Assembly (NCBI GenBank): GCA_020912385.1
Contig: CP087218.1
Span: 868,001 to 932,000 of the forward strand
Direction of reading: 5' to 3'
Length of the DNA: 64,000 nt
DNA from: Neofusicoccum parvum
Taxonomy: Eukaryota > Ascomycota > Dothideomycetes > Botryosphaeriales > Botryosphaeriaceae
Shown here piece by piece: positions 1 to 64,000 of the stretch; within the stretch, counting starts at the first letter, position 1, and each line of letters opens with the position of its first letter. The notes beneath the pieces were generated by a model. It was not told the origin of the DNA. It ran no database searches and was given only the letters and a program-made list of their open reading frames with translations. Both the position numbers and the translations under genes were made by a program.

Positions 1-691
1 AGGACACCATATCGAAAGGTTTTGACGAATTGGAGCGCCACAAAAGCACCCTCACCCTCTGCGTCTTGGGCAATCTCGGCGGCTTGATTGAGCGAATTGA
101 CTCAAGGCTGGAGAGCGGCATTCCGGACCTCCAATACCAGGTGGAAAAGATCGAGAGAAGCCTCCGAACCTACTCTGGTATCACAAACGAGAGCCGAAGA
201 ATTAGGGACGGTCTCACCGGAACCACCATGCCACGCGCCGGAAGAGATCATGGCGTCGGTCAGGAGAGCAAAGAGGTACGAAAAGCCACAAAGTGACACC
301 ACAGACCCGTCGCTGATCCAAATGATAGCTTGCAATCATAGGCGCACGCGCTATTGATGATGGAGATGACGACTCCACGCTCGTAGCTTTGAGTCCGCAC
401 TCAACAGACCTGCAAGCCCTGGACGCCGAACAGCTCTCGATCGCCCAAGCCAACGAAGGAATAACGCAGAATCAGGACTCAAATGCCTCAGCCGAGACGC
501 GCATATACAAAAATAACGCAGCTTTTGAAGAATCTTCCCAGCTAAACGGTACTATCGGATCGCCCATGCCAGGAGAGCGTCGTATTGCTTACTCGCACTG
601 GAACAACAACAAATCAGGGGACCAGAGCAGACAAATCAACGGAGATATCCTCGACGCAAACTTTGCTTCACTTTTCTTCGTGAGGGGATGA
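1..691 (+). CDS. HRAM-type amyloid-motif protein A, 5' truncated by window edge
   Basis: The 3' part of a two-exon gene: exon <1-275, intron 276-328 (53 nt, donor GTACGA, acceptor TAG), last exon 329-691. The intron is phase 0 and sits at the same place as in the paralogue at 4601-5694. The visible N-terminal part (GFDELERHKSTLTLCVLG, then IERIDSRLE) matches residues of that paralogue, so it should carry the same helical N-terminal domain. The second exon ends in two repeats, YKNNAAFEESSQLNGTIG and HWNNNKSGDQSRQINGDIL, with the NG pairs 31 residues apart, then an aromatic tail ending in LFFVRG. In fungi such paired motifs (HET-s prion domain and related HRAMs) fold as amyloid and activate N-terminal death domains; that role is inferred here. 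The start codon lies outside the window. Confidence 0.75.
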
Positions 692-1701
692 GTTCTCAAG
701 AGGCGGCGTCTTCATACGGTCAACGATTTATGATCATGCATCGGTAGTGTTGTGCACAAACACAAGGAGCACGGCGTAGTCTTCCTTACTTCCGGATTTG
801 TACTTGTATATCTACGCAGCCATTTGTACTTCGTATCAAGCTGTTGCTCGCAACATAGGAAAGCTTCCACTAAAGAGCAGTGTTGTGTTCTTGAACTTTT
901 GTTCGTGGCGTCATCTCCAGCAGACGTTACAGGCACAGCCCTCCCACGCTACCAGAGCTCCGTTCGATGATATCACGTCCCCACCGCTGCCTTCCGACTA
1001 AGGGGAAATACGAACAAGATACCAGCCCCCTGTGGCTATGTAGAGGTGGCAAGGTATTGTGGCGCGTTGAGTGTGCCTTGCAGACTGAAGTGCGGTGTGG
1101 CAACGCGCTGGGAAGACCCCTGCGCCGCGCGGCTCATATTGGCCTCTGTCTGCCCCATCACCTTTTGAATTTGGGACGTGGCACACATACATACATAGGC
1201 TACCTCTTCACCCACTGAATAGCCTTATGGGAGAGTTTGATGGCTTCTAGTGTGCCGAAAAATCGAGTAAGCGCCAACAGTCGCCATCTCGTTCCTTACA
1301 TCTTGTTCCTGGCAAAAGCGGATACTGTCGTTGTTCCTGCTGGTACCTACGGATGTCAAGCTCCGCCTCATCTGTTGCTTCCCTTCAAGTCCCCAGCCCG
1401 TCGTGACTGTTGGTCACTAGCTACAGAAGGGGATTCGTGACAAGCTAAAAGCTTATGTCTGTGGTGACTATGTCGTATCAGGTGGTCTATTAGCACGGGA
1501 AGCTGTCGCGGCTGTGTAATAGTAGCGCGATCCTTCGTCTCTCATGTCAACATACCTTACTGCTGTCAAGGCATTCAGGCCACCGGCCTGCCATATGGCC
1601 CTTTGCCCCCCCTCCCCCCCCTTTAAATACGTTCCATGTGCTCGACCACTCGTATCCAGTACAACCTGCATCACTCCCTTGCGAGGTAACGCCAAATACC
1701 G
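692..1701. other. Gene-poor interval
   Basis: Several short overlapping ORFs occur on both strands, but none has protein-like composition or consistent splice signals. There is a pyrimidine-rich stretch with C runs around 1608-1622. I see no gene here. Confidence 0.5.
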
Positions 1702-1857
1702 ATGTCGACGTACCACGGTCATGGCCAAACAGCCGAGAGGAACACAGCTGGTGGGCAATCCAGGCAACTCAACGGGAATGCCTACGACGGGTTCGTGCCA
1801 CTGCAAACTCCCCACCACGCGCCGCGCTTCCGACCGCTTGCACACAAAGCCTCGTGA
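1702..1857 (+). pseudogene. Orphan HRAM-like repeat in a 51-codon ORF
   Basis: A short ORF that opens just after a stop codon and reads MSTYHGHGQTAE, then RNTAGGQSRQLNGNAYDGF, then ends at TGA. The second string fits the repeat found in the neighbouring amyloid-motif genes (compare GDQSRQINGDIL in gene A), but only one copy is present and no N-terminal domain is seen. It may be a decayed copy or an exon of an unresolved gene. The downstream sequence GTGAGA...CTAACA...ACAACAG resembles an intron but would be only about 28 nt. Confidence 0.4.
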
Positions 1858-2011
1858 GACCTAACACAGCTTTCACAACAGGTCCACATTCCTCACCTTG
1901 CCACACGCACTCGGGCTCAGCCAGCTGCACACCCACACCCACAACTTCAACGCCCACATCCACATCTACGTCATCCAAGTCCCCGGCCCCTCTCCATCGC
2001 AGCCTGCGCAC

Positions 2012-2383
2012 ATGTTCTTCATCCCTCACAGCTTCGACATCCCCGACGAAGACTCGGACACCGACTCCTCGTCCGACGAAGCGCCCACCTCCGCGCCGGA
2101 GCGAGCCGGCAGCGACGGGCTGCAGCCGCCGCCGCCGCCGCCACCCTCAGAGCAGCCTTCCGGGAGCGATGCCGCCGCGACCACCAGCCAGCCACGCGAA
2201 CCCCTCCCCCCGGCCGCCGGGGTGGTGAGGGTCAACACGGAGGTGCTTCGGGCTCTGACGGTCAGCCCCTTCGGCCGGTTCTGGACGCTGTTCGGCGTGT
2301 GCCCGTGGCGGCACTTTGCCGTGGCCATCGTGTTCATCCCACTCTTCACCACCGCGGCTTTTGGCTACGTTGTGCTGAGCTGA
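2012..2383 (+). CDS. Small acidic protein with C-terminal membrane anchor, hypothetical
   Basis: A 123-aa ORF. The start chosen is the ATG at 2012 (MFFIPHSFDIPDEDSD) rather than upstream in-frame ATGs, because the sequence before it is low-complexity and not protein-like. The N-terminal half is acidic and Ser/Pro-rich (DEDSDTDSSSDE, then a run of seven prolines). The last 24 residues are hydrophobic (HFAVAIVFIPLFTTAAFGYV), as in a tail-anchored protein. I do not recognise a family. The strongest support is the combination of an acidic region with a clean C-terminal transmembrane segment; it could still be a chance ORF in GC-rich DNA. Confidence 0.45.
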   Translation: MFFIPHSFDIPDEDSDTDSSSDEAPTSAPERAGSDGLQPPPPPPPSEQPSGSDAAATTSQPREPLPPAAGVVRVNTEVLRALTVSPFGRFWTLFGVCPWRHFAVAIVFIPLFTTAAFGYVVLS

Positions 2384-2955
2384 GCGGTAGAGCGGTGCGG
2401 CGTTGTGGCGTTCGACTTTTGTCGGCGGCTGCGCGCGCGCGTCTCGGAAATGTGCCGGGTGTTGGGAGAAGGGTGTCTGCAGACAGCTGCAGGAAGAGTT
2501 CATCATTGCGAGTGATGATCACTGGGAAGGATGTAAATAACAGTTGCGGGGGTGATGCCTTGACTTGTACATAATGATTGCAGTGGGTTGGATGAGTTCA
2601 GCCTCTCTGGAGCAAGGCGTCCGCGTGCGTTCACATGGCGGCATAGATTTGTTTTCAAGCGTTGTTTGTCTGATTCCAGTTTCAATTCCAAATATGTCAT
2701 TCACCGTAATAGAGATTCACTTGAGGGAACCCAAAGTCCATCCTCCTTCCTCCATCAAAAATCCCAGACTCGCAATGAGAGAATTCAGGTTAGTGCCCTT
2801 GCTACCATCGAGAGACGAACTCAATCCACCCCAGGCGCAGAAGAACGACCTTATGGGCCTGGTTTCGGGTTTTGTTGAGGGTTCTGCCAACCTGCCGGTG
2901 GGTTGATCGGGAAGTTGGTAGTTTTGTTCGGTGGAGACTGGTGTGGTTGGGATTG
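2384..2955. other. Intergenic, nothing recognised
   Basis: Between the small membrane-anchor ORF and the 3' end of the minus-strand proline-rich gene. Only short ORFs without domain signatures are seen; it probably holds the two 3' ends. Confidence 0.5.
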
Positions 2956-3681
2956 CTAGGGACTGTTGCGGTTATTGAAGAACCCGTCTGGCACTCTGGG
3001 GGTGCTGCCATTCAGCTGACTACCCGCGCCTCCTACATGGTTGTCGGCATAGTCCCTCGGGAACATTGGTTGAGCCCCGACGTTGCCATTGATCTGATTA
3101 CCTTGGTCAATCACCGTGTTCCTATTATAGCTGTCCCTATTCACATGAGACTCCGTGGATCTGGTGAGATGAGCGCCCGGATAAGGCTTCGTCCCAAATT
3201 GAATCTGCAGGCTTGGGTTTTGGGATATCTGTTGTGGATTCTGGTGTCCTGAAGGCGACACGGGACCCTGTACTGCGGATGGTACAGGAAACTGTCCCGC
3301 AGGAGGAATAGGAGAATTTCCTGCAGGAGGAACAGAAAACTGTCCTGCGGGAGGAGCAGGAAACTGTCTTGGAGGAGGAGCAGGAAACTGTCCTGGAGGA
3401 GTAGCAGGAAACTGTCCTGGGGAGGTGATAGGAAGTTTTCCTGCCGGCGGCACAGCGAACTGTCCTTTAGGTGTTGGCTGAGGAGTAGGGAGTCCTCTTC
3501 CGCCAGGGGGCCACCCGCTTGGTTGTTGCTCGTTGTTCATCTCGGTGAAATCGTTCTCTGGCGGTTGGGGCTGCGAAATGAGTCAGTACAGTTCCCGAAG
3601 TTATAGAAGTTATGGATTCACCCAAGGTCTGCCTGATATGACGGTTGATGGCTTCAATTTCCCAGGTCTGCCCCCAGCCAT
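2956..3681 (-). CDS. Proline-rich octapeptide-repeat protein with paired HRAM-type motifs
   Basis: Two exons: 3681-3622 and 3570-2956, with a 51-nt intron (donor GTGAATCC, branch CTGAC, acceptor TTTCGCAG), phase 0. The product is 224 aa and starts MAGGRPGKLKPSTV. Residues about 56-119 are eight tandem octapeptides of type GQFPAPPA. The C-terminus carries two amyloid-type repeats, YNRNTVIDQGNQINGNVG (about 169-186) and YADNHVGGAGSQLNGS (about 194-210), with NG pairs 26 residues apart, and ends Asn-rich (GFFNNRNSP). No helical death domain is present. A Pro-rich spacer joined to an HRAM-like pair is an architecture I do not know; it might act as an adaptor, a decoy or a cell-wall/scaffold protein. 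The splice structure is good; the function is inference. Confidence 0.6.
3274..3465 (-). repeat. 24-bp minisatellite, eight units, coding for octapeptides
   Basis: Eight consecutive 24-bp units inside the proline-rich gene. Translated units include GQFAVPPA, GKLPITSP, GQFPATPP, GQFPAPPP, RQFPAPPA, GQFSVPPA, GNSPIPPA and GQFPVPSA. Units differ at several positions but keep length and frame, as expected of an expanding coding minisatellite whose copy number may vary between strains. Confidence 0.85.
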
Positions 3682-4600
3682 GGCTACTATGGTCCATCAT
3701 TTATCATGACCTGATAGCAGGAGCCGCATATTCAGCTGTGATTATAGGCAAAAGTGTGCAGAAAGTGGCTGAATGACCCCTCCAAATGTGTGTTCTCACA
3801 TGTCCTTCCGCAAGGTTGGCCATCAGCAATTAAATGCGTACTCGGGCCGATTGGATAGAGACTGCGTCGATAAGACGGCAAGACCGAATAGTGATGTTTC
3901 TTTTCGACTCTAGCACTCAGCTCGGAAGCAGTGCCACTACCTATGGAGTTGCGTGGTCGTACAAAAGTCACAACCCTGGAGGTTAATGATCCGAGAATGG
4001 GGGTTTGTTCCGTTCGGAAGGTCGTTTGTGCGTGCTGCAGCTTCAAGGGAAAGAAGGCGTTTGACCTGCGGCGATCGGGAGATGTGTGATAGACATTGGG
4101 GCGCAGTCAGGCTGAAGTTCAGCCTTGCGGTGAAGTGAAGCGATGCGGCTGAGAAGCTGCGGATAACTTCCTTGATATGTGATAAATAACCTAAGCGACG
4201 TCAGCGTGACACGCCGAGAGCTCGTTTCGAGGCATGCATGGTCAGTCATTGCATTGCATGCTCAGCGTACACCTGTTTCAAGCGTTATGCATGCTCGGCT
4301 TTGGATTCGGCAAATTACCTGCCAGTTCATAGGCACACGACCCCGCACGCAAAATAATGTCTCTCCGCCTTGCGGCACAGGTTATCGTATCCCAACAATC
4401 CCTCTTCCTGTTTCGCCTCGTTAATCCGGCAATCGCGGCGATTGGTATTGTGATTTCGCAGCAAGGCGTCCTTCACAGCGTAACACAAGAAGAGCTCTGA
4501 TTCGCTGCGCCAGCACACCGTAAAAAAGAAGTGGCGGCGCCTCCCATCTGATTCCAATGTAGCTTCCGTCTCCCCTCGCCCCGCAAACACCGAAGGGGCC
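3682..4600. other. Divergent upstream region of two amyloid-motif genes
   Basis: A 919-bp region between the start of the minus-strand proline-rich gene and the plus-strand effector-like gene at 4601. ORFs here are short and unconvincing. It probably holds both promoters, which would allow co-regulation; no specific operator was identified. Confidence 0.4.
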
Positions 4601-5694
4601 ATGTCAGGCATTGAGGCTATCGGAGCCATCGCCAGCATTTCACAGCTCGTTCAGTACTCAGCAACTCTCATTTACAAGCTCTATGAGTTATACCGGGATG
4701 TCGAACAGTCCGGAGAGCGCTACTGTCGTTACAAAGAGCAGATCAACCAACTCATCAAGATAGCACGCCTGGTCGAGTCCTTAGAAGAAGTATTGCGGTC
4801 CGAAATTGTTGCCACGCACGTCCAGGCCCTCATCAAGACTACCGAGAACATCGACAAAGCTCTTAGGCAAGGATATGTCGGAGATATGTCGAAAAAATGG
4901 AAGAAATGTCTTAAAGCCTGGCAGTGGAGCAAGGCTGAGGAAGCCATCCTTCGGGGCTTTGAAGAGCTTGAGCGCGACAAAAGCTGCCTTACCCTGTGCA
5001 TTCTCGGCACGTACGGGAGCCTGATAACGCGGATAGATAAAAACCTGGAGGACGGCCTCCCTCAGATCCAGAGTCAAGTTGGCGCTCTCGACCGAACACT
5101 GAGGACTTGTACCGGGCTTGTCGAAGAAGGCCGCAAAATTGGAAACAGCCCTCACACTATTTTTAGTTCTTACTGCTCGAGTCGGAAGTGCAAAAAGATG
5201 CACAAAGCCAGCGGGGACAACAAAGAGGTACGTATATGTCTTTCTTTGCCGATTCTGCAATTATTGACGTACTGTAGCTCGTGATCCTTGGAGCGCGAGC
5301 CATTCAAGCGAAACCGAATAACTCGACCAGCGACAATCACCCTCAAACCCCCAGCACGGACGAATGCTCTGAGAAGCTCGCCGATTCCGGGGTCCTCGTT
5401 CAAACCCCCACCAGCGCCTACGGAGACAGCGATAGCGGATACTGCGCACTCTCCGAAGGCACTCTGACGAACGAGCGTTCTCCACCAACTCGATCGTGGT
5501 CAGAGAACACGGCCTTCGACGACGCCATTCAAATCAACGGTTGCGTTGGGAAGAAGGATGCGGTGGAGGATTCAATCACCAGATGCCAATGGAGCAATAA
5601 CGAGGCTCGGGGCCAAAGCAACCAAGTGAACGGGGAGGTCCTGGACACGAGCTTCGCCGCCGTCTTCTTCTCACGTAAGACGGTGGATGCTTGA
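4601..5694 (+). CDS. HeLo-like/SesA-type N-domain protein with C-terminal HRAM-type pair (protein B)
   Basis: Two exons, 4601-5227 and 5278-5694, with a 50-nt phase-0 intron (GTACGT...TTATTGACGTACTGTAG); 347 aa. The N-terminus MSGIEAIGAIASISQLVQYS is a hydrophobic, small-residue-rich helix of the kind that opens HeLo-like (HELL) and SesA domains. A predicted helical bundle follows to about residue 190 (ERYCRYKEQINQLIKIARLV, ELERDKSCLTLCILG). A Ser/Thr-rich linker leads to repeats WSENTAFDDAIQINGCVG (about 283-300) and CQWSNNEARGQSNQVNGEVL (about 312-331), NG pairs 31 residues apart, then DTSFAAVFFSRK. In known systems an NLR with a matching N-terminal motif templates the C-terminal amyloid, and the N-domain then permeabilises membranes. 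That activity is inferred by family resemblance; the exact N-domain family needs a profile search. Confidence 0.75.
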
Positions 5695-6544
5695 CGCAAC
5701 TGTGGCTTCAGCTTCTCCACCAAGCACGATCTCCGAATGACAGAGAGAGAACTCCCCAGGAGCTCGATATCTGCTGCTCACTGTCAATTTCACACCCTCC
5801 TTTGCGGTGGCTCTTTTGGATTCACGTCACAATTCTTAATTTTATCATGGTGCACGTTCAAACACTGCGGGATTGGAGTTACAATTAGCATGGTTGAATA
5901 AACCTACTATTTTCAGCCTTGCCTGAAACTGCGTGATTTCAACGTCTGACCACCTTATCACGACGCCAAGCTGACCGGAAGGCAAAAAGGCAATCAAGAG
6001 GATTGGCAAGGCTCTTTTATGACACCCTGGGGTTACAACGAGGCTTTTCACAAGGCATACTCATGCACGTGGGCGTTTTGAGAAAGCAATTGATGCCAAT
6101 GGCACTATGCTGCGTGCACAGCAGGGTGAGATGGACGAGGCTGAGACGTCAGGCGTGAACGCATGGGGGCCGGGCCGGGCGGGATGCAGCCGCGGCTGAT
6201 GCACATCAGCACAAGCGAGGCGTTTTTCCAGTGGGTCAGGCCGCCGTTCAAACCAGGATCAAGGCGTCGATCATCGGTCTCGTGGTATAGCCAGTTGCGG
6301 TTCTGGTTTTGAGCCGATTGCTGTCTGCAAGCCTGGAAATTGCTTGCTTACAATTGCATGACGACGAGTACGGTTTTCACACTGTGGGTTTACCAAGAAC
6401 TTTGTGGAGTAACAATTTCTTTATAATATTACCGGCAAAGCCATACATTGAGAAATAAATGAACCTGATGTTGTTCCGAGGACTAAGTGTCCCTCGTGGA
6501 TGCGTAATCAACGACTATTGGATGCTTCGTGTCCGGAGGTTCCA
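5695..6544. other. Intergenic between convergent amyloid-motif genes
   Basis: An 850-bp, fairly AT-rich spacer. No ORF with domain-like composition and no further copy of the N-N...Q-x-N-G motif was found on either strand. Confidence 0.45.
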
Positions 6545-6907
6545 TCAACCTTGCATGAACAGGCAAGGAAAAACACTCGCGTCAAGAATGTCGCCGTTTA
6601 TTTGTTTGCCGTCATTGCCTGAATGATTATTGGTCCACTTGGAGTGCGAAAAGTAGGGATCCGTCGCCTTGTAGGTGCCAATATTACCGTTTAGCTGAAA
6701 AGCACCGTCAGACGCAGTATTATTCTTGTACTCTCGGATTGGCTGAGACAGAGAACTTGGCTTTTTATCGACATGCAACCCGCTGCAGGTCAAAGCTTTC
6801 TCTTCAGTCTCACCGTTGCGCAGCTTTGCTTGGCTCTGTAGGCCAACCTTGCGTGGTGTCGACCGTTGGAAATAATCTCCCTCGAGATCCGCGGAAAATG
6901 TGGTCAT
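6545..6907 (-). CDS. Short HRAM-type protein (C), intact C-terminal exon of a decayed paralogue
   Basis: A 120-aa ORF from ATG at 6907. It ends with repeats YKNNTASDGAFQLNGNIG and SKWTNNHSGNDGKQINGDIL (NG pairs 31 residues apart), then DASVFPCLFMQG. The layout is the same as the last exon of proteins A and B. Directly upstream is an acceptor-like site (CTAAC...CGTTACAG), but the joined frame meets a TAG just before this ATG. The exon is therefore either expressed alone as a motif-only protein or is the surviving part of a pseudogene. The motif pair has no stop or frameshift. Confidence 0.5.
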   Translation of the reverse strand: MTTFSADLEGDYFQRSTPRKVGLQSQAKLRNGETEEKALTCSGLHVDKKPSSLSQPIREYKNNTASDGAFQLNGNIGTYKATDPYFSHSKWTNNHSGNDGKQINGDILDASVFPCLFMQG

Positions 6908-7422
6908 GATCTACGTATTGACGCTGATTTTTGACTGTAACGCAAGTTAGCAACCCATGAAATATAGGTTGCGGTTTCTTCCGAGAATGATTTCTCGCCC
7001 AAGGGCTGGCGTTCATACCTCCTTTTTTTTCGAATGTGTGTTTCCTTGAAGTGTTATTTGTCTGCAGGCAGACGACTGGCAAGAGCAGAGGTCTTCTGCG
7101 TCTGAGGCTCCGGTAGTTGCTCGTAGGTTCGTCTCGAAATTTCCAACCTTGACTGGAGGTCTTGAAGGGTATTATCAAGCTTTGAATCAATCACCGAGAT
7201 GGTGCTGCCCTAATTAAATAAAACATAGGAGGCAAGGATGATTTGGATCTGCTTCAAGGCCTTCGATCCCTTCATAGCCTTTCGGGACTCGAGGCTTATA
7301 AAAGGAGAGAAATCACCCCATACGTTTGGTGAGAGCGTAGTACAAATGGAGACTTCGCTAGGGTACGCATAAGCGCCAGAACAAGAGAGCCTAGAGCTGA
7401 GTCGAATGAAAGGATTTGCCAT
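6908..7422 (-). pseudogene. Decayed N-terminal domain of an HRAM-type gene
   Basis: The minus strand upstream of the ORF at 6545-6907 still resembles proteins A and B. GSTISVIDSKLDNTLQDLQS matches GSLITRIDKNLEDGLPQIQS of protein B, and a shifted frame reads KGYEGIEGLEADP against RGFEELERDKS. In-frame stops (TAG before GSTISV, TAA after LPADK, TAG before the downstream ATG) and a frame change break it. A donor-like GGAG|GTATGA and acceptor CGTTACAG remain at the expected intron position. The N-terminal death-domain part is thus very likely non-functional. Confidence 0.55.
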
Positions 7423-8615
7423 TGCGCGATAAAGATACTACGTTCGGGCGGTGAGTGCTGCGGGATGGTCAGAACATGCCCAACAGCTACCCTCTGTGTT
7501 CTCTCTTTGTAAGATGGCAAATGTCGGCGCAGAACACAGCGTCGGGCAACCAAGCGTCCAGTGCGACGTGAGCGGCAGGCGTCGACGAACTTATCAGGCA
7601 TCGGTAATCTCATGGCGTGGCTGGCGAGGCTGAGAAGTCCAGATGCCGGCGGCACCTGCCGATGGATCAGGTTGATAACTGTGGGTGCCTCGAAAGCCAG
7701 GCTAATTGGCAGGAGCTGTGTTTGCCTCGTTAAGGCAGAAGGTCAGATGGCGAGGGCGGATTGTGCACTGGCCACATTCGTCGGCAAAGGGTGGCTCTCC
7801 AGCCAAGTTTGGCCAGCAGAGCCTCCCTCTTCACGAGCCGACCGCCTTCCCGTTTACGCAGCCTTGCTCTTGTAACATCGTCGCCATCACCCCGCACGAT
7901 TTTTCCATGGGCGTCTCGATCGATCGCGGCCTCTCGGTGGCCCATATCACCACCGCCATGTGTCCGACCGCCCTGAAAGTTGTGTAACCGTCTCCGTGCC
8001 GCAACCCGGGAGCTGCGCATACTGGGTGTCGTGCTGCGGCTCGGAATCAAAAGAGCAAGGGTTGCGTTGTGCGATAAGCACAGAAGTCTATCATGCAGCC
8101 GTCCAACACGCAGCATGACTTGTTGCCTTCAACCTCCTGCGAGCCCTCTACAGCCAACGATGGGACCATCTCGCTTGCCGTTTGATAGCCGAGGCGTGGC
8201 AGCCATGCGTGTTCGCTACGAATCGAGGGCCAGGCGTGAGATTGCAAGGAGCTGGTTGCTGCCCAAACCACAAGCCCATGCTCTTGCAGTCCCAGTCATG
8301 AACAATGGTCAATCGATATCTGCAGTTGATGGCTGTCCATGTGGTTCTCTGCGTATGGACCGCAGCAAGAAAGCCACACCGCTGCCTTCTTTTTCCCGCA
8401 GTATCTGACATTGCGGCTCTTCTCGCAGCTCAATGATAAATAGAGAAGCCGGTTGGTGTTTGGAATGAAAAGAACAGTGGCAGTCCCAACTCGAAAACTA
8501 AATTGACAGAAAGCCAGGGCCCATTTTCCTCATCCAAGTAAGTGGTCTATCCCTCCCTCTACCGTTTCGGCAAGCTGAAAATAAGTGCTTCCGAAAAAGT
8601 CAGCTTTTTGAATCA
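7423..8615. other. Intergenic, nothing recognised
   Basis: Overlapping ORFs of 70-140 codons occur in several frames with no family resemblance and low-complexity composition. It presumably holds the 5' regions of the decayed gene and of the gene at 8616. Confidence 0.45.
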
Positions 8616-9020
8616 ATGCAGAGCTGGAAAGACGATAGGAGAAAAAGAGTGGAAGTGACTCAAGCGATGCAGAATAAAGCAAGCTCCTCAAGCCCTGGAG
8701 CTTTAAGCTTGACGGGAGCGCCCGCTCAGCCTGAGACGGCAGGCACCGTGACCTCTGGACGCCAGAATACCAGCACAAACACTACTCGCGAATGGGACAA
8801 AAATCGCAACAACGGACCCGGCACCCTGGTCAATGGAGGCTTTGGTGCACCCAAGCAAGGTGCCCAGCTGCAGGGCGGAAAATGGGTCGAAAACGACAAC
8901 GAAGCTGGGGGCCTTCTGGTGAACGGCGATATCAATGACACAGAGAGGTTTCCACTTCATTCAACAAGCAAGAACAACAAGTCTGAGGATTCTATCTCCA
9001 AGCCCGAGCCTGATAAGTGA
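8616..9020 (+). CDS. Short HRAM-type protein D without a helical death domain
   Basis: A single-exon 134-aa ORF. A basic start (MQSWKDDRRKRVEV) and a Ser/Thr/Pro-rich linker precede the repeats EWDKNRNNGPGTLVNGGFG and KWVENDNEAGGLLVNGDIND, NG pairs 30 residues apart. The motif is more divergent than in A-C: V or L replaces the usual Q before [ILV]-N-G, but the Trp, the Asn pair and the NGD ending are kept. The tail is Ser/Lys/Asp-rich. A possible intron upstream (GTAAGTGG near 8537) could add an N-terminal exon, but no domain is visible there. It may be a motif-only regulator or decoy, or half of a signalling pair whose partner is elsewhere. Confidence 0.6.
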   Translation: MQSWKDDRRKRVEVTQAMQNKASSSSPGALSLTGAPAQPETAGTVTSGRQNTSTNTTREWDKNRNNGPGTLVNGGFGAPKQGAQLQGGKWVENDNEAGGLLVNGDINDTERFPLHSTSKNNKSEDSISKPEPDK

Positions 9021-9224
9021 TACCGTGGGGTGATCAACGACCCACGGTTCCTTACTCTACGCAGTATCAATTGGACCAAATTGAAGTCTTTTCAATACTA
9101 GAAATATGGGTTTAAAGTGATTTGAAATTGGTTTGCTCCAGAGCTAGCCACAATTTCTACAATTGTATCATGGTTGCAACTTGCTGTACTCCCCCACGTT
9201 TCTCTTGCTGGTGAACATAGTTAT

Positions 9225-9716
9225 TCAAACACCAGGAGAAAGCCTTGTAGGATTTGTATCCGCGTTCTTGATTCCCATACTCGAAGATAGCATGGTGACG
9301 GGGATTGGAGACACAGGTGAGATTGATGTGAATGCCACAGGTTCGGAGAGATCTCGCTTCAGCCTGGAATCCTCATTGAAGTAGAGCGACAGCCCGATTA
9401 TAAGGCAAAAGGCAACAAGGATGACACCGGCTGCAATCATAATTCGTGTCGGGTGTTCGCACTCCAATTGGAAGCCCCGCAGTCTCGGAAAGCTGATGTG
9501 GCGTCGGAGCTGACTTCGATATCGATTGGAAGCGTCTCCTGGGTCAGGTGGGGTTTCTTCGTCCTTACCATGAGGCTGAAGCGCGGCAGCGGCATTATTA
9601 GACGCTAGACCTGGAGTGCGTTGGGTGTGGACGGAGGTATGAGTACTAAAGTTGATGTAATTGTCAGCATAGAGCGTGCTAGTCTGATTGTAGTGCCCGA
9701 ACGAAGAGGTTAGCAA
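9225..9716 (-). CDS. Single-pass membrane protein, C-terminal part, start unresolved
   Basis: An open minus-strand frame with an S/T/P-rich extracellular-type region, a basic stretch (RYRSQLRRH), a clear transmembrane helix (IMIAAGVILVAFCLIIGLSL) and a cytoplasmic-type tail. No ATG opens this frame at 9716. A donor GTGAGC with TTGCTAACC and acceptor ACAATCAG just upstream suggest an earlier exon (Ser/Thr-rich, reading ETGTPYSS in one frame), but phases do not fit cleanly. The family is not recognised. Its position beside the amyloid-motif genes is noted without functional meaning. Confidence 0.4.
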   Translation of the reverse strand: MLTSSFGHYNQTSTLYADNYINFSTHTSVHTQRTPGLASNNAAAALQPHGKDEETPPDPGDASNRYRSQLRRHISFPRLRGFQLECEHPTRIMIAAGVILVAFCLIIGLSLYFNEDSRLKRDLSEPVAFTSISPVSPIPVTMLSSSMGIKNADTNPTRLSPGV

Positions 9717-9749
9717 AAGCGAGCGCTCACCTGATGAGTAGGGTGTTCC

Positions 9750-11037
9750 TGTCTCACTTGCACCTCGACTGGTTGTCTCTATTGGTGTCGCCGTTAATCA
9801 AGATGCTATCTGAGATCTCTATTAGCGTCGTTGTGATCAAAGCGCCTCAGAGCTTGCTGCTTTAGGATAGAGTGCGATGGCGCTATGGGAACATAAAGCG
9901 GGAAAATTCAATGACGCCCGAATGAGCGGTTGTTATTGAAGCTGCCCTGAAGGTTTACAACAGTTAAGATAAGGCGGCTAAAACGCTATGTATACTTACT
10001 CAATGGCTACTTGTGAGCCTTGAAGCGGAGTAAAAAGGCGTTCGTTCGTAGTCATGGTTACTCTTGAGCATTTGCTGCGCCCAATTAGCCCCAATCATCT
10101 TAATTACATCTAAGAGACCTCTCTGAGCTGCCTTGCTAAGTTAATACCCTGATCCTGGACTACTTGTGATAAGTCCAAGCGTCTCCCTCCAAAACCACTC
10201 CAAAAACCGTCTTAACTTCCAAGAGCTAGGTGATGTACAATACGTACCAATTTATGGAGTATGGGAGCTTGCTAAAGCGGTGCTTGAAATTCAAAGAGGA
10301 TATGGCTGAAAAGACTTTCCAGAAGCAGTAGGTCGATGGAGGCACAACAAGGGAAGGCTCGGCAGCTCATCCGAAATGACAATCTTTGCCACCACGAAGT
10401 CTGCATACTCTCGCCAAGACGAGAATGTTCCCTCTGAATGAGCACGTGCCGAAGGTTGCCTCTGGGTGGGGAAATGTCTCAGTGCAGGGGGAACGCCGGA
10501 CCGCCGGTGAGCTTTAGAGGATTTGGCTTCGCCTAGGCTTCTAACGTGAGGGCAAAAACGGCGCCAAAGATGGTAAATGTCAGCCTCATCTGGTACGTGG
10601 ATAGGGACTTCTTTTAGACTTCAAGTCTAGTCTACCTTGCTGGGAGGCTGAAAGGAAGGCGATCAAGGCATAGAAATGCCTGGAGGAGCCATGTTGATCT
10701 GCAACCACCTCGTATATGCAATAGCACCATGATGAGAAGTAAAACCCACGGTCATGCGTGTGCTACTATGGATCTGCAAAGTGATCGGGTGTGCCATGCC
10801 GGTAAGGCTTATTTGGAGGGCCGAGCTATCATCACTCTCTCGCTATCCCTGGTATGCTCTCCATAGCCATACGTCATTCGTCTGAAAGCAATCAGTATTT
10901 CGCGCAAAGCATGCTCCGCCACCTACACTCTCTTCACGGTTAAAAGCCTCGTCACGTCGCGGCAACCACATCTACAAAGAGCTGGAAAGAGGCTGCCCTG
11001 TGGAGCGAATGTAACCTCATTACCCACCCCATCACGC
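9750..11037. other. Gene-less interval left of the monooxygenase gene
   Basis: A 1.3-kb stretch of lower GC than the flanking core genes. No long ORF was found. On the minus strand at 9780-9845 one frame reads ILINGDTNR after stop-rich sequence, reminiscent of the repeat ending LLVNGDIN in protein D; it may be a decayed motif or chance. The right part presumably contains the monooxygenase 3' UTR. Confidence 0.35.
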
Positions 11038-12816
11038 CTACACTAAATATAGCACATGCTCGAGGATCTGTGGCCATCGCTGCTGCAAATCATCATCCCA
11101 CTCTCCGCGCCAGGCAACAATACCATCCGGTCTCACCAGCACCGCGCCATCACCGCTCACCCCACGCTGCCGCTCCCACGCCCCATCCACATCCTTCCAC
11201 GCGCCCTCTCCAACAACCTCAACCCGCACCAATTCCCCCTCAAGCCCCTCCCACCCTTTCCTCCCCACAATCAACAGCAATTTACTCAGCGGCAGCAGGT
11301 CCCTCAACGCCACCCTCCCCTTCTCCCCCTCCACCCACGCATGCGGCAAATGATGCCCGGGCACCGTACACGGGCGGTAGAACTCAAACTCAAACGCCCC
11401 ATCCGGCCTGACCTGCCCACCATGCGCGCAGCGCTCGCCCTCGCCCCAGAAATCAGCCTCGGGGTAGAACCAGCCGACCTCCGTGCCGGGCGCCTTGAAC
11501 TCGGTGTCCAGCGTCTTCTGGGCGCGCCGCACGGCCTCGCGCTTCGCGCTGTGGTCCGGGTGGCTTTCGTCGAAGAACGGCGCAATCGCGGCCGCATTTT
11601 CCTCCGTGGAGTTGGCCGCGCTCATGCCGAGCGCGGTGTCCATGTCGAGGGCGTGGCTGCGCAGGTTGTGCAGGCTCGACGCGGCGACGGCGCGGCCGAC
11701 GGGGCGGCGCTCGGCGTCGTAGCTCTGGAGGAGGCGGTCGAAGCGGGCCGGATCCTTGAGCGCGAGCTCCAGCTTCCAGATCAGGTTGTGCGCGTCCTGC
11801 ACGCCCGTGTTCATGCCGAGCGCGCCCCACGGCGGGATGCGGTGGGCGGCGTCGCCGGCCAGGAAGACGCGGCGGCCGGCGCGGTAGCGGGCGGCCGAGA
11901 CGGCGTTGACGTTCCAGTGGCTGAGCGAGAGGATGTCGATGGGCAGGTCTGGGACCTTGAGCGTCGCGCGCAGGCGGGCGGCCATGGTGTCGCGGTCGAA
12001 CTGGGCCGGGTCGGTGCCGATGAGGGCGCACGCGAAGACCCACTCCTGCTGCTCGACCGGGTAGTCGAGCGGCCACGGGCCGATCTGGTAGAGGAAGCCG
12101 GTCTTGGTGCTGCCGCCCATGTCCGGGTGCGTGAACCAGGTGAGGAAGTTGCGCGGGTCCGGGTGGTGGGCGCGCAGCGGCGTGCGGATGTGCGCCGTCA
12201 CCATGTGGAAGATGTCCTTCTCGCCCTCCCACTCCACGCCGAGCTTGTCCGTCATGCTGCGCCCGCCGTCGGCCGCAATCACGTAGCGCGCGTGGACCTC
12301 TTGGGCTTCGTCGTCCGTGCCTCTGGTGGGCTTGACCTTGAGGACGACGTGGTCGTCCTTCTCTTGCACATCCGTCACTTCCATGCCGTACTTGATTCCA
12401 TCCGGGTTCAGTTCGAGGGCGCGGCGAGAGATGATGGGCTCCGTGCGTATCTGCGGCAGAATAACGTAGTGTGAAGGGCTATGCTTCTCGTACTCCTCCG
12501 CGTACTGCCCAAGACCCCAAGCATCACGAGAAATAATCTCCTGGCCGGAAGGCCCGAGACTGGTGTACCACGCCGTCCGGCCGGCGATTTCAGGGGGTGC
12601 GGCGACCTTGTATATGTCCTGCTCGATACCCATCACGCGGAAGATTTCCATGGTCCGTTGGTTGATGCCGCATGACTTCGGATGGATCGAAGTGCCGCTG
12701 TGACGTTCGAAAAGCACGTGCGGGATGCCGCGCAAAGAGAGAAGAATGGACGAGGACAGCCCAATCGGACCGCCTCCGATGATGGCGACTGGATGAACAG
12801 GGCCCTGGGGAGCCAT
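11038..12816 (-). CDS. FAD-dependent aromatic monooxygenase (PheA/TfdB type)
   Basis: An intronless 592-aa ORF. Flavoprotein monooxygenase features are in order: an N-terminal dinucleotide-binding GxGxxG in VAIIGGGPIGLSSSILL, the DG motif in VIAADGGRSMTDKLG (about 180-195), and the GD motif in VFLAGDAAHRIPPWGALGMN (about 315-334), which contacts FAD. The C-terminal third resembles the thioredoxin-like domain of phenol 2-monooxygenase relatives. Such enzymes hydroxylate phenolic rings using NAD(P)H and O2; the substrate cannot be read from sequence. Length is normal and residues look intact. It is divergent from an MFS transporter at 14913, suggesting a catabolic or detoxification pair. Confidence 0.9.
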   Translation of the reverse strand: MAPQGPVHPVAIIGGGPIGLSSSILLSLRGIPHVLFERHSGTSIHPKSCGINQRTMEIFRVMGIEQDIYKVAAPPEIAGRTAWYTSLGPSGQEIISRDAWGLGQYAEEYEKHSPSHYVILPQIRTEPIISRRALELNPDGIKYGMEVTDVQEKDDHVVLKVKPTRGTDDEAQEVHARYVIAADGGRSMTDKLGVEWEGEKDIFHMVTAHIRTPLRAHHPDPRNFLTWFTHPDMGGSTKTGFLYQIGPWPLDYPVEQQEWVFACALIGTDPAQFDRDTMAARLRATLKVPDLPIDILSLSHWNVNAVSAARYRAGRRVFLAGDAAHRIPPWGALGMNTGVQDAHNLIWKLELALKDPARFDRLLQSYDAERRPVGRAVAASSLHNLRSHALDMDTALGMSAANSTEENAAAIAPFFDESHPDHSAKREAVRRAQKTLDTEFKAPGTEVGWFYPEADFWGEGERCAHGGQVRPDGAFEFEFYRPCTVPGHHLPHAWVEGEKGRVALRDLLPLSKLLLIVGRKGWEGLEGELVRVEVVGEGAWKDVDGAWERQRGVSGDGAVLVRPDGIVAWRGEWDDDLQQRWPQILEHVLYLV

Positions 12817-14912
12817 GCTGACTGTTGGTTAGAGACGACAAACCTCAAAACAACAAACTATCGTAAACACGATTCAGCGGAAATAAATGCTGCAAAACAC
12901 CGACAGTCTTTCCGGGCGGTCTTAAATGCTCAGGAAAACGTGAAACGGTAAATCCCCCTGCGCCCCGCCTCTTCACTCTTGAAGAAACACTTCTGGCGAT
13001 TCCCTGAGTCAGCTTCCACCGATTACGGAATGCGTGGCCGAACGAGGTTGGAAGTTGAATGCGTAGGCCTTGAAGAGCGGAGGGTCGTGCAAACTCCACC
13101 CATGGCCAGTTCCCCAGATTTTATGTTGTTTTCAACCCGCGGCGGGCGTTACTTTAACCTCCGCAATAGGCTCACGTAATACCCGAAATAGGAAGGTGGA
13201 GAAGTGACGCGTCGAGGATCATCAACCCCAGCTCCCGCCTCCATTGGTAGAGCGCTGCTTGGTTGTCAGATTTCCCATAGTCTCTCCAAGGACAAATCGT
13301 GGTACGAACATCGCGGCACAGTGTGGCTGCCGCAGACGTGGTGGAGCCGGGTTTTGAACGCGCGCCGAGCAGGAGACAGCTGTGGGGCTCACAAGTGGGG
13401 TTGCCGGATCGTGGTACCTTGAGGACCTGAGATCAAGTGACAATGGCTAACAGGTGCGATGAGTAGTGACAGAGTTGACGGAAGATCTGGTATTGAAAAC
13501 TGCGAAGCCGCAGAAAGTGGGCGTTTGCAGGGAGTACAGGTATTACAGCTCATCCGATGTGACTAAAGACGGGAGAAATGACGAGCCGAAGGTACGAAAA
13601 AAAAAAAAAGAAAGAACGAAGCAGAGACGTGGAAAGATGCAAGAAAGAGCAGAAAAGGAGAAGAGATGATGTTCAGAGCAAATATGAACATCCTCAACGG
13701 ACGTGGCGAATGAAGTTCGACATCTCAGGACCTCCCCAAGATAGCTATTGAGGTTTGCGCAGCTGCTGGCCAGCTGGTCCGGGATCTCGCAGGTGCGCAA
13801 CGGGGCCGGGCCACTGGCAAAGCGGTAGGGCTCCTGCCCGAGAAGGTGGCCAACAGGAGTCAGCTCGACGCAGGCGCGAAAAGTCTTTAAGAGAAATAAA
13901 GGGCAGAGTCAACAGCGAAATCTCTGCCCCGCGTGGCGAAGCGCGAATTACCGCGGCAAGGCGCGCGGATAAGAATCCGGCCAGATTCTTGGGCGATCCA
14001 TGCACCGCCAGCACCGTCCTGCAGCGGCGGCCGTCGATAAAGGGCTCTCTCGCAGCGTCTCAACTGTCGCCACGGCACCCGCCCAAGCACATCCCCCTTT
14101 CCAGACCGCCAGTAGGTGAGTGGTGGTTGGATGGCGATGGGGCGCGGATGGGGCACAGAGATACGAAGACGCACGCCCCAGCCCGCGATGCATCGGGTAA
14201 AAAAAGAGCCCAGCCAGCAGCCCAATGGCAGCTCGGCTGAACTTAGCAGAGCGGCAAAAACACGCCCAGAACGCCGTTTGATACAGAACACGGGCGGTGG
14301 CGTTGGCAGTGATGCAACCGCCGCCGATATCGCAGCCCGCGCAGCCGCTTGCCGAGCCCTCGCACAAAGTCCAACCACCCGCCCGAACGGGCATCGCGAC
14401 ACTCGCACTCCCGCAAATCGGGGAGCCGGCCCCTGGTCTGCGCAGATCCGGGTCTGGAGGCGCGCGATAAGCCAGGCCAGAAGCTTAGCTGCACGCACAG
14501 CCGCGGGTGCAACGGCAGGCTCGACAGCATGCTCGGCAACCCGCGATCCACCCGCCGCCGGCACCGGCCATCGCTCCAGCCCGTTCAGGCCGTTCAGTAC
14601 GCCCTTCGTCAGAAACGTTTCCCATTGACCGGTAGTGGGATCTTCGCCGTCGACGGAAACGCCTGCCCAACCCAACCCCGGCTTGACTCATAAGCAAATG
14701 CATTCCTCTCTATTCGCCCGTTCTCCCTCGCTCGCTGCAGATGCGCTCTTTTTCCCGCAACTGCTGCTGGTGCTCGATCGTTGAAATCCCACTTGGCAGC
14801 AGCCTTCCATGCCTTTGCTCCTCCATCTTCATGTATAAGAAGCCTTAAGCGCGGCTATACCTCGTCGTTTCCTATTAGTCGGGACCAGAACCCACAGCCC
14901 AGCGAGCACGTC
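12817..14912. other. Shared upstream region of monooxygenase and MFS genes
   Basis: A 2.1-kb divergent intergenic region. Overlapping GC-rich ORFs on both strands (13750-14690) show no domain and look like composition artefacts. A 14-base A run lies near 13597. No transcription-factor site could be assigned. Confidence 0.45.
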
Positions 14913-16767
14913 ATGTCCCGCTTCGAGGCCATCTCCGCGCCCAGCGCGCCGCTCGAGGAGGGCGAGGCGCCCGCGCCCTGTCCGCCTCCGCAAGCCAAGA
15001 CCACCGCCTCCGCCGTCGACGGCACCGATCTGGAGAAGCAGGCCACCGTCGAGGACGCCATCAGGCCCACCGGCCTCGACCACACCATCTCCCACGTCAC
15101 GACGCACGACATCGCCCACGTCCCCACCAACACCGGAGGCCCACCGGTCGACGACGACGTCTACAACCGCTTCTCGCTCTCCCGCAAGAACGTCATCACC
15201 GGCGTGCTGTCCTTCTGCGGCTTCCTGGCTCCCATCTCCAGCACCACCGTGCTGGCTGCCATTCCCGAGGTCGCTGAGACGTACTCCAGCAACGGCACCA
15301 CCATCAACATCAGCAATGCCTTGTACATGCTGTTCATGGGCGTGTCGCCCATGTTCTGGGGGCCTATTGGCCAGGTGTATGGTAGAAGATGGGTACGCAA
15401 CAAACAAGTCCCTTGTAAAAAGAAATCATTTGCCGAACCGTGTCTCGACTTTTGATTCGCTGTGATTCTTCGAAGCTCGCTGTAAAACACCTGTCTGATG
15501 AAATCTCGCAGGCCTCTCTTGGGAGCGCGTTCATGTTCACTGCCTTCTCCGTGGGCACAGCGCTGGCGCCGAACCTCGCGTCTTTCTTCGTCTTCCGCAT
15601 CATGACGGCCTTCCAGGGCACGTCGTTCCTGATCATCGGTTCCGCCTGCATCGGTGACATCTTCCGGCCCGTAAGCAACCAGCGACCGCCATCAACTCAC
15701 CTCAAGCCATGCTAAAACCTCACCTCCCCCTAGACCGAGCGCGGCACAGCCCTTGCATGGTTCCTCTCGGGCACGCTTGTCGGCCCGGCATTCGGCCCCT
15801 TCTTCGGCGGCATCATCGTGACCTTCCGCACGTGGCGCGACATTTTCTGGCTGCAGACCGCGCTCGGCGGCTTCGGCTTCGTGCTGATCCTGTTCTTCCT
15901 GCCCGAGACGACGCACTACAAGCGGAGCGTCGAGTTCGAGGGGCTCGGGCTCAAGGACAAGGCCGCCAAGATGTGGCGGTGGACGAACCCGTTCCGCGTG
16001 CTCAAGCTGTACCAGTACCCCAACCTGATCACCGTCGTAAGTGCTTCCCCACCCGACCACCGAAACGGCTAGACTCACCGTGACTCCCCAAGGGCCTCGC
16101 CTCCTCCGCGCTCGTCTGGAACATGTACTCGCTCCTGACGCCCATCCGCTACGTGCTCAACCCGCGCTTCCACCTGACCTCCCCCATCCAGTCCGGGCTC
16201 TTCTACATCGCGCCCGGCTGCGGCTACCTCTTCGGCACCTTCTTCGGCGGGCGCTGGGCCGACCGCGTCGTGCACAAGTACATCCGGCGGCGGGCGGGCG
16301 AGCGCGTGCCCGAGGACCGGCTGCACTCGTGCCTGCCGTTCCTGGGCGGCGTGATCCCGTGCTGCATGCTCATCTACGGGTGGAGCATCGAGAAGCAGGC
16401 CGGCGGCATCCCGCTGCCCGTCATCGTCATGTTCCTGCAGGGCGTGGCCCAGCTGTTCTGCTTCCCCAGCCTCAACACCTACTGCCTCGACGTCATGCAG
16501 GCCCAGAGCGCTGAGGTCGTCGCCGGCAACTACGTCATCCGCTACGTCTTCGCCGCCCTGGGCTCCGCGCTGTGCCTGCCCGCCATCGAGAAGATCGGCG
16601 TCGGCGGCTTCTCCACCATCTCGGCTGGGTTTCTGGTGGTCGCGGCTGGCCTGACGTGGTTGACGGCGCTGTACGGCCGGGGCTGGAGGGACGCCGTCGA
16701 CGCGAAGAAGAAGGCGAGCAGGGTCGATGCTGAGCGCCCGGGGCGCGCTGAGGAGGATGCGGCGTAA
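14913..16767 (+). CDS. Major facilitator superfamily transporter (DHA1-like)
   Basis: Four exons: 14913-15392, 15512-15670, 15734-16036, 16093-16767, all introns phase 0; 538 aa. A long acidic cytosolic N-terminus (about 85 residues) precedes twelve predicted membrane helices. The MFS signature loop after TM2 reads GPIGQVYGRRW. TM segments include FRIMTAFQGTSFLIIGSACI and AWFLSGTLVGPAFGPFFGG. The central loop carries ETTHYKRSVEFEG, as in fungal multidrug-type MFS proteins. It likely exports small molecules by proton antiport at the plasma membrane. The divergent layout with the monooxygenase suggests the two act on the same compound. The C-terminus is charged (KKKASRVDAERPGRAEED). Confidence 0.88.
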
Positions 16768-19645
16768 GCTGACGGGGTGGGCGGGTGCCTGCAAACCCCA
16801 CTTCCTCCGCCGCCACTGATGTGGCAGGACGAGTCTGAGGCTTAATCAAGCCGGATTTTGAGGGAAACGGTGTTCCTCTACGATCTAAAATTGCAACAAG
16901 AGGTGAGAACATCAGAAGAAACAATAATCTTCAGAGATAGGGAATTGAAGAAGAGTAGAAGATTGCGTATAGAAGGTTTGTTTTTAGTATTTTCTTATTC
17001 TCAGCAAGGCGGCTGGTATGAGCAGCAGACTACAGCCTTGTAGTTGGTTTTCCCAAGATGTGCTTTTTCTTCTTTGGGCATTCTTGGTCTGCACGATGGA
17101 GAACATTGAAGGCGTCGAAAGAGGTTGATATAGTGGTGGATATACCCGGGGGCGTTTCTTCGAGTGCAAAGAGATGCACATGACCGATACTGTCTAATGG
17201 CAAATAAACAATGATTGAACTCATGGTCCCGATTATGCCAATGGTAGTGTTGTGATTCGAGGAGGCAAGGGCATACCGTCTGCCTGGTTGATGACGCAAG
17301 CTTGTTCGGTCCCTGAATTGCTCCGTCAATTTCCAACACGCGTGTTCTCGCTGCTGTCCAGGCCTTGTCCCGACATTGTGTTTGAAGGACTTGGTGTTGC
17401 CTCTTCATTTCGAAGATGGTGACTAGCCCAGGATAATCTCCGGAAGGACCTGGCACAGCAGTCAATCGGGTCGTATTGCTGTGCCTCGCGCGCACAGAAC
17501 CATCTACTAAACGAGGTCCCACGTTGAGCCGGAGAAGCAGAAAGGGGTTGCGTATTCGGAAGCGCGGAGCCACGCATCTAGGCAAGAAGCCGTCGTGCAA
17601 AAAATAGTTGTAAGACGTCGACTTCCGGTCAAACTGGATGTTCAAGGGATTTGACCCGTGGTTTAATTAGGAGAAATTGCATGAGGAAGGTCGAGGCGGG
17701 GTCTGGAGTTGGTGTCGCGAGGACGGTGGCACAGAGGAAGCGTGACGTGCACGGCCCGCCTCTCTGTGTGACCGTCTCGGGAGCGGCGGGAGGCTTGCAG
17801 CATCTGAGGTGCAGGGGACCTCATGCTTCAACATCCCATTGTCTTTTCGCGGGATCGTATGCAGTGGTCCCAGAGGAACGGACGCGATTTCAAATGCGGA
17901 CTCGGGAACTCACTTGAGCCGGCAGTGCGAGTGGAGTGTTGATCTCACAACATGTCAAAACATGGGAGGGGGCAGTGGTTGCCAGCTTCTGGAATGGATC
18001 GCCCACCCATGCCATGAGAGCCTCGAGATCCTGGGATTGGATACGTCTCGCACGATATCGGAGCTATCCCTTGCCACAACAGATATGTAAAGTGCCGCAA
18101 ATAAGGCTTTCCGCCCTCGAGACGTGGGGCTTCGAGCTCTTGAAGAAGCCGGTGAGGTCTCGCACTTCGCGAAGATGCGCCGAAATGGCCAGGATGGTTG
18201 ATCTATTCCAGTCGCCGGCGGCGAAGAAGGCGGATGGCAGACCAGGCATGAACCTTGGGCAAGCTCCTCAATCTTGCATCCCGTCCCGCAGCATCGATAA
18301 GATGCTACCACAACGGGCAAGACGCACGGACGGCGGCCTTGCAGAGCGGCCGGTCTCCACAGATGCGGGAATCCTTGCGACCGGCCGGACAGGGCATCGT
18401 CGCGCCAGGCTCTCGCATTGAGGATGTCAGTCGGTGTGCAGACAGCATGGGTGGCAGTGGTGATGAAGAAGGCCGGGGGCTGGCGCGGAGGCTGGGTACG
18501 ACGGCGGCGGGGCGACAGCTGGCGACGATTTTCAGGATCCACAAAAGGAACGAACATCAGTGGAGAGCGAGCTGCAGCTCAGCAGCCGTCAGCCCGGCCG
18601 GAACAGGTCGGTCGCTAGGGCGCCGGCACGACTCGCGGGCCCGGGTGACGGTGACGGTGACGGTGACGGAGGAGCGGGCGGCGACGCGGCGCAGGAGATG
18701 AGCAGCGGGCGCGGCACGCACAACAGCGCCGTCGCGGTGTTGCCATTGCCGTGGCCCAGCGCATTCCAGGCGGCGAGGTGCGCAGGGAAGGGGATTTGAG
18801 TGCGGCTCGCGGCGGCCGGGCAGAAACAGCAAGCTGAGCGGCGATTGTGATTTGAGCAGCCAGCCGCTGAAACAAGCCAAGAGCAGCGCCAAGCCCAGCC
18901 GCTCCCGCCGGCCTGTGCGCTCTCCGCCTGTGCCTCCATCGCGTCCGGCACCGCGTCTGACATCCAGCAAGGCTCGTAATGGCGCGTGTGTCGACGCCCG
19001 CCGGCCGCCGCTGGCCATCGCTGGCTGCCCCCGTCCCCATTGGGCGGCGCCGCCTCGCGAGCGCCAATCGTGACGTCGCGCCGGGGTCCGCGCACTCAAC
19101 GGCGCGCCGTCTGCCTGCCCGCGACGCTGCCTGACCCTGCCCGCGCTGCACCCTCCGCCGTCGTCGCTCGCTCCAGTGCAATCAGTGTGGCCCAGCCCGT
19201 CGTTCGCTCAACACGCGCGCTCGCTCACTTCCTCGCAGCCCAGCATCTGCGCGCCACGTTTCAGGGTGCGCTCCTTGCGCGCGTCGCCGGGCTCGCTGCT
19301 TCCTGTTCCTGAGGTGCACAGGAGGCCGGTGCGACTGAGCAGGCGCGAACAGGGTGACACTGCAGATCCCTCCGCCAAACAACGCGCCTTCCGCGCCCTT
19401 GGGCTCCTGCGTTTGCGTGTGCGCTTCGGCAGAGTAAGCGCATTGAAAGTCCACCATCATGCTTGGCCCGGGCTCCACTTACTATCCGCGCTGTTTCTAG
19501 GTCGTGCTTGCCCCCACAACCACTCCACACACTCATTTAAAGCAGCTAGTCAGCCCAGCCTCCCGCGGCCCGTTTCCTTCTATATCATCCAACGGGAGCA
19601 CGCTCGTCCGTACTCTCTTTTCCTTCGTTCAAGATCTTCGTCACC
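16768..19645. other. Long gene-less interval upstream of the S41 peptidase
   Basis: A 2.9-kb stretch. A 214-codon minus-strand ORF at 17001-17645 contains a partly protein-like run (FEMKRQHQVLQTQCRDKAW) and GTATGC/CTAG splice-like signals, but no consistent gene model or family emerged. The region 18550-19300 is very GC-rich with overlapping Arg/Ala/Pro-rich ORFs that look like artefacts. The last 150 bp, pyrimidine-rich with CTATATCATCC, is probably the peptidase promoter and 5' UTR. Confidence 0.4.
18644..18667. repeat. (GGTGAC)4 hexanucleotide microsatellite
   Basis: Four perfect tandem copies of GGTGAC within GC-rich intergenic DNA. Confidence 0.9.
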
Positions 19646-22048
19646 ATGAAGGCTCCTTCGTTCGCTCTGGTGGCCTCCGCCCTGGCCGCTGTCGCCGCCG
19701 CCTCTCCCTTGAACAACCTCCCCAGGCAGGACGCTCCTGGAGTCGCGTGCCCCACTGCGTCCTCTCTTCAGCCCCGGCAGAACATCACCACCGGCACGCC
19801 CTGCTCCATCGTCAGCTCCATCGTCAACAATGGCGGTCAGGCCACCTCGACCCCCACCGTCCCGGCTGGTCTCGCCTACGACTGTCTGAAGAGCGCCACG
19901 CTCAACAAGACGGCCGCCATTGAGCTCATCGACTCCATGAAGCCCTACATCGTCTGGCAGAGCACCCAGGCCTACCTGAAGGACCCTCCTGCCGAGTACG
20001 CTGAGAAGGTCCAGCCTGCTGTTGACATTGTTGGTGGCCTTGACGAAATTGCCGCCAAGGTCAATTCCGACGCATTCAACGGCGAGTACGAGTTCGGTTG
20101 GGCCTTGTACACGCTCATCCAATCCGCTCACGATGGTCATCTCTCGTACATTCCTGACTCGGTCGGCGCCATCTTCACCTGGGGCAGGCCCATCTCCATC
20201 GTCTCTGTTTCTGAAGACGGCCAGAAGCTCCCGGCGCCTTTCGTCTACCAGGACATCCTTGCTGCTTCGTTCCCCAACTCGACCTACACTCCTTCGGCTA
20301 TCGTGAAGATTGACGATCAGGACGCCGCCACTTTTCTCGAGGAACTGAGCCAGCACGGCTCCCTCCAGGATCGTGATGCCCTCTACAACAACGTCATGTA
20401 CGAGCTGGCCCAGATCCAGCTTGGCTCCACTGGCTCAACCACTGGCATGTTCTCTGGCGGTGGCAGAGGCCGCTACGTCTACCCTGGTCCCACGACCAAA
20501 CTGGATTTTGCCAACGGTACCACCAAGACCTTTGAGAACTTTGCCCGTGCTCTCGTTTCGTTCCGTAATGTTGAGAACGGTACTGCGCTGAGCGACAAGT
20601 ACTTCCAGTACGACTCTGGTTCGGCAAGCGCCTCTGCTATGGCCATGGCCGTTGACGCCAAAGATAAGTCGCGCATCCAGGCATCCAACATGAACGCCGA
20701 TGGTCCCAAGGATGACGAGCCCGTCAATGACATGAATGTCCACATGGCCGTTGCCGATGCTACAAGCAGCGCCACTGTCTCGCGCGCAACTCCTGCCCCG
20801 GGCTACCCCACTCCGGTCATCTACCAGAGGAACAACCTCATCGCCGGATACTACCTTGAGGGAGATGACCACTCGGATACCGCTGTCCTCACTGTTCCTT
20901 CGTTCGTCAGCTCCAGCTTCGCTGAGCTTGAGTTCCAGCGTGTTGGCACCCAGTTCATCCAGCAGGCGAAGGCCGACGGCAAGACCAAGCTAATTATCGA
21001 CCTCAGCGCCAACGGAGGTGGCACCATCCTCCAGGGCTATGACCTCTTCAAGCAGCTTTTCCCATCCCTCTTGCCGTACGGCGGTACTCGTTTCCGGGCT
21101 CACGAGACCTTTGACTTGGTTGGCCAGAAGTTCTCTTTCCTCGCTGAAGACTTCCCCCGTGATCCTGAGATCGTCCAGCAAAACTACACCATGGCTGATA
21201 TTGTCTCGAGCGTCTTCAACTACCGCACTGACTCCACCGAGGACTACAAGCCCTTCACGTCCTGGGCAGAGAAGTTTGGTCCGCATGAGAACCACGGCGA
21301 CAACTTCACCTCGACCATCCGCTGGAACATGTCGGACCCGCTGAACATTCTGAACAGCGGTGGTATTGAGATTACTGGATATGGCAACCGCAGCAACTTC
21401 ACCGATCAGCCTTTCGAGTCTGCAAACATCGTCATCCTCTACGACGGATATTGCGCGTCGACCTGCGCCATCTTCTCGGAGTTGATGCGCCAGCAGGGCA
21501 ACGTGTCGACTATCGCTCTGGGTGGGCGTCCGCAGTACGGTGCCATCCAGGCTGTCGGTGGCGTCAAGGGCTTCAACAACTTCAACTGGGCTGCCATCCA
21601 GCAGTGGGTGTACGAAGCTTACCAGAATGCCAACCCTGATGAGCAGGCCAAGTACAACGAGTCGTACCAAACCAACTACGCCAGCTACGTTCCCTTCAAC
21701 CGTGCTGCCCTCGACCCCAACGTCAACGTCCGTGACGGCCTTCGCCAGGGTGACGAGACTGGTACTCCGCTTCAATTCACGTACGAGGAAGCTGACTGCC
21801 GTCTCTTCTACACGGCGGAGATGACTCTCGACGTTACGGCGATTTGGAAGGCGGCTGCTGACAGCAAGTGGGGTGAGACCAACCATTGCGTCACTGGGAC
21901 TCCGAGCTACAAGAGGAGTGAGCATCTCACCAAGAGGGCGGTGGTGCCGCGCATGGCCAAGCGCGACACGTCGTTCGAGGAGAGCTTGAAGCTCTTCACG
22001 GACGCCACCGCGATCCGCTTCGATGGCGATGCCTTCATGGCGCCCTGA
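19646..22048 (+). CDS. Secreted S41-family serine peptidase
   Basis: An intronless 800-aa ORF with a clear signal peptide (MKAPSFALVASALAAVAAAS). The family core is present: SAHDGHLSYIPD early in the protein, then the tail-specific-protease-type block LIIDLSANGGG (about 450) and ILYDGYCASTCAIFSE, in which Ser605 is the expected nucleophile. Several N-x-S/T sequons suggest N-glycosylation. Fungal S41 proteins of this type include general extracellular peptidases and UstP-like enzymes of ribosomally made peptide clusters. No precursor peptide with repeated cores is seen nearby, so I favour a general secreted peptidase. The acidic/Asn-rich inserts and 800-aa length are usual for the fungal subgroup. 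Confidence 0.88.
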   Translation: MKAPSFALVASALAAVAAASPLNNLPRQDAPGVACPTASSLQPRQNITTGTPCSIVSSIVNNGGQATSTPTVPAGLAYDCLKSATLNKTAAIELIDSMKPYIVWQSTQAYLKDPPAEYAEKVQPAVDIVGGLDEIAAKVNSDAFNGEYEFGWALYTLIQSAHDGHLSYIPDSVGAIFTWGRPISIVSVSEDGQKLPAPFVYQDILAASFPNSTYTPSAIVKIDDQDAATFLEELSQHGSLQDRDALYNNVMYELAQIQLGSTGSTTGMFSGGGRGRYVYPGPTTKLDFANGTTKTFENFARALVSFRNVENGTALSDKYFQYDSGSASASAMAMAVDAKDKSRIQASNMNADGPKDDEPVNDMNVHMAVADATSSATVSRATPAPGYPTPVIYQRNNLIAGYYLEGDDHSDTAVLTVPSFVSSSFAELEFQRVGTQFIQQAKADGKTKLIIDLSANGGGTILQGYDLFKQLFPSLLPYGGTRFRAHETFDLVGQKFSFLAEDFPRDPEIVQQNYTMADIVSSVFNYRTDSTEDYKPFTSWAEKFGPHENHGDNFTSTIRWNMSDPLNILNSGGIEITGYGNRSNFTDQPFESANIVILYDGYCASTCAIFSELMRQQGNVSTIALGGRPQYGAIQAVGGVKGFNNFNWAAIQQWVYEAYQNANPDEQAKYNESYQTNYASYVPFNRAALDPNVNVRDGLRQGDETGTPLQFTYEEADCRLFYTAEMTLDVTAIWKAAADSKWGETNHCVTGTPSYKRSEHLTKRAVVPRMAKRDTSFEESLKLFTDATAIRFDGDAFMAP

Positions 22049-24317
22049 GCGGTTCCTTGCTTTTCTTCTAATTCACCTTTCATTTTCTTCTTCTTGCTTG
22101 ATTCAAGAACAGCGATACTTCATCAAGGGTAGGTAGAAGGTAGTACTGATACCAGCTTCACTAACGAAAAGTTTGATGCATGCATGCATGGGAGACCGGA
22201 GCATAATGTTTGTTACCCTGTATTCTCCCTTTATTGTAATGTTTACTTCTGAGCACATTGAGTGATGGACGGAGTTGAAAGACACGGGCTAGTGGCATAG
22301 ATGGCTACTTTTTATGCATGCCATGAATGATCACGATAGCTTAGGTTCATAGTAGCCATAGAGCTCGAACTAAGATTACGGAGTCACATTATTCATGTAT
22401 TCAAACTCGGTGATTGCGCTCATTATCACAAATTTCTCATGCGAGACTGCCCCTCTGACACGCTCGATAGTCTATTTCCGGAGGCTGGAATACTGCAGCT
22501 ATTCTCACCATGGCAAACAAAGGTCGTCATAAAATTAAGGTTAAGAAAAGCAACCTTGGCGGCTTGCATGGATGTTGTGACAAGAGTTGTTTTTGGCTTG
22601 GAAACTCGGTCCCAGTCACCCGATTCGCAGGCATCCTTGGTGGTGCCACGACATGCCCGTCAATCCATGAGGCTGAAATCTCGTCCTTCAGCAGCTACGC
22701 AGGCCGGTGTATATACACCCCCAGCGTCTACTCGCTGCTGCATAACAACACTGAGCCAGGAAAACACTTATCCTGTTCGACCACGCAAGCGTGAATACTG
22801 CATTAAGACGGAAGAAGACGCTGTCTGGACCCGACTGATTAGAGGCGGTAAGAATGAATCCGAGGAATGTCCCCGGGTGACCTTGTGCCTCGAGAACCGG
22901 TGAGTAATTCATCCAAGCCTTCACACGAAATCTTCGTCAGCCTTGCTAATCATCCAACCCAAGCATCTGGCTTGACAGCACCCACATCACCCCCTCCAAC
23001 AGCACCAAGCCTCGCCTCCAACAGCTGACTCGACCGCCCTCAACTACACCCCCTCCTTGCGCAACGTCTTCAACGCCCCCTCCTCGCCATCCGCACCCTC
23101 CGCCCCCGACGCCACCAACCACGGCTCCGGCCCGCGCGCGCTCCGAAGCCCTCTTCGCCGGCCTCGCGCGCCTGGCCTGCTACGACGTGCTGCCGCTCTT
23201 CGACCTAAGCGCCAACGCGACGACGGTGGCGAGTGGTGCGGTGCGGATGTTTGGAGGATGGACAGGGTGGGTGGGTTTTGTCAAGGAGCATGTGGCAAGG
23301 GGGGTTTTTTTTTTTCAGGCAGACGGGGGCAGTTGTGAGGGGATGGACGGGGGATGGGTTTTTGGGGAGGTGTGGGTGTCGGCGTCAGCGGGTGGGGGCA
23401 GGGGTACGAGAGTTTCAATGTTAAAAGGGGGGGACCCGGCTTTCGAGGGGAGTGCGCAGGGCTCGGCGGTCTCGTAACCTCGTTGCAGCCGCTTGTGAGG
23501 CGGGATGCAAGGCTAAGAAGCCGTTAGATAAAGGAGGCGGGTGTGTGGCATCTCCTAATTCGTATCGTAAACCAACATCAGCAAGAGTTCGATTGGCTTT
23601 GTAACATTGTTCCGGTGCGGTGGACAGGGGGAGCCTTGGAACGTGTATTACCTTCCAGCGGGCAAGGCAGATTCCGGGGTTACTTGCTTCTCTGCCTTGC
23701 ACATTGGATCCCACTTTCCGAAGGAGGGCTAGGTTATAGACGAGTAGTATTGAATAGTTCACAAGCAAAGCAAGGCTATGTTAACTACTTCACTACGTTA
23801 CGACAAGGGGAAGGCTTCAATCTCGAGATTTTATTGGTCAAAAAACAAAAAGCTGTCGGCCCCGAGAAAGTCCGTCCGTGGATTGACGAGGCTGAAGTCC
23901 TGCCTAGGTTTGGTATTCCATTGCTGTGCGTGTGTCCAGTTTTAAACCAATGAGACGCGTAAGTATATGCAGTAGAGTTACACAGCAGCAACGCCGTGTT
24001 CAAAAATGTTTGGACTATTCGCCAGCCGGGGGAATCTTACATTCGTAGCTCAGCTTTCACACCGATCATGTGCATGTAAGTGTTCAGCTCGAAGCTGCTG
24101 GGACTCGTAGGTTCAGTACAGTAACACAGACTTGAGATGAAATACTTAAAGCCCGGCATGCCTTCCACCACTCGTAAACATCTCAACCACTTCAGCGCAG
24201 AAAGCCAGATGCCAAACCTTCGTTCTTGAAATAATATTCTCGTTAACACAATGACCCTTAATGTTGAATACGATGTTACTAGAGATCTCTCAACACAACA
24301 CCTTGCAATAGAGAATC
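22049..24317. other. Gene-poor interval with possible gene fragments
   Basis: Contains the peptidase 3' region, then short ORFs. Around 22440-23300 a discontinuous frame shows one protein-like stretch (RSEALFAGLARLACYDVLPL, then LSANATTVASGAVRMFGGW) after an intron-like GTGAGT...CTAATC...CCCAAG at 22900-22964. It runs into G/T homopolymers near 23300 and has no recognised family. The interval 23480-24300 shows nothing clear. Confidence 0.35.
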
Positions 24318-24782
24318 TTGAAGACAATGCCCGGAAGCAACCTACGCACGATTGGCTCCGATACACTTGTACAGGTTTATGAGCAAGGAAACATTACAAA
24401 CTCAATGAGAAATATAGCGCTCAGCACTACCAAAGCTATAAGGGAGTCTTCGAAACGTGGCCATGGTGAAACCGTTGGGAGTTCTCGGGCAGCTGACACA
24501 TACCTTCGCGTGCAGTGGTGGTGGTTAGCCTTTCCCCTGTCACTTCAAGGCATGACCCTTGCATTTCTACTTGCGACAATCATCAAAAGCCGGTTCGCTA
24601 GAATGGAAAACTGGAAAGCCTCCTCATTAGCAGTATTCCGCTGCGGCCTGTTGGGAGACGGAGACTTCGGATTGACGGAGGCAGGTCAGCTTCATGAGCT
24701 CGACAAAGCTGCAAAACAGGCTAGAATCACTTCGAGGTATTCAGGGAGCGCGTATACAATTGTGCATAACGATTTAGACTAG
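24318..24782 (+). pseudogene. C-terminal fragment of a fungal DUF3176-like membrane protein
   Basis: A 154-codon ORF whose central part, ITNSMRNIALSTTKAIRES, then DTYLRVQWWWLAFPLSL and the hydrophobic LQGMTLAFLLATIIKSRF, then WKASSLAVFRCGL, has the layout of the C-terminus of fungal DUF3176-type membrane proteins (sequon-rich ectodomain end, last helix, cytosolic tail). The large N-terminal part with its other helices is absent upstream, so this is a truncated relic, or at most a last exon. It lies about 140 bp from a LINE insertion. Confidence 0.45.
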
Positions 24783-24919
24783 TCCGTAACCGGGCAATAG
24801 GGAGCCGCGGCGTGGCGCAGAGATATCACCACACACTCCTTCACTTGAGATTGCCTTTCTCTTTGTTCTTCGTGCCGTCGGAAGTTCCTTGTGGCTTTGA
24901 ACACCCCAACCCCACCCAT

Positions 24920-24933
24920 TACCCACTACACCC
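24920..24933. repeat. Target-site duplication, left copy
   Basis: TACCCACTACACCC occurs here and is identical at 26544-26557, directly bordering the truncated LINE. Confidence 0.9.
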
Positions 24934-24940
24934 CAAGTGA

Positions 24941-26386
24941 GAGAGACGAGTAGCGGCCCACCTCCGACGCCTAAACGGGGTTATAAAGGGTATGCCCCCA
25001 GCGGCAGCGGCAAAGGCCGCGCACGCATGCATGATCCCAGTCGCCACGTATGGCGCGGAAGTCTGGTATGAAGGAACAACAAAGCCAATACCATACACTA
25101 CTAGGACGGTAGTACCGAGACATTCGTACCATATGGCGACTATAGATAGGGCGCTACGAACAGCAGCCCGGGCTGTAATACCCGTATGGAGAACGACCCC
25201 GATCCCGGTACTCCACCGCGAAACAGGGATCCCACCGGCAAGCGTGCTCCTACAGCAGATCCAGAGAAGAGCATCACTTCGTTTACGGCTGTTAGACAAG
25301 GCACACCCACTCGTTGGGCGGACAATGATTATAAGAGGACGCTGGGGTTCAGCTCCAAAGACCCTTAATCTAAAGCCAAAGGTCACAAGGCTGCAGAGAA
25401 TGGCGCAGCTTGAAGAGGAATGCGAAAGACCCCAGCTCCTACAGCAGAGCTACACCAATACCCCCCAAAGGACAACGCAGGGAAAAGAGAGGGGAGCAAA
25501 GGAATTTATAGAATCACTGAAACAAGACCCACCGGGAACGATACATATCTATTCGGACGGCTCAAGCATGGACTCGAAAACCGCCTGGGCCTTCGTTGCC
25601 TACAGACACGGCGCGCGGATCCACACCCAAAGCGGAAGCCTAAACAAGGCGGAGGTGTTTGACGCGGAAATCCGAGGCGCAGCAGAAGGACTCGCGTGGG
25701 CGGCTACTAACGCAGAAGCTCTACAGGCTACGAAAGTCACGCTATGCATAGACAACACCTCGGTCATACAGGGCATAGACGGACACACCCCGGCCAGCTC
25801 ACAGAGCCAATTCATGAGGCTAAAGAGCATGAGACAGGAACTCCGAATCCCAGTAGAGACTAGGTGGTGCCCTGGTCATATGGGAATCACGGGAAACGAG
25901 GAGGCCGATCAGCTAGCGAAGGCAGCTATCGGTCTACAGAACGATGAACAGGGGCCGGCAACCGTATCCTGGGCAAGGCGGAGAAACAGGGAGGAGAGGT
26001 CGCGAGTCTACGAGGCCTGGTGGGAGGAGCACCAAACACCAGCCTACCGACACCTAGGCCTTAAGATAAAAAAGGGAAGGAACCCCGAGCTAGCACTATC
26101 AAGGCAGACACTATACCGGCTACTAGCCGAAAGAACCGGCCACGGGGATTTCGCCGAGTATCACAGACGCCTAGGGCATAAAAAGGCGGAACTTACCTGC
26201 AAATGCGGCGCTGAGAAGGCGCAATGGCACTTTATCGACTGCCGCCTGGCAATGGGCTGGGAGTATCCAGGAACTGCGATGAGGGCGGAGAAGATTAGGA
26301 ACCTCCTCGGACCAACGGGGTGGTTTCTTTTTCAAAACCTCCTTGAATCAACGGCGGTGTTCCGGGGGAGATGCGAGGAACCGTGA
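24941..26386 (+). pseudogene. LINE ORF2 C-terminal fragment with RNase H domain
   Basis: Open frame with no start of its own; the first in-frame ATG is at 24992. The beginning (VAAHLRRLNG, then MIPVATYGAEVWYEG) is the thumb/C-terminal part of LINE reverse transcriptase. The RNase H domain shows the acidic residues in order: IYSDGSS, AEVFDAEIRGAAEGL, LCIDNTSVI and GNEEADQLAKAA. The C-terminus has a CCHC-like CKCGAEKAQWHFIDC. Polymerase and endonuclease parts are missing, so it cannot transpose by itself. Confidence 0.9.
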
Positions 26387-26526
26387 ATGACAGGTTTTAT
26401 GATAAAAACTAGATAGGAAGCGGAGGATCTCATTTGTCCAGCGAAAAGGTGGCTACTCCACCCGTCAACAAGCCCCATGGGAGGCAAGACTGGCTGTAAA
26501 GCTAGTACAGATAGACGTTAATGCAA

Positions 26527-26543
26527 CAAACAAACAAACAAAA
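26527..26543. repeat. (CAAA)4 tail of the LINE
   Basis: Four CAAA units plus one A immediately before the right target-site duplication; a typical simple-repeat 3' end for fungal LINEs. Confidence 0.9.
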
Positions 26544-26557
26544 TACCCACTACACCC
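26544..26557. repeat. Target-site duplication, right copy
   Basis: The second copy of TACCCACTACACCC. It overlaps the stop codon (26550-26552) of the minus-strand DUF4470 gene, so the coding end is preserved while everything 3' of it was displaced by the element. Confidence 0.9.
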
Positions 26558-29350
26558 AAACACCCAAATCCCTCACCTCCTCCCTTATAACGTTCACCGG
26601 ACTCGCCATCATCTCCCAGCTATCAAAACTCCATATCGAACACCACCAGCTCCCCTTCGCCAACATCCCCCGCATCACGTCCTCCCGCATCCAAAACGCC
26701 GCCTCCCTGCCCTCCGTCCGATACGTCCACGTCGACAGCACGTGCAGCCCCTCTCTGTGCGTCCGGTCGGTCAGCGGCTGTCTCTTCCTCCTGTCCCTCT
26801 CGTCGTCGCTCATGATCTCGCGGAGCGGCCAGTGCTCCACCGGCACGTCGGAGTGAAACGTGATCTCCCTATCCACGAAGACGAGGGCGTGGGCGCAGTT
26901 GTACACGTTGCGGGTCTCGACGTTTCCGAAGACCATGCCGTACTTGCGGATGCCGGTCTGCGGCGGGATGGCGGCGTGGCCGCTGAGGAGGCCGAAGTTC
27001 AGGGCGGGCAGCCAGATGGAGGCGAGGGTGGTGAGCTCCGTGATGAAGGGGGCGATGCTCATCGGCTGAGGCGGGTTCGTGAACATTTGCCGTGTCTCTT
27101 CCAGCGCGAGCGGCACGGTGCGAGGCGGGCGTGCGCCGGTCTCAAGAGTGTTGGTCAGGAGGGGCGAGAGGATGTCCGAGAGCCAGTGGGCTGGGTAGCC
27201 AACTTCGCGGAGATGGTTGAGGAGGCGGAAGAAGATGCTCATATTTAGTGGTGAGTGAACGATTGTCCAAGCTGCTACTCTGTGACGCCGAGCAGGGAGG
27301 GCAATTTTGAGGAACAATCCATGCAGCCACGTCGTAAGCGATGATCGGTCCCGCTGGTCAGACAACTTTATTTGCCGTCTTGGGCGGCACCAACGAGAGT
27401 AGCCGAGAAAAGGCCTGGAATCCAAGCATTTTGACGGGAAGAATCTGTAGAGGATTCCAGTATCTGGCACTAGACAGTACTCATTCAAGAAGAGGTTCTC
27501 AGTGGTGAAAGCTTTGGCACTATGTAGGCACCTTGATGTAAAATACGAACGGCCATGCGCGATGTTTGTGATTGGAGCGGCGAACAGAAAGGAAGAGAGT
27601 GGGCCACCTGTGTAGTCCGGAACATTTGACATATGGATCCTGTCGTACTCTCGAGGATATTTCCAGCTACGGACGTTGGATTCAACGCCATTATACAAAC
27701 TCTCGAGGCTTTTCGTATCTTTCCGATGCTCCAGAAGGCCGTATCTAATCTGGTCAAAGACTTGCGTCATTTCTCCGACAATAATTTCGACACGAATGCG
27801 GGACTTCAAATGTAACAATGCCTCTCCAAGAGACGCGAAGTAGGATGCGGCATAGTCATACAAACAATTCGGGTTCCTGGGTGAGCAATCCAGCATTTGA
27901 GTGTAAAGTAAAAAGGGGTCAAAGCCGAAACCAGCGTCGACGTCTCCAGAGTTCAACCATTCAATATCTACTAGAGTCACATTCGGCTTCCATGACCAGT
28001 CCAGTTGCCAGAGCCAAGCTAAATCCATGGCAGAAGAAGGATCTGGACCTGCGAGAATTTGCTTGAAATTGAGGGGGTCGTCTTCAAAGAAGGATTTTGG
28101 AGGAGTGAGAACGCACGCCTTGTCAAACATGATGTCGTCGTTTCTGCATCCGGGTTCATTGCCTGTGTATTGGCCCCGGTATCTTGACTTGGCGTCCCTT
28201 CGGAACGATTTCTTCGCTGCAATTCTTCGGATCATGCCGGTAGGGCATCGTTGTTCAGCATCGTGTAGCCATGACACCAACACTGCCTTGATTGATCCAT
28301 GCTGTTTTTCGAAAATCAATAGCCAGGGCGTGGTGCCGCTAGTGCCTTCAAGCAAAGCCATCGTGGCGATCATAGTTCTGCGTAGCCGCTCGTATGCTCT
28401 CGGAGGCATTATCACCGCCCCGTACACGTAGAATAGCGTTGCCAAAACCTCCTCGCGTTCTTCCAGGTTGGGTTTAGTGCTCTCTTTGGCCAGTTCCTCA
28501 AGTAACATGAAGATGACCAGATCCCGGGCGACAGCATGTGCTTTTATGTCTATCACGGTGAAATGATACCGTAATGTGGGCGTCTCGGCGGATTTATTTT
28601 CGACACTAGCAATATGACGAAGGGTTGCGTGCATGTTCCGGGCGTCGCCGATACCCGCGAATAAGAAGGTTGTTGGGTGTGAAGTACCGTACTGCTTGCA
28701 CAAGGAATCCTGGTCGTCATGGCCGACGTGGTAGTATTCCGTTACGTTGATCCTAAAGTGCACTTATTAGCTCAAGAATCACCCGGTGGTATGTCTTCCT
28801 TACAGTGTAGGCTTAAAACGAGGTAGCTCATTGACAATCTTGTGGAGCGCCAGGTTTTCTGAAAAAGATTGGCTCTGTGGCCACAACGCGACCGCCTCCA
28901 CACTGGTTTGGATAGCGGATCTCAGATTAGCAGCTTCGAAATCTCCGATGATGTTGCTGTGATCCTGTAGCGTCTGTCGTGCCTTTTCGAAGTCAACTTC
29001 CAGAATATATGATTTGACTTTCCGAGCTTGTAGCTCAGATACAAGCGCTTTGTCTTCCACTGGCGCGAGTCTCAGGGCATCTTCAATTCGAGATGCGCAC
29101 TCATGATAGAGTCCGGCGTCGTAAAGGGTTTTTGTTAGGCTCAAGAGCGTTGAAATATCCGCTGGGTCAGCTCGGGCGGCTTGGCGATACAGTTCGATAG
29201 CTATGCGCTGCTGTTAGCCGGCCCTCCGAAACTATCGATGCGGCCGAGTAGTTGAGTAGAGACATGCTTACCACTCCAAATACGTCCACAGTTGTACAAG
29301 ATATCTCCGCGCTGGAGAAGCTCCTGGTTCTGTGCCGCTCTATCTCCCAT
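26550..29350 (-). CDS. TPR plus DUF4470 protein (MYND-protein relative)
   Basis: Three exons: 29350-29272, 29200-28804 and 28752-26550; introns phase 1 (GTAAGC...GCATAG) and phase 2 (GTAAGG...TTTAG); 892 aa. Residues 1-110 are TPR-like (ELLQRGDILYNCGRIWSAIE, ELYRQAARADPADISTLLSL). The DUF4470 domain follows near 160, recognised by PTTFLFAGIGDARNMHATLR. A long C-terminal region, as in fungal DUF4470 proteins, ends GVWV. In relatives DUF4470 is often joined to a MYND zinc finger; no Cys cluster of that kind is seen, the TPR block taking its place. The role is unknown. A LINE begins directly after the stop codon, so its native 3' UTR and polyadenylation signal have been moved away by about 1.6 kb. 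Confidence 0.82.
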
Positions 29351-29638
29351 GGTGGAGGGCTAAGGGGTAGTCATAGCACGCAGGGAGGGAATGATTGGAG
29401 AACATGTATTTCGTTTGTTGTTGAAAAAGGCTCGTTGCATCAGAGCCTGCGAGAGCCGGAACTTTGTGGCATACCTTTGCGGCATACCTTTGCGGCAGGC
29501 GTTTGAGGCACAGCTTTGGGGCAGGTGGCACCAGGACATCCATCCACGTGTCGCTCTCGTCAAGCTTCTCAACCCACAATGGGAAGCAGCAGGACAGGCG
29601 CACTTCTGCCTGATTCCATGTAAAAGAGTATCTAAAGT
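29351..29638. other. Short spacer between two minus-strand genes
   Basis: A 288-bp spacer holding the release-factor gene 3' end and the DUF4470 promoter. It contains an imperfect direct repeat CTTTGTGGCATAC / CTTTGCGGCATAC near 29462-29489. Confidence 0.5.
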
Positions 29639-30277
29639 TCAAGGATTGCTCGGCCTTCCATCAGGTCTGTTTGTATGCTTGCTATCGTTCTCGTCGTTGA
29701 TTTGTTCTTCATCGACATCATCCCATTCTTCACGAGCATCGTCCACACTCTCTTCCGTGGCTTCCTCGCCGGCGGCTGCAGCCTTCTTGGCCTCCTCCAG
29801 AGCTCTGTACTTTCTCTTTGATTTCTTCGCGCTGCTGGCCTTCTTCTTCGCCTGGACGGCACGCTTGAGCTGGGTCCTGCTCTCCGGGCCTTTCTCGATT
29901 TCTTCGAGCCTCTCTGCGAGCATTCTCCTGGCAGTCTTGCGGTTCTGAGTACGGGACCGCGTGCCCTGATACTTGACAACAATGCCGGTGGGAAGGTGCT
30001 TTAGCTGCACGGCGGAAGAGGTTTTGTTCTGGCCAATTGGTCAGCGACACGCATCAAGATCGAAGGGCAGGTGTCAGACGATTTTCTGACCGCCCGGGCC
30101 GCTGCCTTTGAGGAAGGACTCGGTGATGTCATCCTCGTTGATGGCAGGCCGGGGCGGCAGCGGCTTCGGGCCTCGCAGGGCTGCGGCAGCGGAGAATGCG
30201 CGCGGGGCATTGCAGCGGGGCAGATGCAGGGCGCGGTGTGGCAGGGCAGGCCAGAGTCGAGCCCACGGAGCCGCCAT
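29639..30277 (-). CDS. Mitochondrial class I release factor-like protein (GGQ domain)
   Basis: Two exons, 30277-30080 and 30028-29639, phase 0; 195 aa. The presequence is Arg/Ala-rich without acids (MAAPWARLWPALPHRALHL). The catalytic loop reads DITESFLKGSGPGGQKI with GGQ at 62-64, and exon 2 continues NKTSSAVQLKHLPTGIVVKY, then SRTQNRKTARRMLAERL. This is the domain 3 of RF1/RF2 that hydrolyses peptidyl-tRNA. The stand-alone form matches C12orf65/Rso55-type mitochondrial ribosome-rescue factors. The tail is Lys/Glu-rich. The intron donor is GTCTGA, unusual but required to keep the conserved GGQKINK. The frame is open to an ATG at 30448, but the ATG at 30277 gives the better presequence. Confidence 0.85.
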
Positions 30278-30589
30278 GGCGAGGATGCGGACGCAGACGG
30301 TGTGCGTGCTTGGCCGGGCCAGAGCCAGCGTGGCCGGGCCGCGCAGGGCCGCGCAGGGCCGCCCGGGACCCTGAAACGCGAGGGCAGGGATTGGGAGATG
30401 GGCTCCTTTCGCAGGCACCACCCGATGCGCAGCCCAGCACCTCCGCAATAATAATACAGCCCGGCGGATCCTGCCATCCTCCTCGCCCTTACCGCAGCAG
30501 GAAGCGCCCGAACGCCAGTCATCACCACGCGACTGCTGATCGAGATTTCCACCCGACCGCCGACCGCCGCCCGCCGCCCGCCTCTACCC
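30278..30589. other. Divergent promoter: release factor / SPT small subunit
   Basis: 312 bp, very GC-rich on the left, between two head-to-head genes. No motif could be assigned. Repeats of CCGCGCAGGG occur around 30338-30360. Confidence 0.45.
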
Positions 30590-31115
30590 ATGCCGCGCCA
30601 CTCAGACGCAACTTCTCTCAGCGCCGCCGTTTACTACTACACCTCCACCCTGACCTACGCCTTCTTCGCCGCCTCCGCCAGCATTCTGCTGCTCGCCCTC
30701 ATGCTGTACCCCACCGCCGTCCTGCGCTGGCTGCAGCGCAAGCGCTACCAGTATGAGGTCACCTTCTCGCTGTACATGCTTACGCCCACCGAGAAGTTCA
30801 TCTTCAGTACGCCTCCGCTCCGGCGGGCCCGCCCCCAGGCCAGCCACTAACACCGCCCCAGACTCCTTCGTGTTCCTCTTCGCCAGCATGATCGTCATCG
30901 CCGCGTCGCTGTACCTGCCCGAGCACATCTCGTTCCTCGTCAACCGCGCCGCCTACTACCTCGCCGGCGAGACTTCCGGCGCCTTCCCCGAGCCCACCAC
31001 CGCCCAGCACCTCGTCGAGACATCCGTCGCAGCCGCCAAGGCAACCGTAACAGCCGCCGCACACCAGGCACAGGAGCGCATCGTGGGCAACGGCGCCGGT
31101 GTGATGGAGCTGTAG
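30590..31115 (+). CDS. Small subunit of serine palmitoyltransferase-like protein
   Basis: Two exons, 30590-30806 and 30862-31115, phase 1; 156 aa. The core YEVTFSLYMLTPTEKFIF, then NSFVFLFASMIVIAASLYLP and EHISFLVNRAAYYL, has the layout of ssSPT/Tsc3-like proteins (a YMLxPWE-like turn between two short helices, then a membrane segment and a conserved P-[EQ]-H). These ER proteins bind and stimulate the LCB1/LCB2 heterodimer that condenses serine and palmitoyl-CoA. An additional hydrophobic N-terminal segment (TYAFFAASASILLLALML) and an Ala/Thr-rich C-terminus make it longer than animal ssSPT, as in other filamentous fungi. Confidence 0.78.
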
Positions 31116-31796
31116 GGCGTCCGGCCTCGTCGATTCAACGCGTTTTTGCATCGCTTCCCCAACAATTCGGCATCGTCGAAGGGCATGCGGGAGGCGTGGG
31201 CGTTCCGGTACACCCGAGTCCACTCCACGCGGATCCGGGGCATGCTTGTTGGAGCATGACTGTTACGAGTAAAGAGCGAAGAGCGAAGATTAGACTACAA
31301 TATTGTAATACTCGGCACCTGAAAGAGCTGGGGCTCGTTCGATTGGAAACTTGGGCGAACCGCAGCTTATTGCCTCATTAATACTTTGTTATCCTTCAGG
31401 AAACCAATTGCGCGTGATGCGTTGCGCCAACCAATTCATGTTTTACGAGTAGACGATGCTTTCCAAGTTCTCGTTGATTGTTATGACCAGAGACCAATGA
31501 GGACCGCGCTCTTCCGGCTCCATGCACCACTTTGTACGGGCTATCAGATTGGTCAAATTTTGGTCTGATCTGCAGCCTTCTATTCGCTCAGGAAATCCCT
31601 GCGGGAGGGCGTCAAATGCGAAAATTTATGGGACAATGAGAGGTAGGCCACGCGTGGGCTTGACGCCTAGAATAAGCTGCATGATGCTCAGCCACCCCAC
31701 CACATGCTCCGCCCCTCTTCTCGCCATGATTCTTCACGACGTCCTTCTCCAACTCCCCATCTGAGCTGGTCGAAAGCAAACAACAAATTCTCCGAC
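31116..31796. other. Intergenic upstream of the HET gene
   Basis: About 680 bp, AT-richer than its neighbours, with no credible ORF. The last part (31704-31796) is in frame with the HET ORF but reads low-complexity Ser/Pro/Arg, so I treat it as 5' UTR. Confidence 0.45.
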
Positions 31797-34226
31797 ATGG
31801 ACTGGGAAGCCTCGTTATGCGACCAATGCGCCTCAATTGGACAGGGCCCGTTGACGTTGTGTACATCAACGACGCTGGGCATCTCACGGCAAACCCAGCC
31901 ATTCAAAAATTGTGCTCTCTGCGGTGTTCTGGATGCGGTGAGCTGTGAGAAGCAAGCTGCTTCTCATAGATCAACTCTGACTGTCCAGTCAACTATAACC
32001 CACCCCACAGCACTGCCAGAGCCTCTTTCCAGCATCGTCTCGTCAACCTTCTACACCACAACTCCATCGGAAGATGACACCTCAGGCACGACCGGCGCCA
32101 TCGTTGAAATAGTCGGACCACCCGCCAGGGCAACTGCGCTACGCCAAACCCTATCCACGCTGCAAAACCCCCGCGTAGATTTCAAGAAGCTCAAGTCCTG
32201 GATCCACGAATGCTCACACGGCCACTTCGAATGCCGCGCCGGCGACGCCGAGCAACAGCGGCGAGCCATCGGCTCGATCCCCGGCATGCGGCTCATCGAC
32301 ACGACCACGCGCTCCATCTTCCGCATCGACAAAGCCCGCACCTACAAATACGCGGCGCTATCGTACGTCTGGGGTCAGGGAGAGAGCCCAGCGGCCGAGC
32401 ACGGCGCGGGGGCGCTGCCACCCCGGCTGCCCCGGACGATCGAGGACGCGCTCGAGGCGACCAGGCGGCTGGGGGTGCGGTACCTGTGGGTGGACCGGTA
32501 CTGCATCCGGCAGTGCATCCCGGAGGAGAAGGCGGCGCAGGTCGCGCTGATGCACGCCATCTTCCGCAACGCGTGGGTGACGCTGATCGCGGCCGCGGGC
32601 GACGGGCCCGACCACGGCCTGCCCGGCGTGGGGGCCACGCCCAGGCGGCCGCAGCCACACGCCGTCGTCGGCGGCAGGCTGTTCGTCGCAAAGTACCCGC
32701 ATCCGACGAGGCTGCTGGAGCGGACGCGGTGGGCGACGAGGGGCTGGACGTACCAGGAGGCTGTGCTGTCGAGGCGGAGGATCGCGTTTGCGGATGAGGT
32801 GGTGTATTTCGAGTGCGATGGGCAGGCGAGCTGCGAGGGCGTCGACGAGCCGTTGCTCCAGCTTCTGCCTTCCGCTGTGGAGCGTCAGAAGGAGATACCA
32901 CGGCCCTGCTCGAACTCCCGTCTGCGGCGCCCGACCGCGTACCTACGCCCTGCGGCAGCTCATGAGGTCGATGGGCGGAGGCGACAGGAGGTGAATGCCA
33001 GTCGACGACGAACGCGGGATCTCATTCGGAGAGGAGTGCGAGTCCCGCAACCCGCGGGCAACATGGCTCTGACGCTGCAAAGCCGTGTCAACGGTGGGCT
33101 AAGCAAGATCACCACGACCAAGCGGCGCGCTGCGGACGTTTGGCAGCACATCGCCGAGTTCTCAAAGCGCGAGCTCTCGTTCGAGGAGGACCGGCTCAAC
33201 GGCATGCTTGGGATATTCCACGGGCTGGAGGAGGACGGCCGTTGGCAATCTCAATGGGACGGCGGCTCCCACATCAACGTCCTCCACGACAACGGCAAGA
33301 CGAAACCCATCCCAGCCGCCAAAGAGCGCGACGAGTGGGCGGAGGTCACACGGTCCCGTGATCTGGCCCGCAAGTGGCGCCTCAAAGAGGAGGCGACGTT
33401 GTACTGGCCCTCCGTGTTCGGCGAGCCTGACTATCGCTATGACGCCTGGCAGCTCGGCGAACGCACCCTGGAGAACTCCCTCGTCGGCAACGTCTGGGGC
33501 ATCCCGATCCTGTCTTCATCTCCTTCCGGCGGCAGTTACAGCATCGACTGGACTGCCGGCCTCCTCTCGTCCCTCTGCTGGTCTCTCACCGGCCCGTCTC
33601 CGGGACGCCGCTGCCCGGACCTCTTCCCAAGCTGGTCTTGGCTGGGCTGGTGCGGCGTTGTGGACGAATCCATCGGCTCGAACGCCACGAGGTTTTCGCC
33701 GCGCGGGGTTGGGGATGGTGAAGGCGCGGAGACGCGGATCAGAGTTGAGCTGAGGAGTGGTGAGTTGACGGAGATTGAGCTGTACGGCGAGACGACGCTG
33801 AATGACAGATGGAATTTCGCGCCGTTGTCGAAGTTTTTGGTCATCGAGGGATTCGTAACAAGTGCCAGGTTAGTGATGTGTGGTGGGGTGGAGAGGTGGA
33901 GGGCCATACTAGAGGGAGAGGTAGATGGAGAACAGGCGGCTATCGGGTCTGATGCATTGTTGACGAGAGATGTCTTGCCTGGAAGTGAATTTGCGAGGAA
34001 GTTGGTGAAGAAGCAATGGGAGGGTTTGATATTGAGAGAATGTGGCGGCAGCGTTTCGGTGCTATTGCTCCAGGCGAGAGAGGGTTATGCAGAGAGGCTT
34101 GGGCTTTTGCGCTTAAGTGGACGTTGGGCGATGGACAGTAAAGGGGGAGAGTACTGGCTCCAGGGCAAAGTTGATGCCATGAGCTACATGCTCCCAGTAA
34201 GAAGAAGGAGGCTCAGACTTGGGTGA
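31797..34226 (+). CDS. HET-domain (heterokaryon incompatibility) protein
   Basis: A single-exon 809-aa ORF starting MDWEASLCDQCASI; an in-frame ATG 93 bp upstream is less likely. The HET domain (PF06985 type) lies at about 184-360 with its hallmarks: YAALSYVWG, LPRTIEDALEATRRLGVRYL then WVDRYCI, IFRNAWVTLIAAAGDGPDHG and RGWTYQEAVLSRRRI, then VVYFEC. An N-terminal Cys-containing segment (CDQC...CALC) and GHFEC occur as in many HET proteins. HET domains trigger growth arrest or cell death when partner alleles differ or an NLR is activated. No frameshift or stop was seen. It contains no amyloid motif of the type found at 1-9 kb, so no direct link is claimed. Confidence 0.88.
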   Translation: MDWEASLCDQCASIGQGPLTLCTSTTLGISRQTQPFKNCALCGVLDAVSCEKQAASHRSTLTVQSTITHPTALPEPLSSIVSSTFYTTTPSEDDTSGTTGAIVEIVGPPARATALRQTLSTLQNPRVDFKKLKSWIHECSHGHFECRAGDAEQQRRAIGSIPGMRLIDTTTRSIFRIDKARTYKYAALSYVWGQGESPAAEHGAGALPPRLPRTIEDALEATRRLGVRYLWVDRYCIRQCIPEEKAAQVALMHAIFRNAWVTLIAAAGDGPDHGLPGVGATPRRPQPHAVVGGRLFVAKYPHPTRLLERTRWATRGWTYQEAVLSRRRIAFADEVVYFECDGQASCEGVDEPLLQLLPSAVERQKEIPRPCSNSRLRRPTAYLRPAAAHEVDGRRRQEVNASRRRTRDLIRRGVRVPQPAGNMALTLQSRVNGGLSKITTTKRRAADVWQHIAEFSKRELSFEEDRLNGMLGIFHGLEEDGRWQSQWDGGSHINVLHDNGKTKPIPAAKERDEWAEVTRSRDLARKWRLKEEATLYWPSVFGEPDYRYDAWQLGERTLENSLVGNVWGIPILSSSPSGGSYSIDWTAGLLSSLCWSLTGPSPGRRCPDLFPSWSWLGWCGVVDESIGSNATRFSPRGVGDGEGAETRIRVELRSGELTEIELYGETTLNDRWNFAPLSKFLVIEGFVTSARLVMCGGVERWRAILEGEVDGEQAAIGSDALLTRDVLPGSEFARKLVKKQWEGLILRECGGSVSVLLLQAREGYAERLGLLRLSGRWAMDSKGGEYWLQGKVDAMSYMLPVRRRRLRLG

Positions 34227-34879
34227 GGTTGGTCATTTTGACCGTGGAAGTACAACATCCAACGCAAACATAGACTTTAGCAATGGTTTACATGTAGTAA
34301 TTTAGCCACTCGATATCCACAACGACCCATAGTAGACCCGATCCAGGGACCAAAAGAGCAAAACTATCGGCGCCCGTCACATCTTATGGTTGACTGGGCA
34401 TTTTCTGATAGAAAAGGCTCTAGGAAGGAGCGCCTTTTTTTTTTTTGCGTGGTCATTGCCACTTGTGTGCCTCGAACCCCGTTCCTCCTCGGGTTTATGC
34501 CAGAAACGTCTGTGTAGGCTTCTCTAGGCGTGTTTTGACTAACGCCGGCGTTATGATTACGCTCTTCACTACGTCAGGATCTGGCGGGCTACACTATACC
34601 TGGTACTGTGCCTGCTGGGTATTTATACCACAGACTAGGCTAAAACTCGCGGGCAGACCTGGACGAATCCTTTTACCTTTCTGGATGTGCCTTGTACCTT
34701 CCATAGCTCCTCTCAACATTAATAATGCGTCTTGCTTTTTAGTCAGACCTTGCCATACGATTTCAATATTCCGAAAACTATTGTCATCATTGATAGCATC
34801 GGTATTTGCATCTACAAATCGGTCATCGCCGTGAATCTACCCAGTTCATATACACATAATATCCTGACTCCCGCTACAT
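34227..34879. other. Intergenic between convergent HET and clpX genes
   Basis: 653 bp of AT-richer sequence with a T run at 34436-34446. Only short ORFs; probably two 3' UTRs. Confidence 0.5.
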
Positions 34880-36820
34880 CTACGCATAACCAGCCTCCGC
34901 TCTCCTGTATTGCTCAAAACTACTGACCCTCTGAGCCTCCTCATCGGCCTTCTCTCCACTTGTCTCTCTCCGCCAGTCCTCCTCCTCTTTGTCTAGTAGT
35001 GCCTGAAAGCGCTGTTGTTGCCCGCGGCTTACATACGTCAGCGGCCTCTTCCTCTGTGCGGCCTCCCTCGTCACAAGGACATGCTTCGTAGTGCTTCCGG
35101 GACACTCATACTGTGCCTCACCCAGTAGACGCTCCATCACGGTGCGCAGTCCACGGGCACCAGTAGCCATCTTCGACGCCTGCTTGGCAATCTCGCGCAG
35201 AGCCGGGGATGTGAACTTGAGCTCAATACCAGAGAGGGAAAAGAGCTGCTCGTACTGCTTTACGAGAGAATTGCGAGGCTCAGTCAGCACGCGCACGAGG
35301 GCTTCCTCGTCAAGAGAGGAGAGCGCGCATGAGATGGGGATGCGGCCAATGAGCTCTGGGATCATGCCGTATTTCTGCAGGTCGGCGGGCTCGACAAGAT
35401 CGAGGGTATTAAGGGAAGCTTGAGAGGAGGATCCTGAGGTCGAGGCGTCTGGGGTGTAGAAGGGGACGTGCTTGCGGAAAAGAGCCTCGTCTCCCTTGAG
35501 ATTGGTGTCGAACGATAATGTCTCGGGATTGGATGCACGAACTGGCGCACCAAAGCCGATGCTGCCCTTCGAGATGCGGTCGAGGATCATCTTGTGAAGT
35601 CCAATAAAGGCGCCCGTACAGATGAAGAGGATGTTGTCAGTGCGAACGTTGAAAACTTCGCCCTTGGGAGATGGAGGCTGGCCCATGTTCATGCCCGCGC
35701 CCCCCGGCCCACCTGGGCCGCTACCGCCAGGACTGTAGGTGAAGCCTGATGCGCTGCTGCCCGGGCCTTTCCCACCACCTCCCCCACGCTCTGGCTTGGC
35801 TTGTACTTGTAGTGTTGTCCCCTCGATGATCTTTAGAAGCGCCTGTTGCACGCCTTCTCCGCTAACGTCCTTGCCGTGGCTGACTTTGGCCGTTGCAATC
35901 TTGTCTATCTCGTCCAGAACAATTATGCCCCGCTCCGCAGCCGCCACATCATAATTCGCCGCAGCCAGTAACCGTTGGACGCAAACTTCTGCATCCTCGC
36001 CAATGTAGCCGGCCTGTGTAAAAGGGGTACAGTCGGACATGCTGAACGGTACTTCGAGCACGCGGGCGAGTGTCTTTGCCATAAGTGTTTTCCCGACACC
36101 CGACGGACCCAGCAAAAGTATGTTTGACTTCTCAATGGTCATGGGGCTGTTGTCAACGATTGGCTCGGCGCCCAAGGCCGGGGGCGAGCGGGGCGGCGGC
36201 GCGGGAGAGTCAGGAGGGTGCTGGGTTTCAGCATCCCAGACATTTATTGTGCGTTGCTGGCCCGGGAACTCATCTGCAAAATCTTGTGTCAGTACGGCGC
36301 CAGAGGTCGTCCACCTTGGCCGGTGAGTACCTTCGACCGGATGCCGATGCACCATCTCCCGCCGCGCCTGCTGGGCCAGGTGCTCCTGCTCCTCCTCGTC
36401 GAGCCTCTCGAGCTCTTGTATGCGCTGGTAATGGTTGTAGACGGCAACGCTCAGCACCTTCTTTGCACGCTCCTGGCCAACGACGAACTGATCCAGATGG
36501 TGTTTGAGCGCCTTCGGGGTTACCCGAGGGGCGCCGACGATGCTGGCGCCGCCCAGCGGGCCGCCAGTGGGCTGGCCGGGCTCATAGATGCCGGTGAAGC
36601 CCTGGCTGGAGAAGTCGGAGCGGCTGTACTGGCCAGACGAGCACTGCGATGCGGAGGTCGTGAATGCGCGGCCTACGGCGTACAGGGCCAGATAGGACGA
36701 GCGGGCCTGTGGCGAAATTGTGATGCTGAACCCGGCAGCGAGCGTCATCGTGGGCATTGCGCCGGCAGCGCCTGCTGGATCTACAGGCTGCCGATTCCTG
36801 CTCAGAAAATTGGGGAGCAC
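34880..36820 (-). CDS. Mitochondrial ClpX-type AAA+ unfoldase
   Basis: Two exons, 36820-36331 and 36273-34880, separated by a 57-nt intron (GTACTCACC...GTACTGACAC...TTTTGCAG), phase 1; 627 aa. The intron is stop-free and a multiple of three, so the unspliced frame (646 aa) is also open, but its splice signals are good. The N-terminus is a mitochondrial presequence. ClpX features: [20 protein letters not shown], Walker A in [17 protein letters not shown] (about 218), [12 protein letters not shown], Walker [10 protein letters not shown] (about 280), sensor region [14 protein letters not shown] and C-terminal [12 protein letters not shown]. The bacterial zinc-binding domain is absent, as usual for fungal Mcx1. 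A Gly-rich insert separates the AAA+ halves. It unfolds matrix proteins and supports heme synthesis in yeast. Confidence 0.93.
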
Positions 36821-37496
36821 CTCCGCGCGTGATGTGTTGTCTCTAGCTCATCGCAGAGCGCGGCTGGCTTGCCTGAGTCAAGCTTGGCGGGGTGTCGGGG
36901 GGCGCGGCGGAGATAAGCGGGCGCGGCAGGCAGAGCGCGCAACGGGGCGGCCGGGACGTGGTTGGGACGGACGCCAGGACAGCCACCGCTGGGGGCAACA
37001 CGGCAGGGCAGCGCTTGGGGGACAAGAGGGTGTAGGAGGCGGCTCAGGGCTGAGGTGTTGAGCGCGTGTTCCGTCATCGGCGGCGCCTGAAGCTCGGGGG
37101 CGTCAGCGGCCCTCCGCAGCCTGGGGCGCGTCCAAGCTCCCTCCAGGCGGGGGCCTAGCTGCATGCAGCCTTAGCTCGCGTCTCGCGTATGACGTTGAGG
37201 CGATGTTTGCACCCGCCGCGGGCGCGTTGCGAAATGCTGCAGCTGCGCCAGCGCAAGGAGGGGAAGACTGGGTGGAGAGTGGAGAGAGAGCCACGCTGGG
37301 CCCCGCACACGCCATGGATTATAAGCTCTAGCCCTCTCTTCCATTCGCCATGCGCGCTGTGACGCGAAACGCCTACCCTCCAGGTTCGCTATCGCATCGA
37401 GGCGCCTGTTTGCCTGCCCGCCGCCCAACTCTCAACGCCTTTTAAGACCGCCACCCCCAGCCCTTCCACAGATTCTTCTGCCCCAATCCTCCCACC
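36821..37496. other. Divergent promoter: clpX / glycogen branching enzyme
   Basis: 676 bp, GC-rich. A TATA-like TTATAAGC at 37319-37326 precedes the branching-enzyme start by about 170 bp. ORFs here are composition artefacts. Confidence 0.45.
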
Positions 37497-39966
37497 ATGG
37501 ACACCAATAACGCTTCTGACAACTCCGTCCTGGGCGAGTCCGCCGGCAACCTGCCGTCCGACGGCACCGGTAAGGAATTGCTGCGCCCTGCCCGCATTAC
37601 TCGCGGTGTGCTGATCTCGCCAGGCATCGTCTCGCTCGACCCATGGCTCTCGCCGTTCAAGGACGGTCTGAAAAGCCGCTACAGCAAGGCCCAGCAGTGG
37701 ATCAAGTCCATTGACGAGCACGAGGGCGGTCTGGAGAAGTTTTCAAGGGTACCCTTCCCAGCCCACCCGTCCTGCCTTGACTGGCCCGACTGATCGCCTG
37801 TGTGCAGGGTTACGAGAAATTCGGAATTCATGTGAACAATGACAACTCCATCACATACCGGGAGTGGGCGCCCAGCGCGCTGCGCGCATACTTCATTGGC
37901 GATTTCAGTATGTCCACCCCTTGCCGGAGCTCCAGCAACTGCGACTGACACAGCACCAAGACGACTGGAACCGCGATTCCCATGAGATGACCAAAAATGA
38001 GTTCGGTGTCTTCGAGATCACTCTTCCCGCGAAGGATGGCCAGCCTGCCATTCCTCATGATTCCAAAATCAAGGTAGGATCGACTCGTCACCACTATCAC
38101 GAACAGGTGCTGACAGTCCACACTAGATCTCGCTCGTGGTCCCCAATGACCATGCGAGACAGGAGCGTGTCCCTGCATGGATCACCCGAGTCACCCAAGA
38201 GCTCTCCGTGTCGCCCGTGTACGATGCCAGATTCTGGAACCCTCCGAAGGAACAGAGATACGTCTTCAAGAACCAGAGGCCTAAGAAGCCTGAAAGTCTG
38301 CGGATCTACGAGGCACACGTGGGCATCTCCTCGCCGGAGGCCAAGGTTGCGACATACAAGGAGTTCACAACGAATGTTCTGCCGCGCATTCACCACCTGG
38401 GCTACAATGCCATTCAGCTGATGGCTATCATGGAGCACGCATACTATGCAAGCTTTGGATACCAGATCAACAGCTTCTTCGCAGCGAGCAGTCGTTATGG
38501 CGCACCAGATGAACTCAAGGAGCTCATCGATACGGCACACGGCATGGGCATCACTGTCCTGTTGGATGTGGTTCACAGCCACGCCTCGAAGAACGTGCTA
38601 GACGGCCTCAACATGTTTGATGGCAGTGACCATTGCTATTTCCATGAAGGTGGAAAGGGACGCCATGATCTGTGGGATAGCAGGCTGTTCAACTACGGAA
38701 ACCATGAAGTCTTGCGATTCCTTTTGAGCAATCTTCGCTTCTGGATGGAAGAATACCAATTCGACGGTTTCCGCTTTGATGGAGTCACGAGCATGCTCTA
38801 CACCCATCACGGCATTGGAACGTAAGTTTACCTCCTCCGTCTGCTCATACTTTTTTGTTAACACACGCAGTGGCTTTTCCGGAGGCTACCACGAATACTT
38901 CGGTGACAAGGTGGACGAGGAAGGTGTCGTGTACCTGATGCTCGCGAACGAGATGATCCACCAGCTGTATCCGACTGCCATCACGATTGCAGAGGATGTG
39001 TCTGGTATGCCTGGTCTGTGCGTTGCGCTGTCACTTGGTGGCATTGGCTTCGACTACAGACTGGCAATGGCCATCCCCGATTTGTACATCAAGTGGCTGA
39101 AGGAGAAGCAAGATATCGATTGGGACATGAGTGCCTTGACCTGGACTCTGACCAACCGCCGACACGGAGAGAAGACGATTGCGTATGCTGAGAGTCACGA
39201 TCAAGCGTAAGTTTTATCAGACTCAAACTCGTAAAGCACGACTAATCCATTCTAGGCTTGTCGGCGATAAGTCGATTCTCATGTGGTTGTGTGACGCACA
39301 GCTGTACACCAACATGTCAGTTCTTACAGAGTTGACGCCTGTCATCGACCGCGGTTTGTCGTTGCACAAGATGATCCGCCTGATCACTCACGGGCTGGGT
39401 GGCGAGGGCTACCTCAACTTTGAGGGCAACGAGTTTGGTCACCCCGAGTGGTTGGACTTCCCGCGTGAAGGGAACGGTAACAGTTTCCATTACGCGCGCC
39501 GTCAGTTCAACCTCGTGGATGACCATCTTCTCCGCTACCGCTTCCTCAATGAGTTCGACAGCAAGATGCAATGGACGGAGGAGAAGTACGGCTGGCTCCA
39601 CGCTCCCCAAGCATACATCAGCTTGAAGCACGACTCCGACAAGGTCGTTGTGTTTGAGCGCGGTGGCCTGCTCTGGATCTTCAACTTCCACCCAAGCAGC
39701 AGCTTCACAGACTACCGCGTGGGCGTCGAGCAGGAGGGTACGTACAGGATTGTGATCAACACCGACTCGAAGGACTTCGGCGGACACGGCAACATCAGCG
39801 AGGAGACAAGGTTCTTCACGACGCCGTTCAGCTGGAACAACAGGAAGAACTTCCTGCAGGTGTATATTCCGTCTAGGACGGCGATCGTAAGTGCTCTCGA
39901 AAACACCAATGCGGACACGATCCGGGCTAACAAGGGCAGGTCTTGGCGCTCGAAAGTACTTTGTAG
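37497..39966 (+). CDS. GLC3: 1,4-alpha-glucan (glycogen) branching enzyme
   Basis: Seven exons: 37497-37748, 37808-37907, 37961-38073, 38127-38821, 38871-39206, 39256-39886, 39940-39966; 717 aa, close to the usual ~700. The CBM48 region contains [20 protein letters not shown] (across an intron). The GH13 barrel shows [20 protein letters not shown], the nucleophile Asp in [10 protein letters not shown], the acid/base Glu in ITIAEDVSG and [34 protein letters not shown] and the C-terminal beta domain follow. It cuts alpha-1,4 chains and rejoins them as alpha-1,6 branches in cytosolic glycogen. All motifs are intact. The last exon encodes only VLALESTL. Confidence 0.95.
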
Positions 39967-40424
39967 AGGCAAAAATCGGGCGTGTGGAGATGGTGTGACG
40001 CGAATGGCAGGCTGTCGCAAGGACGTGAGGGGGCGGCAGGGAACGGGTGTAGAATAGCCAGAATGACATGCTGCCCCAGGCGCTCGCCGTGCACGTGACT
40101 TGGGCGTCGATAACGAATGACGCGGGCTGTGCAATGATGGACGTGAAGGCTAAGAGCAGCGACTCAGCAGCCCGCGCGATTGATGAGTGCGCGAATCGCC
40201 TGCGGTGCACGGCAGACGCAGCGCAGCGCGCGGCTCGCGGTGCGTTAAGGACGGCTGTTGGGGTCCGGCGTTCGGCGGCGCAGGTCACTGGACCAGTGGC
40301 CTGTGCCCGCCTCGGAGAATCTCGCTCGCAGTGAAGTTGCACCTCGACCGTCTCCCAGACGAGCTTCCCTTTCTCCCATCCACCTCTCCACTCCCATCTA
40401 CCCTGCCCTCCGACATCTTGCAGA
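39967..40424. other. Intergenic before ATP synthase beta
   Basis: 458 bp containing the branching-enzyme 3' end and the ATP2 promoter/5' UTR; the pyrimidine-rich stretch at 40345-40420 fits a highly expressed fungal promoter. Confidence 0.5.
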
Positions 40425-42423
<1,999 letters not shown>

Positions 42424-43078
42424 ACGAGTGCATCGAGCCACGGGGGAAGGGAGTGACAATTTCTGCCACACATGGAGATAAGCGCCGGATGGATGGATGG
42501 GGGGACTTTCGAAGCCGTTGTTAGAAAAGACAAGGGCCAGACTTTCCCAGCAATGCATTTTTGATTTTGTGTACAGAAAAGGGGATGAACGGAGGACATC
42601 TGGCGTCTCTCATGTGCCTCTTGGCGTGTAATCCTAAAGCTGAAGATCCTCGTACCATCTCGAATTATCCCCTTGCATATAAAAGTGTGGTCAACTTTAC
42701 AGAAGTGAATTGCCTAGGCTAGATTGCGATTTGAGAAGACACCTATTTCGAGACAATTAGGCTATAGGATGTAAAAGGTGGCTAAGCAATGATATCATAA
42801 ATTTAGGTGTGCCCTGTTGTTGATATTGGTGATGCTCATCTCTTCATCCCGCTACCAACTACAAATCCAACGGTTCATCAATTGGAGTCAGAAAGCTCGC
42901 CGGACATCCTGTTCGTGAAACCATCTTTCCCGCCTTTTCCTTCAAGAACAGCCACCGCTATTCCCAAAGTCATCCCATCCACGACCGCATCGTAGGCACA
43001 ACCTCGATCCCGCACTCTCCCATTTCCCATTCTTCCTCTCTTCTCTTCACTCTCCACCGCCCCTCGAGGACGCAGACC
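42424..43078. other. Intergenic between convergent ATP2 and CENP-I genes
   Basis: 655 bp of 3' UTR-like sequence with GATGGATG repeats near 42488. No gene seen. Confidence 0.5.
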
Positions 43079-45659
43079 TCACACCACCCCACCATTCCCG
43101 TCGCCCGCAGCAGTCGCGGTCGCGGTCGCAGCCGCCTCCCTCATCAGGTCCTTCATCGTCACGAACATGAAGTCGCGCACGCCCTGGACGCCGTGCTCCG
43201 CCAGCCACTCCAGCACCCGCACGCGGTACGCCTTCCAGCTGAGCTCCAGGCCGCCACCACCCCCGCCGTTCGACCGGGCCAGCCGGTACAGCGACCGCTG
43301 GGTGACGGGGCCGGGCGGGTGGCGGGACGAGACGCGCGCCGCGTCTTCGAGGTCGCGCAGGGCGGCGGCGGCGAGGGGCGCGGTGAGGGCGTTGTTGGCG
43401 AGGCCGAAGTGCGAGGGGAGGGCGTAGTCGGGGCCGGTCCCGGGGGCTGGGGTGAGGGTGGGGCCGCCGTCGCCGTCGTCGTGGTCGTGGTCGGGGATGA
43501 GGATGGGCGGCAGGGTGGCGAGGTGGGTGTTCAGGGCCGCGGCGACGGAAGGCGGGCAGAGGCAGGCCATGGCGTTGGGGTCGGCGGCGGTGAGGGCGCG
43601 GGACCGCCAGAGGAGGTTGGCGACGTCCATGAGGTAGCCGTTGAAGGCGTTGGTGACGGCGCGGGGGAGGGTGGCGCCGGAGCCTGGCTCGTGCAGGTCG
43701 GCTTCAAAGGCGCGTTTGTAGGTGGCGAGGAGGGTGCAGAGATGGGAGAGGGTGGCGAGGGAGGGCTGGAAGAGGAGGGTGTAGAGCGTAGGTGCGGAGG
43801 GTATGGTTAGGGGAGTGAGTGTGCTGGAGAGCGTGGAGAGCGTGGTGTAGTAGGTGAGGATTGAGGTGGTGGTTGTGAGCGGCGTGTGGTTCTGGGAGGT
43901 GAGTAGGGAGAGGATGGTGTTCGAGGTGTGGACGGTTAGGGCGGTGAAGTTTTCGGTCTGCGAGGTGTAATCAGAGGTGTGGCAAGTCTCGGGGCTGCTG
44001 TTGGCGGCGTGGTTCCAATTCTGGACAAGAGAGGTGTAGAAGCCTAGCAGGCGGTCGTATGCATCAGGTGTGCCGCTAGATACTATTGCCGCTTCGGCTG
44101 GACGGAGATACGATGTTCGGAATTCTACAGGCGTGTGTCAAGTCATGCTTTCTATGTATATATCCATAGGCCTTACCTTCGAAGTCTTGCATGGGTACGA
44201 ATGTGAGCAGACCAAGGACTGCCTCTGAATGCGTCCAGCCATCCCAGAAAGGGAGGTATGAGTTGAGAAAGTCTTGGCCTGTGGGTAAAAGGACCTGTTA
44301 CCATTAGCAAGGCTTGTAGCCAGTGCGATAGTGGCGCGTTGGGTTCACTTACTTTTGTCGTACGGGTATAGTTAAGCATACCATCAAGCAACTCGGCAAA
44401 GTGATCAGGAGGATTCGTTCCACTCGCGGCAGCTTCGAGAGCCTCTCGGAGAAAGCTCTCGAGCCAAAGCTCTAACCGGCGCGCAGCCGCATCTGAGGGA
44501 TTTAGGAGGAGGTATTTCTGCAGGAGAGGGTCTTTGAACGACGCCAGCAACTGGTTTGGAAGTTCTATCTTCTCAAGGTTTTTGACAAGTTCGTCTGCAT
44601 TGTTGATTTCCTCCAAAGTGACAGACTTCTCGTCCGCATACGAGGTATGGACTTCCGGCACAAGTGAGGTTTTCGCTCGTTTCGCCCCGCGGCGGACTAC
44701 CTTGAAGCCGTTTTGCTGCGCATAAAACTGCTCGGTCCTTTCAGCGTTTGCTTCTTGTATAGCCTGCAGTCTGTGGCGCCACTCGTCTTGCGTGGCACTG
44801 GCGAACGAAGTGCGTCCTGACGCAGCGTTGCCGACGATAATTTCCGGGTAGTAGTCTTTGTAGACCCGGAGCAGTCCAACCAGAGCGGGGTCCTGACCGC
44901 TTGCGCGGACCAGCTCAAGGCTCCACGGACGTGTTAGCGCAGTGTTGCATACAGAGAGATACGGTGAATGCGCGGCTTACAGTTGTTGTATGCGGAACGG
45001 GCGAACGTGCTTGCGGCGCGTGACCAGCGATAGCAGATGGCAAAGTGGAGTTCTGCACGACAGTGAGCGACTAGGTTCCTACATAATCAATGGCGGGCCT
45101 GACCGAAGGCTCATCGTATCCAGCAGGTTGAACAAGACCCCGTAGAGCTTGGACAGCACAGTTGCATCGTCGAGGACGTCGATGACGGCAATGATCCATT
45201 TCAGCAATGCGGCCTGGGTGGCGGCGGACGGTTTGGTCTGCCCCTGGCCCAGAGCTCCAATAATAGTAACGACGAGGTCGGAGGACACACTGTCAGCGGG
45301 ATACAAATTTTTGACCAGATTGGTCAAGCTGGTCTGGTCAAGGGTGTTGCGGCGCGTGACGATTTGGACGATGCTCTCGAGCAGGTCGCGGCTGAGGCCG
45401 TGCTGGTAGGCATGACTGCACACAGCATCAACAACGGAGCTGGCCTTTTCTTTGCGCTGCTTGGCGGGGACGGTGGAAGCTGGACGGAGTATCAGCTCGA
45501 CGACGCATGGGCATGCACGTGGTGAACGAACGCACCCGCGCGCAGGGCGTCGATGGCGGCGCGCATGGCAGCGTCACGGTCTGTGGTCGCAATTAGCTGC
45601 GGCGCTCGCGGAGCAAAAGGGGGGAGGGCGGGCATTGACTGGCGCATGGAGGAGTGCAT
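43079..45659 (-). CDS. Inner kinetochore protein CENP-I/Mis6
   Basis: Six exons: 45659-45536, 45479-45104, 45052-44981, 44920-44353, 44294-44177, 44124-43079; all phases agree, 767 aa from the first ATG. The start is uncertain: in-frame ATGs at 45659, 45635 and 45566; the longest is given because DRDAAMRAAIDALRAA looks coding. Mis6-family signatures span exon joins: LLDTMSLRTPLCHLLSLVTR, RKHVRPFRIQQLLELVRASG, then PALVGLLRVYKDYYPEIIVG and TSFASATQDEWRHRLQAIQE. The acidic/Gly-rich C-terminal region is lineage-variable. CENP-I is part of the constitutive centromere-associated network that helps load CENP-A and build the kinetochore. The splice set is convincing; the variable C-terminal half is less conserved. 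Confidence 0.85.
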
Positions 45660-46805
45660 GCACGTTGGAAGATGCCAGACGCGTCTGGGGCCGGCGGACG
45701 CGCTGGTGGTGGGCGGCCGCGTCGGGCGTAGCGCGGGGCATTAGTCGTGGCCGGCGGGCTAGCCTCCGCCTCCGCCTCCACGACGCAGCGAACGCGCGGA
45801 CAGAACTGCCCGATTGCCGCCTGGCCGCAGCCTCACCACGCAGCAGTCACGGTGCATGGGGCCCGCGGCCTGCAGAAGCGATGACGCCGGGCCGGTCCCA
45901 CGTCGCACTCGCGCGCTCGCCGGCCAATATGGCGGCGCTGCGCTCGCGGGGGGCAGCAGGGCCTGGCGCGGGCGGAGGCGAGGCAGCACAAGCCCGCGAC
46001 GACCTTCAGCTCTCCCCGCGGCGGCGCCTCCGCTGCCGCCCTCCGCTGCGCCTGGCCGGCTGCTCGCCCTCGCCGCGCTCCTCACCCACGGCTCGCGCCT
46101 GGCCGCCCGCCAATCGCCGCGGCCGGAGCGGTCCGGCGGGCGCGCGGGCTCAAGCCACGCTCAGGCCAGCCAACACCTGCACTGCATTCCCTTTTCAAAT
46201 GGTGCCTGTGTAACGCCGCGGCTGTCCTCGGCGTGGCTGCCGTGCAGCAGGCCGGGGAGGGCGCGCCCAAGTGCCGCTGCCGTGCGCCTGCGGGAGACAG
46301 CTCCCGCCGTCGCCAGTGGCCGCGCTGCCGCAGCCCTCCAAACCTTCTTTTTCGCCGTGGTGATCTCCGTCCATGGCATGCTCGTACTACTCCGTCCGTC
46401 TGCTCTGCCACCCCCCGGAGATGCGTAGCCCCGTGTTACCTGCCGCCATTCCTTCGTCCGCCGGCCTCGAATGGCCGCTTTAAAGCCGTCTGTCCCAGCG
46501 TCTGCCGCCGCCGCCGCCGCTGCTGCCAGACTCGCTCCTCCTCCTGCCGCCAGAGCGCCCGCGCCGTGCCCGCTCCGCCCCAGCGCGCGGCCGTCCATGC
46601 GTTGAGCAGTCCCGTTCTCTTTCCCGGGTGGTCGTTTGCAAGTGCATTGCTGTTTGTTCTCTGCGTTCCTGCCGTCCGCTTTCTCCGCGCGTCGTTGTTG
46701 CCCGCCATCACCGCACTCCCAATCACATATCCTCACGCCTGTCGCAAACCCAACACGCCCAATCAGCGCCTTGCCCGGAGCTCCTTTCGTCAGCAGTTCG
46801 CCAAA
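45660..46805. other. GC-rich divergent upstream region
   Basis: 1.15 kb between CENP-I and the orphan protein at 46806. Long overlapping ORFs on both strands are Ala/Arg/Pro-rich and lack domains. The pyrimidine-rich tract just before 46806 looks like a fungal 5' UTR. Confidence 0.45.
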
Positions 46806-47786
46806 ATGGGCGAGGCCAAGTTCCGCGCGCGCCGCAGCGCAACCCCAGGCACCACTGCCCTCTCTTCCCTGCTCAGACGCACCTCGCTCCACGACAGCCA
46901 CACCGACTGCTCCACCACCCCGACTTCGCCCCCCGCCGACCCCCGCGGCAGCAGCATGGCCGGTTCTCCGCGCTTCCTGCGCCGTGATGCCGCAACGCTC
47001 GCCGCAGTCCGCTCCCTGCCGCGCAACGCCAATCTCGTCCTCTTCACCCCCGTCGTGCCACCGCCGGAACCGGACCAGCCCTCCCCAGCCGAGCGCGGCG
47101 CCGTCCAGGAGCCGCCGGGGAAGGGAGGCCGTGCGGACGCCGACGCCCCAATGGACCCGTTCGAGCCGCTGGGCCGCGCCCTGTCCCGCCACCACGCACG
47201 CGTCCGCCATGTGCCGTACGTGCCGGGCGTCGGCATGACGAGAACCCACCAGACCTTCGTCGAGCACGCCGCCGCCGTCGTGCTGGTCGTCGTCTGCAGC
47301 GGCGACCGCCGCAGCTCCGGCGGCCCGCTCGAGCCCGCCTCGGGATCCGCGCTCGCAGTCCAGCATCCTGAGCAGCAGCAGCAGCAGTCCGCCCCGTACC
47401 GCTCGCCGTACGTCCTGCCTCCCCTGCGTCCGTCGGCGGCGAGACCAGCCCACCCGTCCGTCAAGACGGAGCCGCGGCCCTCGCCCCACCAGCTCCGCCA
47501 GCCCCCGTCCTTTCATCCCTCCTTGAAGTTTGCAACCCAAGCTCTTTGGGCCGTAGAGGAGCACGGGACCGAGTTCCGCGCACGGCGTGCAGCGTCCGGC
47601 AGCGGGCCTGCATCTATGCCGCTTGTGCTGCTTCTCGTGAAGGACGACGCCGACTTGGAAGACTACCTGTTGGAGCTGCAGGATGCCGGCCCTGGGATCG
47701 GCACGGGGACGGTCCTGAGGTCCGGGAGCTATTCGCCCAGGGCGTTGGGGAAAGTGGCCGGGATGGTGTTTGGAAGTGAGGTATGA
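46806..47786 (+). CDS. Hypothetical protein, unrecognised
   Basis: A 326-aa ORF starting MGEAKFRARRSATPG (the ATG follows a CAAA context; the open frame extends further 5' but reads low-complexity). The N-terminal 60 residues are Ser/Thr/Arg-rich. The middle holds short hydrophobic stretches (AAAVVLVVVCSG) and a Gln run (QQQQQ), and the C-terminus reads SMPLVLLLVKDDADLEDYLL. No known domain. Support is an intact long frame with a good start context and a C-terminal part that is not simple-sequence; a chance GC-rich ORF is possible. Confidence 0.4.
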   Translation: MGEAKFRARRSATPGTTALSSLLRRTSLHDSHTDCSTTPTSPPADPRGSSMAGSPRFLRRDAATLAAVRSLPRNANLVLFTPVVPPPEPDQPSPAERGAVQEPPGKGGRADADAPMDPFEPLGRALSRHHARVRHVPYVPGVGMTRTHQTFVEHAAAVVLVVVCSGDRRSSGGPLEPASGSALAVQHPEQQQQQSAPYRSPYVLPPLRPSAARPAHPSVKTEPRPSPHQLRQPPSFHPSLKFATQALWAVEEHGTEFRARRAASGSGPASMPLVLLLVKDDADLEDYLLELQDAGPGIGTGTVLRSGSYSPRALGKVAGMVFGSEV

Positions 47787-49494
47787 AGGGCGGTGAGGTG
47801 GAAAAGCGGTGAGAAGGGGGTCATCACTTTCACCCCGTCACCCACGAGGACCAGTGCTTTCTAGGTTCTTGGGCGGATTTAAAACTGGACCATACGATCT
47901 TCTCCACGTCGTCTTCTTTGCTAACCTTTCTTGTCTCTGATCCTGTTTTCATGCACGGTGGATGATTCGCTTTCTTGTAGCAAGCCTTCCTTGGATTTTC
48001 ACTTGGGTGGATGATTCTTTTCTGTTCATTGTTGGTTTTTTGAACTTCAGCTTCTGCTCGGCGGTCATCATCTCGGGGATTGTCCCCCAGTATCAGTGGT
48101 TTAGGACTGCGGAATATAGATTGGTGTCGGACGCCCAATGGGCGAGAACATTGAGACGCAGATACGAAAATGTGGGCTTGGACGATCGTACGTATATAGT
48201 CTTGAAACGCGTTACGATGCCGATGAGATTAGAAGACGTTATAATTGGCTGGTGTAAAATGGTGTCGAGAAGGTTGCAAGTGCAATTAGCATTGAGGACC
48301 ACTTGCTTCATGGAACTATTGATGCCAGATTTTGAACATCTGAGATTCATGATGGTACAGCTTTACTATGCTCGGGTGCAAACAAGGCCTCTAGAAGTAT
48401 GAAGCTGTATAAATCTGAAACGGCTCGCACGGGAATTGAAACCCGCACCTCTCCAACCTAGAGAATTCATCCATCAGAACCTGCACCACCGTTACGATAC
48501 AAATCTCTTCAATCCAGCCTCACCCCTTCACATTTACAGCATAGATCCATCCCAACTCCCTTTTTTCTCTAGAGATTATGCGGCGGTGCCGTGCCATCTC
48601 GCAGGCAACAAAAACCTAAGCTCGGGTTAAGTCTTCCCAACACACGCAGTGAGTTATAAATTCGCGCTATTGCTACACTTCTCTGTAAGAACGCTTCAGC
48701 CCCCAATGTTTCCACCAATGTCTTTAATCTATCTCCGTTCAACACTTCGTCGGATTTGCCTAGACATTCAATTTCTAGACACGTTACAACCGCAACGGAG
48801 ACCGCTTTCGCCTTACTAATCCTCTATTTTCATCTTACGTCCAGTGGCAAGAATCTCGGAACAAGCTTTCCAAATAGCAACCCTCCATACCATTGTCATA
48901 GCCTACCAATGCAGCCTACTATATTTCGACAGCCTTGTTAATGCCACCTTCTCTTACTGGAAAGGTGCCATTTTGCTTAGTGATAAGATCCTCGTTTGCA
49001 TCTGCATCGGGTACACCTCGCTTCCTCTGATTGTCTTCGTCTTCCCGCGGAACTACACCTTATCAAAAAAAAAAAAAAAGAAATTGGCGGGGATCGGTCT
49101 AAAGAGGTTCTATACGCCTTATTACTGATTTTCGGCCCAGCATGCACGCGAATATTGTGTGGGATGACAGCTTGAAGATGGAGGGGTTATGAGAGGAAGT
49201 GACGCGCTAACGTGCGAAATAAGTCTTCACCGCTTTTGGGAAGTACGCAGTCCTGTTTCAGGTACAAAAGAGAGTCCAGAAATAAAGGCCTCCTCTTGTG
49301 CAATATTCACCAGATGATGGTCCTCTTTCAGCAATCGGGGGTCATTCGAAAATAGGGAAGAGGACTCCATTCTTCTAGAGCGACAACTTCTCTATCTAGT
49401 ATCTCGCGGATACCAGTGCTCCGCTGCGGTCATGAGGCGTAATGTACCACAGTTTGACGAAACAGTGTGCAAGACGTAAACTGAAACCATTCAG
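47787..49494. other. AT-richer gene-less interval
   Basis: 1.7 kb. A 146-codon ORF at 47962-48402 starts hydrophobic (MIRFLVASLPWIFTW) but has no recognised domain. The rest holds short ORFs, an A run at 49065-49079 and a T-arm-like hairpin near 48430. Nothing firm. Confidence 0.35.
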
Positions 49495-50268
49495 TTAACC
49501 CCTCCTAAGAGGCCAATGATTAGGTTGGGTGCGCACGCGATCTCTGTTCTTCGGTTTGAGATCGTCTAATACATCTTTCCGTATCGTATCAAAACCAAGC
49601 TTTAGGTAATAGTCGATGAGGAATTCCTTGATTGGCTTCGATGCTCCCGTTTCCATAATTAGGAGAAATTCTGTTGAAAATCCCTGCGCACGCATTTGAA
49701 ATGTCTTGCGAGAAGCTGAACTTTTTCTTTTTTCTGGCGTAGACTTGAATGACAGCTTGGTAATCTGAAAAGTTGGGGTTTGTATGTCTACCAGTGAGGC
49801 GAAAATGCGGAGACAGATCGAGATCTTGCCTGCCACCATTACTTGGAGCTCTCCAAGATTGAGGCCCCTTCCCAACAGAATCGCTAGGCTTCAAGCGGTC
49901 TAGGGAGTCTCCCTCTCTCTAATGCACTTCTTTGCAAGCGAAGAAGATTTCGTGTAGCGTGACGTAGAAATATCATCTAGAGAGACACCGCACTTGGTAT
50001 GTCCAACCTCTTGTGTTCCAAGTGGACCACCGACCCTGCTTATTAAAGAGAGACGTGTGGCATCAATGTCAATCAAGGTGCTCGAGATTTTGATCTCTGT
50101 CGGATTTTCATAGATCGTTCGACTCCGAGCTCTTATTCGAGGAAGACCTTCATCTGCATCCGTACCCGTGGCAACAATGATTGTAAGCGCAGCGTTCTCA
50201 TATACAGCCCATCCCATGAACAAGACGCTGTTCCTCTTCCCGGTTGTTATGAACAGTGCATAACGCAT
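49495..50268 (-). pseudogene. Decayed HET-domain gene
   Basis: The minus strand from 50268 reads AVYENAALTIIVATGTDADE, then GLPRIRARSRT, the typical inner part of a HET domain (compare FRNAWVTLIAAAGDGPDHG in the intact HET gene at 31797). After a stop at 49900, a different frame (49894-49589) continues with HET C-terminal-like sequence (VYARKKKKFSFSQDISNACA then GIFNRI). The domain's first half (LSYxWG and WxDxxCI blocks) is not found upstream. Loss of the 5' part plus stop and frame change make this a pseudogene. Confidence 0.6.
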
Positions 50269-50744
50269 TATTACAGAGAAATCTCAGTCCCATTGGCGAA
50301 CGCTCGCCATAGCGTTGAGAATTGTGAGGGCGATCCTCTTCGGGTCTGTCCTGTTGAGGCTCTGCGCAGTAAGCCTATGCCTTCGTGATAAAGTTTCGAT
50401 GAACTACATTCACCCTGGATCTACAGACCTAGTGCAACTAATCAATCTGATTGGTTGGAGGTGGCCGTTTCAGACGCTGGGGAAGCTCATCTGGAGAATT
50501 GGAGGCGCCAACTCTCCGATTTCAGGGGAAGGACGGCACGGAGCCACAGACGGTAAGACGAGCAAGAGCCACGGCCGAGATTAACAGAGAAGAACGGAGG
50601 GACAGGGCTTGCTCTGCTCTTGCCCAGCCCCGCAGTTGCAGGACTCAGGTGATGTCATCTTTCCCCACTTCATTGGCCGTCACGCTCCAGATCATACCAT
50701 CCACCTATTGCCCTTCACCCTCCCGTTCGCCTTTGAGCACCGTG
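50269..50744. other. Intergenic before the GFA-family gene
   Basis: 476 bp with no gene; it includes the presumed promoter of the gene at 50745. Confidence 0.5.
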
Positions 50745-51327
50745 ATGGCGAAACCTCAGACAGGTGGGTGCCTGTGCGGCAATATCCGCTACGAGCTCGA
50801 TGCGGACGCCGAGCCAATCTACAGCGTCATCTGCCACTGCGTGAACTGCAAGAAAGCGACCGGAACGCACATGATGAACGCCTGCGTTTTCAAGAGAGAT
50901 GTGAGGGCCCTGCTGCAATTGTCCATGGTATCTGTCTGATTTGTTGACCTTGAGACAGCAATTCAAACTCGTATCCGGGCAGCCCAAAGTCTACAGCGAC
51001 GGCGAAACCGACTCAGGCAAGCCGCTTTCCCGCCACTTCTGCGGTGATTGCGGCAGTCCGGTGTATATAAACACGGCTTTGCTCGACGAGATCGTGTCTA
51101 TTCCCAGTGGTACCTTGGATGAGGCAACGGTGAAGTACAAGCCGAACAAAGGTGACTTGATTTTTCATTCCATGTTTTCACCGAATATTGCGGTGCTGAT
51201 AATTCGAATCTTAGAGCAATACATCGAAACGAAGTCCCATTGGCTCCCTGATCTGCCCGTGGTGCCCAAGGAGGGTGTGATCGAAAGCCATCCCAGAGGA
51301 CCGTTGTCGCAGCAGTGGTTGCTGTAA
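50745..51327 (+). CDS. GFA/CENP-V domain protein (glutathione-dependent formaldehyde-activating-like)
   Basis: Three exons: 50745-50900, 50959-51151, 51215-51327; 153 aa. Zinc-binding cysteines of the family: GGCLCGNIRYEL, CHCVNCKKATG and HFCGDCGSPVYI. The last intron (63 nt, donor GTGACT, branch GCTGATA, acceptor TCTTAG) is stop-free and a multiple of three, so an unspliced 174-aa form is possible; splicing restores the family's short C-terminus (KEQYIETKSHWLPDLP). Family members bind zinc and some bind glutathione; substrates of fungal paralogues are mostly unknown. Normal length, intact ligands. Confidence 0.85.
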
Positions 51328-51649
51328 GTTTTACAGGGTCGATATACAGTCCCGATAGCCTCTACTCAATACCATTTTATTCGTCAACGGAACAGTACTC
51401 CGACGGGTCTCTGTAGAAAACTTTCATGGGTTGATTCTCACAAGCCTTGTCTACGAGCCTTCCCACACTAAAGGTTCTTAACTCAGCCGTCTCACCTAAA
51501 TGGATTTGATTCCAGAGAAACACTTTCTCTTATTCTTATTCTAATCAGAAAGCTTCATCAGTCCTCTCGTCACCACCATGCATAATTCAGCATGAACTTT
51601 TGTATTGTCCGAAGCTCCCACCCCAAACAGCACGATGTTGGCACACCAA
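51328..51649. other. Intergenic between convergent GFA and EMC7 genes
   Basis: 322 bp, AT-rich; two 3' UTRs presumed. Confidence 0.5.
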
Positions 51650-52557
51650 TCAACCACGTCGCTTGGAACCGCTTCCGCCACTCTTCTCCTTCTCCTGTTG
51701 TGGCTGCGGCTGGTCCGTCTTACCGGCCAAGAAGGACGCGAGGTCGAAGTTCTGGAGTTGGGATGCGGGGTTGGCGGTGGCGAGCGGGCTCTTCTTCTGC
51801 ATCTCCTCGAATTCGGCGCGAGTTTCCTCGTCCACTGTAGCGGGCACAGCACATTAGCATCCTAAACGAACTTCCTAGATCTTTCCAGATGAACGGAAAG
51901 CTGAAGGTCCCAAACTCACTGTTGTCCATCAAATACGGCATCCCCACAATCAATGCCAACGAGAACAGCCCCATCAAGATCATCGGATTCTTGAGGAACG
52001 AAAGCGGCGAGACTGCAAGCACCCACGTTAGCACCCAAACACAAAAAAAAATCCCCCCCCGCCTTCTCTCTCTCGGAGCACTCACAGCCCTGCCTCTCCT
52101 GATAAAACTCCCTGGCCGCCAGCACCCTCACCTCCACGCCGCCGGCCACATTCCCCCTCCCCTCCCCCCTCTTCTCCCCCCGGTTCGCCCACTCGTTCCC
52201 GCGGAACGTCTGCCACGCCCGCACCTTCTCGCCCTCCCCTTCGCCCTGCACCGCCTCGTCCACGTCGACCCGCAGGTTCTCGAACACGTGGTCGCGCGCG
52301 TGCACGCTGAGCAGGTAGCTGCCCGGCGCGACGTCCGTGAACGCGAACGTGCCGTCGCGGCGCAGCGGCGCCGACAGCGGCGCCCCCGACGAGTGCAGCG
52401 TCGCGTGCGTCGACGCGGGCAGCGCCGCCGGGTTGGGCACGAGCGCCGACGGCGGGATGGTCAGGGTGAGGTTGGCGGCGTTGGCGGCGCCGAGGAGGGC
52501 GGCGGCGACGGCGGCCGCGGCCGCGGTGGTGGCGGTGTTGGCGGTGGTGAGGCGCAT
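51650..52557 (-). CDS. EMC7: ER membrane protein complex subunit 7 homologue
   Basis: Three exons: 52557-52086, 52012-51920, 51834-51650, phases 1 and 1; 249 aa. Signal peptide MRLTTANTATTAAAAAVAAA up to about residue 27. The lumenal beta-sandwich domain (DUF2012) includes LRRDGTFAFTDVAPGSYLLS and VRVLAAREFYQERQGFSPL. A transmembrane segment follows (NPMILMGLFSLALIVGMPYL) and then a cytosolic tail MDEETRAEFEEMQKKSPL with a basic end (GSGSKRRG). EMC7 is a peripheral subunit of the EMC insertase that places tail-anchored and multi-pass proteins in the ER membrane. The layout is intact and typical. Confidence 0.9.
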
Positions 52558-53182
52558 CGTTGCGGGTGTTGGTTGTGCCGGGGCGGATGAGGGCGCCCGC
52601 GATGCTTTGGGTGTCGAGGACCGCGAGGACGAGCGGTTGCGGTGTGTGGTTTGCTGAGGAGCGGCGGTCGCGGTGGGGGAGGTTGATGAGATGCGAGAAG
52701 CTTGGGAGCTCGGGAGAGGTGACGGTGGTGGTTCGTGGATGTGGTTTGAGCGCGTGTGGTGCGCCGTAGCTGCGAACGCCGCAAGTGTGGCTGGTGTTAG
52801 TGTGGCGGAGTCTTCCATATCTGGCAACTACACTACCACATTCTCTCAAATAGGAAGGGCTGGTAATTCACTGCATGATGGACCCTGAATTCGGTAACGG
52901 CAGATGACATCGAGGGAGTTCTCTCTGCAGAGTCGCGATGATTCAAAGTCACCTAATGCCGTACGGAAGCCGAGCTTGCTCGCTCAGCGTAGGATACTCT
53001 CAACTAAGTCTAATCCAGATTTCCACGACAGTCGAAACGCCGCGACAAACTCCACTCTTTTCCCCCGCCTGAACATCTTATTATCAACATACATCCTTTC
53101 TGAGCTCCCTATTACCGCAGCTGAATGTCGGCCAAGTTATTCCAAGCCGAAGCTTACTCAACATCTTCTGCAGCTTGAAATT
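52558..53182. other. Spacer between EMC7 and CLPTM1-family genes
   Basis: 625 bp, GC-rich near EMC7 and AT-richer towards 53180. ORFs here are frame shadows or low complexity. Confidence 0.45.
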
Positions 53183-55206
53183 TTACTTCCTCTTCCTGCC
53201 CTTTCCTCCCTTCTCAGCACCGGTAGTCTTTGCCTCTGTCGCCTTCTCCTTCACCTCCTCAATGGCCTTCTTGTCACCGCCAGCCGGGCTCGTCAATGGC
53301 TTGTTGGCGACTTTCTCGTCTTCCTCCTCGTCCTCACCACCCTGGCCGAACTCGTTGACACGCGAGTAGTCGACCCTATACTTCCAGCCCTGATATAGGT
53401 AGATGAAGAAGATGACATCATCTCTCAGCGTGGCCAGACGGTGCAGGGTGGGCATCTTGATGGTGAAAGCGAACAAGTCGTCGATAAAGGTGTTCAGGAA
53501 CTTGTACATCATAGCCTTACGAGGCATGTGCGCCACCGACTTGAGGCGATAGTTGATGTAGAGCGATGGTACCATCATCAGGAATCCATACGCATAGACA
53601 CTACCGACGAGCGTGGCGATGATGAAGCTGTACCACGACTTGTGCGTCTCGTAGACAAGAGAGTAGCCGGCGTAGGCGAGCAGGAGCGGGATCGCGACCA
53701 GGTAGAGGTACTTGAACGCGATGCGGTCGTATTCTTGCGTCTGCTTCTCCTTGTCTGAAAGCTCGTGCTTGTCCTTGAAGTCAATCTTGTATGGTAGGAA
53801 TGATCCGGGCCCAGCGGGCTCAATCTTGACATCAACTGTCTTGGTGATCTTCCAAGCTTCAATGAGAATGCCCATGCCTTGTCCGAAGAGAATCATCCAG
53901 GAAGTGTTCTCATTGTTGTCCATCAGGTAGAGAAAGATCACCGTCTGCATGAAGACGTTGGCAAGGATCGTGCGCACCGAAGTGCCCACGTTGTCCTTCT
54001 TATTACGCCAATGAGAGACATCATTCTTGAATGCAAGCATCTCAAAGATCATGTGGAGAATTGTCACAACGCCGGTGGTGGCGAGCAGGTAGGCGTTGCT
54101 GTCGATCAGAATGCGCTTGAAATCTTCAAACTCTTCTCCAGAGCCACCGGCAGTCATCTGTCCGGGATTGGCAGCCGCCTGGGCCTGATTGGACTTGACA
54201 TTTGCATCGATGCTTGCCACAATGCTGAACAGCCAATTCTTCTGCTGGTTCAGAGTGATGTGCAGGGGAATTTCCTGGGTCGTGGAGTTGAGCTCGATCA
54301 TGTGATCCTTGAGTTGCCAGAAAGTATTGACAAACAGGATGGGATAGTACCATCCGTTCTGTCCTGAAGAATCTCTAGCTCCCGTAGACTCAAGCTGAAT
54401 CTGCGATCGCAGCGCCGGGTGCAGCTGAGGATACTTCTGAACACCGGAGTCTGGAATGAAGGACATGGTGAAGTTGGGGTGATAGTAGTTCACCAGCTGA
54501 CCGGGAACCTCCGGCTCAGGCTCAAGCTCCTCGTGCTCGTCCTCATTTCCGCTTGCCAGAAGGTTTTTCGTCTTCTTAACCTTCTTCTTGGGCAAGCGCT
54601 GGGTCAGGGGGTAGGCGAAATGGTAAGCCTTCGAAGGGTCAAAGGTCGGAGCCGAGGGGTCCAACGTGCGACCAGTCTGGCCAACGAAGAAGTGTGCCCA
54701 GATGGGGCCACCAGCCTGAACCTCCTTCGGCACCTTGATCGTCGTGTCAATCTCGCGCTTGTCCTTCCAATCCCCGTAGGCGAAGTGCTTCTCATCCACA
54801 ACCAGCGAGTTGGCAGGCATCGACTTCAACGATGGCATAACCATTGACGGCGAAACATAGATGCTGAGGTCGAGCTCGGTGCCGGCCGGCCAAATGGGAG
54901 CAATGTTTTGCGGAATAGCATTGTACTGGGCGTCCGGGCTGAGGCCAATGGGCCTGTTGGCGAAGTCGGGAATGGGGCCACTGACGCCGGGGGCATTGGC
55001 ACCTGGAACGTTCGCGTTCTGCTGCGGCTGCGATCCTATACCGAAGATCTGCTTGGCTGCAAACTGCATAAGCAGAAAGAGGCCGACGCTCTGCGCAGCG
55101 GTGCGCAGGAACTGAAGTTGACGGTCAGCCTTCGGAAACGCGCAAAGGTGGTGGGCGCAAGCAAGGGACTCACGCTCGTCTGCTCTTCCCTCCGTTCGTC
55201 AGGCAT
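53183..55206 (-). CDS. CLPTM1-family multi-pass ER membrane protein
   Basis: Two exons, 55206-55174 (11 codons, MPDERREEQTS) and 55111-53183, phase 0; 653 aa. It begins with a signal-anchor (FLRTAAQSVGLFLLMQFAAK). A lumenal domain contains IWPAGTELDLSIYVS and GGPIWAHFFVGQTG, then YYHPNFTMSFIPDSGVQKYP. Five to six C-terminal membrane helices follow, including YLYLVAIPLLLAYAGYSLVY, and the block ...SVAHMPRKAMMYKFLNTFID typical of CLPTM1/CLPTM1L. The tail is Lys-rich (GAEKGGKGRKRK). CLPTM1 homologues act in the ER; lipid scrambling and receptor trafficking roles are reported for animal members. The fungal role is not established. Confidence 0.92.
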
Positions 55207-55748
55207 CCTGGGAGAAGTGTGCCTCGGCTCGTAAGGATTCTGGAGTTCGGGGGCGCGAGGGTGGGAGAGAAAGACGACACGACGCGTAGGCGGCCGCAGG
55301 CGGTGGGTGAGGCCTCTCTGGGCGCAGCGGGCCGCGGCGGCGAGGACGGGCTCCGATTGGCTGGCGCGGGGCGGCGACGTATGATGCAAACTGTCGCTCG
55401 TCCCGCATCCGCCTCCGCCAGCCGGGCCCAGAGCACAGCAGCACACTAGTTACATGCTGTGAACGTGCGTTCGACAGATCAAATGACTTGCTGGTGACAG
55501 CGATCGGCCTCCTCCGCTCACTATATAGCGTCTGCTCGTCTCTGGCCCCGCTCGCACTCGTCCAATTCCCGTCCTTGTCTGCCTGTTCTGCGTCGCAATA
55601 GGCAAAAATTCGCCGGAGAGACAGCGGTGACTCAATCTGACCATCGTCCATAAAACCGTCTCCGCGTACAGATCCTCCGCCGTCCCCACCTATCTTCCCT
55701 CCCGACAAGCTCGCCCCCGAAACCTTAAACCGCACACCCTCCCTGCAA
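55207..55748. other. Divergent promoter: CLPTM1-like / LOG-type genes
   Basis: 542 bp. A TATA-like CTATATAG lies at 55521-55528. Overlapping ORFs here are not convincing. Confidence 0.45.
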
Positions 55749-56486
55749 ATGAACGCCATGGCCACCGAATCCGCACCGATCCAAGCCAACAGCTCCGCCG
55801 ACGGGCGGCCAGTCGTCTGCGTCTTCTGCGGCGCCAGCACCGGCACCTCGCCCAAGCACATGGCCGCGGCGCGCGCGCTCGCCCAAGTTCTGCACGACAA
55901 CAACATGAAGCTGGTGTACGGCGGCGGCACGGTCGGCCTCATGGGCGAGGTGGCGCGCACGCTCGTCTCGCTCTCCGGGCCCGACGCGGTGCACGGCATC
56001 ATCCCCGCCGCGCTGGTCAAGCTGGAGCAAAACTACGACGATGCTGTGAAGCAGGAAGCAGAGAACGGCGGAACCCCGCACGCACTGGGGCCGCGCAATG
56101 TCATCAACGAGCAGATCTACGGGCGCACGACGGTGGTCAAGGACATGCACACGCGCAAGAGCATGATGGCGAAGGAGGTGATTGAGGGCGGGCCGGGTGG
56201 CGGCTTCGTCGCGCTGCCCGGCGGCTACGGCACGATGGAGGAGCTGATGGAGGTTACAACGTGGAACCAGCTGGGCATCCATAATCGCGGTGTTATCGTG
56301 TACAACGTCGACGGCTACTACGACGGCCTGATTCAGTGGGTCAAGACGGCTGTCACCAGCGGTTTTATTGCACCCAACTGCGCTGGCATTCTGGTCGAAG
56401 CTCTGTCGGCTGAGGAGGTCATTGTCTGCTTGAAGGAGTACCACGTCGCCGAGGGACGCTTCAAGTTGAACTGGGACGAGAACTGA
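55749..56486 (+). CDS. LOG-family nucleoside 5'-monophosphate phosphoribohydrolase
   Basis: An intronless 245-aa ORF; the start may be Met1 or Met4 (MNAMATES). The Rossmann-like LOG fold is evident: VVCVFCGASTGTSPKHMAAA, KLVYGGGTVGLMGEVA, MHTRKSMM and the signature PGGYGTMEELMEV (about 157-169). Enzymes of this family cleave ribose-5-phosphate from cytokinin riboside monophosphates (plant LOG, Claviceps and other fungal enzymes) or from AMP; many are misannotated as lysine decarboxylases. All catalytic-site residues of the signature are present. Whether it makes cytokinin here is unknown, as no isopentenyltransferase is seen nearby. Confidence 0.9.
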   Translation: MNAMATESAPIQANSSADGRPVVCVFCGASTGTSPKHMAAARALAQVLHDNNMKLVYGGGTVGLMGEVARTLVSLSGPDAVHGIIPAALVKLEQNYDDAVKQEAENGGTPHALGPRNVINEQIYGRTTVVKDMHTRKSMMAKEVIEGGPGGGFVALPGGYGTMEELMEVTTWNQLGIHNRGVIVYNVDGYYDGLIQWVKTAVTSGFIAPNCAGILVEALSAEEVIVCLKEYHVAEGRFKLNWDEN

Positions 56487-58190
56487 AACATCACCGCTTG
56501 TCACCACTTTTCACTCAACACCACTCTCGGCTTCACTCAACTCCACTCTCGGTTTTACTCAACTCCATTTCTGTGTCGTTCTGGACATTTCATAGGGGCA
56601 CTTGGAGCGACTGCGACAGTCAGCGTTTCTGATGCATATTCTGGCGTCTCCCAAAAGGCTTTCTCATTCTTGCATCTAGAGGTGGATACGGGGAGAAAAG
56701 AGATCAGATACCATCGGAGGGAGTTCTAGGCATGAAAAGATGACGATTTGAATTGGATAGACGTAGTCATGTTATATACAAGAAACTCAAATAAACAAAA
56801 CAAGTATAAAGTCAACACAGCCTTGGTACCGAAGGGAAGCCATGATCTTGAAGCAAACTGAAGACCGGCAGATACCCCACATCACGAGAAATGCCACTCG
56901 TCATACGAATACGCCGTATATAACGACACGCGCTCTAGATACGGGCGTGCTCACACGTTACACTAAATGCTGACCACCTCACAGGAGGTGAAGGATGCAA
57001 AGCACGTTTAAATCAGAGCCGCCCCGCACTTACCCCATGCCCGCCCGCCCCAGAGCCTCCTCACTCCAGTCCGGTCTGTAAAGAACAGTGCCCTCGGTGC
57101 CTAGAATCGACGCAACAGCACCGGAGACCAGGAGAGCTCAGCGACTCGGCCGAGCCGTCAGGACAGACGATGAACAAAATGCGGAAAGTAGGTCCTGCAT
57201 CCCGCTCAACGTCCAGAAACCCTTCCAATCAGGACCGCTCCGACAAAAGCAGGCCCAGGTGGGTAGCAAAACCAGGCGAGCCGCCTTCTCCACCTAGCCA
57301 CCTCAGATAGGAAGGTTCATCTACCGATCGCGTGTGCGTGCGCGCACGCGGAGTTTTGGAAGCCGTTCGAAGAGAGAAGTTCGATGGGATCAACCCCCAT
57401 CGGCGAACCGGTGGCTGGACATCCCGAGCCACACCACCATGCATCACCCCCGCCTTTTTGCCGCACGCATCCGGCATCCGAGCAAAGCAGAGGGAGGGCG
57501 CACTATCAGGATTAAGAAAGAGCGGAAAGTGGGACGGAATCCCCATGGTCATCGGGTCGGTATTTAAGAAGTCGCACACCCGCGCCGCTTTTCTCTCACC
57601 CCATGCGCAGATCAGATCACCTATCGTCAAGATTTTCTCGAGGTTTGAAGAACGGAGAACGACTCAATTTGTCCCAATCCCCTTTTCGTCTTCTTTGATC
57701 TCTAAAACTTCTCTAATCATCCCAATATTTTTTTTGAACAGCATCCGCGCTACAAGGGAAACCAAAGTCTCTAGGATCGTCTAAAACGCACTCTCCCATT
57801 CTCGCTGCCCTCGCTGTCCAGCCTTTCTCCTCTCCAGCCAGCCCCAGCCTTCGCACCGTAGCAAGGAAGGTAGACTCGCTTGAATAACAAAATAGACGAG
57901 ACAGTATGTGGAGGTAGAGGGATGTTTCCGCGTTGGGTGGTCACCGTATTACGACCGTAGAACGGCGGTGGCGAGAGGGGTTGAGGTGGTTGGTTGTGGT
58001 GGAGTGTGACACGCGGCCTGGAGGAGGCCTCGTCGACCGAAAACTCCTGTTCTCACACCAGTCGGGGATGGATGTGTCGACGCCAACGCCAATAACGATC
58101 CCCCTACCAAGCGAGCGAAACCGAGAGAAAAATAAACATCAAAACTCCGCACCAGGTGCATCGGCTCGTGGCTCTTTTTGCTTCGTTTGC
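56487..58190. other. Convergent 3' regions and gene-less spacer
   Basis: 1.7 kb between LOG and desaturase 3' ends. It holds a 22-bp direct duplication at 56521-56564 and pyrimidine-rich tracts near 57660-57740. A 150-codon ORF (57332-57784) has no domain and poor composition. Confidence 0.45.
56521..56564. repeat. 22-bp tandem duplication
   Basis: CCACTCTCGGCTTCACTC-type unit (56521-56542) followed directly by a copy with two C-to-T differences (56543-56564), just 3' of the LOG gene. Confidence 0.8.
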
Positions 58191-59730
58191 TCATGCGTCG
58201 GCATCGCTGTCGCAGCCGATGGTCATGCCCTGCTTCTTCGTCTCCTGGCCCGGCGCCGGAATCTTGGCCGGCGGGACACCGAGACCGTTCCTGTTGCGGA
58301 AGAACATCACACCCTTGCCCTCGCCCTGCGCCTCGACGCTAGGCTCGACCCACTGGCACCAGCGAGCACTCTTCCACATGGCCTTCAGGAAACCAATGGG
58401 GCCGCCCTGGACATCCGCACGGTAGTGCTTGCCCATAATAGGCTTGATGGCCTCGCTGGCCTCATCGGCATTGTAGAAGGGGATGGTGGAGACGTAGTGG
58501 TGGAGGACGTGGGTCTCAATGATGCCGTGAAGGATGTGGCGGCCGATGAAACCGAATTCACGGTCGATGGTAGCGGCGGCGCCACGAGTGAAGGTCCAGG
58601 TGTGAGCGTCGTAGTGGGGCAGCGACGGGTCGGTGTGCTGGAGGTAGGTGATGGCAACTGCATCTCGTCAGCTTACTGCGTCAAATCATCATTACAGGAC
58701 ACGTCAACTTACCCAGCCAGTGGTTCACCCAAAGGTACGGGATGCCGTACCAGACAAAGAGGTTGGAAAAACCGAACTTGGAACCGACGAAGTACAGGAC
58801 AGAGCCGGTGATGAGGAGGCCGAGGTCGCTCAGGAGGATGAGCTTCTCATCCTTCTTCTCGTACAGGGGACTGCTAGGGTTGAAGTGGTTGACGCCGCCG
58901 AACCAGCCGTTCTTCTTGCCAACACCCTTGCCCTCCTTCTGCTTCTCGTGCTGGTTGTGGCCGGTAACGTTGATGAAGAGGTATAGCAACCAGCCGGCAA
59001 GTTGCTGGCCGATCATGTGGGTGGCAGTGGCGATCGGGGTCTCCTCCGTCAGCTCATGGAGCTCGTGGACGAACTTTCCAATGCGAGACGCGTACTCCTC
59101 GCGGGTCTTGGGCACGAAAACCATGTCCCTGGTGAGGTGACCGGTAGCCTTGTGGTGCTTGCCGTGGGAGATCTTCCAGGAGAAGTAAGGGACGAGAAGA
59201 GCCGAGTGGCAGATCCAACCGACGGTGTCGTTCAGCGTCTTGGAGGGAGAGAAAGCCTGGTGGCCGCACTCGTGGGCCAGGACCCAGACACCGGTGCCGA
59301 AAAGACCCTGGACAACGGTGTACAGCGCCCACAAAGCAGCACGAACCGGCGTCGAGGGGATGTTCTCCGGAGTGACATAGTTGTAGTAGACGTAGAAGAC
59401 GGAGGCGAGGACGGCGACATCGCGAGCAACGTAGCTCAGCGAGCGGATGGCCGAGCGTTCGAAGCAGTGCTTGGGGATGGCATCGTAGATCTGCTTGATG
59501 GTGTAGTCGGGGATCTCGAACTCGTTTCCATACGTGTCCAGAAGCTTTCCGCGGGCGTTCTTGACCTCGGGCTCAACAGAGGCCAGAGACGACAGCGAAG
59601 TCGACGAGGGCGACTGGGCCGGCGAGTCGTTGGGAGAAACTGCAACCGAGGGAGCGGACGAGGAGACGGCGGAGGTTGCGGTGACGTTTCTTCTCAGAAC
59701 AGAGTTCTGAGGGATGGCGGTGGTGGCCAT
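58191..59730 (-). CDS. Delta-12 (oleate) fatty acid desaturase
   Basis: Two exons, 59730-58713 and 58657-58191, phase 1; 494 aa. Membrane-bound desaturase histidine boxes: HECGH (about 151-155), HGKHHKATGH (about 187) and HVLHH (389-393). FEIPDYTIKQIYDAIPKHCF and the typical FFRNRNGLGVPPA ending agree with fungal delta-12/omega-6 desaturases. It uses O2 and electrons from cytochrome b5 to turn oleoyl into linoleoyl lipids in the ER. Omega-3 desaturases are close relatives, so regiospecificity is inferred. The Ser-rich N-terminus (SSTSLSSLASVEPEV) is normal for the group. Confidence 0.92.
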
Positions 59731-62490
59731 GACGGGTGTTGACAGCGAGTGGGAGACGGAAAAAACAAAAAAAGATTTCAGAAAGTGAGGGGACTGCGGA
59801 AAGGCGTCGATAGGGATGAGACTCGCGGGCGGTCAGAGTCAGCGGGCGGTGGAGCGGAAGCTCTGAGAGTTTGTTGGGCAGTCGATACGCGGGGCGTTGG
59901 GACGGGGAGTTGGTCCGCAACGTTTGGGCAGGAGGCTCCAGGCACGGCGAGGAAGCAGAGAGGTCGAGAGCGCGGCGAAAGAACGGACGAGAGGGAGGCA
60001 ATGGCTCTTAAACAGCTGGAGCGGTGTCCGCCAGAAAATGGTCGCGGGCAGCGCTGAAAGGACCCTAACAGCGGCTAGCCGAGGCGCGGCGCGCGTTCGA
60101 GATTTCAGGGGTCCAGTTTTCTAGATGGCACATCTGTTCCAGCGCTCAATGGCCCTGGCCCTGTCCGCCGTCCGTCTCGGGCATTCTCGCAGCCAACGGG
60201 GCTCGCCCTCCTCAGGCGCGCAGCAGACCGCAGCAGCCCGCCGCCCGCCTCCCCTCTGCCGCCGCCCGCAGACCGCCGCCGAGCCGGGCCTGCTGAGCTC
60301 AGCCGGCGCCGCGCGCTGCTGTGCCCTGCCATGCTCGCCACTGCACGGCTGCGAAAACGCGCTGCCTCTCTCCGCCGCCTGCTCGGCGATCCCGCTACGC
60401 CAGCCCGCTCCACACAGGCCCCCTCGCCGGCATCTGATATGCGGCCGCTGCCAGTGGCTGAAGCAGACCGCCAAAGCGCAGCCGTGGGGTAGTCAATGCC
60501 ACGCCCGGTAGCACATGCACTGCGGTGCGTGTGGTCGATGCGGCTACTGCGCGCGAGCATTTTCCGGCTATCAGCTGGCTCAGGGTCCGCGGCGCGTGGC
60601 ATGTGAAAGTGAGGGCTGCCGCTGCGCGGACGGCGGGCGGCGGCCGGCGCGCAATGATGTCGCGGCCTGCCAGAGCCTCGCTGGGCGCCCTCGCGCCGCC
60701 GTGCCGTCTTCATCCTACGGGTGCCGCCCGCCTCGCAGCGCACGTCGTCGCAGCTCCCGCCCACTCGGAGCCGCGATGAGGGACGCACTGCGTTCGGGCC
60801 CGAGCTAGGCTCATCGTGGCTGCCGCGCCCTCGCTTCTGCAGGGCGCGCAGGGGCCGCGCAGGATCGTCACTGCTCAGGTACTTTGTTGAGCGCCTGGGG
60901 AATCTCTAGCTCAACAATTCGCCCTCGACACGTGAGCCGGGCCTGCTTGTCTCCTTACCTTCACACCATGCAGCGCCCATCGCGAGCCTCCCGTGGCCGC
61001 GCTGCGAAAAGGCGGTTAAAGGCGAGTCAGGATCCGCGCATCTGCGAATTCTGACGCCACCGCAGACTCCTGTCCAAGCGCCCACGGGGAAACGATGCGC
61101 GCGATTCACGTGTCTTATCTCATCAATCTCCGCCCCAGCACCCACTCCCGACCACAGCGTCGTCCATCGCGTTTTCCACGGCCGGTTGACTAACGAGCTA
61201 GCGGATGCCTGCCACCGCGGACGCAAGGATCGACTCGACCACCGCCCACCGCCCACCGCCGCCGGACCGATATCCGCAACGAGAGAGCGGCGGCGCGAAG
61301 TCCATTGCCGATGGCCGCTTTTTTCCTCTCCGCCGTGCCAGCGTGCAAGATTTCCCACGGCATCTTCGGCCAGCTGGCACAAGTGCTGGCAGGGCGCTCG
61401 GTCCGTGAGGGGCGGCGCACACGCACTGGCATCGTGAACTGACCACCCCTCCACCAAGGCCACGCCACTTCGTAGGGCTTATCGCAGCCGTTGAGCCGCG
61501 TCTGAGTGGGTCTCCTTCCCCGAAATGCTGGGGTGCGTTTCTCCGCAATCGGATGTTCTTATGAAGTGTGGTGGCACGCATCACGCTACTCGATGGAAAT
61601 GGAGTTGCTTTATCGATGCGAGGTCATCAACGCGTTACGCAGGATTTTCCACGAAGCGGGGTTGCATGCAATTGTGCGGCAAATACTGTGGGGAGGCGGG
61701 ATCTTGCTGCTTGCCGTCGTCCAGGAATGCAGACGATATCCATCATTCTGGGAGACTAATGCCATACGTCACGCGTCAAGGGTTGGCCGGTGAGTTGGTC
61801 ACAGCAGCTGTGTTCAACAGTAGACGTAAGCTCAAAGAGCAGCAAGTAAGTCACAACGAGGAGTTTACAGTGCAGCAAGTCAATGGATGGGGTGAGTTGC
61901 GTCTGATAAGTACAACTGTGTGGGAGCTGAAGGATTCGTCCGCGCGCAAAATGAAAACAATGAACTAACAGTGATGACTCCTGAATGTGTTGTCACCTAC
62001 GAGATTCTGAGAATGACGCTTATTGGTTTCCAGAGCTGAGACTCGAATTATTTTCCTGTGGGAGTATCTCTCCTGCCGTTGAATATGTTTATCTAATCTA
62101 ATCTACTATTGTGCTCATGCCCCCACATGGAAGTCCATCTGACGTCTTCGAATTTTGCATGTGTTTCCTACCCGCTTCATGAGAGGACAGTCGACGAACA
62201 CCGTCGTCATTGGTACAGATGGGTGCCGTAGGCGATATTTAGCGCGAAGAAGGTGGCAGCCAACAGCGTAATCAGATTCGGCCATGGGCAGCTGAGGCAT
62301 CTCTTTGGATGGTTTATTACATTAAGCTCGTCAAGAGTAGTTCGCGCCAGCCGTCAGCTACGGCCACCTGGAGTTGGACCGCATGTTCAGTCAATTGCCA
62401 GGATCTGACGTAGTGCCGCTCATCCGGATACTGATTGGGCAAACGCAGTGTAGGAGTAGCGTTGACCTTCGATCAACCAGCTCTGCATCA

Positions 62491-62521
<31 letters not shown>

Positions 62522-63547
62522 GAGTTACCTCCTCGATCGACTTGGCTATTTTGCGCACATATGCCGCGAAGTCGCACATGCCACGCATCTTCTGGTTCGG
62601 GAAGGAGGGCGGACCACAAGCCCGATTGTGTGACCGGCGTTCGATCTTCGCTGCTGTGGAGCTGCCAGCTGCCGGAATGTTTGACGAGGTGGCTTCTTGA
62701 GCGGGTGGGGTTGTGCGCCTTTCTCCGTCTTGGAAGTAATTCGGTCTTTGGCAACACAAGATCGGCTACGCACAGAAAACAAGAAGCAGCGGTCGTCCTC
62801 CTCTTTTTCCCGTGTCACGCGTCGACATCACCGGTATTCCGTACCGCCGTTCGGTACGAGTTTCTCGCGATCTGCCGCCGCCAAGGCCTGGCTTCAATCC
62901 CATCCCGCGGCCCAGCAACTGCCCTCGTAGTGGTAGGGGTAGTGCCAGCCCCTTCTTCCCTGGCATGTGAAGACGCCGCAGACGAGGCAGAAACTGGTCA
63001 GCAGGTTTGCGGGAGATGTTCTATGATCGCAAGAATCTGTCCCGCTCCGAAAAATCCCGATATGGTCCCAGTAACGAAGTTGCCAGATCACCTCAAGTTT
63101 GTGTGCTCCTCCAGCTCACTGAGTGTAAGAATGTAGCGCCGCGATAGCGGACAGTGCGTTTCTGCACTTCCAATCGAGCTGATTATATCGCAAGTATTTC
63201 GCATAGTCCGCCGTCGCAGCAGCGTTCCCAAGATATTCTACCGCCTTTGCGGCGAAGTACCCGGTCGATTCGGAAGCTATTGTAACAAGTCCACACGTGG
63301 GGTTGTGAAGCATTTGCTTGGGTCGCAAATATGCAGTCGGAAATCCCCACAAAGTCCACTCGGACCAATGGTTCTACTCCCTATCAAAGTATGCGTGTAT
63401 CTCAATAATTTTCGAAGCAGCCTCATTGGAAGCTTTGAAGTTTCGAAAGCGAGTTGTGCTACACAAAATACGGTATATTTATTTTGAGCTCCGTTGTCAT
63501 TCCAACAATCACCAGTAAAGATTCCATCTTGCTGTATCTCCAAGCCT
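59731..63547. other. Long gene-less right-hand interval
   Basis: 3.8 kb. The desaturase promoter lies on the left. The region 60100-61450 is very GC-rich with overlapping artefact ORFs on both strands. From about 61500 the DNA is AT-richer; a 147-codon ORF (61525-61968) has Cys-rich and basic stretches but no family. A CAG microsatellite is at 62489. I see no supportable gene. Confidence 0.4.
62489..62521. repeat. Interrupted (CAG)11 microsatellite
   Basis: Five CAG, one AAG, five CAG in a row. It lies in no convincing ORF, though frames read Gln or Ala runs. Confidence 0.9.
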
Positions 63548-63620
63548 GCCCGGCTAGCTCAATCGGTAGAGCGTGAGACTCTTAATCTCAAGGCTGCGGG
63601 TTCGACCCCCGCGTTGGGCT
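63548..63620 (+). tRNA. tRNA-Lys(CTT)
   Basis: A 73-nt cloverleaf. Acceptor stem GCCCGGC pairs with GTTGGGC (two G-U pairs). D arm GCTCAATCGGTAGAGC. Anticodon arm GAGACTCTTAATCTC with anticodon CTT. T arm GCGGGTTCGACCCCCGC. No intron. A and B box sequences (TAGCTCAATCGG, GGTTCGACCCC) are intact. Downstream TCTTTTTG (about 63631) serves as a Pol III terminator. Confidence 0.96.
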
Positions 63621-64000
63621 CAATTCCCAATCTTTTTGTTTTGCCCTCTCTACGAGAGGTGGTGGCTGTGGGGAGCCGGTGTTAAATTTTTTGCGTGGCG
63701 GGGAAATTTACGTGGTCCCTCGGCGAAAAACTACCGCGAACGACAGTGGAAAAGCGCGGGGTACGTGCTAATCTATCAGTGCGGCCGATAAAGCATTCTA
63801 AGCACCGCAACAGTTTATTTTAGCGACAGGAAATGCTGCATGTGAGGTTGAAGCTCTGAGGACAAGAAGGTATGCTTCGATTGATTAGAAGGAAGAAAAA
63901 AAGCTCGTGAGACTCTTGTATGGCGTTGTGACGTTGTGCAAGTTTTGTTGGTGAAAAGTAGGAATAATTCTATCTGGCAACACTTCATTGCAGCGCACCA
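63621..64000. other. Right window edge, nothing recognised
   Basis: 380 bp after the tRNA: a short T run that can end its transcription, then sequence without a convincing ORF. Confidence 0.5.

Follow-up and report, generated by a model that had tools for sequence, protein, structure and literature searches.

At least seven proteins with paired C-terminal HET-s-type repeats lie beside small membrane proteins in a 15-kb stretch of Neofusicoccum parvum DNA

HET-s-related amyloid signalling systems, such as nwd2/het-S and fnt1/hellf (HRAM5), consist of clustered genes in which a helical protein ends in two repeats of ~21 aa (r1 and r2) and its partner carries a single N-terminal repeat (r0). The usual carriers of r0 are NLRs, and an adjacent NLR was reported for 98/155 HeLo-related proteins (PMC4518210); reviews and surveys on amyloid signalling in fungi, in their available parts, also name NLRs as the receptors (PMC7889193, PMC9815663, PMC12881547, PMC10197012). 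In the Sigma (sesA/sesB/het-eN) and PP (HELLP/SBP/PNT1) systems, clustered genes share a short motif, with one receptor and several effectors according to the accessible text of PMC5485727; the sigma motif is given as threefold GxGxQFNxx / GGTQNINT units in the accessible portion of PMC3321046.

Here we analysed a window of 64,000 nucleotides of the plant-associated fungus N. parvum and the DNA upstream of it. Within a 15-kb stretch, at least seven proteins end in paired HET-s-type repeats, beside small membrane proteins. The original prediction had recognised five units with two repeats each, and indeed all ten repeats, ~21 aa long and arranged as a tandem pair in each unit, were confirmed in the DNA with their exact coordinates. 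The cluster continues to the left of the window, where the upstream stretch L003 holds two further double-repeat ORFs (up1 and up2). The features of the double-repeat units in the window are the following.

1..275, + strand: 3' part of gene A exon 1, with the helical domain (exon start at L003:9658, window coordinate -342)
276-328, + strand: gene A intron, spliced in frame
329..691, + strand: gene A exon 2 (r1 500-562, r2 593-655), with an aromatic tail after r2
2956..3570, - strand: Pro-rich double-repeat protein, exon 2 (r1 3073-3135, r2 2995-3057)
3622..3681, - strand: likely exon 1 of the same protein (intron 3571-3621, GT..AG, in frame)
4601..5227, + strand: gene B exon 1, with a helical domain that matches no Pfam family
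5278..5694, + strand: gene B exon 2 (r1 5491-5553, r2 5584-5646)
6545..6907, - strand: motif-only double-repeat ORF (r1 6674-6736, r2 6581-6643)
7123..7272, - strand: decayed helical-domain stretch with one internal stop, preceding the 6545 ORF (E=0.001 in a tblastn search of a 94-kb region, the query being the helical exon of gene A)
8616..9020, + strand: motif-only double-repeat protein with divergent (LVNG) repeats (r1 8787-8849, r2 8877-8939)

The pattern first proposed for the repeats, N-N-x(7-9)-[Q/L]-[ILV]-N-G, covered as a literal expression only five distinct repeats (six matches, two of them overlapping); read as N at HRAM position 8 plus [QL]-[ILV]-N-G, it covered 10/10. In 20 first-order Markov copies of the window, the proposed pattern gave a mean of 0.05 matches and a maximum of 1. 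When a position matrix was evaluated leaving out one unit at a time, 16/16 repeats from nine units outscored all the remaining windows (285,067 scanned, after removal of those overlapping known repeats). The profile-HMM version of this hold-out was weaker than the matrix: the 8616 unit obtained no match, and three background ORFs outscored up1, the most upstream unit. Profiles of the motif and tail found no relative among PDB sequences (one unrelated match at E 1.6), and the charge complementarity between r1 and r2 gave no signal, with six opposite versus four like pairs over seven units.

The repeat spacing fits the HRAM frame (positions 5, 8, 10, 16 and 18, then G19). Two repeats stand near the C-terminus in 7/7 double-repeat units and G19 is present in 17/17 repeats (14 r1/r2 plus three r0, one of them from P0015); spacing, G19 and the aromatic residues after r2 are shared with HET-s-related systems. 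Position 5 is W/Y in 14/17 repeats and position 10 is A/V in 12/17, while N occupies position 8 in 15/17, Q position 16 in 15/17 (as described for HRAM5) and N position 18 in 17/17. Thus, unlike in HET-s-related systems, the core positions 8/16/18 are mostly Asn, Gln and Asn, and the HRAM rule of generally hydrophobic residues at 5, 8, 10, 16 and 18 does not hold here. The r1-r2 loop has 6-18 residues in 154/155 HRAM proteins (PMC4518210); by coordinates, the loops of the cluster measure 10, 10, 10, 9 and 5 aa in the window and 9 and 9 aa upstream, 6/7 falling inside this range. PF11558, a model that matches just 38/155 HRAM proteins, matched none of the seven double-repeat proteins at E<=1, and its search over the whole genome was uninformative, as the controls were equally silent.

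As anticipated, AlphaFold predicted a two-rung beta-solenoid for the tail, and a Foldseek comparison of this predicted solenoid with the PDB placed HELLF first and HET-s second, with weak scores. Of the HET-s/HRAM logic attributed to the cluster, the tandem C-terminal repeats, the spacing with G19, the predicted solenoid and the repeat conservation among gene B orthologues lend support, whereas membership in a described HRAM family is not supported, given the polar core and the unmatched PF11558. The polar core positions and the weak fold scores would also agree with a soluble, non-amyloid solenoid or an adhesion module; we consider this improbable, as the structures matched are HELLF and HET-s and neighbouring genes show the r0 versus r1-r2 asymmetry of known amyloid systems.

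The spliced product of gene A is 326 aa long, and its helical exon is 43% identical to that of gene B; the domain is predicted to be all-helical. Two gene B orthologues, P0001 and P0002 (58% and 55% identity over the full protein), have repeats more conserved than linker and loop, and a gene B orthologue with constrained repeats occurs in Lasiodiplodia. Unlike in HET-s-related systems, this helical domain is not recognised as HeLo, HELL or sesA: genes A and B have no Pfam match to HeLo, HeLo-like or sesA at E<=1, and none of these families appears for 16 members of the helical family among the best 25 of 41 families. Pfam and NCBIfam searches with the cluster proteins and the helical family gave, among the matches listed, just weak unrelated ones. 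Fold searches with the helical domain matched BAR, FAT, NINJ1 and designed bundles, which we discarded as unspecific; HeLo and MLKL are absent from the best 50 fold matches, a result that does not exclude them.

The placement of the repeats behind a helical domain, part of the original prediction, is correct for 1-691 and 4601-5694; only the decayed helical stretch lies upstream of 6545-6907, and no helical domain was found for 2956-3681 or 8616-9020. The expected grouping of an effector family with motif-only proteins was confirmed, the motif-only double-repeat proteins being 2956, 8616, 6545 and up2. Such a number of units in one cluster, together with motif-only proteins, is a further difference from HET-s-related systems.

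Small transmembrane (TM) proteins inside the cluster begin with one copy of the repeat; the TM features of the window are listed below.

1702..1854, + strand: N-terminal exon of TM A, holding one repeat (r0 1726-1788; held-out score above background)
1921..2383, + strand: TM A 3' exon (1921 is one among several possible acceptors), with a C-terminal membrane helix at 2321-2377 (KD19 2.24)
9225..9716, - strand: TM C, a protein with a membrane helix at 9387-9443, distantly paralogous to the upstream TM B (E=0.0016)
9757..9846, - strand: uncertain r0 candidate, degenerate (DSILINGD) and with no in-frame ATG, immediately upstream of TM C

The single-repeat ORFs at 1702-1854 and L003:6899-7017 had not been noticed before. 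The r0 of TM A and that of TM B are near-identical. The N. parvum database protein P0014 has the TM A 3' exon, and its annotated model omits the r0 exon. One of the single-repeat TM proteins of the cluster has a Botryosphaeria dothidea counterpart, repeat included, and TM B, like gene B, has counterparts in other genera. The candidate r0 at 9757..9846 was the top background ORF in 5/9 HMM hold-outs, at only 7.8-10 bits (iE 0.28-1.5). The doubtful r0 of TM C, the unclear splice of TM A and the stop-bearing helical relic upstream of 6545 could suggest that most of the tandem array has decayed and that one or two genes are still live. We regard this as hardly probable, because all seven double-repeat ORFs are open, the exons of genes A and B are open with in-frame introns, and both gene B and TM B have counterparts outside the genus.

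Two other loci, C3 and C18, share the layout: a repeat pair stands at the C-terminus of a related helical protein, and a divergent TM gene next to it carries a matching N-terminal repeat. On the whole, r0-TM genes adjoin double-repeat genes at 3/3 loci studied (our cluster, C13, plus C3 and C18), with motifs matched by locus, and the combination of N-terminal motif and membrane helix is seen at all three; membrane helices and locus-matched motifs were analysed with 300 shuffles. A Cys-rich end is probably common to the C3 and C18 TM proteins. The C18 TM protein had no match among 463 database candidates, and the C3 and C18 tails and given TM sequences matched no Pfam family at E<=1. As a short genome query, the r0 of TM A found only itself, missing even the TM B copy, and the gene B tail missed the tails of 2956, 8616, C3 and C18; these queries are therefore too blunt to exclude distant carriers.

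In HET-s-related systems the r0 partner is typically an NLR, whereas here r0 is on TM proteins and no NLR match lies nearby. Within about 360 kb of C13, C3 or C18 there was no match to NACHT or NB-ARC (E<=0.01), the nearest being at about 560, 466 and 367 kb, respectively. The matrix scan of 50 NACHT loci (51/58 NACHT matches) found no repeat-like windows. Ten loose-pattern matches in NACHT loci, as well as high-scoring NLR ORFs aligned to the C18 tail, were judged by eye to be chance alignments. The true trigger could still be an NLR far from the cluster that carries r0 at its N-terminus, the TM proteins being parallel effectors or unrelated neighbours: published r0 carriers are usually NLRs, and the scan covered 51/58 NACHT and 4/13 NB-ARC matches, with only about 1.5 kb of flank. 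We find this distinctly unlikely, considering the NACHT loci devoid of repeat-like windows and the r0-TM genes standing beside double-repeat genes with locus-matched motifs at all three loci. The Sigma and PP systems also differ from the cluster, having other motifs and an NLR partner. Pfam includes models of Sigma/Ses_B motifs, and none of these families matched, the C13 units giving only unrelated weak matches.

We propose, with belief and doubt in equal measure, that the cluster is an HRAM-like amyloid signalosome without an NLR, in which r0 proteins anchored in the membrane serve as templates for helical r1-r2 effectors, in the presence of motif-only modulators. The helical proteins A and B would be the effectors, and their C-terminal r1-r2 pair would be a prion-forming domain folded as a two-rung beta-solenoid. 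The small TM proteins would expose a single matching r0 at a cytosolic N-terminus, a topology that the charges suggest for C3 and C18 alone. Clustering of these proteins in the membrane, at C3 and C18 probably after something engages the extracellular Cys-rich C-terminal part, would let their r0 motifs stack up and act as a template for the r1-r2 tails; this in turn would switch on a membrane-active helical domain, possibly leading to cell death. The motif-only double-repeat proteins (2956, 8616, 6545 and up2) may amplify or cap the polymer.

The presence of several motif-only double-repeat ORFs, one by a decayed helical stretch, recalls the loss of a toxic domain and, with no NLR match found nearby, could also fit a self-propagating allorecognition array: a prion-like double-repeat set, as in HET-s/HET-S, with motif-only proteins as non-toxic seeds, strain variation as self/non-self and TM proteins only anchoring aggregates. 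This is unlikely in our view, though it deserves some weight, since the Lasiodiplodia orthologue of gene B has constrained repeats, and since C3 and C18 also have the paired r0-TM gene, with no motif-only array noticed there among the ORFs listed in 10 kb.

The signalosome that we propose resembles in outline the insect IMD pathway (PGRP-LC or PGRP-LE, Imd, Pirk), with an N-terminal motif and a membrane helix, PGRP-LC being a membrane receptor with a C-terminal ectodomain; the likeness is one of architecture only and no sequence relation is claimed. According to the accessible parts of PMC9496462 and PMC9531809, the intracytosolic amyloid motif (cRHIM) of the receptor seeds the adaptor amyloid, and Drosophila Pirk is a motif-bearing modulator. 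Conversely, IMD uses a RHIM-type motif, and the kingdom, the effector type and the ectodomain are also different.

The stronger novelty, compared with a family of effectors and motif-only proteins, is the single-repeat TM proteins, which stand where no nearby NLR was found and recur at two other loci. Among the literature matches listed (titles and abstract starts, with no preprints and few subscription journals), no such membrane receptor nor this fungal family appears, which does not prove absence from print. The arrangement of the cluster suggests that fungal amyloid signals may start from the membrane, besides intracellular NLR sensors. A broader reading, which we advance tentatively and hold a little less probable than its opposite, is that fungi have amyloid receptors at the cell surface. 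These single-pass proteins would carry r0 at a cytosolic N-terminus, plus a stalked Cys-rich ectodomain in the case of two loci, and through prion templating they would set off helical effectors of the cell-death type without passing by NLRs; a superfamily of HET-s-like motifs with a polar core would have diversified from locus to locus, and at one of them effectors and motif-only modulators would have multiplied into an array. If true, the TM r0 beside r1-r2 at three loci would mean membrane-driven prion templating in fungi, as in insect IMD, and would offer a simple two-gene system to study the sensing of external cues and the killing of cells by fungi. Furthermore, the N/Q/N core tests the sequence tolerance of the HET-s-type solenoid.

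The five repeat-bearing units of the original prediction were recovered when the DNA was re-read, with 10/10 repeats found in place. The cluster is real and larger than first proposed, with three more units (up1, TM B, and up2) lying upstream of the window. It spans about -5,550 to 9,850 in window coordinates (negative positions lie to the left). Its units carry either a double repeat at the C-terminus (r1 and r2, the tail) or a single repeat at the N-terminus (r0).

Units of the C13 cluster from left to right (L003, stretch directly left of the window)
L003:4453-5553, +, up1, double repeat
L003:6899-7623, +, TM B, transmembrane, single N-terminal repeat
L003:7858-8304, -, up2, double repeat
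gene A, +, helical domain and double repeat
TM A, +, transmembrane, single N-terminal repeat
2956 unit, -, double repeat
gene B, +, helical domain and double repeat
6545 unit, -, double repeat
8616 unit, +, double repeat
TM C, -, transmembrane, doubtful repeat

The genome surveyed comprises 44 Mb in 18 contigs (window, C13:868001-932000). Whole-genome protein searches with the gene B tail or up2 found no repeat carriers outside the cluster; these searches are blunt, as several known tails escaped the B-tail query, and they gave two extra weak matches (E 0.08 and 2.4) without such repeats by eye. Homology between up1 and up2 extends past the repeats (E=1.9e-20). The long N-terminal part of up1 (L003:4453-5200, +) had no Pfam match and is possibly another effector domain, and 6545 is perhaps a former effector that lost its helical domain.

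When each unit was left out in turn and a position matrix built from the remaining ones, 16/16 left-out repeats outscored all remaining windows (285,067 scanned, overlaps with known repeats dropped). With an HMM in place of the matrix, 8616 went undetected and three background ORFs scored above up1. In the gene B orthologues P0001 and P0002 (Lasiodiplodia theobromae), r1 and r2 are identical to gene B at 12-13/19 positions, against 51% and 31% for the preceding linker and 42% and 33% for the loop between them, respectively; thus the repeats look constrained, the stretches compared being short. The helical domain is 66% and 72% identical.

This domain, ~190 residues at the start of genes A and B, is all-helical in the predicted structure of the orthologue P0002 (pLDDT about 70); those of its relatives that have a species name come from Lasiodiplodia and Diplodia. 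Since neither gene matched Pfam HeLo, HeLo-like, or sesA, their cell-death label is an inference from architecture. The cluster is HET-s-related amyloid motif (HRAM)-like in layout and predicted fold, rather than an established member of a described HRAM family. Genome-wide, 58 NACHT and 13 NB-ARC matches (E<=0.01) included none near the cluster, and a cluster-like repeat was absent from 50 scanned loci (51/58 NACHT and 4/13 NB-ARC matches, about 1.5 kb flank).

The most novel elements of this putative signalling cluster are its membrane r0 partners. TM B has its repeat followed by one membrane helix (KD19 3.19), an order kept in its independently annotated Botryosphaeria dothidea counterpart, P0015. 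The two share 33/50 residues in the membrane block, 9/20 in r0 (with SRQ[LV]NG kept), 24/70 in the middle part, and 14/38 after the helix. TM A, a putative gene model, joins a repeat exon to a C-terminal membrane helix. Its 3' exon matches Neofusicoccum parvum P0014 nearly letter-for-letter by eye, suggesting N. parvum or a close relative as the source of the DNA. The annotated P0014 model (counterpart of 1637-2383, +) begins upstream and splices past the r0 exon; either P0014 is mis-annotated or the gene has an alternative transcript.

The helical exon has two distant paralogues, at C3:105 kb (E=8.5e-10) and C18:244 kb (E=0.0014), related to one another (E=7.6e-21). Both proteins end in a double repeat whose motif is related to but distinct from that of C13, and each gene has a divergent neighbour whose product carries one repeat at the N-terminus plus a membrane helix.

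Genes of the C18 and C3 loci (L072, C18:240001-250000; L073, C3:101001-111000)
L072:4075-5067, -, helical double-repeat gene
L072:5883-6548, +, divergent r0-transmembrane gene, Cys-rich end
L073:4188-5203, +, helical double-repeat gene
L073:2834-3509, -, r0-transmembrane gene

C3 and C18 are independent recurrences of the C13 arrangement (helical r1-r2 gene plus r0-transmembrane gene). In the C18 transmembrane gene, a canonical GTAAGT..TTAG intron links the r0-helix part to a Ser/Thr-rich stretch that contains the Cys-rich module CxWGCPGWSC; at C3, an ORF past the transmembrane exon holds the same module (40% identity, E=1.9e-5), their join being putative.

Each r0 scored best with the tails of its own locus. 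The C18 r0 reached 61 against the C18 tail, 49 against that of C3, and 16-34 against those of C13; the C3 r0 scored 51 with its own and <=31 with others. The C13-type r0s (TM A, TM B, and P0015) scored 29-49 with 6/7 C13 tails, 22-24 with 8616, and 20-27 with the C18 and C3 tails. Among 7,078 ORFs, the C18 tail ranked the C18 transmembrane ORF first and the C3 tail second, ranks 3-8 being chance ORFs. With the C3 tail, the top seven ORFs all came from the system (three loci), the C3 transmembrane ORF being fourth and the seventh level with a chance ORF. Passages of PMC4518210 and PMC3321046 describe such an r0/r1-r2 match inside a gene cluster as the signature tying NLRs to effectors.

Positive charges point to an N-in orientation for the C18 (4 vs 2) and C3 (3 vs 1) proteins; for TM B and TM C they favour neither orientation (3 vs 3). 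In the N-in orientation, r0 would lie in the cytosol and the Cys-rich part outside. Insect PGRP-LC offers a parallel to this layout: its cytosolic cRHIM is described as seeding Imd amyloid, and Pirk is a modulator that bears the motif (PMC9496462, PMC9531809).

Among minor observations, a helical-domain remnant containing a stop (7123-7272, -) lies upstream of the motif-only 6545 ORF, and a degenerate r0-like stretch without an in-frame ATG (9757-9846, -) lies ahead of TM C. Further very weak helical-domain matches (E 0.4-4.1) were at C17:216365, C5:399355, C2:1659556, and C12:379340. By eye, ORFs at 24992-26386 (+) and L072:1262-3031 (+) have the appearance of retroelement RNase H-type proteins.
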